Assembly (NCBI GenBank): GCA_027946365.1
Contig: JAPEUQ010000011.1
Coordinates: 1,178,001 to 1,242,000, forward strand
DNA: 64,000 nucleotides
Reading direction: 5' to 3'
From: Kalmusia sp. IMI 367209
Taxonomy: Eukaryota > Ascomycota > Dothideomycetes > Pleosporales > Didymosphaeriaceae
In this document: in pieces, positions 1 through 64,000 of the stretch
Numbering within the stretch: position 1 is the stretch's first letter
How the letters are laid out: each line of letters opens with the position of its first letter
Notes under the pieces: generated by a model
Databases searched by the model: none
Seen by the model: only the letters and a program-made list of their open reading frames with translations
What the model was told of the DNA's origin: nothing
Program-made: the position numbers and the translations under genes

Positions 1-121
1 CCCCCAGAATCGACGTCTTCAGAGTAGAGTCAAGGCAAGGAAGCTCCTTCACCACGAGAGTATCAGATTTGGGGGCACATCTGGGCTGCACCAGAACAGT
101 AAATCTGTAGTGTTTGCCGTG

Positions 122-1451
122 ATGGCCGATGACGACTCACTCCTCGTCATTGCTCCTGCAGGCGACCTAATTCTAGACGTGAGCCAGGAAGACGGCTCCC
201 GCCAGTTCGCATATCGCGTCGATTCGAAGGTGTTACGAGCAAGCTCGCAATACTTCGAGAACTTGCTGGGCGAGCGGTTCAGCGAGGGACAGCAACTGTC
301 AGCAGCGCTCGAAGCTTTAAGACTAGCCGGACACTCAAATATCGCAGATGCGCCGGTCGACGCCTTACCGCGGATCGCCATCGTCAACGTTGGTAGAATA
401 TCAATTTCCAGCACAGCAAATATACAAAACTTAGTTGCCGACTTCTTGCGAGCCGTTCACGGCCAAGACCTCGCCGTTGCCAGTCCGCCTCCTCCGAATC
501 TTGCCAACCTCGCAATTGTCGCCGATCGATTCGATGCCACAGAATGTCTCTCGCGCTATGTCCAGAGGAAGAAATACCTGCAGTTGCTGGATGCGAAGGC
601 AAGGGGGCGGATAAGCGCTGGCATGACAGAAGAGAGGGTGCGACAAAAGCTGCTCGTGGGATTGCTATTCGATCACGCGCCGTGGGTCACGCGGTATTCC
701 AAGCATCTGATATTGCGGGATTCGGCACAGTGGCAGCCAGGCGTCGAAGATGATTATACTAAAGCTTTGTGGTGGAACCTGCCGAACGGGGTAGAAGGTG
801 CGTGTGACGGCAGATCTACCCATGTGTAGATACTAACGCATAGTAGACGAGTTGATACAACGACGGGAGTACATTCTCGAGACGATCAACTCGCTACAGT
901 CGCACTTCCTCAAACTGTATACATCAGGGGAGCGTCAGTGCAAGCTCGGTTACGACACCTCAGTACAATGCGACTCATTTCAACTCGGCGAGATGGTGCG
1001 TTTCTTTACTCGACTCGGCACGCTGCGACTCCAAGGCACCATTTATGATAATACTGAGCCGACGTACCATACGGGAGACGTCGAACGTCTCTTGGAATCA
1101 CTCCGTCAATGTTCTTCGTATCAAGTCGATCGTAATCACGCTCACTGCGGTCTGCGATCTAGGATGATCCCCTTACTCGATTTAATCCAGAATCAATTGT
1201 GTTTAGACACGACCAGTCTGGATATCGGTCTTTGCCTTGATTGTTGGAAGAACCACCGAGTGGCATATGCCTGGTCTGCTGCTAAGAGACCGGTGATGTG
1301 GGCCCAACCTAGGTCGCTGACCGGCAACCGGATGCTCTCATCTGCGAAAGGCCACCAACGTAAACCGAGTAGCTGCCTCAATAGACACATTATGGTTCGA
1401 GATCTGTTCATGGCAACGGAAAGAGATTGGACGGCTAGAGACGCTTACTAA
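122..1451 (+). CDS. BTB/POZ-like domain protein, two exons
   Basis: Predicted 427-aa protein. Exon 1 is 122-797 and exon 2 is 844-1451. The 46-bp intron starts GTGCGT, has a TACTAAC branch site and ends TAG, and joining restores one open frame. The N-terminal half has the pattern of a fungal BTB/POZ fold: short strands (LLVIAPAGDLILDV), then DSKVLRASSQYFENLL, then a helical region. The C-terminal part has a Cys-rich LCLDCW segment seen in many BTB proteins of Dothideomycetes. Such proteins are usually oligomerisation or Cul3-adaptor modules, but no partner is visible here. The final 60 residues are less typical and could be diverged. The start is the first ATG in frame; the open frame runs a few codons further 5' without another ATG. 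Family call moderate, function unknown. Confidence 0.65.
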
Positions 1452-2221
1452 AGCGCATAGAGTAAACCTACCTGTTCGCAGAGCGAAAGGCAACTTCAAG
1501 CCCCAAAGCTTCTTTCAGCCTCGACTGTTAGCGCAGTGTTAGATGCAGGTGATATGTCCGTTTCGCACGCGGGAAGGGCTCGTGCCTGCCTTGTTCCAAA
1601 AAATCCCAGGCCTATCAAGCCACATTGTTGCATTTTCAGCCTAAGGCAGACCTGTGATGGTTAGGGTCGGCAAAGTACACCTTGGCATTTCTACATCTCC
1701 ATAGTACAGCTAAATCACTTTCACGGAAGCCGAAAGGACAGCTAAGATCAAAGTCAGCCCCTGAGTATGCCTTGATAGCGCCGTCAAGTTTTGATTGACA
1801 CCGTGCCGTTGCTAGGTCATGGTCCATTGCGGGGTCGTTCACTAATACAGTGGGGTGGTTCACGAACCGTGACCATGGAATCACTGTGCCATATGTTAGC
1901 TCAGTTATAGCAAATCAGGTGTCGTTGAGGTGATCAAAGAGAACCGCCAACTATTGCGCCGCGGCTATGCAGGTCTTAAAGCGGGCTGAGTCAATGCGGC
2001 TGTGCTCTACACTCCGCCCCCCCACGAACTTCGCAGTGGAAAAAGGAAAAAGGACTCCAGCAATGCGCCACAGGCAAGCAATTCTTTCTAATCCAATACG
2101 CTGGTGTGTCTCATCTCGGTCAGAGAAATACTGTGGCTCGTCAAGGCGCCTTTAGCCACACAGGGCTCCTTTGAGGCAGAGATGTAGGGCAAAATCGTGA
2201 ATTCCGATGCGGTAGTCCAGG
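1452..2221. other. Intergenic, no gene seen
   Basis: No open frame here has coding character on either strand. The longest (minus, 1636-1884) has no recognisable domain and no splice-linked neighbours. The right end is the upstream region of the vWA gene. Confidence 0.5.
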
Positions 2222-2230
2222 TGTATATAA
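2222..2230 (+). promoter_or_regulatory. TATA-like element upstream of vWA gene
   Basis: A GTATATAAC element about 140 bp before the ATG at 2363. It is the only good TATA-like match in the interval and supports transcription starting near 2250. Confidence 0.4.
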
Positions 2231-2362
2231 CGGGCGCGTGCGTGCCATGGTTCAGTTTTGTATTCAGTGCACTAAGTCAAACAAACTTACGCAAACGGAA
2301 CTTTCCACTTTGAGTCACCAACAAAGTGTTTTCAGCAATTACATTACTAAAGGCTGCCACCC

Positions 2363-3519
2363 ATGTCTGTCTCACCCTTGCTCTTGCTTGACCACCACCA
2401 TCACGCCGCCCCGCCACCTCACATCTCTCAACTCCGCGATACATCAATAGCGGGTGCACACTCGCAGCGATATAAAAACAGTATGTTCAAAGACCTGCGG
2501 AAGAAGCTCTCCAAGCGAGGCTCAAACCCGTTGTCTCAGAGATCGAATGAGACAAACAAGTCGCCCGTTCAAGGCGGGTATCTTGCGCCAGGGAACAATA
2601 ATCCATTCACTTCTGGAGCGCCAGCTACTCGACGTCCAAGTAAGAAGAGAACCGCATTACGTTTACATCAGCTAACAATAGTAGGCGGTTCTGCCAGCAA
2701 TCCTTTCGCGCGAATAGGCGCTCCTAATGACCCGCCACCAGCATACACTCCTGGTCCGTCAGAGTCGGCACCTGTTGGCTCTCAAGCTCCCATAGCGACT
2801 GTCACAGATGACGACCCTTATGCGTTTCTCAGAAGCTTCGATACCATCTTTCTGATCGATGACTCAGGCTCCATGGCGGGAGGCAACTGGAGCCAAGTCG
2901 AGCGCGCCCTCACCGTCATCGCACCCATCTGCGCTGAACGCGACGAGGACGGTGTAGATGTGTGGTTTCTCAACGACAAAAAGGTTTGGAGGAACCAGCG
3001 TACTTCAAGCGACATCATCGAGATCTTCCAGGAGGCCAAGCCATCCGGACGGACGATGACTGGCAGTCGCCTATGGGCCATTCTTTCCCCGTATCTTGCA
3101 AAGTACGAGAAACATGCAAGCACTACCAAGCCTGTCAATATTATTGTTGTCACAGATGGCCAGGCCCAAGATGATGTGAGTGGCGTTATCCAGGCGGTTG
3201 CAGAGAAACTCGACAAATGGGATGCACCACCGTGGCAAGTGGGCGTTCAATTTTTCCAGATTGGGAACGATCCTGGAGCTCGCACGATGCTCAAGCAGCT
3301 TGACGACGAACTCGCTGAAATGGGCAACGTGCGTGACATTGTCGATACGGTGCCGTTCACCAGTGAGAATGGTGGCCAGCTTTCAGGGGCGGGGATCATG
3401 AAAGTCAGTAATTTGAACATATAATCAGAGGCACATGGATGCTAATTCTATCATAGGTTGTCCTTGGAAGCGTCAATCGCCGTCTAGATCGTAGCTCAAA
3501 GGAGCTTCATCGGTCATAG
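2363..3519 (+). CDS. von Willebrand factor A domain protein, three exons
   Basis: Predicted 352-aa cytoplasmic protein with exons 2363-2639, 2685-3403 and 3457-3519. The vWA domain starts near residue 140. It has the MIDAS motif DDSGSM (about residue 150), a downstream Thr (RTMTGSR) and the second metal-site strand IIVVTDGQA. The last exon adds VVLGSVNRRLDRS, the usual C-terminal helix of this fungal vWA family, which confirms the 53-bp second intron. The first intron (45 bp, GTAAGA...GCTAAC...TAG) is a multiple of three and open throughout, so the unspliced frame also reads. The N-terminus is Pro/His-rich and disordered; an in-frame ATG at 2483 (MFKDLRKKL) is an alternative start. Role: divalent-cation-dependent protein binding. 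The partner is unknown. Confidence 0.8.
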
Positions 3520-6348
3520 TGACTCGTCTCACTCTTTGCTCGGATAGCTTGTTACAATTTCATTAAGTTTCACTCTCACGAAAGTACCGGTTATGAGTGG
3601 ATTCAACACTATAGTCCCAATTCAATGGTTGGCGTTTGTGGTTGGGCACATATTCTTTAGTGCGGTGGGTGGGCCAATTGCTTCGCTGCACGAATGATAC
3701 CCAAGCATCTCTGAGTGGACCTAGAGCCCAAAGAAGGCGTTTCTGAGGCGCATTAGATTTTTTAGAGTTATTGTACTACACCAAACATAGATTTTACGGC
3801 TTCTTATCCGGAAGCATGCGTGCATTGTCAAGCTCCTTCTCAGAAGCGCATATGTACCACAAAGCAACTATATCATTATTCTGACCAACCGATAACTCCG
3901 TGTGAATTGTCACTGCATATGCACTTCGCTAGTACTGACACGTGGTGAGCATGTGGGGACAGAGTCGGTCAGTAAGAGGGGTAAATATGCCTGACGAGGC
4001 AGACTTGATTCACCTACAACCATTTCATCCGGCAACAGTGTAACCTTGATATCGGAGATAGCAACTAAAAATATGTACATGGCATTGCTAATGCTAAATT
4101 AGAGACGGAGGGCTTGCATAAAGTACTCGATTGGGGCACGAGGGTACACTCCTTGCATACGTATCATGAGAGCAGCAACCGAAAATAGTAAATCCATGCC
4201 GAAAATGCAGCAGGTAGTCATTCATGCATTGAATTAGCAATCCTATGACTCGTTGGTGGTAGGTCTTGCGTCCTCGCAGCACTTATTACCTGTGTGGCAG
4301 AGGGTTTGCTCAAGGGCTCATTTCTACAAGAGAGATACATCTCACATGCTACGTGCATCCCACATTGCCTATGAGTACGCCCGTTCAGAGCCACAGATAT
4401 AAGCACACGACATTGTGGGTGAGATGGCCCATCAAATCAAACACTCCCGCTATGCTAGAGTCTGCCATCGCTTCAATCCTATCCATGCAAGCTACGCCGA
4501 GCCATCCGCTTCGGCTCCCCGTTCACCGGCACATTGACCTCCTGACTGACCATATCCCACGTACGGAAGAACAGGTAGGGGGGCGGGATGCAACAACTGG
4601 CTACCGGTATACATTCTAGTATGCGTTACTACCCGATGCAGACGAACGACGAGGGTGTGTCCTGTGTTGTTGCAAGGCAGATTGAGGGTCGAGTCGTGTT
4701 ACATTCCCACTCCTCCGGGATTACAGGCTCGTTCTACGATGCATGTCGCAATGTGAGCCTGGAGCGGTTGGGGATAGGGGCTGGAATCTGCCTTGCAAAC
4801 GAGGAAGCGGGGTAACCGCTATGCTCCTGTGGCTATCAGCGATCATAGAGTGCATCCAAGCCTGAGCTTCGTTCTGTGCCAATGGATTTATCTAACCGGC
4901 GGCGATGATGGCTTTGTTGGTGGGATAAGGAGACAGCCAAGTAAACGAGAGTCGTTCGGGTGGCGGCTTTGGCGATACGCATCGGTAGGTTGTGCGCAGG
5001 GAAGTGCGAGGTTATGCAACAGGTTGTGCTCAGATCCTCCGATGTAGACTCATTTAGGAATTTCAATACTACCTATTGTATTCGGCCTGAACTCATGGTA
5101 CAAGCATTGTACTCTCGGTAGGAAGAACAATTATGAGCGACGTCACTCACTTGGATGAAGCCTATTGTCTGTATCTGAAAGATAATTTTAGGGGGCAAAG
5201 CTTCCTAGCTCATGCCAATTTCGCAAATCACAAAAAGGCTGTCCGCAGCGGGTATGAACGTGGGGGTCAAGATACCCTGTATCACCTCTATCGTATCTTT
5301 GCTTTTGCCCTTTGCTTCTGCCTCAGTATTGCTGATAGAATGTTTAGATTAATGGGATATTCGTCGGTGGACGAAAGCTACCCTGTATACAGCATTGCTT
5401 GATGACTTCGTTGGCTCTTCCAGCTACTTTTTCTAAACGAGGTTTTCGTCGCTAGACTAGTGATGATGATGCATTCGATGCTAAGAGAATTATGCGCTAG
5501 CTTCATTGCTTTCTTGAGTGGCCGTTCCAAGTGTGCCAGCCGGAGTGAGTAGCTGCGCGCTGGTAGCCTTGATATGTTCCGAATTTGAAATACCAAGTGA
5601 CTTTGCGCTTGTACTAGTGCTTTAAGACGGTGCATGTTGTAGATTGAATGACTAAATGATTGAGCACTACTGGGTACTCTGTGGAGAGACTAGTGCGTAG
5701 TCGGTATTGTCGCCGTAGGTGTCCAGAACGCGGCTTTTCGGCGTGTCTTTTACTCACAGTAGAGGTATGTTTCTGTATATTGTGTCATTCTTAACAAGTA
5801 CAACGAGATGCTTACAAAATCGAACGTTTCTGTGCGTCTGTCTTTGCGGTCTTAATAGCTACAGGACATGCATTTTCGATGAGAACTTTGTCTGTATGAC
5901 GGATTCTTACAGCATTCAAGTTCCTGGCTTTTCGTGAGCCATCCTTATTTCGCTTGTACGTCTACTAAATGGGGATGTTTCTGCCACGGTTTATTGATGT
6001 GCACTGGCGCTTGAGGTTACCAGTACGATGAATTGATGTTAGGGAGCTTGATCGCCTTGTTAGGTAACTAGGTAGATCCTCGGTCAATTGGGTATTGGAA
6101 AGATAGAGCACGAATAGTTCAAGACGTAAAGCTTGTCTGGGCATTATTGGTGATGGTGGGTGATGGAACACGCCCGGAACGCGTGCGCCCTTGTTGCCGT
6201 TCCGCGCCAATGAAAGCTCGGACATTGTCTAAATGTCAGCCCACGCATCTACGGCCATCACACCACCCTCGTGCTCTCCCCTAAACCGATGCACAGGGAC
6301 CAGCGTTGAACATATATTCCATGATGGCCTCCCATTCTCTTGAGAAAG
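3520..6348. other. 2.8-kb gene-free block
   Basis: Many short open frames on both strands, none above 120 codons, none with a recognisable domain, signal peptide or splice-linked partner. No long terminal or inverted repeat was spotted by eye. It may hold decayed mobile-element DNA, but nothing here proves it. Confidence 0.45.
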
Positions 6349-7233
6349 ATGCCTGGCCTCAAGACCGCTCTCTTCTTCGCAATCCAAGTTTTACTCGCCG
6401 CTTTCTTCCTTACTCGCGCGCCTTTTACCATGACCACGTCTCCACCGACCAAGCAATGGGCTGACGGTCCATGTCCATTGGTTCAAACTCCGCAATACAA
6501 GACCAAGAAAACTGATGTATTCACCACTGGGGCAACACATATGGCACACATTCACAACGCAATATTACGAGGCTATAATTCCATCTACCTACAAGCACCA
6601 CACATAACCCATGAAGACAAAAATGACTTCATCGGATATGCTCAGGCGTGGTTCAGGTTCGTCAAAAGCCACCATGACGACGAAGAAGCGGAGCTCTTCC
6701 CTAAAGTAGAAGAAGTAATGGGCCGCAAAGATCTCTGGACCGAAACACACAAAGAGCACGAGTCGTTCCTTGCCGGCCTTGCCGAGTTCAACGAATATCT
6801 GAGCACTCTCGGGGAACCATTTGACTTCGATGGCAAAAAATTAATTAGTATCATGGATAAATTCCAGGAGCCGTTCAATAAGCATTTCCATCATGAGATC
6901 GAGACCATCGCATCGTTCGCGGATTTACCAGAAGCGAAAAAGGCAGAGGAAGCAGCAGCGATCTTCAAGGCTTGGGGAAAGAAGACAGTTACCAAAGCTG
7001 GGACGACGGATGTGGTACCTTTCTTCTTGTTGAATCTCGATACCACGTATGAGGAGGGCATGTGGGCATCATGGCCGCCGATGCCAGCGCCAATCAGGTG
7101 GGGACTGGTCAACATTGCTGGGGCGTATCATTGGGCTTGGTGGAAGTTTTCTAGTTGCGATTCAGCCGGTAAACCGAGGGAGCTGTATGCTTTGCATGTA
7201 CCAGAAAAGCCCCTAACCGGCGCCTCATCTTGA
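6349..7233 (+). CDS. Hemerythrin-like (HHE cation-binding) domain protein
   Basis: Single-exon 294-aa protein; the first in-frame ATG is at 6349. A hydrophobic N-terminal segment (ALFFAIQVLLAAFFLTRA) can act as signal anchor. The hemerythrin four-helix pattern follows: THMAHIHNAI, then SHHDDEEAELF near residue 108, HKEHESF, and HFHHEIETI. These are the His/Asp/Glu ligands expected for a di-iron or oxygen-binding site. The Trp-rich C-terminus (MWASWPPMPAP, AYHWAWWKF) is shared by fungal members of the family. Likely role: metal or oxygen sensing, or nitrosative/oxidative stress handling at a membrane. The family call is strong; physiological function is inferred. Confidence 0.85.
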   Translation: MPGLKTALFFAIQVLLAAFFLTRAPFTMTTSPPTKQWADGPCPLVQTPQYKTKKTDVFTTGATHMAHIHNAILRGYNSIYLQAPHITHEDKNDFIGYAQAWFRFVKSHHDDEEAELFPKVEEVMGRKDLWTETHKEHESFLAGLAEFNEYLSTLGEPFDFDGKKLISIMDKFQEPFNKHFHHEIETIASFADLPEAKKAEEAAAIFKAWGKKTVTKAGTTDVVPFFLLNLDTTYEEGMWASWPPMPAPIRWGLVNIAGAYHWAWWKFSSCDSAGKPRELYALHVPEKPLTGASS

Positions 7234-8327
7234 ACACAGATCCTTCTTTGTGGGATCCAAAGGCTGTAGGATAAAGAAATTGGATTCGATTCATAGCGTA
7301 TAGTATGACATAATGGCAAGCTTTGGTCCCTTGCTTTTGTTGGTATGTCCAGCTTTGTAATATAGTAATCACGCACCAGGAACATTGCCACCTCGATAGC
7401 ATAGGCAGGAGTGTAAGCAGATCTCACATTTGGAAATCTACACCAAAAGCCACTGTGAGATTGTGCGGAGAAGCTTTCCTCTGCTATTCGCTCGCCTAGA
7501 TCATCTCACACTTCGCCCGAATCATGTCAGATAGTTCTCTTCGAAGTAAGCAGCCCTATCGGGCGTTGTTCGATGATCGGTGTGCGTGCTTGCGCCGCAT
7601 CAACTTTTCTTACCAATACGTATATCGCGTTCCAGGAGGCAGCTAGTCTGACTTCAGCTTATGAACTTTAATGGGTCTAAAATGAGCGAAGGAGCAGTCA
7701 TGCGATGATTAAGGTTTGTTTGTGAGCATTGATCTTAGTCTAGCTGATTACCTATTCTCATCACTGCCGGGTATTAGCATACATAGATCAGTGTTTCATA
7801 CACTGGTCTGAATAGTATGTTAAAATTACGCTATGGTATCATGAAAGGATCCAATATCTGGTGACTGAACCATGGGGTTTTTGAGAAATAACAAGGAGAG
7901 ATAATATCACCACATTACAACTCACGCTGCAACTCTCGAAGAGGCATTCGAAAGACCGCACGACAGCAAATACTCAATCGGATCTTCAAGGAAAGCCATC
8001 ATCACAAGTGACCTACGCCGCGACCATCCCACTGTGCCTCTTCCTTAGAAATATTGCTGGTCAGATATATGCTTGATGACAAGAGGCCGTGCAAAGCGAT
8101 CCACCCAGTAAAAATGATTCCTTAGGTCCTTAGTTGACGATAGTATAGGTTCCATTACTTGGATCTGAAGTATCAGTAGTCCCACGAGGACAGTGAAGAA
8201 ACCAGTCCGGCTTGGTATGCATTGTGATGGGCGAATTCACTTTCTTCCGTCATGCGACAGGAAGCCGCACAAGAGAATCATAGCAAGTGGCAGTCAATCA
8301 GGCAGAGGCAGAACGTTCAAGATTCAA
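7234..8327. other. Intergenic, no gene seen
   Basis: Only short uninformative frames. Antisense frames at 7128-7427 overlap the tail of the hemerythrin gene and are shadows. Confidence 0.5.
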
Positions 8328-8336
8328 TATAAAAAG
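8328..8336 (+). promoter_or_regulatory. TATA box of small secreted protein gene
   Basis: TATAAAAAG, 134 bp before the ATG at 8462 and followed by a pyrimidine-rich leader. This is a near-consensus TATA element, consistent with a strongly inducible gene. Confidence 0.55.
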
Positions 8337-8461
8337 GGCATCTTCTCCCACCAAATCTGCATTCGCAGCAAGATTCACTACCACTCTGAACTTTCTTCGT
8401 CACACTTCCACTTCCCACAAGAACCGCCTCGACTAGAGTACTATTTACATCATCCGAAAAC

Positions 8462-8946
8462 ATGAAGTTCAGCATTGTATCTCTTCCACTCCTCTTTGCC
8501 ATCACTGGCCTTGCCGCCCCAAGCCTCGTTGCGCGAGAAGATTCCAATGTCCACATTGGTGTGAATCCCCGCTTCACCCCAGGACCAGAGACCAATATCG
8601 TCGTTACGCTTGGACAATGCCGTAAGCATATTTTCTTTCGATGACCATCATTTTCCTAGTAGCTTCGCCACGACTGATTCGCGTAAACGCAGGTGACTTG
8701 CCGCCGGAATACGTTCTCGCCCTTTCCGCCATTGCCCCTAATGGAATCTTGACATGCACTCTTTACTCGTATGTATTGCTGATTTTCACTTTGAATGAAG
8801 AGGCTGTGAATTGACGTAAACGATGCAGCGAGACGCAATGCTCTGGTAGCAACACTTTGACGGTCGATGGGCGCTTCCCTATTGAGGACTTACGTACGGT
8901 TGGCTACGACAACCAGGCTGTGTCTATTCGCTGCGTGAGGCATTAG
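8462..8946 (+). CDS. Small secreted four-cysteine protein (effector-like)
   Basis: Three exons (8462-8621, 8693-8768, 8829-8946) give a 117-aa protein. Both introns have GT-AG ends and their phases match exactly. The signal peptide is clear: MKFSIVSLPLLFAITGLAAP. The mature part is about 98 residues with four cysteines (LGQC, LTCT, TQCSG, IRCV), enough for two disulfides. No known fold or catalytic motif is recognised. Size, secretion, paired cysteines and an isolated position between long gene-free blocks match candidate effectors or cell-wall-associated small secreted proteins, but that role is inference. Its strong TATA box suggests regulated expression. Confidence 0.75.
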
Positions 8947-9980
8947 TAGACTCGGTTGCCAAGGATGAGGGGTGACCCTCGATTGAGTTAGCTGAGATCG
9001 GATTGTTTTCCTCTCATGATCAGTCGTTACTACAAGCTGGCCAGCGGTTTCTCGTGCTTTTAGTTTCGTGCTTAAATACGATCTTTACCTTGCTACTCTC
9101 GCTTTACACTGCCGCTTGACGTACGTGAAGTGAAATGCAAGACTATTTGAAATTGTAAGCTCGATGTTCCACTTTGCGAGATAATTGGCAATGCGGATGC
9201 AGATTTTCGATCTAGAAACGCTCCAGAGATCAACTCGGCGATCTGTGACACGCGAGGAAGGCGCTATGCATCGTATGCTCGGCTGGCCCACGCTTTCGGG
9301 AGTTCCGTTCCGCCTCCCCTCAATTATTTTCCACCCATGATAGCTTTATCTCGCAGAGAGTTGACAGATCGCATACAATGTACTTAGATCTAGAATACAA
9401 GTTGAGATACTCTCTCGAAAGTTGATAGAGGGTTTGAACAGCCTTCGCTGCCTCACCCTTTACCCTGGCTTGGGGTTGCTCGCGACCGAGCTGTTCGCTT
9501 CATTTGTTTTCCCTGAAACTTGCTTTCATGAGACATATGTAGTACTCGCATAGCGACTGGGCTGGTGATTGTGCAGATTCTACCCCTTGCTGTTTTATGC
9601 TGTGCTCCAGTGGCCAGTCTCGAAAAGGAACGAAAGCCTTCCTTTGCACTACCGATTGCTACCGTCACCACGCACTTGATAGCAACAACGGAAAGTTTCG
9701 GCGTATATGTCGCTCAATGTATCACAGCATCAAAAGACGATGATGCGCATTGAAAAAATGGATATATCTTGTTGGTTAACACCACGACTTTGTATCATAT
9801 GTTTGGTTTCCTCTCATAGCTTTGAATGCTTGCAAACTTCACCAGATTCTTTTTTCAAATATTTGGCAGTGCAGCAGCCAGCCTACTACAGCACTTCAAT
9901 AGACTTTCATCGGGAGCAGCTCTCCTAGTCATCGCTTATCAATGCGAAGATAAAGCGAGACCCTATCTTTTGTTACCTGG
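8947..9980. other. Intergenic, no gene seen
   Basis: No frame with coding features. It separates the small secreted protein gene from the rhodopsin-like gene. Confidence 0.5.
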
Positions 9981-11392
9981 ATGGCACAGCACGACTCTGA
10001 AAGCTTAGCACGAGGCGGTGCACGGCTAGAGAAAATAGTCACTGCGAGTCTTGTGCTGTCATGGCTGTTTATCGCTTTGCGAATATGGACACGGACATAT
10101 CTTAACCCGAGTTTCGGTTGGGATGACTTTACCATAATTCTGGCAGGTGCACGTAACCCCTCGTTTGTCTGATGAGGATTGTGCTCACTCTAGCAGATGA
10201 TATTCACAGCATACTGTGGCTGTATTCTATACATTGAAGGGCATGGTGGCGGAACCCACGTCACCAGCGTAGTTCAGCTGAATGATCTCACAAAGGGAAG
10301 GGCTGTTCCCTACCAAAAAAAATTAAGCTAATTGCTATATAGAGGACTATAGCTAGTGAAGCATCATATATTGCAACTGTGATGGTACTCAAAATATCAC
10401 TGGGCATTTTCTTCGCCCGCATTGTCGTTAAAAGATGGCATCTCATTCTCATCAATATTACAGTGGCAATCAGCTGCGTCTCTGCGACGTCGGCTTTCTT
10501 CTACTGTATTTTTAGATGTGGAGCGAATCTCGAAAACTACGTCTTACGGCAACTATCCCATCGATGCACACCTAAAACGTTGGATCGCTTCTTCGCATAT
10601 CAACACGCAGCTTTTGCTTTTTCGACAGATTGCGTGTTCGTGATGTTACCAATACCTTTGCTCTGGGACACGAACATGAGCCGACGATCAAAGATTTCTG
10701 TAGGGCTCATTATGTCCTTAGCTGCACTGTAAGGATGTTTGAAGAACTTGGTATCCTCTACTAATAGTATAGTGGCTGCGTGTGCTCTGCTATTCGTTTT
10801 CGGTATGTGGACGGTCTAACGCAAGTCGATGATTTCTTCTGTGAGTGAGCTACCGCTGATTATCTGTCGGCATGATGCTAACTAAGTGCTCCACCTAGGG
10901 AACGCTGTGAACATTTCCCTCTGGTCTACTATCGAACCAGGAGCAGGGATAATGGCTAGCTGCATGGCAACCTTAAGACCACTTCTGAAGCGCATATTTG
11001 TCAAAGCACAGTCGATCCACTCAGTCAGATCTCGATCTGCTGGGCCATCTCAATCTACTGAATCTCGCACCACTTCATCAAAGCAGAACAGCGAGCTTCG
11101 GACCGACGACAAGCAGCCAGATTCTCATCAACCCTGCAAATATGACAGCTCATTCCCCGATACCCAGAATCATGAACTTTTTGGATTGAGGTCTATTGAT
11201 ATGTTAAGTTGCGGAAGCACTGAAAATATTCTCTCGCAAGCCGATGCACGATCTTCGATCCAACGAGATGAAGACTTGGGACTCAGTAGAACATACAAGT
11301 GGACATCGCCCCGTCAGAATGCAGAGGCCACATCGAACAAATCGGGTTCAATACTGCACAATGCCATATATGGCAACAAAGGAGATGTTTGA
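9981..11392 (+). CDS. Rhodopsin-like (fungal SAT/PTH11-type) integral membrane protein, five exons, possible frameshift
   Basis: Exon 1 begins MAQHDSESLARGG, then helix 1 and the family signature FGWDDFTIIL. Later exons supply ASYIATVMVLKISLGIFF (exon 3, from 10343 to 10728), the join giving YVDGLTQVDDFFWNAVNIS (exon 4 10773-10840 to exon 5 10899-11392) and STIEPGAGIMASC. All are hallmarks of the fungal rhodopsin-domain family. Introns 10729-10772 and 10841-10898 fit perfectly. The exon 2/3 intron would be only 38 bp (10305-10342). The exon 1/2 join is out of frame by one base if the natural sites (10147, 10196) are used. An acceptor at 10209 restores frame but removes four residues. So this is either a functional gene with an odd splice or a recently broken one. 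The tail is Ser-rich and cytosolic. Confidence 0.7.
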
Positions 11393-11777
11393 TTTTCTAG
11401 TCGAACGGTATGTGATACGACTTTTTCATGTAACAGTAGAGTAGAGTACCTTTTGTGGTTGTTGTTACGCCATGTTGTATTGGAAAAGATTAATTTCAAA
11501 TACCCAGCTTTTTAAATGTGATCTGGAAAGCCGTCCTGCGAATCTCGCATTGTAGATTAAAAAGTCATGTCGTGCCCTATGTTGTTGATTCATGTTAACG
11601 ATTTCACATAGATCTGACCGATCTAGAGGATGCTCAAAAAGATTATTCGGGTACGAGGAACGGCTCCCCGCTGGATCCACTCGCCAACCCGCATACGCCT
11701 AGCGGCTATCGACATAGCAGCACATTCGCACAATGGAACAAAAATCATCACAGTAGCATCCAAAACTGTCAAAAAAG
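11393..11777. other. Intergenic between rhodopsin-like gene and tRNA
   Basis: No coding frame. The right end has an A6 run (11771-11776), which on the minus strand is the T-run terminator of the tRNA. Confidence 0.5.
11771..11777 (-). terminator. Pol III terminator (T-run)
   Basis: The minus strand reads CTTTTTT directly after the tRNA discriminator base, the usual RNA polymerase III stop. Confidence 0.6.
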
Positions 11778-11869
11778 CGAGGGACATGGGGCTCGAACCC
11801 ACAACCTTTGGTGAATTTCAGGCCTTGTGCTGACCGAAAACCAACGCGCTACCATTGCGCCAATCCCCC
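11778..11869 (-). tRNA. tRNA-Arg(UCG) with 20-nt intron
   Basis: The minus strand folds as a full cloverleaf. The acceptor is GGGGGAU with GUCCCUC (one G-U at each of positions 2-71 and 7-66). The D-arm is GCGC/GCGC with loop AAUGGUA. The anticodon stem is UUGGU/ACCAA, the variable loop AGGUU, and the T-arm GUGGG-UUCGAGC-CCCAU. The anticodon loop reads UU-UCG-G, giving anticodon UCG (Arg, CGA codons). A 20-nt intron (11814-11833) lies after position 37. It contains CUGAAA, which pairs with UUUCGG of the anticodon loop, as expected for the bulge-helix-bulge that tRNA-splicing endonuclease recognises. Internal A and B boxes are present and a T-run follows the 3' end. The isotype rests on my placement of the loop. 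Confidence 0.85.
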
Positions 11870-12948
11870 ACAACTCTCCGAGGCGGATGATGAAAATTCT
11901 GAACATTGTGAAATATAGATAGACATGGGATATTCGGGTAGGAAGCTCTATATGTCTAAGTTCGTGCGAATTTTTTGAGGAATGATAAAAATTTTCGTGC
12001 TAAGATGGTGGGGTAGTCGTGAGGGGCAGGTAATACGCCGAATGTTAAGCCTCAGCGTGCCCTCCGAAGGTGATCTCCACACAGCAGCAAATACGACGTA
12101 AGGAACGACTAGCTTTGTTCGCTTCCATGTGATGTAGGCCATATTGCCTAGGCAAATATGGACCTCCACTATATGTGCATTACGAGGTTATATCATTCCA
12201 TTAAACAACCAATTTTCTTTGATTTCTTCTTCTGCACGAAATAGCCTTCTGCTCGTGCTTTCAGGTACAGTTACGGCGACGTTTCGTTTGTTTCACTCAC
12301 CCCGCATATTTCACGCAACACAATCGTTCTGCTCGAAAGGCTGATTTCGTTGGTGCTCAATTCCGAAACATGGCTCCCGAAGCGCGCATATCAGGCCAGT
12401 GTCATCGCTAGCACAGCATTGGCCGCTGCACCTCAACGTGTCGAACATTGACGGACAAGAAAAAGCCACTTGTGCACTGGTGAATTTCCACCTGTCACTA
12501 ATTTCGCAAGTGACCAGTAGCAAGCTGCAGGTAATAAGTGAGCATCGGAGAACACAGAAGATTCAGCACCTTTGTTCTTCTTTCTCCTCCACACGCAAGA
12601 AGCATCAGTCTCTACTACGTTGGCAAACGGCAAGCGACGTCGTGGGCCTTTAAGGATGCGTTGAATCAGGCTGTAAACTAAGACAATAGCACCTTTTTTA
12701 CATTGATTGTTGTAGTGGTTCACATGGCTATTTACACATTCGCGATCATGAAACAGCTCGCCCGTGTGGCAGGACGCCAGGCGTCCTCCTCACTCAAAGC
12801 AAAAGCCACGCTGAGCTAGGCGCCTATCGGGAGGAAGGTCAAGCGGTCTCTATATCTAATACTTCACACCGCCCGCTCGACCCCTTATACCTAATTTCTA
12901 CCTTCACTCTTTATCCAACTTGCACTTCGTTCCTTGCTACCAGACAGC
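11870..12948. other. Intergenic, no gene seen
   Basis: Short unrelated frames only. The last 100 bp form a pyrimidine-rich leader before the secreted protein gene. Confidence 0.5.
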
Positions 12949-14714
12949 ATGCTGTCATCCATTCTCTTTATTCTCATCGCTAGCTCTGCACCGAGCGTCT
13001 GGGCCAACTCTAACCTGGAGACTCATGTTGATAGTCTGGACCTTGAGGCCAGCTTTACTCCTGTTGTTGCTAGTGAGTTTATGGGAAATCCTCACCACCA
13101 CCGGACCCCCTTTGCGGTAGGTTTTGCTCTCCTGGACGCAGGAAATTGCTCATGCGGATGCTTATGGGACTCAGGTCTCGCCTGACGGCAACAATGGCTA
13201 TGTTGCTTATCTTCAGGGGAGCGGAAACGTCCACGTACAGAAAGTGACATTGGACACGTTCAAGAAAGACGGCAAAGCGATTACTGTTAGTGGTGCCATG
13301 GAGGGTAAGTAACTCCCCTTTCGAGATCGTCTCAGGATATTGACTATGTGTAGCCAGCGGTCTCGTTGCTCACAATGACGGATTTGCTCTGCTCACCCAC
13401 CTCAACATGACGCAGGACGGGCCCGAGGAGTATTGGATCCCCACAGTCTTACGCTACAAAAACGGAAAGCAAGCCTGGAGTACTCCTGTTGGCGGCAAGA
13501 CAGTCACTTTCAACATGTTCCCAGATACAAAATTCCGCGCCAATAAAGGCTCATTGGATGGTGACTTAAAGTTCGGCGAAAACGGAACATACGCTGCATT
13601 CTTCCGGGCCGAATACTATGGCGGGAGTGTGGCTGGTCATGGCGGTGACAGTATAGTCTACCTCGATGACAAGGGGTTGCGCATCAACGGTAAATACTCC
13701 CAGACGCAACACTGTGGTCATAATTTCGGCATTGCGCTCTCGACCTCCAAGAACATTCCCTTTGCAGCGGTATGCACCTCAGACGATGGCAACATAAGCA
13801 TTGCGTCGAGCTCCAAAGACGAGATGCCCACAATCGGTGAGCAGCATCCTGAGGAGATGTTTGCGGCCGAAGCATTCGGGGGTACACGTGGTTCGTACAG
13901 CGGCATGGTGCATATGGGAACAGGTGAATCTTATCTTCTCGCCTGGGTCGCGAGACCTGCCGGGGGTAGTGACCATCTTACGCGCATCGTCCGGGTTGCT
14001 CAGCTGAGCGCAAAGGACACCGTAGGTCGAGGACCGAAAGATGTGACCCAGCACCAAGACAAGGTTGATTGCATTAATGCCCACATCGCTACTATCGACG
14101 ATACTCATGCTCTTGTAAGTTGGGAAGAGAACGATGTCTCCGATTGTGATGGCAACGACTTCAACGGTTACGGATGCGGCAAGAGTAGGTATACCGGCAC
14201 TAAATTCCAGATCGTGGATGCGTCTGGCTCAAACCAAGGGTCCTCATTCTCGTCGTCGGACGTTTTCGTGTCTGGGGATATTGCCAAGGTTGGGTCGAAG
14301 CTCTGCTGGCCGTATGTCAATATGAAGTGGAGTTCTAGCTCTGATGACACCATAAAAGGGACTGGCAATACCGTGAAGAAACTCTCGTTCGCATGTTATG
14401 CTTCGAGTGGCTCTTCCAAATCTTCACCAATTATAATAGAGTCTGCGGAGACATCCTCGGCTATATTATTGCAGCCTTCTCAAACCAACATGGAAGTGGA
14501 ATCCACGGCGGTCACCACCCCTTCCGTCTCGGAACCTGCGGATCAGACTTGCACATTGACGGGACTGGCAACGACCCCTCTGAGAGACTGGTTGCTTGCG
14601 CCTCAGCCTACTGTTGGTGCTGTGCCTACATCTTTCGTAACCAAGGTCAAGACCTGGTCAGAAGCGCATCACTACCACCATCACAGACTTGATACTGGAG
14701 GTGTAGATGAATAA
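12949..14714 (+). CDS. Secreted protein of unknown function, 552 aa, three exons
   Basis: Exons 12949-13116, 13175-13304 and 13354-14714; all phases match. The signal peptide is MLSSILFILIASSAPSVWA. The mature protein contains SEFMGNPHHHRTPFAV, LVAHNDGFALLT, DSIVYLDDKGLRINGKYS, NAHIATIDDTHALVSWEE and a terminal KLCWPYVNMKW block. These strand-rich segments look like a repeated beta-propeller-like secreted protein found as a conserved hypothetical in fungi, with several paired cysteines. I know no activity for the family. After the conserved CWPYVNM/LSFAC block the protein runs on for about 100 residues of Ser/Thr-rich sequence ending in a His-rich tail (HHYHHH). An in-frame ATG five codons upstream (12934) exists, but 12949 gives the better signal peptide. 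Confidence 0.75.
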
Positions 14715-16551
14715 CTGCTGAAGAACAGTGGTTTCAACGGGCAGGTCTAAGTTGCTCAGGGAGCAGTCTCATCCTATCGATAGGAAGGCGCCGGAAGTCA
14801 TTTTCTGCAGGGAATATTGTGGCTTGCTGTGCATAACGGATCTGGGGTAGCCTGGTACGATGGCATCGCCGGAAAACGATGAGCTAGGCGCTAACCTGCA
14901 TCTCAAAATGGATAGGTTTGCTAAGTTTGCTTTGCTTGTACTAGTACGTACTCATGTCTGTTAAGTGAACGCGAACAAGCTCTAGCTTGTTCGAAGTTTC
15001 GGTATAGGAGAGCCGGTGGAAATTGCGAGCTGCCTAGTGGCAATGACGGGTTGTCATATAGGCCTGCCCGTAGTATGGTGACATCTGAGCTCAATAGTCT
15101 TGTTGTGGGCTGCAAGCCACGGTGGTCGTATAAAGCAGACAGCGGCGAGTCGGCATACGCAAAACCCGACCTAATATGCACCGTTGCTACGCGCTGTAGA
15201 CGGGTTTTCGTGTCATTGGCGCGGAACGACAGCTTCTGAAACGCTCGTCCGCGTGTGTACCTTTAGCTTACCATGGAAGATGGAGGTTTAAGTAATTCAG
15301 CCTGACGGCAGAGCACCTGGGCAGCTGAAGTGAATAGGTTGAGAGCTAAACCCTGACGATAGAATGGATCAATCGAAACTCCTTATGAAACATGTCTGTG
15401 AAGCTCATTGATTGTGAAGGGTAGAGGCGACGCTGCAGATGGTCGTGGCTTTGTACATCCAACACTGCTTGACGCCAAGTGGGCCGTTGTGGGAAAAAGG
15501 ATAAAATTTGGCTGAATGGCTCTCGTTTGAACACCGCATCCTATGGGCATGAGCGTTTGAGTCTTTATTGCTTTGTCTGATGTGAGCTAGCAGACAGAGC
15601 ATATGGTGAATATTGATGTAAGAAAACAGGAAAGCTACCCAGAGCAAGAGCCACGATACCCGGGTACGGGTATCTTTCCAGAGGCATGGATGTCATCGAC
15701 ACCCTAGGGTAGCTTGCTGATTGGTTTCTTTGCTGGTGCCGATAGCTTGGTAGGTCTCGCTCGCGCGTAGTGCTGATTCTTTTGGTTCCGCAGCTCGTTT
15801 AGCAATAGCGCGGGCCAGTCTGCGCCACAAGTTGCGATGCGTAAAGAAAGCTGCGCTCAGCAGACACGGGGGAGTGAATGGCAGCATCCGTTGTAGTTGG
15901 ACGGTGCAAAGGTGCAACGACACGACAGTCGATGTGTGTCAGTGATGCAGTGGTTTCGTTGCTTGCCATGGACCGTGCCAAGTCGTGCCTTCCCGAAGAA
16001 GCGGGGCTGAGGTCTCCGACAGGCCACTGCATCTGCATTTGGGGCTGTGCTAGTATCCTTCGCCATCCTACGCCGGCCCTCAATTCACTCGCTACATTCG
16101 CTAGAATAGACTCAGCTGAGTGCCAGCATGGCACACCGCCAGCGGACTCCTTCTCCTCGTAGGAAGCAAACCTCACTCCTTCACGCCAACCGCAGTCTTC
16201 GCCAGGACTACCGTCATTGTGAGCTCTTCTCTTCGAATGCGGTACTGCAGCACCCTGGCGTCATTAGTAGCTGCATAGACCGGGGAATTCGACTAGCAAC
16301 CAACCCGCGAGTTCTGTCGAGGCCGTCCACCGGCCCCGCTCTCCAGCTCTAAACAGCGACCATCAGCCACCTTGCTTTTCTCTACTCTGATATCAGTTCA
16401 CCGGGCGCATTGTCATTACGCGTCCTCAAAGACAGGATTGATCATTTTCCTGAGACCTACGGACCGCGGCTTGAATTCTGACGCATGCACACTGCGCCAG
16501 TAGGGTCTACGCATCTAAAGCCATATACACGCAACGTTCGGATTATTTCCC
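14715..16551. other. 1.8-kb gene-free block
   Basis: Overlapping short frames on both strands around 15.8-16.3 kb have no domain or signal peptide and look like chance. No repeats were seen. Confidence 0.45.
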
Positions 16552-17628
16552 ATGGTGCCCCGGAGTAACGGACGTGATGCTCAAAACCGAAGAGACGACG
16601 ACCATCCGTCCTGGATGACCCACGACGACGACCATATGGCTACCTCTTCGTCTGCGCCTACTGAACGTTCAAAGTCTACCAACGACGACGATGACTATCA
16701 GGGCCCACCTTCTACAACACCCTGGTCAAAACCAGCTACAATACCTGCGTCAATCCCCATTCCTCCATGGGCAAGTTGGTATTTGTCCAAAGATACTCTA
16801 TTCACATCAACAGTCAGCTCCACGATACAGCATACATCGTATGAACCCACATCAGCCTCTACACCTACTGCCGCTACCGCAGCTGTTTCCGACGACCAGG
16901 CGGTCCCTACAGCAACCATGTCGCCTAATTATGAAAGTGAACCGATAGGCGACCCGTCAAGGAAGCAGCATTCAAACAACGGACCGGTATACGCAGCCGC
17001 GGGTGTTGTGCCAGTCCTTGTGATTGGAATCATTGGTTTTGTACTCTTCTTTTGCATGCGAAAGCGCCGAAAGCAGAGGCAGGTTGCAAGAGCACAAGCC
17101 CAGGTTCAGGAGATGAAATCCCAACAACCCACTGTGCGTGCGTACATGGCTCCGACTGTACCAGTGTCGAGGGCACCTTCGTACACTGCTCCTATGAACG
17201 TTGCGGCAGCTCCAACCTCGCCTCCACCCGTCATCCTAGGCCCTATATCAGCAGGGTCTGACGGCAATTACATGACTGGTATCGACACTTCTGACCTTAT
17301 GTCGACGCGAAATGACCGTACAGGATTAGGAGATCCGTTCGCAGACGGCAACAGTCTTCATGAAGAGCCTCCACCCCCATACAAACCTCGAAGCCTTGCC
17401 TCGCGACATGGCAGCCTCAGGATACCTCGTTCGTCCATGTCAGTATCGTCGCAACAGTCTCAAAGACAAAGAATCCAACCATTTCCAAATCCCTTCGAAG
17501 ATCCCCAAGAGGATGATGCAGTGTCAGATCTTTCAGGGCCGACGCTGAACAGAAACCATGACAACATGTCCGCGGTGTCTGATCTCTCGTATCAACAAGA
17601 TCCCGAGATTGGCAGAGGGACGAGCTGA
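16552..17628 (+). CDS. Single-pass membrane protein with PY-motif cytosolic tail
   Basis: Single-exon 358-aa hypothetical protein. Residues 1-145 are low-complexity, Asp/Ser/Thr/Pro-rich and lack a cleavable signal peptide. One hydrophobic helix (about residues 147-169, AAAGVVPVLVIGIIGFVLFF) is followed by a stop-transfer cluster (MRKRRKQR). The topology is therefore probably N-out/C-in without a signal. The tail holds Pro-rich segments and PPPPY (around residue 275), a PPxY ligand for Rsp5/Nedd4-type WW domains, so ubiquitin-dependent sorting is plausible. It resembles fungal wall-sensor-like proteins in layout but lacks a WSC or other cysteine-rich ectodomain. Function unknown. Confidence 0.7.
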   Translation: MVPRSNGRDAQNRRDDDHPSWMTHDDDHMATSSSAPTERSKSTNDDDDYQGPPSTTPWSKPATIPASIPIPPWASWYLSKDTLFTSTVSSTIQHTSYEPTSASTPTAATAAVSDDQAVPTATMSPNYESEPIGDPSRKQHSNNGPVYAAAGVVPVLVIGIIGFVLFFCMRKRRKQRQVARAQAQVQEMKSQQPTVRAYMAPTVPVSRAPSYTAPMNVAAAPTSPPPVILGPISAGSDGNYMTGIDTSDLMSTRNDRTGLGDPFADGNSLHEEPPPPYKPRSLASRHGSLRIPRSSMSVSSQQSQRQRIQPFPNPFEDPQEDDAVSDLSGPTLNRNHDNMSAVSDLSYQQDPEIGRGTS

Positions 17629-19974
17629 AGGCTGTAATGACGTGGTGTTCGGTGTTTTCTTTTTATATACGTGTAAAGCCGAATATTAGCGGGTGAGGCG
17701 TATGGAGTCCTAGAGATCTACACCTCAAATGTGCTTCCGGCAAGGGGGAGAAGTGATCTCATTTGCCTCATTTCGTATTCGCGGCGATAGTAGACGCCAT
17801 GTCTTTCCTTTGCAGCGCTTGAGATGTCGCCGCTTGGTCAGTCAGACTAGGATATTGAATGTTGTCGATAAGCTTACTGGGCTGCACGGTCGCATGAAAG
17901 TGGGGTTATATATAGCAGCCGACGTCAATGCAACAATTTCACGAGACGATGTTTGGTACCGAGCAGCAGTTCACTTCGTACCTCGCGGGGTCCACATCAC
18001 ATCGTGCAGCCGCTGGAAAATAGAGTTCAGTAGGTTGACCCCTCACATCGATGAACGCATGGAGCCCACCTAGGCCTGTGGGGATAGGGGACGATCGAGG
18101 GGCGGACTAGGTGGTGGCCTGTTGATGGCGACATTTCCCAGCTCCCTTGCCACAGTGCTAGAGCCTCCATGCCGGTATTGGTGGTGGCGGCTGCAGGAGC
18201 GCGGAATGAGGATCTCAAGAAGCGTACCTTGCATGAAGATGAGTGGATTAGCGAGCGAGTGTGTAATTTGAGCGATGCTAGGGTACCGCAGGAAACTGGC
18301 CGCTTCCACCATGACCACACGCGGCCCAGCACAACAAGATTCTGGATGTTTGAGGTGCTTGAGTGCGTGGCCAGAGATGGATGAAGGCATATGAAGGCAT
18401 ATGAAGGCATACGATGCCGCCCCCAACTCAACGGACGCCTGTGTGGACAGGCGCTCCCGCTCCCAGGCCGCACGCGACGAGGAGGTGAACTGGTCGCCCT
18501 GCGCCAACACGAGCGGTAATTCGCCCGGGGACAAAGACGTCAGGAGATCCACGATCTGCGATTGGCTGCATTATTAAAGATGGTATTCCCAGATTCGCAG
18601 GGCTCGCTTGGGCGGCATGGGTGCGGACATAGGGCAGATATTAGAGCTGCCAGCTGGAGAGGCGTGATAGGCTGCCCATTTACTGCTTCGAGCCGTGCAA
18701 GCACCAGTGACGTTGGCTTCAGGAGTGCAGGCCGGCCGTCGACAGACTCGTCGCCCTCTGCTCTCCCAGGAGCCCTGGTGGGCCGAGTGGGTGAGGGTCG
18801 ACCGTGTGTGTAGTGTAGCAGGCAGAAGCTTCTAGCGGGCGATTGTGGTACGCAGCCAGGCATCGCCTGGCGTCCTCACGATGCTATCCACCACCCATCG
18901 CGCATCCTCTCAGCAGCCATCATGTACTGTGCCGTCTGCCACCTAATCTGGCCCGTCCTTCCCTCGGGCGCCCGCTAGCCGCCCAGCCTATCGTCGTGCT
19001 CGCCTTGCGCCGAGCTGCGGCGGAAGCTCCTCTCCTCCGCTGGCTTCGTGAATACCCTCAACGCACCCCCTGCCAATAATGAAGCTTCCCCCAATGCACC
19101 TCCACGAACATGCCAGCCCGCTACGGCACGGTACCTGAATCTGCAGCTGCACGACCCCTAGCCCTAGGAGAGCTGCATTCCTGACAGCGCTGGCGTCGCC
19201 GGGCCACCGTCGGTACGTCCCAATAATTCCAGGTTGCTGCCAGCAGTAATTCTTTGCACACTTCTCCGGCCCCACTGCTCTCGCTCCGTGAAGAAAACGC
19301 ACCGTCCGTCATCCTAACGAGCGGCCTGAGCTCTTGACCCCTCGCGAGCCCTAGCCTGCAGGCGTCGACGCTGCTCTCTACCCCTTCCTGTGGCTTCTGT
19401 ACCTGCAGCACGTCTCACAGCTCCTCAGGACCCTTCCTCTTCGGGCATCACCCAGTGTCGACGTAGCACGGCGGTTCTACCCTGTCGGCTCGCATTGCGT
19501 CTGCTCCAGGTCGAAAGACAGACAGACTTCTCTGCTGGAGCGCCTCCTCCCATCGCTCCCCCGCCGCCCTCCACGCCCTCCACCCCTTCGCCCATCGCTC
19601 GATAGTGGCCTACTACATGGTCTTTGCGGCACCGACACTGTTCCACCGGCTTTGCTATGAGTCTGGATCATCAGATATATGGGTATGAGCTCCCCTCTAC
19701 CTGGTTCAAGCTCTGCGTGTCCCCTTGGCCAGCGGGCTCTGCGGGACACGATGACGCTGGGAAATGGTGGATCGAGCCTTGGACCGGACACTGAGCAACA
19801 GTCTATGGCTCTTCTGCCTGTCTGCATCGCACTACATGCTTCATGGATTTTCCCAATTGAGGTGTAGTCCAGGCAGAACGCAGGCAGCACCGCACGGTTG
19901 CCGCTCCAAAGCTCCTTCCTCGGCCCAAAGCTTCTCCAATGTCCTACTGAGCACCACCCACTTGGATCGAATTC
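17629..19974. other. 2.3-kb gene-free block with small repeat
   Basis: GC-richer than its surroundings, with many overlapping open frames (minus 18027-18863, plus 18843-19605). These are Arg/Pro/Ser-rich shadows without domains. The right part is C/T-rich, as in long fungal 5' leaders, and probably serves the PHD-finger gene. Confidence 0.45.
18382..18412. repeat. Triplicated 10-bp unit ATGAAGGCAT
   Basis: Three head-to-tail copies of ATGAAGGCAT (the last followed by ACG). This is a short tandem repeat in non-coding DNA with no visible function. Confidence 0.6.
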
Positions 19975-22384
19975 ATGGACTTTCCCATGTCGAAGAAAGA
20001 TCCGTTTGACACTTTTCGTTTGATGTTTTGTTTGCTCGTTCGCTTGAACTTTTTTTTCATGTGGTTCCCACAAGTGTTTCAAAGCTAACGGCCTGGTGTT
20101 TCGTCAGATCCTCGGACTGGCACCTTCCCAGTCCTTCCTCCACACCAAAGTCCGCCGCGGGTCCGGACTCGACGCTAAAGACGCCTAGGACTGAGTCGTT
20201 TCCTCAGTCGCACTTCATCGACGCTTGGTCGACGCCGCGAGTCAATGGGCATCAGACACCCGCCCAGACGCCGACATTTACCATCTCGACGCCTATAGAA
20301 CGACCGTCGACCTCGCATAGCCAAAAGGTTCGAACACCTGAAGACCCCGAATTCCATGTCAACCACTTCGCCGTGACCAACCTCCCGCTACCGCCCGTTG
20401 AGCCTTCACGGAGGCTTTCATCCTCACCAGATCCTCACTCGGTAGATACTATTGGGGCAACCTCCCGAGGGCACCCGTCATCTCGACCTCGGCCACTTAG
20501 TATGGATACTTCGCAGATGCAGACACCGCCTCCAACGAGGGACGCTACGTCTCGTCGGCTTCAACAAGGTTCAGGGAATGGGTTTTCCACACCGGCTACC
20601 GTGATTGCACGCACGCCTGGGCAAGCTCTGCCCACTGAAGGTCTTCAACCAGACGCCGTTTGGATTCCCGGGTCTACAGTTCTCGCCTGATATGGTTCAG
20701 TTTCCCAGCACTGGTCCAATGTCTGCACCTCCTCTCCCTCACTCTCGGTTATTCTGGGATCAGCCTAATGATGCCAGTCAAATGGACATAGACATGCCCC
20801 TTGCATCCGACCCCTTCGGCCCTACCCCGCACAAGATTGAAGGCAATGTGAATTGGTCGACGTTCCACACTCCCGCTAATAATCAAATGAACCCACAGGC
20901 ATTTCAAGCTCTCCATGGTTTGTCATCACCTGGACCAGTGTCATCTTTTGCCACAAGCAACGTCGGCGATGGACCCAGTTCACGGCCAAGCTCTTTCATA
21001 TCAACATCAGGGGGGTGTGGATCCCAGCATGCTCTTTAGTTTCTCGAGTCCTGGTCCAGCCACATCATTTAATACGTCGATGCCATCGCCAAGCAAGCAA
21101 GTTGAGACCAGACAGCCGTACGAGACACAGCTTCGCGATTCATTGCGGGAAAAGGAAGCTGTCAGGATGGCACAGAGCCAGCATTCTCGTACAAGCACCA
21201 ACTCATCTGCTGCATCTTTTGAAGCTCGGCCTGCCCTGCAACGAAGTAACACCGACAGTGGCTTCAGGAAAAGTAGACCATCGTCCGCGGATTCTCGTTC
21301 TTCAGGATCAGCGACGATGTACAACATACCTCGGCGCTCGTCACCGCTCAAACGATCAAGCGGTGGCTCCTTAATGGCAATACCTGAGGTTCGAAGACCT
21401 AAGACACGTCTGGTGATTGATGAAAGCGGCAGAGCTCGGACAGAGACAGTGCCTGTAGAGGACGAGGAAGATGTTGGAAGGGACACACGTAAAAATACTC
21501 AGGATCTGAAGAAACAGTACCCAGGTCTGTGGGCTGATGATGACAGTGACTCTGAAGAAGAAGAGCCCCCTCAAACAATCACGCTCAGCCGAAACACTTC
21601 CTTCAGCATGCCGCAACGTCGTCCTTCAAAGCATGCCCGTAATGACAGTGGTGAACTCCATCGTTCAAACTCATTCAAAGTACCGAGGCCAGCATCACGC
21701 CCATCGTCTAGTGTTTTCGATAAAGCATCGTTTGAAACCATCCGGCCTGTAAGACGAGTTGCGGACAACGCACATAGAAGATTCAGCATGATGGATTTCC
21801 CCACTTCTTTCGGCGACAGCAAGGACAGCGTAGATCAGTCAATGCCCGACTCTCCCGGAGATGCACTCGGTGCTCTGAAGAAAGCCGTAGAGGGTCGGCA
21901 AAAGCGAATAGGTACAGCGAATCCAGCAGGACCGTCTCGAATCGTTTGCTAATTCGTACTAGACCGCTCGGCCCAAAACACTCTCCAAGCACACAATCAA
22001 CGCTGGGCTCAAGCCTCGGCTGATCTAGCGCATGGACAATCTGCATCTTTCGACCCCTTTAACAACGGCTTCAGTGCTTCTCCTGCTAATACCTCTGACA
22101 CCGCACTCACTACACCTTCAACTGATCGTAGTAGCTTGTCAAGCGATATCACCCGTTGTGTGTGCAACGGACCTGATGATAATCGTCCTATGATCCTTTG
22201 CGACAGTTGCAAGAACTGGTTACACATGCCTTGCGTTGGACTCAACGCAGACAATACTCCTCCCGTCTATGTTTGTGTATTCTGCACTGGACAGACGCCC
22301 ATCGCTCGCGGCGGAAGGGTCAGGGGACCAATGCCTGCTCCCTTAGACTCGCCGCTCACACATAAGTCGATTTACCGACGATAA
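19975..22384 (+). CDS. PHD-finger protein with two apparent one-base insertions
   Basis: Exon 1 is 19975-20024 (MDFPMSKKDPFDTF). An 83-bp intron with branch AGCTAAC leads to 20108. A long Ser/Pro-rich disordered region follows, then an acidic patch (DDDSDSEEEE). A 51-bp intron (21912-21962) precedes the final exon, which carries a C4HC3 PHD finger: CVC, then CDSC, then HMPC, then CVFC (about 22157-22290). PHD fingers of this type read histone tails, so a chromatin role is likely. The frame changes twice. At 20637 one base must be skipped (ALPT to KVFNQTPFG), and a six-G run at 21010-21015 needs five Gs (STSG to GVDPSMLF). Both sides remain coding in style. A 40-bp intron could explain the first change but not the second. 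Confidence 0.75.
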
Positions 22385-23225
22385 CCCAAATCTACACTAG
22401 CCCGGTACGTGAACGAATACCTACGCACTTTCGCCCCAAGTGCTACTCTCCCATTTCCGCGACACCAGGATACCCGAGGCCCAATTGATCGTTTGATTTG
22501 TTCCAACACTTGCAACCTTTCTCTTTTTCTCTTTTCTTTTTATATGCCGCATTTTGAATCACGGAGCGTTCATTGAGCGAACTAGCATGGATACACTAGC
22601 ATACACCCTCACCGGTATTCCTTCTCGACAGTCCTTACATACTTCCCGTAATGGAGCCCCCTCTTCATCCGACCCTCTCGACACTGTCTCAATTACGTCC
22701 ACCTATCCAGTTCAACACACGCTGGCTCAGGAGTTGATGCTGGATCTGGTAATAATGTCTTGTCGTTTCGTTCATTAGTGGGGGAAAATACGCAATCTGG
22801 AAGTAATGCTGACGAGCTCACGTTTTCTTTCACGTGTCTTTCGTTACGCTCCTTATAATATACTTATCATGGATGTTCGATGGATAATAATGAGTTATTG
22901 AGAATGAACAGACTGGATACGAAACTGAAGGGAAGGCCAGCCGATAGGGATGGCGAGTGTGTAGATAGGCTTCCCAAGATTACCAAGAAACAGGCCACAG
23001 GCCGAGACGTTTGTTCTGCATACCTCTCTCCTATTCTGATGGTGATGCTTGCTAGGAATGAATATGGACTGACAGCTTGTTTTTGGAAACATTCGAGACG
23101 TGTAGTTCTTCAGGATCTAACGCACAGACCGTATCATTAACGCCGCTGCTATCTCCGACCCAAGCAGGCCCATCGCGAACCTCCGGTCGCGCCAGGTATA
23201 CCGCGCGCTTCGGTCTCCCTCTACA
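22385..23225. other. Intergenic, no gene seen
   Basis: The 3' region of the PHD gene and the promoter of the ARL3-like gene. Only short frames are present. Confidence 0.5.
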
Positions 23226-23985
23226 ATGTACCACCTCTTCAAGTCCATCTATCTGCATGCGACAAGCAAAGAAGGTATGTCCACGCTCAGATGCCCATGA
23301 ACTATCGCAAACCCTGCTTCTGAACACCACGTCCATGCCATCAGGCGCAAGCTTACATTCAACACAAGAGTACTCTATCCTCCTTCTGGGGCTCGACAAC
23401 GCAGGCAAAACCACGCTCCTCGAACAAATAAAAGGTACCTACACGTCGCTCAATCCCAACCTCAAGACGGTCCCCACGGTCGGCCAGAACGTCGCCACCG
23501 TATCCCTGCCTCCGCCCAATCCACCCATCTACCTCAAGATATGGGATGTCGGCGGCCAACATAGCCTGCGCGGGCTGTGGCAATCGTACTACAGCTCCTG
23601 CCACGCCATCGTCTTCGTGCTCGACAGCTCAGACGTGGGCAACGCGTCGCTCGCCGACATCGCGGCCGACGCTGCGCACACCGACCAGGGTCGTCTGGAA
23701 GAATGCCGCCTGGTGCTCGAGAGCATACTGGGGAACGAGGAGACGAGCGGTGTGCCGATATTAGTGCTGGCGAATAAGCAGGACCGGGAGGATTGTGTGG
23801 AGGTTGTGCGCATCAAGGAGGGGTTCGTGAGGAAGGTGTTTGAGGGGGAGAAGGGGGCGAGCGTGAGGGATAGCAGGGTATTGCCTTGCAGTGCGTTGAC
23901 GGGGACGGGCGTGCGCGAGGCGGTCGAGTGGTTGTGTAGTAGAGTGCAGTGGAACAAGGAAGCTAGGCCGCCGATTATGCGGTAG
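23226..23985 (+). CDS. ARL3: ARL3/ARFRP1-like small GTPase
   Basis: Two exons (23226-23274, 23369-23985; 94-bp intron) give 221 aa. It starts MYHLF, like yeast Arl3 (MFHL...), whose N-terminus is acetylated for Sys1-dependent Golgi targeting rather than myristoylated. GTPase motifs are complete: GLDNAGKTT (P-loop), TVGQNVAT (switch I), WDVGGQ (switch II), NKQD and CSAL. Insertions of about 15 residues (DIAADAAHTDQ) lengthen it relative to yeast. Expected role: trans-Golgi recruitment of Arl1 and golgins. An open frame upstream (from 23077) lacks an ATG in good context; the MYHLF start is chosen by homology. Confidence 0.93.
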
Positions 23986-24503
23986 GGGGTGGGCAGTGGA
24001 GATTTGCTCGCATGGCTTGAGGTGATATACCCTATTTGTTGGAGTATTGGGAAATCTTTGTTTTATATGAGCGATGGGAATGGCTATAGAAGGTCAGTGA
24101 AAATAAGTTGCATACGCGTACTTCACAGCAGATGCCCGTGGCAAGTTCAGCATGTTTAAATGTCAAGGATGGTAATTCTTGTTCCTTGTATACTCAGGAA
24201 CAATTGTTCAGATGTCAATTGGCCAATCTGAAATTATTCTCGATGGGTCCCAACTGAACTCAAGGAAAAGGAAAGGGTTGGACACACGAGACAGGCCAAG
24301 CCTTCTCAGGATGCATGTCACATTCAATGAATGAACACAGATCAATGTCCTATGATTTCGTTCTTGACATCAATCTCAGACGTCCAAAGGGAACTAAACG
24401 CACGCAGCGGCGGGGCTGAACAGAGATTCTGTGGGGTAGCTAACGGAGCTCCACTCTTGCCGAGGCCAATACCAGAAAATTGTCGCGATCAGCACGCGTC
24501 CCA
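23986..24503. other. Intergenic, no gene seen
   Basis: Probable 3' and 5' untranslated regions of the flanking genes. No coding frame. Confidence 0.5.
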
Positions 24504-26284
24504 ATGTCGCTCTATTACGAGGCCGCCGCCGTCCTCGCGAACTCAGACAACACTGGCGGGTCCCTGAAGTCTAGGCTATATAACAAAAAAGACCTAAAGA
24601 GCAAACCTGCCCAGCTTTTTGCTCTGATCAGCGAAGCGTCAAAATGGTCGCTGTTGCTGAAGGACGTCATCGAGAAATGCGGGCTGTTGACGGAGGAGAA
24701 GAAGGTGAGCCTCTGTGCATGCACAGTCCTCTGCACATGTCTCTAACTCAAGACAGCTTACACCGGTCCTCGTACTGCTCCTCACTCATGACCTACTCCT
24801 CTCGAAGAGCGGCGTCGCGGCACCCGCCAACCACGTCCTCAAGCTCGCCATACTCAGACACAAAGCTCGATTAGGCGCCGAATTTACGAAGGCACGAATA
24901 CGTCGCGGCCACGCTACAATAGGCGCGCTAAGAGAGGCCGTAAACGATGGAGAGTTGGAGGAAGGAAGTGAGGCGTCGAAGAAGGCCTACAGACACCCAC
25001 GATGGGTACGAGTGAATACTCTTCAGACGACCATAGCGGATCAGTTGTCTACGACCTTCGCAGGCTTCGAGAAGACCAGTAAGCTTAACCTTGTCCAGCG
25101 TGCATCTGCATCTGCAAAGATATACTTTGAAGACCGGAACATACCCAATTTGCTTGCACTTCCGCCTAAGATCGATCTGAGTAAGTCACCGGCATACACG
25201 AATGGCGCGATCATATTACAGGATAAAGCATCGTGCTTTCCCGCTTACTTGCTCGACATCACTCCAGGTGATGGAGATGCAATAGATGGCTGCGCTGCAC
25301 CAGGTAACAAGACCACACACTTGGCCGCGATTGTCTCAGAGCGAAGTGCGGGGTATAATCAACAAAAGATGTTTGCATTCGAGAGGGATAAAGTTAGGGC
25401 CGTCACGCTGCAGAAGATGGTCAAGCGCGCATCAGCAGACTCGATTGTGTCGATCAAAGCTGGTGCAGATTTCCTGGCGGCGAATCCAGATTCCGACGAG
25501 TTTGCAGATGTTGGTGCGGTTCTGCTTGACCCGAGCTGTTCAGGGAGCGGCATCGTTGGGAGGGACGACGCGATCAAGATGCATCTACCGGGCCAAAGTG
25601 GAGGAAACGACGTGGGAACCAAGAACAAGAAGCGGAAGAGAGACCACGGTGCACACCAGAGTCCGGATGGCAGCACAACTTTGAGCCTAGGCTTAGACGA
25701 CTCTACACCTGAAGAGACACCTATCGAAGGCCAACTTTCCGAACGGCTTACGGCTTTGTCGACTTTCCAACTTCGTATCCTCACACATGCGATGCGCTTT
25801 CCTAAGGCACGCAAGATCACATACTCTACTTGTTCGATTCATTTCGAAGAGAATGAAGGAGTTGTTGCTCAAGCTTTGGCTTCAGCAGTCGCTAAAGAAC
25901 GTGGATGGAGAATTCTGTTAAGGGAGCAGCAAGTGCAAGGCTTGAGGGGAATGGGAGAGAAGAGGTATTTGGGAAGACGAGAAAGTGCGTAGTGAGGTCG
26001 ACATGGATGATAGATATAAAGAGGAGGTTTGCAATGCTTGCATACGCTGCGAAAAAGGAACCGAGGAAGGAACCATGGGTTTTTTTGTGGCCGCCTTCAT
26101 TCGAGACCTTGACGTAATAGACAACGGGGTTGTAGCGACTGATGCCGCCACTGAAAATCTCGAAGAGGAGTGGAATGGATTTAGCGATGAGGATAAGGCT
26201 AATGCGACAATCTCTGCGCAGCCTGTCGCAACTGATACCTCCAAGAAGCCAAGGAAAAAGAGGAGAAAGGGACGCACTCATTGA
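24504..26284 (+). CDS. RCM1: NSUN5/Rcm1-like 25S rRNA m5C methyltransferase, one apparent frameshift
   Basis: Exon 1 is 24504-24704 (MSLYYEAAAVL). A 52-bp intron follows and exon 2 starts at 24757. SAM-dependent RNA cytosine-C5 methyltransferase motifs are present: motif I DGCAAPGNKTTHLA, motif IV LLDPSCSGSG with one catalytic Cys, and motif VI YSTCSIHFEENE with the second Cys. The family methylates a single cytosine of the large-subunit rRNA in the nucleolus. The frame ends early at 25992, yet the next frame continues with the expected family tail: ACIRCEKGTEEGTMGFFVAA (near 26035-26095) and a basic KKPRKKRRKGR end. Reading the four-G run at 25946-25949 as three Gs gives QGLREWERRG and joins the two. 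No intron fits. Confidence 0.88.
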
Positions 26285-26571
26285 AGCAAGCAATGACACA
26301 TGTAGCGGCATCTGATTGGTGAGGCCTCAGAGCAAGAACATTCAACGTCACTCTTCACGCGGAGTGCCTTCCCGCAGCACGATTTTAGCTTCCTTTCACT
26401 TCAGGTTATAGCAAGTACGGAGGCTCGAGGAAATAAGAGGTAGTGGGCCGAGAAACATTGTTTAAATCCCAGCGAGACATTGTTTGACACATCACATTGC
26501 CCGACATTCTCACTCCGTGCGACGCCACTTTGTACGCTTGCGGTTTGGTCCGCTCGCATTGCCCTCCATTG

Positions 26572-29089
26572 ATGACGACGATGGCTTCTCCGACATTTGA
26601 TCTCTCTCGTCCGAGACTGCGACAAATTTCTCACTGGATCCGTGATGTCCTTGATCCACTTGTTGCTCAGGGAAGGCCCTGAGCTGCTACGCGCTGATGA
26701 TGTATTGACTTTGCACGACATCTTTCAGGCCCTCAGATTATCGTCCGGCATCACTGCTCTGGATTTGCGTGCCACAGGTATTCACAGAGCTGTGATGGAG
26801 ATATCTGGAATAGCAACCCGATGGCCTGGTCGTTTAGCGGACGATTGTGACAGACTCATTAGCATGTGGAGTACCAAATTTGGACGGCTTGAAGATCTTC
26901 ATCCTTTTCTATATGGTAGGGGCGGGCGCCTGGAGGGCATTGCCTCGGTTGACGAGACGTCAAAGGCTGTCAGTACTATACCCAACGGCTCCCTTTCCGC
27001 AAATCACTGACTGTGACTAGGCTTTGCTCCAACGTTGGCAAACTAACTGCCCTGAAAAGCTTCTACCAAAGAGATCACGCCGACGTGGCGATCTCGGGTT
27101 TCATCCTGGCTCGTATAATCTCCATTACTCTGTCATCGATACATTCAAGCTGATCGTCCGATTGCAGCTGGTGGATCAACTCTCTATTCGCTTGTTACGC
27201 TGGCATCATTGATGTCGATACAATCGATGGCGGCATATGTCATGATAAGTACGGGGCATACGCAGTAGTACTTATTGACGGAGGCGAGATCAATGCACCG
27301 ACGGAATCGACTCTTACCTATCGCTGCAACAAGGACGACCGGGGCAAATTCCGCTTGACAGCCGCTACACCGGGGAGCAGAGAACCCATTCGTATCCTCC
27401 GGAGTCATAGTGTAAACAGTGTGTGGGGCCCCAAAGCGGGCGTGAGATATGAGGGACTGTCGGTGTGCCTGGCTCTTGAACTGCGTCTGCTGACCAACGC
27501 ATAGGTATCGTGTAACCGGTTGGGCAGTCCACCAACCTAAAATAGTCCCCACCAGCGCTGGTCAGAGAATCCGCGTCGGGGATGTGATCTATGATGTGCA
27601 TCTCGAACGATGTGAGTAGTACACGTAGTGCATGTGGGACACTTGCTCATTACACACACATCCTATAGGCGATCCTGTCTCAATGGAAGAAGTGACCAAA
27701 TTTCCGAGCGCTGCTGAACTCGACGATTACTCTGAATACAAACGCTTGCGCAAGATTTATCGGGAGACGCGTAGTAAGGCGATTGCCGCTTCATCTAATG
27801 CACACAAGATGCCAGTTGTACCTACAAAATTCGCACCAGCGATTTTACCTCAGACCACTGCACCGTCGAGAACAAGATCTTTGTTTCAAGTGTCTCCCGC
27901 TCCATCTCATACAACAACATCTATCGCAGAACAAGAAACGTCGCCGAAGGCATCTCCCTCGAGGGATGTGGTAGTAAGTGAACCTACCCTAGCTCCTAGT
28001 GAAGACTTGTTCGTGACACAAAAGAGTCCGACTAATTTGGTGTTACCTACACAGCCCTTGACCCGGACAGGCACACCACGCAACGAGCTGCCAGGACACA
28101 CGCCTGATTCCAAGGGTACAGGTTCGATCGCAAGCACAACACTTAGCCATCAATCCGATATCAGAGAAGTCACGCCCTGGATCGATTACGACCTGCCCCA
28201 TCTTGCTCTTCCTACCACTGTGGGTTTCGCGCCCGCCAGACGCTCAACAACTCGCACGAGCGGAGAAGACCGTCCACCCACTGCGGGTTCCAGCCATGCT
28301 AATAGCCCAACCCCGATAAGTAGGAAAACAACTCGAAAGAGGAGCAATGATAGACACCACATAGGGTTTCACTCTTCATCCCACGGTCAAAGTTTGAATG
28401 CAGATCAAGCTTTGAACAAGGGAAGTCAGAAGTCAATCTTGGTACGAAGTCGCAACCCGATGGTCAAACTCTTCGATGGCACCGATAGCAGTGAAGATTA
28501 CTTCTCATTCAAGAGGTCGAGAACTACGTCTACGAGTCCGAAACGCACTCCGCCCACATCCAGACGTCGTGCGCGCGCAAGCTCTTCAGGGTCCATACCA
28601 CAGCCCATTTCGCCGATCCCACGTAAACCTCCGAGCACGACGAATCGTCTCCTCTTCGAGAGGCGAGATGCAGTAGCTTTCCCATACGGCTTCGTCATGT
28701 CTCCAACAGTTCCTACTGTAAAACAGGGCACAGAGCTCGAGGTCTATCGCTCGACACTCGAGGATCCGTTCACGGATGCCTCGCCAGCCCGACCCACTAC
28801 ATCTCTACCTATTTCGCTGAAGGATTTGATAGCAAAACCACGCGTCCCCAGTGTGGCTCACGCGACCATGTCTTCTAGTGCAGTACAGCCGGACATTTTA
28901 TGCGGTAGGAGCTCGCATGATATGGCAGTTAAGAGGACGCGGGCTGCGAGCCAGCTGTCCAAGGTCGTGAAGGATCTAGAGGAATTAGATGTAAAGATTG
29001 CGTTTCGGGATCCGTTCGGGAGTTCGAGGAATAGGCCTGAGATTAGAAGGAATAGCAGCTCGAGTGTGCCGCCGGATATGACTATGTGA
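26572..29089 (+). CDS. SRA/YDG-domain protein, five exons, one apparent frameshift
   Basis: Exons 26572-26968, 27021-27112, 27168-27458, 27505-27611 and 27669-29089; all four introns match in phase. The spliced central part has SRA/YDG features: GFHPGS, WWINSLFACYAGI, GAYAVVLIDGG, EPIRILRSHSVNS, and VRYEGLYRVTGWAV across intron 3. SRA domains bind hemi-methylated or modified cytosine in DNA (UHRF1, SUVH proteins). The N-terminal helical region and long disordered Ser/Pro-rich C-terminus (about 400 aa) have no known domain. The N-terminus starting MTTMASPTF (26572) is in another frame. It joins if one A at 26673/26674 is dropped (LVAQGGPELL). Alternatively the gene starts at ATG 26645 (MSLIHLL) with no frameshift. 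Confidence 0.75.
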
Positions 29090-30283
29090 GGTTGAGAAGG
29101 TCGAGGATGATGACGAAAGTTAGGAATAAGACACAGCATAGTATGGAAAAGGGTAGGTGAGAGGAGGGATGGTGCTCCTTTTGATACAAAACAATGATGT
29201 CTAGAAATAGACTCTAGGGTAGACCCCTTTGCGTATATATTTATAGTCGACTTGGCCGATATGTACAAATCGAGAAGCAAAAGATGACAACTTGCACTAC
29301 ATGATCACCAATTGCGCCATGCGCCATCTCACCCTGCAACACTTCCCTTCGTCCGGTTTCCACATCAAAATAGCCCACAAGAGCCCTGTTCCCCGCATGC
29401 AAGCACCCTGGTCCCCCACGCATCCGATCTCGCATCGGCATTACAAGCCGCATAGATAACCGGTCAATATATGAAGTACATCATCACGCGTACCACACTT
29501 TTACCTTTGCCACACCGTTGAGCAGCGGAACGGAATCTTCGAAGAATGTTCTATCATGCGAAGAGAGCAATTTTTAGTATAAAAAGATAATAGATAGATT
29601 GTTATAGGGGTTGCATCCTTGTTCTTAGATTTGGTGTTATGGGGAAGCTAGTAGGGAAGTACGGGTAGGTGCAGAGGTGGGGGAGGGAGAGACCGGTGCA
29701 CGGGTAAGGGACCTTGCTCTAGATACTCGCGGGTCTTAGATTCGCGTGTTATCTTTGTTGGCACTGTGCAAAGCATTGCGTACGAGATAGTACTGTACGC
29801 AGTGAATAGTCCGGATTGTAATTACGCGACGTGGAGATCGAATATTCCCCACGGACGTAGCTCTCGCTGAGTCTACCAATACGGCCGTGGTCGTGACATT
29901 CTGTTGTCTCCTTGTGTATATAGTCTCGTCGGTCGGATTCCTTTGTAGCATAGCATCTGTGTAGTGCGGAATCCTTTGCGGTTCATGCCTGTTTCAGCTT
30001 AGATAGTACTATCGTCGATCCAATTCGGGTTACCTCCAAGGTAAGTGTTATTGGTATCGTCTATGCGAGCTGGGATTGAGTCATTCACATCAGGAATACT
30101 AGCGGAAGCACGCGGAAAGAAGTGTTTGCCAGTTACCAGATTATTCGTTTTACATTGTTTCGCACTACGCTCTCCTAGCTAAGAAGACGATAGCGACAAC
30201 TACACCTTATGCGACAAATTAACACACCCCACACCCAAAGTGACGCAACATACAAGCCCGCGTTAACGCTAATAGCAAAGAAT
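29090..30283. other. 1.2-kb convergent intergenic region
   Basis: Lies between the 3' ends of the SRA gene and the minus-strand UstYa-like gene. Short AT-rich frames only; no domain seen. Confidence 0.5.
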
Positions 30284-31346
30284 TTACGGCCATTGCTCCC
30301 TATCCAAAGGCGTCGCATGTTTCACATACCCAATCCTGTTGTCCAGGGTAGTCTGCCTACCATCCGGCACGACAGGACCAAACTTAGGGTGCACGAGCAG
30401 ACCCGGCTCAAACGGATCGACCTTGTTCTTTTCCATGCCCTCCAGCAATCGGTCCCAGTTCACGCACTCGTGCGCGATGGTGCGGTTACCGCCGGGCAGG
30501 ATGGACTCGTTGAACCAGATCATGGTGAGGGGCGTTTCGTCGGCTTTGCACATTACGGCTTCGACGAGCATCTGGAGGCAGTGCACTGGGCGACGAGTTA
30601 GTTGAGCAGCCTGTGGCACAGGGCAAAGAATGATGTAGGGGGCTTACAGCTGTGCTCATGTTGTAGTTCCTTCTCTTCTTCGGTCATGTCGGGCCAGTAG
30701 TAGTCTGGGAAGTATGACTGATGAAGGCGTTTCTGACAAGAACGTTAGGAGTTGTTTCGATAGATGAGGCAAGATACGTACCAGGCAGTGTAATTGATGA
30801 ATGAAAGCATAGTTGGCCAGGTAGTTTCCATTGGGTAGACGAATACCCTCTTTGGTCCGACCAAGCTTCTCCATATACTCTTTCGGTATTTCGGCGTAGA
30901 AGTATTGCATGAGGTTGCTCCAGTTCTTATCGAGCTGGTCGCTGGGCTTGCCGACAAGGTTGTAGTCTTTCGACGTTTCGGTGTGTTTGAAGAATGTAGG
31001 CTGGTACTCGACGTATTCCCTTATCGGAGCTGATGAACGAGCTGTTAGCATGGTTTGGAGGCTGTGGAATGGGATTAGACCTACTATCGATAACATTGGC
31101 CCCGTGGATTCTTTGCTTTTTCCACCATATCGACGTAGCTGTAGTAAGGAGGAGGGAGTACGCAACAAAGACGACGAGGCCGCCAATGGCGACGAGGGCT
31201 TGTCTCTTGCGTGAAGTTTTGTTTCGAGAGCGTCCTGAGGGATAGCCATTGTGAATAAGCTCGTCTGATTCTCTGGCAGAATCAGAGGACTGGTCATCCT
31301 CGATAGGCGAGTATGCCGGCGTAGTATCCTTCTCTAGAAAACCCAT
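30284..31346 (-). CDS. UstYa-family (DUF3328) oxidase of a candidate RiPP cluster
   Basis: Four exons (minus): 31346-31085, 31029-30782, 30732-30648 and 30585-30284, giving 298 aa. An N-terminal cytosolic tail precedes one transmembrane helix (ALVAIGGLVVFVAYSLLL). Both family HxxHC motifs appear after splicing: HQLHC (residues 165-169, just before an exon junction) and HSLHC (197-201, created across the last junction), plus ECVNWDRL near the end. UstYa-type enzymes carry out oxidative macrocyclisation or hydroxylation of ribosomal peptides in ustiloxin, phomopsin and asperipin pathways, and related steps in cyclochlorotine. It is divergently transcribed from the repeat precursor at 32225 with an 878-bp shared promoter, which suggests the precursor is its substrate. 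The start ATG gives the intact tail. Confidence 0.9.
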
Positions 31347-32224
31347 TGCTCAAAGATTGCCTTTGAAGAAGTAGCAAGAAGATGAAAAACCATAAACCAG
31401 AGTTATGCTACTGCAGGAAGAACATAAGAAGCTCGAGTGTAAGCAGGTGGCCTGATGCCTATGGTAGCCGAGGACGAGGAATAGCGGGATGCGCGAATGA
31501 CGAAGAAACAAGCAACACAAGAGGCACTAAGTAAACGCTTGATACGCCCGTCGCCTCTTGATTATCCCGGGTCTGACACCAAGGCACAGATATTAGTCGA
31601 TGAACCTTCCTAAAACAAAGTTTAGGCACCCAAGATCAGCGTCTTCAGCATCATCACAGCGTCTACGTGATTCTCGTCGAGTGGGGAAAAGCGGTGTCGG
31701 CACGGTAGCCATCGAGCACGGCGTTACAATGTGTAGCGTTGACCTTCCTACTGTAGTTTAAAGAGTGATGACGAAGGTTGATGCCGTGGTGGCATTCCTC
31801 CATTCGGTAATAGAGCTAACCTAGGGTACGCATTAGCTGGAGCTTATCAGTTTGTGCCCGTTAACCCGTTACACTCCGCAGCCATACGAGACTTCATCTT
31901 GAAAGCATAAGGTGACGAATCAGTTTCAATTGAGATGTCACTTACCTAAGTCCAAACTGTCGTCTCACGTTGGACTATGCTGACTGGGGTAGGTGAAGAA
32001 GGTGGGCGTGCACACATTGTTCCACTATTCGACGGAGGTTCACCGTACCTTCGTCATTGTAAAGCTGGGTTAGTAACCATCAATAAATCCTCCTTGGTCG
32101 ATCGAGAGGCAAGGCAGAGTACTTGAAGGTCAGCGAGGGCGTCCAGAGACTAGCCCAGTGCTTGCCGTGCCGTGAAGCTCCTCTGTTCTCTTTCTTCGAT
32201 ACACTATCACCATCAACACCCAAT
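31347..32224. promoter_or_regulatory. Divergent promoter of UstYa-like gene and peptide precursor
   Basis: 878 bp with no coding frame between two head-to-head genes, so co-regulation is likely. One CGG-N7-CCG inverted triplet (32033-32045) could be a Zn2Cys6 regulator site, but one such match may arise by chance. Confidence 0.5.
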
Positions 32225-32681
32225 ATGCAGTTTAAACAACTCGCCGTAATTCTTCCTTTGCTCGCATTCGCTTGCGCTTCTCCCATTGCGGAGCCGAGTA
32301 AGTCAATCGAGCGAACACTCCAGTGGAAGCAATCTGACCAGGACAGAGCCTGAGGTTGCAGATGTTGCCGCACGGGGTCAACTCGAAAAGGATTCAGACG
32401 ATGTCTGGCTGTGGAAGCGAGAGGAGGATTCTGATGACATTTGGCTTTGGAAGCGAGCAGAGGACTCTGACGACGTTTGGCTCTGGAAGAAGGGCGAAGA
32501 AGCCGTCAAGCAGCGCGTCAAGCTTGTGAAGGATTCTGATGACGTCTGGCTGTGGAAGAAGCGCGACGTTGCTGGCAAGCGCGACGAGGACTCCGATGAC
32601 ATCTGGCTTTGGAAGCGGGGCGAGGAAACCAAGAAGCGTGCTAAGCTTGTGAAGGATGCAGATGACATCTGGCTGTGGTAG
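32225..32681 (+). CDS. Kexin-processed repeat precursor peptide (candidate RiPP precursor)
   Basis: Exon 1 is 32225-32297: MQFKQLAVILPLLAFACA, a signal peptide, then SPIAEP. Exon 2 starts at 32347 (135 aa) or, with a second phase-compatible acceptor, at 32362 (130 aa). The rest is six core repeats: DSDDVWLW (32391-32414), DSDDIWLW (32427-32450), DSDDVWLW (32463-32486), DSDDVWLW (32532-32555), DSDDIWLW (32589-32612) and DADDIWLW (32655-32678). The last ends exactly at the stop. The first five are followed by KR or KK, kexin (Kex2) sites. Spacers are acidic or basic and two are similar (GEEAVKQRVKLVK, GEETKKRAKLVK). Secretion signal, dibasic-flanked identical cores and a neighbouring UstYa enzyme define a dikaritin-type RiPP precursor. 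The Trp/Asp-rich core is not one I recognise. A secreted pheromone-like peptide is the main alternative. Confidence 0.9.
32391..32678 (+). repeat. Six in-frame core-peptide repeats
   Basis: Each unit encodes D-[S/A]-D-D-[V/I]-W-L-W. At DNA level the copies differ at third positions (TCA/TCT/TCC; GTC/GTT/ATT/ATC; CTG/CTT/CTC), yet the protein hardly changes, which points to purifying selection on the peptide. Units 3-spacer-4 and 5-spacer-6 form a longer duplicated block. Confidence 0.9.
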
Positions 32682-32852
32682 ATAGCCTAAGCACATAGTG
32701 ACTTATCTGGTCATGATTCTGATGCGTTGCTTGTTGACGCTAGCCGATCATGGTCCCATACTTCCTTGGAAGGCTCGGGGATAGTGTAGAAGACGCTTAG
32801 TAACGACATTCGTTTTGTGTAAGCCTAGTTTGATTCCACCTTAAGTGCGTAA

Positions 32853-34196
32853 CTAGCCAGATGTGTTCTTTAATTGGGCCTGGCGCTTTGGGTTCATTTG
32901 CCCACCAGTCACACGGACTGTAGTTGTTACTGTGATGTCACGGGCGCCCCTGGCAAACCTCTCCTGGCTGTTGTACATATCGTCATCCCAAGCTATCTCC
33001 GCGTGAAGATCGTCCGAACGGTGCAAAGGATTTCTAACATTCTTCATACTAACCTTGTTTTCGTTTCCTGTTGGATTTACATAGCCCTGGGAATTGTACG
33101 ATGGCTTGCTAGCATTTCTACGGTTGCGAATAAGGGCGGCAAAAGCGGGAGCGCAAGCGACAATAACGGCTGGCGAGAATGTCAGTTGATTTGTAAGGAA
33201 GCATGTAGCCGCAATAATACAAGATAAGCATACCCATTGACGTCTCCAAAGTAGTCCACACTTGCATCCATATTGGGTCAGGATTGATAACCCGGCCGCC
33301 ATTGAAACCCGCCTGGCCAAGACGCAATGTCGCGAAGAGGATGCAGACGAAGCCGCTACAAAAGAGAGCATAGATGCCAATCTTTTGACTTCGAGGAATG
33401 GAAAGGTTCCAACAGAGGCGTATAGGAAGGAACATGACTTAGAACAATCAAGAATTAGTAAAACCTTTCATTAGAAGGCGGACTTACATACCCATTAAAT
33501 CAGAAACGACGTCAACGACGTACACATAAATCACACTGGCATTAGTGTTTTTGACCTTGTTCGATCCTCCACAAGTGCCGTTCGTGAAGAAATCACGCAA
33601 GCTTGAGCAAGATAGAGCACTACTTATGATGCATCCTACCCACGACTGTGTTGTGTCAACATGTATCCATACCGCGCGAGAAGTCAACGTACCAGCACAA
33701 TAAAAACGCCGATAGCCCACCAGATATTGTTATATATACTCTTGAGTCCAACAAGTAATTTTCGGTAGAGTGCAAGAAGCGATAGTTTTACAGTTGTGAT
33801 CACACTGTAATAGCATATTTGAGCCGACCATACGAGGCGCGCACTTACTCCGCCGTCTTCCAATATGGTTGGATAAGGCTCAGACTTTCCAGACTGGACA
33901 TCGAAGAGCCTGTATAGTATGGGTACGGAGAGCACGTAGCATATCCACATAGCCACAAAAATAGCGTAGGCGAGGTAGACGAAGCTATCCTGGAGCTCCA
34001 GCGATCTTCTTTTCGCTACATGGATCGCTATGCGGGTAAGGACGACAATTGTTGTCAAGATGAAAAACGCATAATGGGTGCGCAACAATGCTGGTCTCAG
34101 AACTCTTGTCAGCAAGGATTTTCAGAAAGGCATTTGACTAGCAACAAAGGTACGAGCGTAGAATATCACGTTTGGTAGAGCTTTGTTGTATGCCAT
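32853..34196 (-). CDS. Rhodopsin-like seven-helix integral membrane protein, five exons
   Basis: Minus exons 34196-34154, 34090-33693, 33645-33492, 33437-33234 and 33169-32853 give 371 aa; the coding length is a multiple of three. Helices are clear: THYAFFILTTIVVLTRIAI, YLAYAIFVAMWICYVLSVPI, VWSAQICYYSVITTVKLSLL, IWWAIGVFIVLSWVGCII, VIYVYVVDVVSDLMVMFLPI, IGIYALFCSGFVCILFATL and a last helix across VWTTLETSMAVIVACAPAF. Gene layout and motifs match the fungal rhodopsin-domain family. The short first exon (MAYNKALPN) is the least certain part. The tail is polar and cytosolic. It is convergent with the peptide precursor (171 bp apart) and divergent from the FAD oxidase. It could be a receptor, a transporter-like accessory protein or an unrelated neighbour. 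Confidence 0.8.
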
Positions 34197-35485
34197 TCGC
34201 AACCAAAATTTGGGGATTATTTACCTGTCTGTTCGATCTGCTTACTTCCGCCGCTCGACATGACAGTGAGACTCTGCCTACTGCGACGGAAGACAGTGCG
34301 AGGTTGTGGTGTAATTGAAGTAGAATTACGAGCTCGGGGGGCCGACTGCTTGATCTACGGCTCAAGGGGAAGATCGACAACATACGGAAGATAGCGACAC
34401 GCGGCGCAGGGTATGTAGCTGCGTTGGATTTCCGAGAGCCAGTGCCAGAGTACTGGGAAAATTGAAATGATCGAAATCTCGGAGGGAGTAGCTCTCCAAC
34501 CAGAACGAGGATGAGACACACGCATACGAAACCTGCCACGAGGATTACCTTGCTGAAAGCGCAAAAGCAGGATAAAGCTTAGACGCAAGATGGAAGATCA
34601 TCATCATCATCATGCACGAGAGGCACGGTCGTCAGCATGCAGCACGGACAATCAGAGTCACTCGCGACGGGACGCAGCGACGGGACGCAAGCGTTCCCGA
34701 GTTAGCACACATTCCGCCATGTTACTATTGTATGTAGAAGAGGTCGCCCTCATGGCTGGCGCGAAATAGGCAATGATCTCGAGATTTGATAGGTAGAGTC
34801 GCCGAGGGCGGAGCGGTCCTAATAAACAGAGTGGAGTCCCGCAGACGGAGAGTGGGGCCCTCTTGTCGATCGTCAATTCTCTCTAGCCCGATAGGTACTC
34901 CACCGCTGAGAAGCACAAGGAAACTCACGCACCATCAATCTTGCCTACATTTGCATACACGACCGTCTAGTGTTTGCTGTGCTAGAATGCAAGTGGCATG
35001 AAGATCGCTTGTATGAGATCGCGACCTAGCAAAGTCGGCTGAAATCTACCACGACCGTTGGCAGCTCGTGCGTTATTTTCGTGTGATGGGAACGGGGCGT
35101 TTACTATTGAGCAAGCAACCTCCATTAGCGGCCCAGGGGCATGTTAGAATGTGCAATTTTCACGCACATCAGAAGCGGAGATGCTTGAACTGAACTGTAG
35201 TCTGCGACAGTTCTTACCCATCTCAGTTTGGAGAGTAAGCTTTCTTCGTATTGACCATTGTTGTGTACGGTCATGGTGGCTATGACAATGATGATGTTGT
35301 CTCCTTCGGATCCGAGTACACAGGATTGGTTTAACAAGCGACGTACAGCGGAGCAATTTACCTCTCGGAACAGCCAGTTCCCGTCTGTAAGGCCTGCAGG
35401 CCCGGTCTCTTCATTAATTAGGGAGCCAAATTTCTTTTCTCCCACTCTCTCGTTTGCCATTTGTGAGCTGGAATTGTGAAAGATC
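34197..35485. promoter_or_regulatory. Divergent intergenic region of membrane protein and FAD oxidase genes
   Basis: 1.29 kb without a supported gene; open frames on both strands are short. It includes a (CAT)n microsatellite near 34600-34616 and a 13-bp direct repeat, GCGACGGGACGCA, in two adjacent copies near 34663-34689. Confidence 0.45.
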
Positions 35486-37432
35486 ATGGGGTTCGCGCGC
35501 ATCGTTTCATTATGCGCCCTGGTAGCGAGAGTCCTTGCATTAGCCACTGAGAGCAGCTTTGAACCCACCAACTTTAACGTCACAGCAGCCCTCCTTGCCA
35601 ACGGTGTTAGTTCCGATGATATCCCTAGTATCCAGGCATTGAATGAGCGCTCTTCTCTTGGCTCATGCCCGGTCGCTGTGTGTTTCCCGGTAACTCCCGT
35701 TCCTTGCGCGGCGCTAACACTGGCACAATAACAGTGCCGGGCCTTGGAAACCATATTCGGCAGCACGAAATTGCTCTCGGAAGGCTCATCGGATTACACC
35801 AATTTCACTGGTGCATATTGGTCTGCACAGCAGAATGCAGTCAAGCCTCGCTGTGTCTTTACACCGTCCAAGCCATTGGACGTGTCCACCGCCCTGCTAA
35901 TCTCGCGTCTGACGCAATGCCCTTTTGGTGTGAAGGGTGGTGGCCATGCTGCATTTGCAGGGTCATCTAGCATCGAGGGCGGCATCACTATTGCACTGCA
36001 GAATTTCAAGCAAATTGTACCCTCAGCCGATAGGAAAACAGTCGACGTAGGTCCTGGTAATCGCTGGGTGAATGTCTACCAGACACTAGAACCACAGGGC
36101 CTTAATGTGGTCGGAGGTCGCGTAAGTTGTCGCGTTATTTGCTTATCCATGTTTACATTTAGCTGTTGATGAATGCATACAAGTACGCTCGACTTCCTCT
36201 AGTATTGCGGACTGATCCTTGATAGATTTTTAGTGTCGGTGTTCCAGGCCTCATTCTAGGAGGCGGGATAAGTTTCTTTTCCAATAAGTACGGTTGGGCC
36301 TGCGACAATGTAGCCAGTTACGAAGTCGTTACCGCCTCTGGAAAGACCATCAATGTCACTCCCGTATCATATCCCGACCTATACTGGGCACTACGGGGCG
36401 GAGGTAACAATTTCGGTGTTGTTACAAACTTCAAGCTTAACGCTTTCCCGCTTGGCAAGATGTGAGTAATGTCTCGTTACAAAATAATTTAGTTGGATTG
36501 CACGTGGTCGTGAAAGGAACAAAGTTTCAGCTTTCTTGACACAGGTAACCAGCTGAGACCGAGGGATCTGTTCTTACTTCTACATACTTCTATGAGCTAT
36601 ACTGACTCTATCTCTCTGCGCACTTAGGTGGGGCGGTGGCCGCCTGTACAGCAACGAAAGCTTTCCCGCAGCTCTCGACGCCATATACAAATTTGCCACA
36701 ATAGGCTCCTCAACGGATTTGGACGCTGCCCAAATCATTTCATTCGGATATTCAGAAGGCTTTGGCCCATTAGCAGCAGCGCAGCTTGAACACGCAAAGC
36801 CTATCGAGAATGCATCGGTATTCGACGACTTTAACGCGATTCCCTTCGTCCAATCGACCACTGCAATCCAATATCAATCTGAGATCACAATCACCATGGG
36901 CGAAGGTGTTCCAGACGGAGCCCGCGAGACATATTGGGATGTGTCTTTCAAAGTCGACCGAGGCCTCTTCACCTTCCTCGTCAACACATTCTACGAACTC
37001 CTCCCAGACATCGTCGACGCCGCGAATCTTCTACCAACTATCTCCATCCAAGCCATCACCGAGGGCCAACTTGCCGGTATGCAGAAGAACGGCGGTAATG
37101 CGTTGGGCCTCGACCCTGCCAATGGGCCCTATTTCATCATGAACATGGGCACCATGTGGACTGACATCGCAGACGACGTACGAATCTTAAAATTTCATTC
37201 GGAGGTCATCAAACGTGTGAAAGCGGAAGCGCAGGCCAAGGGTCTCGACAATGATTTTATATACCAGAACTATGCATCACAGTTCGAGGATGTGTTTGGA
37301 AGCTATGGCAAGGCGAATCAGAAAAGGTTGGTGGAGGTGTCGAAGAAGTATGATCCTACTGGGGTATTCCAGAAATTGCAGCCAGGATACTTCAAACTAG
37401 AAGGAGGAGCGCCAAATCCGAATATGCCATGA
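35486..37432 (+). CDS. Secreted BBE-type FAD-linked oxidoreductase, four exons
   Basis: Exons 35486-35689, 35735-36121, 36226-36461 and 36628-37432 give 543 aa. A signal peptide (MGFARIVSLCALVARVLA) is followed by the PCMH FAD-binding domain: PFGVKGGGHAAFAGSS with the His that takes covalent FAD, then VGVPGLILGGGISFFSNKYG and LRGGGNNFGVVTNFKL. The second covalent position (Cys in bicovalent members) reads Ile here (IFSVGVPG), so monocovalent FAD is expected. The berberine-bridge C-terminal region ends NYASQFEDVFGSYG, then SKKYDPTGVFQKLQPGYFK. Such enzymes oxidise sugars, alkaloids or peptide/polyketide intermediates and occur in many fungal biosynthetic clusters. Position beside the UstYa/precursor pair suggests tailoring of the secreted peptide, though a stand-alone carbohydrate oxidase cannot be excluded. 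Confidence 0.88.
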
Positions 37433-37534
37433 GGATGGGTAGATAGTTTGAATGATGAATTGTGTTCGAAAACGGTTGAATTTTGCCCTTAGAGGCGATC
37501 ATCCGAGTCACATTGAATTTTGACTTGCATTCAT

Positions 37535-40500
37535 TTAGTCCGAGTTAGAGGTCGATGACTCAAGCTGTGCTCTCCGCTTAGCCGCCCTTTCCTTTTCCTT
37601 CGCCTTTTCTTTCTTTTTCCTGCTCTTGGGCTTTTCATCCTCTGATGAGTCTGTATCATCACTATCGGAGCCTTGGTCCTTCGCCTTCGATTTCTTGATC
37701 GCCTCAAGCCTACGACGTAGTTCCTTCTCTTCGTCTTCCTTCTCCTTCTTTTTCTCTCTTACGTGTGTCTTCTTCTTTCGCACCTTTTCGTTCTCAAGAC
37801 GGGTCGCGTGGCTAACGCCCATGGTTTCTTCACTATACGGATGTCAGAATTGCTCTCCCCAGGATTTCAGGACAGTACATACAGATAATCATCGAACAAG
37901 GCCACGGTGTTAGCAACTGCTTCGAACTGCGAGCGCCCAAGTTTTACTGTCACCTCACAGTCTTTACCATACGCGTTAGGATCAGTGGGATCGAGACCGG
38001 CAATCTTTGTGCGTGCATCATATTCGGCCATCGCGAGTGCTGTGTGGAACGCGTTACGGATCTGACGACCGTTCCATCGCGCATCTTCAGAAACTCTGTT
38101 GTAATGTTCTCGTGCAAAAGCTTTAATTGCTTTGGTATCAATGTCAAATAGGTGTCTGCGACCAGCGTAAGTCTTCTTAGTACGCTGAATGAAGACTTTG
38201 AAGACTGCTACGGTATCGTCCTCGTCGAAATTTGGATCTTATTTGACAGTCAGTCATAGATCAATACGGAAGAATTTTTGGACTTACAAAAGAGCGAGAG
38301 ATGAATGCGAGACTTGAACGCCTCATCAAATGTGCCGATTCGATTGGTAGTGAGAATGAGAACACCCTTGTAGTATTCTAACCTGTTAGTGGAAGTATAT
38401 TAGCAAATGTCTCCACTAGTATCCATGCATTTGACTTTCTTACATGCGAAGAAACACCGAGACCGTGGCGTTACGGGCATAGTCTTCCTTTGTGCGTTTG
38501 GCCATGAAGACATCCGCTTCGTCAAGTAACAGGATGCAATCCCAACGCGTCGCAGCGTACAGATGGTAAGAGAGATTGCTCTCAATCTCTTTCGCATTGC
38601 TTCCCATATCACCACAAGTCAGAGGGTATAGTGGTTTTTCAACGAGATCGGCGACACATTCTGCTGTTGCGGTCTTGCCCACTCCTGGAGCGCCTAGTTC
38701 GCAGTAAGCCACCATGCGGTTTGTATGAAAGCAAGATAGAAATGAGAGGAATGACTTCGTAGCTGTCGCTCCGAGAGATACTCTTGCTGTTCGTTACGCC
38801 TGCCGTGCAATCCATATTCACGTACCATGGATGAGAATAGTGAGTCCTAGTCCTTTGCCACCCACTAGGTCAAGCCCTTGTCCACCACTTTTTGTTTGAG
38901 ATCTTTTCCTTCTGAAATGCTCTTGTACTTGCGATTGAATCATCTCTTTCGTTTCAGGTGGGAGCACTAGCTGGTTGAACGAAAGGTCTGAACGAGGCCT
39001 ATGTACCTTCGCGACGCTATCAATATGTACGGTACCTGCGAATATTAAGTCTTTGTTCTTGTAGACTTGCAGCATTCCACATACCCCACTTGCGAGAGCG
39101 TAAGAGCCAGCCATAAAGCCTGTGTGTGCATATTGCGAAATCGTTGTCGTTCATTTCTAATTTCTCTTTTAATCTTCTTTCGTTGTAATCGCTAAATAGA
39201 AATCGATCCTTGATGTCCTCATCCATGAAATCTTGATCAATGTAGTGATCAACGACAAAGGGTATCTGTGACGATGTCTCACAGGGCTCAAATGCATAGC
39301 AAAAGTGTGACGTTTCCCTGGCGTCTAGTGGCTCGGGCGCGGAGTATGCAGGTCGTCCAGTATTTCTCGGGTCTCCCCAGTAGTCTTCCATATCCACTAT
39401 CATTTGTTCATCGAGTCTTTCAGTCTTGTTCTGCAGATCTGAACCCCTGCAGTCCAAATGATAACCCGTTTTCTTGGAGCTAACGTATTCCACAAACTTC
39501 CGACCGCGCTCAATCAAAGTATCTTTCGAAGCGTGTCGGTCAGACGCATATTCGAGGGGGAAAACTTCTAGCTCTGTTATCTTACGTTCGCCGGTAAATG
39601 GCATAATGAAAAATCTCCGACGGACGGGAACGATTGTAAAGCCATCGTGGTCAAGATGGTATGTGTCGATCGTAAACGGTATCATTCCGTTGACCTTATG
39701 AGGAGGTGCAGGTGGTTGTCGCGCTTGCGAATGAAGAGGAGGCGGACCCACTGGCGGGCGGGCTTCTTTGCACAGTTCTCGTCTACCACCTTGCACACGC
39801 AAGACCCTCCAAAGAGATGCGTACCAATTAGATGAATCGTAGTCGGAATCCGGATCTCTCTTCATCACTAGATGATCGCCAGGCTGAAAAATGTGCCATA
39901 GGTGGCTGAACGATACTTGCGCAGGCGTCCGCTTGCGATAGTTGTCGTGAACTGGGATCAAGAAACCTTCCACAAGATCCGAGAGACACTTGATAATCGC
40001 TTTAGCATCGTTTGTTGATCTAAAATCCTCTTGCAGCATTTTGTTGCACTCAGCACAGCAAAATAGCTCCAGCCTCGCCAGCATATCGTCGATGGCGTCT
40101 ACTGTTATGTCGACGGAAAATGGCTTGTCGCTGAGCTCATGCGGTCCTTGCTGGCTGCTAACGCCATCCTCGGCATCGCCATCTTGGGGTTCTCCATTTA
40201 CCTCTTTGTCAGTCTTGTTATTCCCATCGTTGGGATTCTCGAGCTCTGTATCAGTTGCCTCCGCTTTCTTCCGGCGCTCCATAGCTTCAGTCTTCTTCTC
40301 ATTTTCATAATCTTCAATCAATCTGGTAAGAGCGCTTAGTTTCTCCTTGAGAAGGGTTTCATTCTTTAAGATGTTCTTGTATGGCCGCAAGATAACAATT
40401 CCCTTCCTACTGTGCTCATGAGGTATATTCGCCTGTTCTCCGAATATGACACGCAGCAGATACTGGATGGAGAAAACATTGATCCGGGCTTGATCTGGCA

Positions 40501-41128
40501 TGTATTTGCCTTTTATTCTCTCCAGCTCTTTGAGGGCTTCTTCGTCTTCATTGGGCCCGGAATGCTTTCGCGAAGACCTTGCGTTGTCAACGGTGCCTGA
40601 ACGTATACGTTTTACAGAATCTTTCCCGGACGACGAAAGTTCTGGATCGCCAATCAAAAGATCGATAGCACAGACATGTTTCGGCTCCGGCTCCGGCTCC
40701 TGATACTTTCCCCAGAACTGAGGGTTGAGGCGAGGTTGGATGATGGGCTTCTCCCCGAGGAAGGACGCTTCTGGAGGTGGGGGTGTACCCGGAGAAGCAG
40801 ACCTCACTCGAGACCTTCTTCTCCGCCCTCCTTGCAGAGAGTCGAATTTTTCAAGAAGCTTGTTGTGATCCAACTGCAATTTTAGAATTAGGCTTTCGAG
40901 ATCTGCCAAACGTAGTTGACTTCCTGTTTCATTTGCACTGCCCTGTGGACCGGTGTTGGCTGAGCTGGTGGAGTCATTGGCTTCCGGGGCGTGTTTACTT
41001 TTTGCATCTTCTGCGACTATAGGTTGCGTTGCTTTCCCTGGCGATGCAACATCATTTCTCTCTAAGGGATCAACAGCGGAGGTGCCAGGGGTGGGTAAAT
41101 CTTGTTCCTTTGCTTCAGTGGCAGACAT
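37535..41128 (-). CDS. Large AAA+ ATPase of the fungal DUF7025-type family, six exons
   Basis: Minus exons 41128-39085, 39035-38826, 38693-38444, 38382-38288, 38237-37883 and 37832-37535 give 1083 aa; all phases agree. The N-terminal half is disordered then a family-specific domain (DLVEGFLIPVHDNYRKR, FTIVPVRRRFFIMPFTGER, ICTHRLYGWLLRSRKWG). The AAA module follows: Walker A GAPGVGKTAT, Walker B ILLLDEADVF, sensor-1 ILTTNRIGTFDEAF, arginine-finger region SRIHLSLFYP. The C-terminus is a Lys/Glu-rich coiled coil with an acidic Ser-rich end. These ATPases are common in filamentous ascomycetes; substrates are unknown. The last exon lies 102 bp from, and convergent with, the FAD oxidase, probably the edge of the cluster. 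Confidence 0.88.
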
Positions 41129-41617
41129 AGCGACTCGGAGATGGTGGTCTGAAGAGCGAATCCAAGGCTTATCTGTTGTGGGACATGCAAGGCTATTAAG
41201 TCATTTCCGCCTCAAGATCCGACATGGACCGTGCGAAACATTGGTTGGAATCTTTGGCCACTTTCTCGCTTGGACAAGCCAGTTGTGGTGCCAGTTGCGG
41301 GAGCGAAAAAAGGCGACCCTTCCTTCACGAGTCTCCTTGCATGCATGATAAGCATGGGCTTGCCTTAGCTGAGATCATAGCGTTAGAGGCGGGCTCGTGT
41401 CGATGGTTGTCAGGGTTGGGGGCGAGCGCGAAGGGCTGTGGTTGGGTTCTCTTGCAGAGCGGGGTCGCACCCTTGTTGAGACGACATCTGCCTGCATAGC
41501 ACTTGCCCTCAGCCTCGCCAGGATGCTCTTCACAGCCCCGCAGCTTGCTCGACATCATGGACTTCAAAAGGTCTTTGATTGCCGTACCATATTTGTGCTT
41601 CTCTCCAAAAGTGACGC
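41129..41617. promoter_or_regulatory. Divergent promoter region of AAA ATPase and STAND-like gene
   Basis: 489 bp between head-to-head genes. Open frames are present but reflect GC content; no domain seen. Confidence 0.4.
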
Positions 41618-43712
41618 ATGGAAAGCATGCTAGCCGTCAGATCGAAGACGTTCCCACTCCCTTCATCGCAAGGCCTTGAAGTTGACTTTCTAGAGAATCG
41701 TCCCTCGGATTTTCAGAAGCCGGGAAGCGCATGCGTTTTCGATGCCAATCGACAGCAGTTCACCCCTAAAGACAATGTGGAGAGATTCAAGGACACAATC
41801 TTCCAGAACGATACCAGTAGGGGCAATCAGATTCAGCTGAAGCATACCCAGGATTCGCTCCAGGCCGCAATCCAGACACTAAAGGACAAGAAAGGCAAGA
41901 AGAATGACGAGATTGCAGCCTTCAACTTATCGGAAGCGCGAACATGGGGAGATGTTGTCACTGCGGTACAAGCAGCCGAAGAGACGTATCTCAAGGATGA
42001 TAGTCCAACTGGAAAGATCAGGAAAGCTTTCCGCAAGGTCGAGGATAATGCCAAATCTATGCAACCCTTCCTCGGCATGCTTCCGGAGGGAGAATACAAG
42101 ACTCTTTGTGGGGGGTTAACATTGATTCTTAAGGTATGCTTTTGCCATTGCGGCATCCGTACTCGAGACCCTAATCCATATAGGGTATGATGAAGAAAGC
42201 CGAAAGGCGACAAAAGATGGCCGAGCTACTCGAGCGACTTCCTATGGCAGTCCAAAATGCCGAGGATTACGCACACATTTATCCCGGCAGGAATACGCTA
42301 CGTTCTTGTATCGGGGAATTGTACATCCAAATAGTCGGAGCAATCGAGGATATGATCCGTTGGTATTTGCAAAAGTCACCAAGTGAGTTTTTTTTCAATT
42401 CGGTCCGTTATATATTAACCTTGCAGAGCGCGGTCTGAAAGCGGTCTTTACAAACGATGCCTACGGAGACAAGCTCACGAAACGGATTAGCGATATCGAC
42501 GCCGCCCAAGCAGTATTCAAAGCAGAGGCTGAGATATATCTACATTGGCGTGCACGACTGATAGAGCATCATGTGGTAGAAACAAACCTGACTACCCAAG
42601 AAATAAGCTTAGACTTGAAGCGCTTGGGTAACACACTTTGGGTCGAAATACAGAAGGCACAAGTGGAGATCCAGAAGTCACAACGAGAGATTGCTGTAGT
42701 TGGATCGCAGGTTATGAACAACGTCTCCGGCGTACTACAAGACCTTCAAAAGAATGCTAAATGTAAATACATGACGACCATTACACGCGAAGCTGACATT
42801 AATAGGGCTACAAGAAAGGGATAAGTGCAAACAAAAGCTTGTGGACCAAGGTGAGTCGCCTCTGGTGGATGTGAAACTTCAACTAACCAATATATAGCGA
42901 CTCGAATTGAAGACCTCGAAAGGCAGCTCCAGAAGAAATCTTTCCGTGCCAGCACGCTGGCTCATCGATTACATATTTCGCTTTCATCACAGGGCCACAT
43001 CACAGATCTAGAAATCTCATTAGCCGCTGGCATCACCCAAAGCACACGCTTCCAAGCTAAATCAAAGTATATTACCGAAACGGAAGAGTTCAGAGAGTGG
43101 TTCACAGCCGAGGAAGGTGGAATGTTATGCGTCAACGGGAACTCAGAGCAAGATTCGCTGTCGCCCACCGCCTTTCTTACATCGCTTATTGTACAAAACA
43201 TGAAGCCGAAGTCGGAAGAAATTCTCGTCCTTTCATTCTTTTGTGGATTACATACCACTGTATTTGAGCAAGGCGAGCACAGAATTGGCGGCCCTACGCT
43301 TCTCCTCCGTACCATAATTACCCAGATTCTGAGTCTGGACGATATCGACGCGAAGCAGTATCTATCGTTCCTCGGCGAGGATGAGGTTCAAGCTATGGAG
43401 TCCATGCAGACGAAGCCGTATCTTGAAACGCTTGGGGAGCTTCTGGCTAATTTGTTACAAGATTATAAGGGCATCTTCATCATCATCGATGGAATCGAGT
43501 TCTACGATAAAGAGGAGTACAAGGGGCGATTGAAGCGTATGATCAAGTTCTTAGCAAAATTGACCACCGAAACCTCCTCGACAAATGGCACTTTGAAAGT
43601 ACTTATCATGGCCTCCTCCCATTCTTCACTTTTTCGCCGGTCTTCGGGCTTCGATGCGCTTGAGATACCGGAGGAGATTGAGTGCGACGGAGAAGGATAC
43701 GAAAGCTTGTGA
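41618..43712 (+). CDS. STAND/NACHT-like protein with degenerate P-loop, five exons
   Basis: Exons 41618-42133, 42184-42382, 42427-42762, 42806-42850 and 42898-43712 give 636 aa. The N-terminal helical domain (SEARTWGDVVTAVQAAEETY, IQIVGAIEDMIRWYLQ) resembles the DUF7708-like effector region of fungal NLR-type proteins. A coiled coil follows (TRIEDLERQLQKK). The C-terminal half looks like a NACHT core: SFFCGLHTTVF, GGPTLLLRTIITQIL, GIFIIIDGIEFYD as Walker B-like strand. Where a Walker A should stand (about residues 440-455, LCVNGNSEQDSLSP) there is no GKS/GKT. No ankyrin, WD or TPR repeats follow before the stop. It may be a decoy or regulator of NLR-like incompatibility proteins, or a truncated member. 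ATG 41627 is an alternative start. Confidence 0.7.
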
Positions 43713-44294
43713 GAAGACTAGGATATCAGGGGAGATATATTAAGTTGGCTATAGATGAAATAAACCCAATAGATCCGTAATAGTTGGCAAAGGCTCTCAC
43801 TCTTTCATTCGTGACGATTTTGACAAATGTGTAGCCCTATCCTAAAATGGCTAGCGTACTCTGAGAACTTAGCGGGTGACTTCCTCCCTGCACCTTCTCA
43901 TCACATCATACATCGACACGCGAAACTCTCCTGCAACAATTCACCACGGATTAAAGCCACTTATATAAGGCGCCGTGAAGGGCATCTCATCGAGCTGCCT
44001 GGTCGCATGTCTATGTCGCATTGCTCAAAGCAACAACAAACATTAACCGTCTTGTTTACAGTTGCTTCCCCAAACAGGACAACATACGGAAACAGTAACA
44101 CCAAAATCTATTCTACGAACAACACCGTAAATGTTTCATCTATATCTGCTTGAATAGAAGATCGTTAAACTTTGGCAACGAGTATCTCGAATTCACGCGC
44201 CCTTCGTGGCCGCGTTTAGGGCGCCTGTGCAACGTCTAGAGCGACATCTGCACACTTTCGAACACACCACTCAATCAAGGCAAACATAATCGCC
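43713..44294. other. Intergenic, no gene seen
   Basis: 3' region of the STAND-like gene and leader of APC10; no coding frame supported. Confidence 0.5.
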
Positions 44295-45105
44295 ATGCCA
44301 CCATCACTCCGCCGCCGAGCTCAAGCACACGCCCCCTCACCAACCCAAGAAGTCCTCTCCGAATCCTCCGACGATGCATTTGCTGAAGCCGACCTATCAG
44401 CTGACGAGGAGGAAGAAGAAGAGCTCCAATCCGATGAAGAAGAAGCCGTTGCTCACTTATCACCCGGCTCCGGAGCAGACGACGTAGACGAAGACGATGA
44501 CGAGGATGCCCCACTCTCACCCTCCCACGCATCTGCGTCCCTGCCCCCAAACCTCCGCGAAATCTCCACTCTCGCCTCCTGGACCGTCTCAAGCTCCAAG
44601 CCAGGGTGCTCGATTCCACAATTACGGCATCCTTCCCCTAATCTCTTCTGGCAGTCGGATGGCCCGCAGCCACATTATTTGAACATTCACTTTTTTAAGC
44701 TGGTGAGGATCGTGGGGCTGAGGCTATATCTGGACTTCGAGCAAGACGAGAGTTATACGCCGACCAGAATCGTGTTGCTAGCAGGAAGCGGTATGAATGA
44801 TCTAGTCGAGTGGGGCGAGATGAGGCTAGAGAGCCCAAGGGGATGGGTATGGGCCGATTTCAGTGGCGTGGGGGACCCAGACGATGAGGACGAGGAATCA
44901 GATGTAGAAGGAGGTAATGGTAGGCCGAGCCTCAATGCTGCAGGAGCGGGAGCTGGACCAAGCCTACGAGGGACCACCCAGGACCCGATGCGCGACGACG
45001 CCTCGGATTTTGAGAACACAGCGCCGCGCATGCCTCCTCCTACAGCACCTACGGCAACACCTTCCCCTCCAATGAACCCGCGTTGCCAGACCCCCAGCTC
45101 CCGCC

Positions 45106-45140
<35 letters not shown>

Positions 45141-45506
45141 CTCCCATCGGCCTCGGGCCGCAAACGACTCCCAGCCTTCCGCGTCCTCAGCCCCGCCATC
45201 CCTTCACCCCTCTCTCCCCTAACGCACCGGCCCTGCACCCTCCACCTTCCCCGGAAGGCGAAGACGCCCGTCCTGCGCTGCCACCTCGTGCAGATCAAGA
45301 TTCTGGAGAACCATCAAAACGGGAAGGACACGCACTTGCGGGGCTTGCAAATCTTCGCGCGGGATAACGAGAAGGACGAGACGTCGAGGACGGTGCACAC
45401 GGTGCGGGAGCCTGGAGCGGGAAAGAAGGGGAGCGATAGGGAAGCTAGAAGGGAGGTCAAGGGGTTTGCGAAGAGTGAGTGGATGGCTGAGCCGGTCATA
45501 CGGTAG
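44295..45506 (+). CDS. DOC1: Anaphase-promoting complex subunit 10 (DOC domain) with large insertion
   Basis: Single exon, 403 aa. The DOC beta-jelly-roll is clear: LREISTLASWTVSSSKPGC, NLFWQSDGPQPHYLNIHFFK, LYLDFEQDESYTPTRIVLLA, and, after an insertion, LVQIKILENHQNGKDTHLRG. The last two residues are Ile-Arg, the IR tail that docks APC10 on the TPR subunit Cdc27/APC3. The protein helps bind D-box substrates for cell-cycle ubiquitination. The N-terminus is an acidic disordered extension. Between the DOC strands sits an insertion of about 120 residues that includes an 11-copy CAG tract (45107-45139) read here as poly-Ser. The insertion is also open in another frame, where the tract reads poly-Gln. 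Confidence 0.93.
45107..45139 (+). repeat. (CAG)11 microsatellite inside APC10 coding region
   Basis: Eleven uninterrupted CAG units, translated as Ser (AGC) in the APC10 frame. It is likely length-variable between strains. Confidence 0.85.
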
Positions 45507-45928
45507 TATTGAGGAGAGGGGTTAAGTGAGTAGCATGAGAGCGAGCGAGCGAGTAGACCATGTTTCAAAAAGCATTACAAAGTGTCTAATTTTGTTACTA
45601 GTATTACAAAGTTAACCTTAATTTTTGTTGTCCTCGAATGCGGCCAGAGTCTTCGTGTCCGCGGCTAGAGTAGGAGGAACGAGGACGTGCCCGTCTTCTG
45701 CAGGCGGCGCTGGGTCCAAGTCTATCTCTGATGTAGCGCCATCATTATGCCTCTTCGCACCCAAAACCCCTAAAGTCTGAGAAATCCGTCCTAAGTCGCG
45801 TCTACGTCCGAGTGCACCTGGTGCTAGGCTTTTTGACAAGCTGCTAGATACCTTTTTCATATGATCATCATGTCCCACTTGTAGACAAGACGTATAATCA
45901 GAACAATCCGCCCTGCAAGATGAACCAC
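45507..45928. other. Convergent intergenic with possible small minus-strand ORF
   Basis: Contains an 86-codon minus frame (45878-45618, MGHDDHMKKVSSSLSKSL) with an acidic Pro/Ala-rich end. It has no homology I recognise and no splice link to a neighbour. It could be a short gene or 3' UTR of the ELO gene. A GAGCGAGCGAGCGAG run lies at about 45539. Confidence 0.25.
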
Positions 45929-47728
45929 CTACGCCTTCCCATTCCCATTGCCGTCGACCTCCGGGCTCAAACTCCTACCCTTCTTCGGGGTCCCCTTCAC
46001 GGCCTCCTTCGCCAACTTCCTCGCCCTCTCCCTGCTCCCCTCATCCCCCTCACCGATCCGCTCCAGCTCCTGGCTGACCTTCATATTAAGTGAGTCGACA
46101 AACTTTTTATTCGCAGGGCTCAAATTACCATTCCGAGACTCTCCGTTGGCGAGCTTCTTCTCCACGCCGTTTGCTGCTTTGCCAGCGCGGCCGCGCAGCG
46201 AGGATGCGCCGTTCATGAAGGCGCTGCTGACGCCGTCTTCGGCAGACTTGCCGAGCGACTCGACTTCGCGGTCGACGCCGTGAATGGCGTCGCGGGCTGA
46301 CTTGGCGATGTGGTTTTTCGTCGTCGGGTGCTTGGCGTTGGGCGAGGAGCGTCGCATGTAGGATTTGACGAAGAAGCGCATGAAGAGGCCGGTTAGAGGC
46401 GCGAGGTAGATGAGGTTGAGGTAGATAGCGAAAGCCTGGCCTGAAGTGTCAATACAAGGAACGTGCTCATATTGTGTGCGGTAGACGGTGCGGGTCAGGG
46501 TGTCGTGATGGATGGGGTGTTGAGCGCGTTGTGCAGCCCCTGCGAAAGCAGCGGGGGTGGGGACAGCATTGGATGCATAGACGTTCTCAGCAAGACCTTC
46601 GTCGCCAGCTGCGCGGTATATCCACTTCTTCAAGAAGGCGAGACTCGCTCCAGTCGCGGCAGGGACAGCGGCGGAGCTAACTGAAGATGCCACTGATACA
46701 ATTGACGAGGCGTTGACCTTAGGCAACACCTTGTCGGCGACTTGGTAGGCGACTGAGACGGGTACGGTGTACGAGACGAAGAGATGGAGTGCTGCGAAGG
46801 TGACGCCCACGATGAATTGAGTGATTTGCATGGTGGTGAGCGTGCGTTTGATACCCTGCGGGACGCGAACTCCGAGAGCAGAGACTGTGTAATACGTGTA
46901 CTATGCAACTGTTAGGAATTTGGAGCAAGACGATTAACGAGTACTTACCATCATGGCGTGAATGCCAGAGTTGACAAGGGCGAACATCCAGATGGGAGGA
47001 GACATGTAACGAATGCCGGACCACATGCTCAGCATGGCACCAGCATGGTGGTACGTCTGTAGAGTTGTGCTGCGCTTGCCCTTCAGGATGATAATGACCG
47101 TGTCGAGAACCTCGTAGAACTTGGAAAGGTAGAAGATCCAGCCCCAGAATCCAAGGCCCTCGTTCCAAACACGCCCAAGATCATCTGACTGAGGGAGGCC
47201 GTACGGATCCAATTTAATGTTGGGGTTCTTACTCTGCCACTGGTGAGCGTCCGGGTTGTAGTAGACAGCATCTCCCAGTCCACGAGGCCCGTGGATCTTG
47301 CACAGCGCGTCGATGGTGCCAACAACCGCATTGGGGTCTGAATAGTGTGGAATGGCATGCTTGAGCGAGCGAATCATAGCCCAGCAGGTGACGGCCGAGT
47401 ACACAGCCAGGAAGACGTTGTGGAAGATGACGAAGGCGCGGAACGCTCGCGTCTTGCTGATCCGCCACGGCTTGTTGCCATGCTTGCGGTTGTAGGCATT
47501 GAGGAGGGAGATGGATGTGGCGTAGACGGTAGCGATTGTCAATGGGACATAGGGCGACAGTACAGCGTTGTAGATGTGCGCAGGGATCGGGAACGGGTTC
47601 CTGAAGCTGGTGAACGGGGCGTCGGCCACGGGCGGTGGTATCGCAGGCGGAGCAGCGTCGGGAGGGAATCTGAATACAGCCCACTTGGGGAACTCGCCCG
47701 GATAGAGGCTCGGTCCTGCGCCAGACAT
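45929..47728 (-). CDS. ELO-family fatty acid elongase-like protein with long C-terminal tail
   Basis: Two exons (47728-46949, 46900-45929; 48-bp intron) give 583 aa. The ELO core is recognisable: KFYEVLDTVIIILKGKR, LQTYHHAGAMLSMW, NSGIHAMM, YTYYTVSALG and several membrane helices. ELO proteins are the condensing enzymes of very-long-chain fatty acid synthesis in the ER. The histidine box reads QTYHH (residues 224-228), so the first His of the usual HxxHH is Gln. The second half adds a Ser/Ala-rich membrane-associated region, a last helix (YLNLIYLAPLTGLFMRFF) and a basic, Lys/Ser-rich cytosolic tail of roughly 150 residues. Canonical elongases are about 300 aa. Substrate unknown, and activity is uncertain given the altered box. 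Confidence 0.85.
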
Positions 47729-48559
47729 GATTGCAGTGCGAGTGCGAGGGAGTCGAAATGTCGAGGCGGCGCGGATGCGGAGGCGGATGCGGATTGCGCT
47801 GGTACGAAGGCGGGGATGGCGTGTCAGACGTCAATTGCGGACGTGTTTGGGCAGACAGCACTAAATAGCGAGACAAAGAGTCAGTCACAGAGCGCAACGC
47901 GATCTTATTTGTGTGCGGTGGTAGTGGCCGTTAAGGGTGACGACATACCTCTTGCGAAGCTCAACAAGGCACGCGAGACGTTCCAATCCGCGGCGAGGGC
48001 TGTGTTGATTGCGCCAACGATAACGATGGAGCGCACACGGAAGTGAATGCGTATGGCTATGCAGTCAACGAGACGAATTGCTCTCCCGCACAGTTGCACA
48101 CGCTCCCGGGACAATTGGGCACAGAGGACGTCTTAAAAAATTCACGAAAGGCACAGGCCCTAGCAGCATCGGCACGGTTAGCGCCTCAATGGCACTAAGC
48201 CGAGGCCACGTCCAGACACGCGAGTGGTCCGCATCTCGGCTGCATGTCTGTATACAGCGCGCCCGTTGACTTGCGCCCGCCGGAATGTCTTTAGGGGGCG
48301 CGGCTCGCAAGTCTAGCTCTGGCTCCATGTCTACATGACGACGAGGCGGTCAGCTCGTCGCAGCAAACAATGGTTATGTGTCGTAAGACCGTACAGGGAT
48401 GCTGAGACCCTGGAATTGCCCCTCGTGTCCGAGCTTCCGTGGGCGTGTGGGCGAGACAGAGAGGCTTGGTATCGAAACGAATCGGGGTATACATTCTACC
48501 AGTCTACAATGATAATGCCAACACTCTTCATGCAAACGAAAACACAAGTCCCTCTCAAA
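47729..48559. other. Intergenic: promoter of ELO-like gene, 3' end of Aim3-like gene
   Basis: Open frames spanning 47345-48046 on the plus strand are antisense shadows of the ELO gene. No independent gene is supported. Confidence 0.45.
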
Positions 48560-49767
48560 TCAAAACTTCGGTTTGCTGCTCATTGGTACCGGCGGAGGCT
48601 CCCCTGATCCTCCCAGCTCTTTCTTCTTTGGCGGCGGTGGAGGCGGCTTCTTCCCCAATGCACCCTTGGTCGGCGATCCTGGTGGACTCGCCGTCGATCC
48701 CGACGCCAGACTGTTCACCCTCCCAGTGATCCCATACTTCTGATTCAGGTTGCCCGCTGCTTTCCAGCCTGCCGCTACCTGATCTCCGTGTCGTTCGCGG
48801 AAGTTGTTCGCCGTCGAAGCGGCACTCCGTGCATCGGATAGGGTGACTTTGGAGGGGTCATTGTGGAAGTTATTGGCGGTTTTGAGAGCGGCTTGCTTCT
48901 CGGCCCACGTTGTTCCGGTCGAGGGAGGGACGGCAGACGGCGATGATGACGAGGGACTTGATCTGTTCGCAAAGCGGGACTGGAGCTCGCTCAGCTGTGG
49001 CATGCGGCCTGCTACTGCCGACGGAGAAGCGGGCGTTGGTGACGCTGTCTGGCGTGGAGGCACAGGCGGCGAGGCAGTGCGATTGATGTCCAGCCCAGGG
49101 ACAGATACGCCTGCTTGGCCCAACCGATTCAACGCGCCCTGATTCAATTGTCCGCCTGGAACACCGTTGTTCTGTGTCGACTCGCTATACGGCGGCGGAG
49201 GCGCCGGCGCATATGCATCGGGATGCGAATTTTGTCTCGGCGGTAGCCTTGGGGGTAAGGTAGGCTTCGGTTTCGGCTTGGTAGATTGCTCGACGGCTGG
49301 AGGTGGTGTTTGGCCGGGCCTGAAGGCCGGTGGTTTGGGTAGATGCGCAGTGCTCAATCCCGTAGTATCAGCAGCGTACGGTCCTGGCGGCGGCCTGTTT
49401 GCTTCCTCCTCCTCTCTTTGCCTTTCCTGCTGAGTCGGCCGTGGTCTCGGTGGACCCGCCGCATCCCCATAGTATGCGCGATGTTTAGGCGGCGGACCGA
49501 AACTTGAAGGGTCTTTCAGCGTTGAAAGCGGCGCCGAGACGTGCTCATGAGGATCTTCGCCCGGTTGCTTGCTCTTGCCCATTGCCTTATCCTTCCAACC
49601 CGACTTGTCTCTCGTCAGTAACGTGAATGCGTTGTGTTGGGCCCGAAAGAAGTGTGACGTACCACTGTATTGATGCCCTTGAAGTCGCTTCTCCAGCTCT
49701 CCCTACCGCCTTCTCCTTTACCCTTAGGGTGCCATCCTCCTTTTGCGATATCTTTGAGGCCGCTCAT
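48560..49767 (-). CDS. Aim3-like proline-rich actin-patch/endocytosis-type protein
   Basis: Two exons (49767-49663, 49603-48560; 59-bp intron) give 382 aa. The N-terminus MSGLKDIAKGGWHPKGKG and RESWRSDFKGINTV, followed by SGWKDKAM, matches the conserved start of fungal Aim3-like proteins. The middle is rich in PPxP and PPPPY ligands for SH3 and WW domains. A helical segment follows (WAEKQAALKTANNF, then STANNFRERHGDQVAAGW). The C-terminus is KKPPPPPPKKK. In yeast Aim3 works with Rvs167 and Bbc1 at cortical actin patches, so a role in endocytosis is inferred. The splice was chosen because it restores the conserved N-terminus. Confidence 0.7.
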
Positions 49768-51406
49768 GTTGGCGGTCCGAGTGTGAGAAAGTCCATATGG
49801 ATGCGTGATTGCTGCGCGGACTTAGGGACCGATGACGCTAGCCAAGGACCAAAGCTGATTCAGCGCATGCTTCACAAGCAAGCCGGAGGTTCAAATGCCA
49901 ATATTTACAGATACATTTCCGCTAAGTTGGAAAAGTAGTGTTCGTGAGAACAATTTCGGCTTGCCTCGAAATTGACGAATTCTGCATCTGTTGTACAATC
50001 ATACGGTTTCGCGCGCGGTTGTGCCCGGATGCGCCCGGAAGCTGAAAGCGTTGTTGCAGACATAAGACTGATACAGATATACCCATCATTTTGCTCTTAG
50101 CACCTTCTATATCACGGAGAGAATTTGAGTGATCGTCAGCGTTTTTAATTCCCAATCTCAGAAAACTCTATGTGTTATTCGCAGCAGCTCATGTAGATGA
50201 TTATCTACCTAACAAGTCATGGAAGTGACTGAAATACCACACCAATCAGGCTCATGAGCTTTATGCAAGGACGCCTGTCGATGAGTTAAAGACCGCTCTA
50301 TTCTCCATCCGAGTTTCTATCCACGGCAGTCTCTCTGTCTTTCTGACAGGGAACTCGGCCAGAATGACATGACCGAAATACACCTAGCTGAGATCATCGG
50401 TTGGTTGCCGTATTTCGTTACTGAATCGTGTGATTGGAGCTTAGGATCACAAAGAAAGCAAGATCCACACATTCAAGAATAGGATATATCGATCGCTGCT
50501 CCCCCTTGTATCTTGTTCACTGTACTCTCCCATTCTTGGGCCAAGGACAAAAATTACTCCCGACTTCATCAGGGCTTAAGTTGGAAAATGAAAAGAATCT
50601 CGAGGAAATGATACTTATCGACTTTTTCCTTTACGTCTTTTATAACGATCAGACTTAAAGAGATTAGAATCATAAGAAGCCTGCTTTCCAGCTTGGACCT
50701 CAAGCATGCGACATCTCGTGCAGGAATTCTAACCCTATATTGATCCATGATTGATATTGGTGTCGAACTTGTTGCCAATGTTCGTGTTTTCTTTGGTGTG
50801 CGCTTTAAATGCCTCAAGGAAGTTATTGTAGATTGTGTCTTGGAATGCGATTCGAGCCGATCACTTCCAAGGTTCCCAGTGCCCCCCAAAACTGCCAGTT
50901 GGAGACCAGCGCGACGCGTCCCAACGATACCCAGACGCAAGCCCTCGCATCTATGCTCCGCCAGGTCTACCAACTCGTGACCACAATCGGTACCTGAATG
51001 AGTACGCTAAAATGTCTATCAAACTGCCGCATTGGGAACCGGCTGCCCGAGACAATGGACTGTCTTACCGTCCGTCCGGAGATGGACCATACGTTTCTGG
51101 AGCCCCGCCCGAAACCATGATGCCTATCTACTTACTGCCTCGGTCTATGCCACAACGACTATTTCATTTGGCACGCACTGCAGTGAGTAGTAACTTCGGC
51201 AATAAGGTAGTCATGTATGGGCCATTCTAGCTAATGGGACGACATGCAGGATTGATACTGCTCCTTCACCCTTCCGTTTCGTTCCCTGTGATGCGTGTAT
51301 TCACCTTCATACGCCTTACACGCCTTGATATCGATCTTTCAGGTTGTATATCAGCCTTCTCGAGCAGTCTCTCAACCTGTACTTCGCGTCCTCCTTCACA
51401 TCCATC
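49768..51406. other. 1.6-kb gene-free block
   Basis: Short frames on both strands (for example 50569-50973 minus, 50835-51230 plus) have no domain, signal peptide or splice-compatible partner. The right 100 bp is the pyrimidine-rich leader of the permease gene. Confidence 0.45.
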
Positions 51407-53008
51407 ATGTCGACCACCACGCCCGAAAAAAAGGACTCCAACGAAAGTGCCATGGGCCACGTACTAATGCAAGGCGAAGGAGTCGTCCAGCATGTGCACC
51501 TTGGGTATTCAATTCAGCTCAAGAAGAGCCGTTCCGTCTGGAGTGTTCTTGGGATGGTGCTCGCCATCGCAGCAGTCCCATATGGTCTCGGAGCCCCCCT
51601 AATCAGCGCCGTATATGGCGGCGGTCAGCTCTCCATGTTCGTCGGCCTCTTCGTTGTCCTTTTGCTTAATGGCTGCGTAGCCGTATCGCTCGCTGAGCTC
51701 GCATCACGATACCCCACGTCTTCTGGCGTCTACTACTGGTCCTATCGATTGTGCGGCGAACACAAAGGCGCGCGAAAGACTCTCTCGTTCCTCACGGGAT
51801 GGTTCTGGCTCATTGGAAACTGGACAATCACGCTATCAGTCAACTTCGGGTTCGCATCGCTGATTGCGGCGACTGTTGCGATTTACAAGCCTGAGTGGAC
51901 AGCATCAAGCTGGGTGTTACTCCTTATCTTCTACGCCGTTTGCATTCTGACATTCGTCATATGCATATTCGGAGAAAAGATGCTGCCCTACGTCGATACC
52001 GCGGCCGCAATCTGGAACATTGTCACCATCATCGCCATTCTCGTAGCCCTCGCCATTCGAGCGAATTCAGGCAGACACACTGTCGCATATGCACTTGGGC
52101 ACTACGACACCAAATTCTCTGGCTGGGGTCACAGGTTCACCTTCTTCATTGGGCTGCTTCCTCCCGCATACACCTTCTCCGCCATCGGCATGGTCACGTC
52201 GATGACAGAAGAGTGTGCAGAACCTGAAATTGAAGTATCGCGCTCGCTCGTCCTATGCATACCCATCGGTGGTATCGCTTCGATCTTACTCATCTTACCG
52301 CTCTGCTTCCTGCTCCCGCCCCTCGAAGATATACTAGCAGCGCCCTATGGCCAGGCTCTACCGTACATCATCGTGACAGTAATGGGTTCCAAAGCAGGCG
52401 CTCTGGTGCTGTTGATAATGGTTTTTTTCGTCACGTTGTTTTGCTCCATCAGCATTACTACAGCGGCCTCGCGCTGCACATGGGCTTTTTCTCGCGATAG
52501 GGCGATTCCTCTGGCACATATTTGGACACGAACCATCGCCGGTTCACCTGTCTTTGCTCTCAGTCTCGTCACCGCTATACAAATGCTGCTTAGTCTCATC
52601 AATCTCGGAAGCAGCAGTGCCTTCACAGCATTTGTGTCAGTTGGCGTCATTGCACTCGCAGTAGGCTATCTCGTTCCTATCGCGATCAGTCTATTCACAG
52701 GCCGCAAGGAGGTGGCACATGCACGGTGGAATGTAGGCAATGTTGCAGGGACGATTGCTAATGCTGGCGCGGTAGCGTGGATACTCTTCGAGCTGGTACT
52801 ATTCAGTATGCCGACCGTTCTCCCAGTCACAAATGTTTCGATGAACTATGCTTCACCCGTGTTGGTTGGCCTGATCTCGCTGAGTGGCATCTGGTATGTG
52901 GTCTCGGGCAGAAAACGTAAGTTATAATTATCATTGAGGCATAGCACGGTCCGCTGACTATAATCAGATTTTACGGGACCACCAAATGAAATTGATGAGG
53001 TATATTAA
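51407..53008 (+). CDS. APC-superfamily amino acid/choline-type permease
   Basis: Exons 51407-52916 and 52968-53008 give 516 aa. The terminal intron (51 bp) adds HFTGPPNEIDEVY, the usual cytosolic end of this permease group (GRKH-x-x-GPP), so the stop at 52927 is intronic. About twelve hydrophobic helices are present. Family marks: SVWSVLGMVLAIAAVPYGLG (helix 1 region), ELASRYPTSSGVYYWSYRL, GWFWLIGNWT, TSMTEECAEPEIEVSRSL and FSRDRAIPLAHIW. It is closest in type to fungal GABA/choline/polyamine permeases of the plasma membrane; the exact substrate cannot be set from sequence. The ATG at 51407 is the first in frame. Confidence 0.9.
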
Positions 53009-54790
53009 GCGTGGATCACATATGGTGTGGATCAATTGTAGCTTGGTTGTATTTCTAGTGTTCTCGTTATCTGTTTAGGGTTGAATAGCATCTTGATAGT
53101 TACAAATTCATTATATAGTGTAAATCATCATATAATCCTTCACTTAATGAAAATTTAGAAACAAGCAGTCATCACGTCTGATGAGTTATCACTCGCATAG
53201 TATGTCAATGTTCCATCAATGAAGCAATGACACTCATCAAAACGGGATTTCACCCTGCTACCAGCGACACCGAGAGGGACAGCACATGCTGCAAGACCAA
53301 CTAGAGTATTTATCAGTGCTGTTGATTGAAGGTCCAGTTTAAATCGATCAAACTGATGGTCCTGCAGTCGCAGCCGTGAACTTGTCCTATCAAAGTACAA
53401 GCCGTAGTCAAAGGCGGAGACCCCATATGTGGAGCATAGAGATCGGGTCTCGACTGGATGTAATGGGCGCAATGAGATGGTGACGAGGCAGCGCATGTTA
53501 TTAAGCAGCGGTATGATCCAATTGGTAGAAGAAGCGTGGAGATTAGCTTGTGTGCTGGTGGTATAGAGTTCGAGGCGATCAGTGAAAAGTAAATTTAGGA
53601 TTGATGCGAATAGACGGGGCATGAAGAGGGAATCTCCCGCCTAGATCGAAAAATGACCTCGGTCTCAATATGGCACGCTAATAGGTGCTTAACTAGGGTG
53701 ACGATAATTAAAATAAATAGTCGCGCCAGGTAGCAGCATCACGATAAGCTACTGCTGGAGAACGCAGCTTGAAATGGTTCACACGAAGTATTCAGGGTAC
53801 CAAAAATCGTTCTAGGGATTACCGATGGCAATCCTTGAGGGAACTCATACGGACTGGCATTTCATCATTTCCAATCCGTGATGATGGTACTCCGCATGGT
53901 GCGCCGCCCTCACTCTAACGACCCCAGGTTCAACCCACTCCAGTCTAGGACATGCGCTATTACCACGTATTTCCGTACTGGGTCGGTCATGTTCTTCTCA
54001 GAGTCCTCCACTCTCAGCCAACATCCGCGTCGAACTCTAGTGCTTAGCTGACACCAAGCTCTTCAACTCAGCCGAAATGGAGCTTCAGGAAGCGTTTCGA
54101 GCATCACTGTGACGACCGCTGCCTCGGACACTGTACTCGATGTGTGATGTGTCCTGAGGTCCATGATGGGCTTATGGATTATGCTGCTAATGTTTCGCAA
54201 ACCCTATTCTTCTGCCTTCTCGCGCACGTTATCATTTCCGATGGATATGCAGTCTTGTTTGAACTGTTTAGCAGTATAGCAATGTGCCGAAGTAACATAA
54301 GGAAAGGCACCATTTGCAATAATCCACAACCAAACATCTTGAATAATCCGAAAGACCAGCAGTGAGCAAGCCATTATATTGAGTGGAGAAAGCAGTGGCA
54401 TTGACATTACCATCTCACATCTCGACTATAATACAAACAAGTGTCCATCTGACCACAATTACCCCCACACATCCATCGTGATGGTTCTGATACCCTTCCT
54501 TCAGGTCCCCGCGCCCTTGGCCGTTCAAGGTATATATCCCTCTCATACAAAGACATGCTACAAGCATATCAAAAGATCGAGTAAAAGCTAGTAGGGAGTA
54601 GTAAAACAGGATGCTGTTAAGAAAAAAGAGAAGAGAAAGCGAACCGAGGTATAGATACAGGGAATACAAGGGAAATGTACACACGTCTAAAGACCCAATC
54701 CTGCCCAAACCGAAATGCAAGACGCCTGCTTTTTTTGCCGCGAAAATGACCAAAACGTAAATGACGAAACAAGGCTACGAGCTAAAGCAT
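53009..54790. other. 1.8-kb AT-rich gene-poor block with an orphan ORF
   Basis: A 155-codon minus frame (53622-53155, MPRLFASILNLLFTDRLELY) is the only candidate. It has a Cys-containing C-terminus but no recognised domain, and could be an orphan gene or chance. The rest is AT-rich with no supported feature. Confidence 0.35.
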
Positions 54791-56929
<2,139 letters not shown>

Positions 56930-57611
56930 GGTTGTGGATGTGCGGATGTGTTGCGAAAGGAAGGCGCAAACAACAAGAAGGGGAGGATGAAGAAGAATTG
57001 ATGGAAAGGAGGATGTTTATATGATGGCAAGATGGAGAGGAGCTTTGACAGGAGAAAAAGTTAGTCGTCGAATTAGAAATTTCGAGAAGGGCAAAGGGGC
57101 TTGGCGAAAGCAAGCCGATGCCGCCGAGGTTGCGGCCTGTGCGCGTCCAGGGAGGCGGCAGCACACCCGAGTGAGGCTGTCGACGGATAGTGTTGGAATT
57201 GAGCAGCAGCCGTGGCAGTGAGCGCTGTGAGGCTTATTGCACCGCGTTGCAGTCGGAGCCGGACGGGCGCAGTACTCAAGTGAATGCTCTTGGCGCGAAC
57301 CATGAGAGCTCACGTGTTCTTGTGGGGAAGCTCCAGCTGTGCCGCGACTGAACATTAAACGGCACAGCTTGGTGAGGAGCTGCACATCAGTCTCTCTATT
57401 ACACCTGTATATCACCGCGCACCCTACAAATACGCCATCCTTTCATTTGTCCTGTTGTTTCTTCAGAAACTCTGCCTTTGTGTCGCGAGTCGCCCACTGG
57501 AACTGCGGCTTGCCCGCGTGGCTGACATCACCGCCCGCGCGGTTCGCATCACCGCCTTGTCCGTCAGTCAACCGTCAGGACATGCTGTAGTCACCCACCC
57601 GCGCCTGAAGC
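56930..57611. other. Divergent promoter of SSC1 and DUF2415 gene
   Basis: 682 bp between head-to-head start codons. It holds the heat-shock element; open frames inside have no domain. Confidence 0.5.
57075..57089 (-). promoter_or_regulatory. Perfect three-unit heat-shock element upstream of SSC1
   Basis: The plus strand reads AGAAATTTCGAGAAG, which is nGAAnnTTCnnGAAn, three contiguous inverted HSF pentamers. A further GAA unit lies directly upstream (57070-57072). It sits about 146 bp before the SSC1 ATG in the divergent promoter shared with the DUF2415 gene. Confidence 0.7.
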
Positions 57612-59887
57612 ATGGCCGTGGATGACTTTCTGTACGTTCTCCACCGCTAGATCGAGTCGCAACATGCTGACCTGCGCAGAAGTCGAGATACCGACACCTT
57701 TGTGCTACCGCCCAGGTCCTTCTACCCCCTCAAGATCCCAATAGCGTGAGCCTCATCATAACACTTGCTCTACCACAAGACTGATGCGCGCAGGCACTAC
57801 CAACTACGCCACTTCATTAGCTCCCCTGAGCCAGGCCTAATATACTACGCCAGTAACCGCGACGACCCAGCCGGCCGCGATGTTGGATCCGACGTCTATT
57901 GTTTGAATGCAATCACGCACACGCAAACGCGCATAGCGGAACTCCCATGGGAAGCCCGCTGCATGACCGCAGGACATGGATATGTATGTGTGGGTGGCGC
58001 TGATGATGGCCACTTTGCTGCGATCAAGGTGAAGGGCTTTCCTCCATCCAACTCTACCCATGTAGATGCTCTGTTGCCACTGGACTTCGCCAGCCGTGCT
58101 ACCCTGCCTCGTCCAACGGCCCTGAACGCACTCGAGCAGCCGGAACTTGATAAGATCGGCGACGACATCGTGAACTCGATTTCGATACATAAGCTTCCGG
58201 CTGAGGGGGGAAAGGAGGAGGATGTCGTGGCAGTGCTCACAAACAATGACAAGACGGTGCGCATCTACTCGTTAACGCGAAAACAAGAGGTGACCGTCTT
58301 GGACTTCCCCTTTCCCATGAATCATGCGACCATATCGCCGGACGGCCAATTCTTGGTAGCTGTGGGAGATATGCACAATGGCTTTTTCTTTGAGCGCAGC
58401 AAGACCAAAAAAACGAACATTGCAAAAAATCTAGACGGACGAGTGGAGTCAACGCCGCCCGACTGGGCACTGCTACAAGAGGTCTGTCTGCACGTCCCCG
58501 CAGGTTCGCACATAGAGGGCTACTTCACGACAGCCTGGTCGCCCTCGGGCTCGCTATGCGCTGTCGGCTCAGAATGTGGCTACATAACCATCTTCGATAT
58601 GGAACTTCTCAAACGGTGTGAATATGGGGAAGACGCCATTTTCAGACTCATTAGCTCTACTCGACCCGATATTACCTACGGCGCTGGTGCCGTGAGGACT
58701 ATGATGTTTTCTCCGGCACCTTGGGATTTCCTGATCTGGAGTGAAGACCAAGCGAGGGTCTGCATAGCAGACTTGCGTTGTCGCGTCAAGATCAAACAGG
58801 TTCTCACTCTGGATCCGAAAGACGAAGACACCGAGAGAGTTGAAATTGCGAATTTCGAGTATGCTGAGCTGAGTCCAGCTGAGACCGAACTGCGGCGTGA
58901 AGCAGACTTCATCCGAAACTATCGACATACACTCACTGCAGACGGAACAGGGGCTGCTGCCAGCCTTGCGAACGAGTACATCGACTCGGCAGAGCGTAGA
59001 AGACTTCATCGGCAGCTCGGTGTAGTTGATTCGGATGATGACCCGCATGGCCTCACTGCTCACGAGAGATCAGTCCTCGAGACATTACGCACAACCAGAC
59101 AACGAGATCAAGCGCGCGAGCAAGGGATTACGCCTCGAAGCATTAACTACAATATCGGTTCTGAGGGTTCACGGTACGCATGTCAACAAGCGATGCTATC
59201 GCTAGATGCTAACTATAATTTAGAGAAGCCGATGCTTTCATTCGAGCTACCGCTGACACTGTCGCGGAAATCTTTTCGGATCGCGCTCGCCGGTTGAGCC
59301 AGGCACAAGAACGCATAGCACCACGCCGTCGGGCGTCTCTCGTTCTACTCGATTTGACTACCAGCGGTGCGGGCGAAGCACACTCACAAGCAACGCATGA
59401 AGACACCTCAGACGGGCCGATGCGTCCGAGGGGAAATATTATAAGTGCAGCTACCACGAGGTCGCCCAATCCTATCATGACTCAAACCCGACGTGACAAC
59501 AGCGAGATGATCGCATCCACAGATGATGCATGGCGAACCATTGAAGAGGCTTTGGCGCGCAATGCACGAGCTGCGGACAATGCGCGCCCCACTGCTGCGC
59601 CAGAACTACGTAACGAGCTTCGGCGTTTACGACAGCTCACACAGGCGCGGGAGCGTCTCCGTGTTGTTCGCGAAGCGCAGCTTGCACCCGGGCCGTACAC
59701 CTTGGGTATGGAGGGTTTTCGGCGTGCCAGTCGCAACATGTACGACCCCGCCTTGGGATTGCGGACTGCTGGCCTTGCAATGAGCCCAGATGGACGCAAG
59801 CTCTACTGTGGGACGGAGGAGGGCATATTTGAGTTTTCGATGAACTTGCACCTAAGGAAAGGGTTCCCCGCCACGAGACCTCGATGA
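57612..59887 (+). CDS. DUF2415/WD40-like protein, four exons
   Basis: Exons 57612-57631, 57680-57745, 57794-59173 and 59224-59887 give 709 aa with consistent phases. The fourth exon joins after a 50-bp intron with branch GCTAAC, giving GSREADAFIRATADTVAE. Propeller-like blades are visible: VAVLTNNDKTVRIYSLTRK, MNHATISPDGQFLVAVGD, FTTAWSPSGSLCAVGSECG. The DUF2415 signature follows: RTMMFSPAPWDFLIWSEDQ then CIADLR. A last blade (LAMSPDGRKLYCGTEEGIF) closes the protein. A disordered Arg-rich region lies between. The family is conserved in fungi with no defined biochemical role. The first two exons are tiny but phase-perfect. Confidence 0.85.
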
Positions 59888-60562
59888 GGTATTACTCCGA
59901 GGTGGGCCAGACCGCCGAGGGCGTTCTTGATTTTGGATGTGGCGAGTGTTCGGCTGGTAACTTTTGTATTTGTCCCACTGGGCTTTTTCGGACTTTTGGT
60001 AAATTACGGAGACCACGGCAGTTGCGGATGGGTTCTCGGGCATGGATTGCGAGCATCGGCGTTGGTGACGGCACTGACATTCTTCCTGTACTCTTTCGAT
60101 GATGATGACGACGATGGTGTTGGCACAACACGCAGTATGAATACCCGCTACATATTAGGCAGACAAAAGCACCTCTTCTTTCTTGGATCAAGGTGCGGGA
60201 CCCGGTGTCGACGCGATGGGGTCTTTTGTTTGATCTGGGGTAGGGGCGAGCGGGCCGATGGTCGGAGATATGACAGCCGAGCGAACCACGGCCTTTGTCG
60301 ATGGCGCAATTCCAGCGGTGACTCCACGAGTCTCCCCACGTCAGACTAAAAGTACCTTGCAGTTGCGTTCTCTTGAGCAGCACACTTCTCTCCTCCTCCA
60401 GCCAACACGCTCACCACCCTTTCTGTCTTTGTATCCTCTGTACAGAGCCCCTTGTTCCCTTCAACAGCGAATCCCTCTGCGTTTTGCCCCTCGCACGTCT
60501 GCCCCTCCCCATTGACCCCACCTCGGCTCTTACATACAAACCGAAGGCACACCACCGCCGCC
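59888..60562. other. Intergenic: leader of cystathionine beta-lyase gene
   Basis: No coding frame supported. The last 200 bp are C/T-rich, as in highly expressed fungal promoters. Confidence 0.5.
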
Positions 60563-62004
60563 ATGTCTGGAGGCTCTTTCCCAGAGAGCGGGAAGGACAA
60601 GCTCAATGGCGCGGGCAAGGCCTTCACTGCACACGACCTTGACGGCCACGACCTGCCGCCCTCGCCCGCACCGAGCACGCCGCGCAACGGCAGGAAGTAC
60701 GCGCTGATGACGGAGCTGGTCTACACCGAGAGCAGCGACCAATACAATGCCGCTTCGGTTCCCATATATCAGGTACGCAATCTCAATGCATTTTGAGAAG
60801 GAGGGAAATGCTAATCGACTTAGTCTGCAACCTTCAAGCAGACGTCAGCGTCGGGTGGCGGCGGCGAGTACGACTACACACGCTCTGGAAATCCCACACG
60901 CACGCACCTCGAGCGACACCTCGCAAAGATTATGAATGCTGAACGCGCACTCGTCGTCTCTTCGGGTATGGGCGCCCTCGACGTAATCACACGACTGCTA
61001 CGACCGGGCGACGAAGTGGTGACCGGAGACGATCTTTACGGCGGAACAAACAGGCTGTTGAAGTATCTCTCCACCCACGGAGGCATCATTGTGCACCATG
61101 TGGACACCACAAACCCAGAGAGCGTTCGCGCAGTCGTAAACAACAAGACTGCTATGGTCTTGCTGGAGACGCCCACGAACCCGCTTATCAAAATCGTCGA
61201 CATACCCTCGATTGCGTCCATTACGCACGGCGCGAACCCTGCTGCTGTCGTTGCCGTCGATAACACTATGCTTTCACCACTCCTCCAGAACCCGCTCGAC
61301 CTCGGCGCCGACGTCGTCTATGAGTCCGGCACCAAGTATCTGTCTGGTCACCATGACCTCATGGCTGGTGTCATCGCCATTAACAATCCCGCACTAGGCG
61401 AAAAATTATACTTCACCATCAACGCGTCAGGCTGCGGTCTCTCTCCCTTTGATTCCTGGTTGCTCCTCCGTGGTATCAAGACGCTTGGTGTACGCATGGA
61501 GAAGCAACAGGCCAATGCGATGCGCATCGCTACTTTCCTCGAATCGCACGGCTTCAAGGTCCGGTATCCTGGCTTGAAGTCCCACCCTCAGTATGACCTT
61601 CACTGGAGCATGGCACGTGGTGCCGGTGCAGTACTCTCGTTTGAGACGGGCGATGTCAACGTGTCCGAAAGGATCGTGGAGAGCGCCAGGCTATGGGCTA
61701 TCAGCGTGAGCTTCGGCTGTGTGAACAGCTTGATCAGCATGCCGTGCCGCATGAGCCATGCTAGTATCGACGAAAAGACCAGGAGAGAAAGAGCGTTGCC
61801 TGAAGATATCATCCGCCTGTGTGTTGGCATTGAAGATCCTGAGGATCTGATAGATGACCTCAGCCGTGCTGTAAGTCACCATCTAATCACGTCATCTTAC
61901 ACTGGCTAATTGCGTTGCAGCTTGTACAAGCAGGCGCCGTAAACATCACTCCCGAGGGCTTCTCCGCTCTAACTGTCGCCGACTCTTCCGAGGAATCTGT
62001 CTAG
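60563..62004 (+). CDS. Cystathionine beta-lyase (PLP enzyme)
   Basis: Three exons (60563-60772, 60824-61870, 61921-62004) give 446 aa. Cys/Met-metabolism PLP fold: YDYTRSGNPTRTHLERHLA, SSGMGALDVITRLLRPGDEV, ETPTNPLIKIVDI, AVDNTMLSPLLQNPLDLGAD and the cofactor Lys in ESGTKYLSGHHDLMAG. The C-terminus RLCVGIEDPEDLIDDL then LVQAGAV is typical. It splits cystathionine to homocysteine in methionine synthesis. The HH after the Lys motif (usually GHSD) and the N-terminal extension (about 45 residues, Pro-rich) fit fungal MetC/MetG-type lyases rather than gamma-synthase. The ATG sits in a good context (GCCGCCATGTC). Confidence 0.92.
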
Positions 62005-63116
62005 CAGGGTCCTCGAACATCTCCGATGTCTTCACAACAACGCATCGGTTAAAGCAGTCACCTCTGCCATGCCAGGCCACGGGCATGTTAACGTGATACA
62101 CTCTTGTTTCTTCTCAGGGAAAGTTTTCGCTTCGCAACTCTCTCTGATCATTAGTCACCTCTGTCACGGTCGCCGGGAATGGCTGCCGCGTTAACGTGAT
62201 AACATTGTCGTGGAAATCTTTGTATCTAGTAGCTTGGAGTAATGGGGCTTGAAAACGCATCTCCTTGCCGTTGAATGAAAATATATTGCATATGGTAATA
62301 CGTTTGCCTTGTGATGTGAAACCGTACAGCTTCGATCCAGGTGTCTTCGGGCACGATGCTTCCAGTCCTCTCGCTCTCTGCCCCTATCGTTTCCATCCCA
62401 GTCGTCGTCGGCCCCACCATCTCACCACACGAGCGAGACATGACTGCCTTCGAACTGGCGAATATCGCGTTCGAAGTCGGGCTGGGCAAGGCTCACGCTG
62501 TATATATATTTACACAAGCTGTGCGGCGGCAACGCATGGAGATGTCGTGGGGCGGAGAGTGCGCTTTTTTTTTTTTTGGCTCTTCTGCAGCGGTGCGCGG
62601 CGCGGTGTGCTGGGTGCGGGCGCGTATGCAGCGGGAGGGATATGGGACTGGGGCGGAAACGGGAAGAGAGGGAGGGAGGCAGGGGTGTAGAAAGCAGAGG
62701 CGGGAATTGAATGGGGTCATGATGTTTGGGGCTGCGGATCGTAGTCGGGAGTTTGAGATTAGGGTAGATGGGGATGGTCGATGCTGTGGTGCGAGTGATG
62801 GGTTGGGAATGTGGTAGCAATGGCAGGATGGACGACGAAAGCTATGGACATTGCGCTCTTGTGGAAGATCGCGTGGATTCATGAGGTGATCAAGGGAGTA
62901 AAGATTACTATTTTGTATGACTGCGATTCGCTCAAATGCTCTTGTCTAAGTTATATTGTGTTCCCAAACTCCGTGAAAGGAATACCAGACGATATGAAAG
63001 TCCCTCCCAAGCGTGCGAGATCCTGCACGGGTATATCTTCTGCCATCGTCTCTCTCTCTCTCTCTGTCTATTTTACTCGGCTGCATTGCGTGCGCGCGTG
63101 ATCTACACAAAGGGTC
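62005..63116. other. Convergent intergenic region
   Basis: 1.1 kb with a T12 run near 62566, a (TC)n microsatellite near 63049-63066 and overlapping frames on both strands at 62265-62882. None has a recognised domain. Confidence 0.45.
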
Positions 63117-63132
63117 TCACACAAAGGGTCTC
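63105..63132. repeat. 14-bp tandem duplication spanning the RTA1-like stop codon
   Basis: ACACAAAGGGTCTC occurs twice head to tail. On the minus strand the copy junction supplies the stop codon of the RTA1-like gene. A single copy would also stop at the same place (TAG). Confidence 0.7.
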
Positions 63133-64000
63133 GCGTTCATCTCGAGCTCGCTTTCGCTCACGCTGCTGCCCTTGTCTCCCTTCTTCTTCTTTCCTCCTCC
63201 GATCGTGCCTGCTAGCGCGGGGAAGAAGATGCCAGGGTGGAAGACGGTCTGCGCAATGACGGTAATGAGAATCATGATACCCTCGAGGACAATGAAGTCA
63301 ACCTCGTTCCGCATGAGGTCGTTTGCCCAGCCGCCGAAGAGCTCGGGAATACGGTAGATGCAACGGATGAGAATACCAAAGTAGGCAACAATGACGGCGC
63401 CGCAGAAGAGGCGGAACTTGGTCGATGCCCAGAGTTGCAAGGAGGATTCAGAGAGTTGGTCGCGACGGCGGTAAGTTCGCAGCGAGTACTCCAGAACGAA
63501 GCCGGCGAAGATGATGAGGACTGCGGACATGTTAGGCTCGGTAAGTTTGAAGAGGAGAAGGAGAAGACGTACCAACGACCTGGAAGATGATACCAACGAT
63601 CATGATGTCCGTGCCGGCATCCAGAGTCTTCTGGTCACCATCGTCTGCTGTAGCGGCAAGCGCACCACCAGCACTCTGCAGCACCAAACTCGTGATGTCG
63701 CATGCAATGAAGATGTACGTGTACCAAGCGGGCCTCAGACGACTCCACTCTTGACCAAATGAGATGACCGCATACTTCAGCGTCAGGTAGATACCGGCAG
63801 CCAAAAAGGCAGGGCTGAAGATGAGCATGACGATCTGGAGGGTGAAGCCACCGTTGCTATAGGGGTTGTCGTTCAACTGGATGCGACCGATATAGCCTAG
63901 GGTTTCGCCCAGGCAGCCCAAGGATACACCGATCATGTACGTCCATGTTTTGTAACGGATACCGAAACCGAGTTGAAGGACAAAAGCCAGACCGAAGGCA
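63117..64000 (-). CDS. RTA1-like lipid-translocating/stress membrane protein (5' end outside window)
   Basis: Partial gene: the minus frame is open from 64000 to 63573, then a 52-bp intron (63521-63572), then 63520-63117. Visible helices: AFGLAFVLQLGFGIRY, MIGVSLGCLGETLGYIGR, IVMLIFSPAFLAAGIYLTL, YIFIACDITSLVLQSAGGAL, IMIVGIIFQVVVLIIFAGF, CGAVIVAYFGILIRCIYRI and FIVLEGIMILITVIAQTVF. The ETLGYIGR and ITSLVLQSAGG patterns mark the RTA1 family (Rsb1/Rta1: sphingoid-base efflux or azole/aminocholesterol resistance, plasma membrane). The N-terminus and about one helix lie beyond the right edge. The tail is KKKKGDKGSS then acidic. Confidence 0.9.

What the first reader, a model, noticed from the sequence alone, without database searches (positions are those of the whole stretch)
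32225..32681. Unrecognised kexin-processed repeat precursor with Trp/Asp-rich core (D-S-D-D-V/I-W-L-W)
Seen: a signal peptide followed by six almost identical eight-residue cores, five of them followed by KR or KK, the last ending at the stop. Known: this is the layout of fungal KEP-type precursors, including dikaritin RiPPs such as ustiloxin, phomopsin and asperipin. Inference: the locus makes a new ribosomal peptide, possibly cyclised through Trp or Asp/Ser side chains. I do not recognise the core from any described product.
Basis: partly seen in the sequence, partly recalled or inferred. Interest (0 to 1): 0.93.

Follow-up and report, generated by a model that had tools for sequence, protein, structure and literature searches.

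The report
Tryptophan-core fungal repeat peptide precursor
A fungus encodes a small protein, probably secreted, made of six copies of nearly the same eight-residue peptide, next to a gene for a copper enzyme of the family that ties such peptides into rings; the same pair occurs in other fungi, and the core has tryptophan where known relatives usually have tyrosine, so it probably marks an uncharacterised fungal peptide family.

Summary
Window 32225-32681 (+) encodes, over two exons, 130 residues: a signal-peptide-like start, then six D-[SA]-D-D-[VI]-W-L-W cores, five followed by KR or KK, the last ending at the stop. Among the cores pS is 0.85, pN 0.047.

The window is from Kalmusia sp. IMI 367209. 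Eleven usable homologous precursors plus this one share D-x-D-x-[IV]-W-L-W in 48 of 48 copies; 12 of 12 end in WLW. For 6 of the 10 named homologs, a UstYa ortholog of the same organism lies on a contig of the same length.

Best reading: a Kex2-type repeat precursor whose core is modified, probably ring-closed, by the neighbouring copper oxidase; a dikaritin in the DUF3328 sense. With no core Tyr and no tyrosinase or S41 peptidase match in the window, it is not a ustiloxin or phomopsin. The nine other UstYa-linked repeat precursors found here all contain Tyr. Product, cross-link and function are unshown.

The parts
32225..32297 (+). Precursor exon 1: start codon and hydrophobic signal-peptide-like segment MQFKQLAVILPLLAFACASPIAEP
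   Evidence: Translation; the start is conserved in the homologs.
32298..32361 (+). Precursor intron (GTAAGT...TTGCAG, 64 nt)
   Evidence: reading through it meets a stop (32087-32353 frame). Splicing is inferred, no transcript seen.
32362..32681 (+). Precursor exon 2: six D-[SA]-D-D-[VI]-W-L-W cores, dibasic spacers, stop directly after the sixth core
32391..32414 (+). Core 1 DSDDVWLW (then KR)
32427..32450 (+). Core 2 DSDDIWLW (then KR)
32463..32486 (+). Core 3 DSDDVWLW (then KK)
32532..32555 (+). Core 4 DSDDVWLW (then KKR)
32589..32612 (+). Core 5 DSDDIWLW (then KR)
32655..32678 (+). Core 6 DADDIWLW, C-terminal, ends at the stop
   Evidence: a terminal WLW in 12 of 12 family members counted.
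30284..31346 (-). UstYa/DUF3328 oxidase gene, four exons, 298 aa, one N-terminal hydrophobic helix, two HxxHC motifs; divergent from the precursor
   Evidence: Spliced (introns 31084-31030, 30781-30733, 30647-30586); PF11807 8.9e-41, 140.6 bits; 99% identical to N0V90_009890 of Kalmusia sp. IMI 367209; both motifs invariant in the 16 aligned sequences; helix 46-79 in the model.
31347..32224 (.). 878-bp intergenic region between the two divergent start codons, possible shared promoter
   Evidence: Distance computed; shared control is inference.
32853..34121 (-). Fungal rhodopsin-domain membrane protein (fragmentary gene model), convergent with the precursor; membership in the cluster unproven
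   Evidence: PF20684 6.7e-08 on 33684-34121; 32853-33467 gave no Pfam match.
35732..37432 (+). FAD_binding_4/BBE oxidase (fragmentary gene model); candidate tailoring enzyme, membership unproven
   Evidence: PF01565 3.3e-11 and PF08031 1e-05 on two ORFs.

Best explanation
The gene encodes a secreted multi-copy precursor (a KEP). It enters the secretory pathway through its signal peptide, is cut at the dibasic sites after each core by Kex2 or a like protease, and is trimmed to a peptide ending in Trp. The membrane-bound binuclear-copper oxidase encoded head-to-head with it (UstYa family) then oxidises the core. The most likely reaction is a side-chain cross-link that uses a Trp of the fixed [IV]-W-L-W end, for example indole to a beta-carbon of Val/Ile/Leu or to the other Trp. 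That would give a small secreted cyclic peptide shared by Xylariales-type fungi and Didymosphaeriaceae. Shown here: the repeat precursor, the purifying pattern among its cores, the adjacent UstYa with both copper motifs, and the recurring pairing in other fungi. Inferred: splicing, secretion, cleavage, order of steps, modification, ring formation and export.
For: Repeat anatomy and pS 0.85 against pN 0.047. UstYa hit with 140.6 bits and six invariant His/Cys residues in HxxHC...HxxHC over 16 sequences (16 of the 39 hits were aligned), the motif that PMC12435403 (abstract and passages) shows to hold two copper ions. Precursor and UstYa ortholog in the same organism and on a contig of the same length for FL1272 (593282), FL0255 (265514), Xylaria scruposa (894332), Biscogniauxia mediterranea (115179), FL0641 (142785) and Xylaria sp. 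CBS 124048 (858724), i.e. 6 of 10 named precursors; in four the database numbers are 1 or 2 apart, in two (FL0255, FL0641) they are far apart. Core D-x-D-x-[IV]-W-L-W in 48 of 48 copies and a terminal WLW in 12 of 12. 9 of 20 other UstYa loci of this genome also carry a repeat precursor, so the genome uses this design widely. PMC7329392 (abstract and sections 6 and 7) reports that 22% of KEPs have DUF3328 neighbours and that KEPs annotated as mating factors or pheromones, with three exceptions, do not.
Against: No transcript, peptide or mass was seen. 25 of 36 internal cores in the family are followed by KK, which I recall to be a poorer Kex2 site than KR. DUF3328 enzymes also hydroxylate, halogenate and desaturate, so a ring is not implied by the gene. 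No enzyme of this family acting on Trp turned up in the listings and passages seen. Of the 27 named UstYa rows, 6 pair with a precursor row and one is Kalmusia itself; the other 20 (Eutypa, Apiospora, several Xylaria, Sordariales-type genera and others) have no matching precursor row. Missing annotation may explain this, since the Kalmusia precursor, present in this window, is not either; but loss or another substrate is not excluded. The four other named precursors (P0004, P0007, P0008, P0009) had no UstYa row of equal contig length; that list is incomplete (529 candidates, one row per 90% cluster).
Confidence: 0.75

Rival explanations
1. A linear secreted signalling peptide, like the alpha-type pheromones, released from the repeat by Kex2 and not modified; the UstYa gene is a neighbour with another job, and the rhodopsin-like gene next door might even be a receptor.
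For: The core is nearly fixed across fungi of different classes, which fits a receptor ligand; PMC7329392 section 6 notes closely spaced W's (W-x-W) in mating-factor KEPs; a Fung_rhodopsin gene lies convergent at 32853-34121.
Against: The UstYa pairing recurs for 6 of 10 named homologs, whereas KEPs annotated as pheromones, with three exceptions, have no DUF3328 neighbour (PMC7329392 abstract). No Pfam pheromone model matches, though I do not know how well Pfam covers pheromones of filamentous fungi.
Confidence: 0.1
2. A UstYa-modified peptide without a ring: the enzyme hydroxylates, chlorinates or desaturates the core (for example on Trp or Leu).
For: DUF3328 proteins do such chemistry: CctR hydroxylates cyclochlorotine (PMC12435403 passages); PMC12048977 section 22 lists hydroxylation and chlorination. 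No Tyr is present for the known ether rings.
Against: In the passages read, the described products of multi-core precursors with UstYa-type clusters (ustiloxin, phomopsin, asperipin) are rings, and victorin is described with a Phe-Leu ring rather than a Tyr link (PMC9233826 passages).
Confidence: 0.12
3. A structural or wall-associated repeat protein, or a decayed relic, whose repeats are not released.
For: No expression evidence; many sites after the core are KK rather than KR.
Against: Strong silent-to-replacement contrast, intact frame, and conservation of the exact C-terminal WLW in 12 of 12 counted precursors suggest that the core's C-terminus matters after release.
Confidence: 0.03

Closest known systems
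Asperipin-2a cluster (aprA, aprY, aprT, aprR; Aspergillus flavus)
   Same: KEP precursor with a single UstYa-family gene and no tyrosinase among its four genes (PMC6514808 passages).
   Different: Core FYYTGY is cross-linked through Tyr ethers; here there is no Tyr, and the core is D-x-D-x-[IV]-W-L-W. Among the 30 ORFs scanned the only transporter-like match is an amino acid permease about 19 kb away, and no isoflavone reductase was seen.
Victorin cluster (Cochliobolus victoriae)
   Same: Multi-core precursor; ring described between a C-terminal aromatic (Phe) and an internal Leu (PMC9233826 passages), which resembles a C-terminal Trp with an internal Leu. Also a Pleosporales fungus (recalled).
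   Different: Different organism and product; the victorin paper is not held, so no victorin sequence was compared.
Ustiloxin and phomopsin dikaritins
   Same: Signal peptide, repeated cores with KR sites, UstYa-family oxidase.
   Different: Those are cyclised through core Tyr and need a tyrosinase (PMC6514808 passages; PMC7329392 section 7); the window has no tyrosinase or S41 peptidase match and the core has no Tyr.
KEP type P-3 of Umemura 2020 (Fonsecaea, Cladophialophora, Galerina, Psilocybe, Coprinellus)
   Same: Trp-containing repeat type; 4 of its 7 KEPs have a DUF3328 neighbour (PMC7329392 sections 6 and 7).
   Different: Described as W accompanied by P; its genera do not overlap with the ones found here. 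The profile figure and supplementary lists could not be read, so identity is not excluded by sequence.

Membership tests
KEP (Kex2-processed repeat protein) | Signal peptide at the N-terminus | tested here: inconclusive
   Hydrophobic start with an A-x-A-like end, conserved in the homologs; no predictor run.
KEP (Kex2-processed repeat protein) | Several near-identical cores | tested here: met
   Six copies; at most two in 300 shuffles.
KEP (Kex2-processed repeat protein) | Dibasic cleavage sites between cores | tested here: met
   KR, KR, KK, KKR, KR in the window; across the family 25 KK, 5 KR, 4 KE, 2 KT of 36 internal cores. That Kex2 cuts them is not shown.
Dikaritin (DUF3328 definition, as cited in PMC12048977 section 22) | DUF3328/UstYa gene beside the precursor | tested here: met
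   PF11807 140.6 bits, 878 bp away; pairing for 6 of 10 named homologs.
Dikaritin (DUF3328 definition, as cited in PMC12048977 section 22) | HxxHC(x)nHxxHC copper motif in the oxidase | tested here: met
   HQLHC and HSLHC; H169, H172, C173, H201, H204, C205 (P0012 numbering) invariant in 16 of 16 rows.
Dikaritin (DUF3328 definition, as cited in PMC12048977 section 22) | Modified, usually cyclic, core | not testable with these tools
   Needs mass spectrometry.
Ustiloxin/phomopsin subfamily | Tyr in the core | tested here: not met
   0 Tyr in the mature region of this precursor; no core position in the 48 family cores holds Tyr.
Ustiloxin/phomopsin subfamily | Tyrosinase homolog in the cluster | tested here: not met
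   37 tyrosinase matches in the genome, 0 within the window.
Ustiloxin/phomopsin subfamily | S41 peptidase in the cluster | tested here: not met
   8 matches in the genome, 0 within the window.
Fungal alpha-type pheromone | Pheromone profile match | tested here: inconclusive
   No Pfam pheromone match at E up to 1; Pfam's coverage of filamentous-fungus pheromones is unknown to me.
Fungal alpha-type pheromone | No DUF3328 neighbour (true of pheromone KEPs with three exceptions, PMC7329392 abstract) | tested here: not met
   UstYa gene 878 bp away.

The most novel reading that the evidence does not exclude
The copper enzyme makes a ring through tryptophan (indole to Leu/Val/Ile beta-carbon, or Trp to Trp) in a Tyr-free core. 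This would be a reaction not described for UstYa enzymes in the listings and passages seen here, defining a fungal peptide family whose product is shared by Xylariales-type fungi and Pleosporales and may have passed between the classes by gene transfer.
Probability: 0.4. Interest if true: 0.75.

Novelty: new variant of a known kind. Interest (0 to 1): 0.55.

Why it matters
If true, it gives a small, clean pair (one precursor, one copper oxidase) with which to ask what residues DUF3328 enzymes can cross-link besides Tyr. In the passages read, the described rings go through Tyr, with victorin's Phe-Leu ring as the exception. A nearly fixed core across fungi of different classes is also unusual against a background where KEP repeats are described as highly diverse (PMC7329392 abstract), and it suggests one conserved target or role. 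The Kalmusia genome, with nine further UstYa-linked repeat precursors in the 20 loci examined, would be a productive source of fungal RiPPs.

Tried and rejected
Alpha-pheromone: considered because of the W-x-W note in PMC7329392; set aside for the UstYa pairing. The lack of a Pfam pheromone match adds little.

Second copy in the genome: the precursor search of the own genome gave only this gene's two exons and one weak match on C29 (E 1.81, 23%), taken as chance.

Pfam, NCBIfam and PDB: no match above cut-off for the window precursor (Pfam), for 8 of the 11 homologs (Pfam) or for 3 precursors (P0051, P0005, P0001) and P0012 (NCBIfam). The protein database lists PF28562.1 for P0051, but the Pfam scan of P0051 did not report it; what it is stays open. 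PDB matches to the UstYa protein are weak and chance-like (best E 0.045, a viral capsid).

Structure: the AlphaFold model of the UstYa protein came out poor (mean pLDDT 49), so no fold search was run.

Rows dropped: P0011 (33% identity, core unlike D-x-D), P0052 and P0053 (metagenome calls that seem to read the same repeat partly out of frame) and P0054 (E 9.7) were left out of the counts. In P0002 the one Tyr and two Cys counted lie in its extended N-terminus, before the usual MQFKQ start. The tree used 25 of the 39 UstYa hits.

Gene transfer: the UstYa tree places Kalmusia and Karstenula among Xylariales (fork support 85/84, not starred), and one clade of the five Dothideomycetes is rejected (AU p 0.0089). 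One clade of the Xylariales without them is only borderline (p 0.052). The groups were named after seeing the identity table, several rows are truncated and paralogy is not excluded, so I claim only a lead.

Survey of UstYa loci: only 20 of about 55 loci (my count by eye, taken roughly in order of score) were fetched and scanned. In L019 one frame was counted; the scan also reported three overlapping frames of the same stretch.

Pattern search for further WLW-dibasic sites was uninformative: 11 matches, two of them in this precursor, against 13 for the control, and the pattern did not cover the AAG-CGN form of KR.

Full report
WHAT IS THERE. Exon 1 (32225-32297) gives MQFKQLAVILPLLAFACASPIAEP; a 64-nt GT-AG intron (32298-32361) follows; exon 2 runs to the stop at 32681. 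The protein has 130 residues. Its six cores are DSDDVWLW, DSDDIWLW, DSDDVWLW, DSDDVWLW, DSDDIWLW and DADDIWLW; the first five are followed by KR, KR, KK, KKR and KR, and the sixth ends at the stop. The copies have diverged at the DNA level but not in the peptide: 51 silent against 14 replacement differences over the 15 copy pairs, pS 0.85, pN 0.047. Shuffling the mature region 300 times never gave more than two near-copies.

ORGANISM. The UstYa protein beside it is 99% identical to N0V90_009890 of Kalmusia sp. IMI 367209, listed on a contig of 1,530,639 bases. The window's own contig has exactly that length. Kalmusia is in Didymosphaeriaceae, Pleosporales. The precursor itself was not returned from Kalmusia by the protein search, so it seems to be unannotated there.

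THE NEIGHBOUR THAT MATTERS. On the opposite strand, 878 bp from the precursor's start, lies a four-exon gene whose 298-residue product matches PF11807 (UstYa) with 140.6 bits. It has two HxxHC motifs, whose six His/Cys are invariant in 16 aligned sequences. The paper on CctR (PMC12435403; abstract and passages seen) shows that this motif holds two copper ions in a DUF3328 enzyme. A passage of PMC12186524 says that UstY enzymes use a dicopper site for oxidations such as the Tyr-O to Phe-C-beta link of asperipin-2a. The deposited model P0012 has four extra residues at the first splice junction; the other 15 aligned rows lack them, as does my splice.

RELATIVES. The protein search found eleven proteins at E up to 10, the profile search fourteen (only the 7996 candidates sharing most words were scored). 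Eleven of these are usable family members (P0001-P0010, P0051); P0011 and P0052-P0054 were dropped for the reasons given under Tried and rejected. With the window this makes 12 precursors and 48 cores. The pattern D-x-D-x-[IV]-W-L-W holds in 48 of 48; the script was anchored on WLW, so the two Asp and the Val/Ile are the independent part. 12 of 12 precursors end exactly in WLW. Internal cores are followed by KK in 25 of 36 (five of them KKR), KR in 5, KE in 4 and KT in 2; the KE and KT ones read on as KEKR, KEKKR or KTKR. Nine of the ten named homologs are, by recalled taxonomy, Xylariales-type fungi; the tenth is Thyridium curvatum.

LINKAGE. Ten of the eleven homologs come from named organisms (two are B. 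mediterranea). For six, the UstYa search lists an ortholog of the same organism on a contig of the same length: FL1272 593282, FL0255 265514, Xylaria scruposa 894332, Biscogniauxia mediterranea 115179, FL0641 142785, Xylaria sp. CBS 124048 858724. In four of these the database numbers differ by one or two (474023/474021, 445704/445705, 645333/645331, 690495/690496); in FL0255 (401752/378939) and FL0641 (783360/697121) they do not, which says nothing either way. For the other four precursors no such row appeared; one search scored 529 candidates and shows one row per 90% cluster. Seen from the enzyme, 27 of the 39 UstYa rows are named; 6 pair with a precursor row, one is Kalmusia, and 20 have none. 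I could not fetch these fungal loci, so distances are not measured.

IN THE SAME GENOME. The Kalmusia genome gave 102 exon-level UstYa matches. Nine of the 20 hold a repeat ORF with dibasic sites: L012, L014, L018, L019, L023, L024, L026, L027, L028. The same scan over the 64-kb window finds only the given locus. All nine have Tyr in the repeated unit; the window's precursor has none. PMC7329392 section 7 reports Tyr in 65.6% of repeats with a DUF3328 neighbour and 38.2% without, so a Tyr-free core is a minority but known case there; W content was similar in both sets (20.5% and 24.5%), and its type P-3 has Trp with Pro.

HOW IT PROBABLY WORKS. Secretion, dibasic cleavage and trimming to a C-terminal Trp follow the ustiloxin model as described in PMC6514808 and PMC9233826 (passages). 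Oxidation by the neighbouring copper enzyme is inferred from pairing and motif. A ring through Trp is my preferred reading because the WLW end is the fixed part and no Tyr is available. The closest precedent I read of is victorin, described as cyclised between the C-terminal Phe and an internal Leu (PMC9233826 passages). Hydroxylation, halogenation or desaturation remain open.

WHAT IT IS NOT. No tyrosinase (0 of 37 genome matches) and no S41 peptidase (0 of 8) fall in the window. In Pfam scans of 30 ORFs (10 each; one search lists 117 ORFs of at least 110 aa in the window) the only other plausible tailoring gene near the pair is an FAD_binding_4/BBE oxidase at about 35.7-37.4 kb, with a rhodopsin-like membrane protein between. 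Short exons were not scanned, so a cytochrome P450 or transporter with small exons could be missed.

EVOLUTION. The UstYa tree (25 rows) puts Kalmusia and Karstenula with Xylariales (fork 85/84) and apart from Clathrospora, Periconia and Pleomassaria. One Dothideomycete clade is rejected (p 0.0089), a Xylariales clade without the two is borderline (p 0.052). Transfer between classes is a lead; paralogy is not excluded.

LITERATURE. Six core strings were searched in the paper library: two papers held one of them, both on non-coding RNA by title and abstract start. Searches on dikaritin, UstYa, DUF3328 and Trp, on Xylaria/Hypoxylon and on Kalmusia listed no title or abstract start on this peptide; most of these lists were capped (for example 20 of 5,544 papers, 15 of 36, 8 of 9) and I opened only the papers cited. 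The main texts of PMC6339444 and PMC12048977 do not hold the string WLW. PMC8403587 mentions an ustiloxin-like RiPP cluster in Hypomontagnella and Hypoxylon species (passages); its precursors were not compared. Supplementary tables of KEP surveys could not be read, so the type may be listed there without comment.

Noticed in passing
L012, L014, L018, L019, L023, L024, L026, L027, L028 (G000 stretches): Nine further UstYa-linked repeat precursors in the same genome, e.g. a TNIYPGIKYLGDEDE-type repeat of about 11 copies (L014 2481-3221, -) and a DEDAAKYSKR-type repeat of about 20 copies (L024 1480-2331, -); each has Tyr in the repeated unit.
   Followed up: partly
UstYa gene, window 30284-31346: Its tree position among Xylariales orthologs and the rejection of one Dothideomycete clade (p 0.0089) hint at transfer between fungal classes.
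   Followed up: partly
P0010 (Xylariomycetidae sp. FL0641): This homolog alternates two kinds of repeat: the DSDAVWLW core and a second one ending GGPSVIWPAKR, also with Trp and no Tyr.
   Followed up: no
P0051: The database lists Pfam PF28562.1 for this homolog; the Pfam scan here does not report it, so a newer family model may touch these precursors.
   Followed up: no
window 10343-10732 and 32853-34121: Two Fung_rhodopsin membrane-protein genes in one 64-kb window, one convergent with the precursor.
   Followed up: no
window 37867-43712: An AAA ATPase with DUF7025 and AAA_lid_13 on the - strand and an NPHP3_N-domain ORF on the + strand, a type often seen in fungal NLR-like proteins (recalled).
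   Followed up: no
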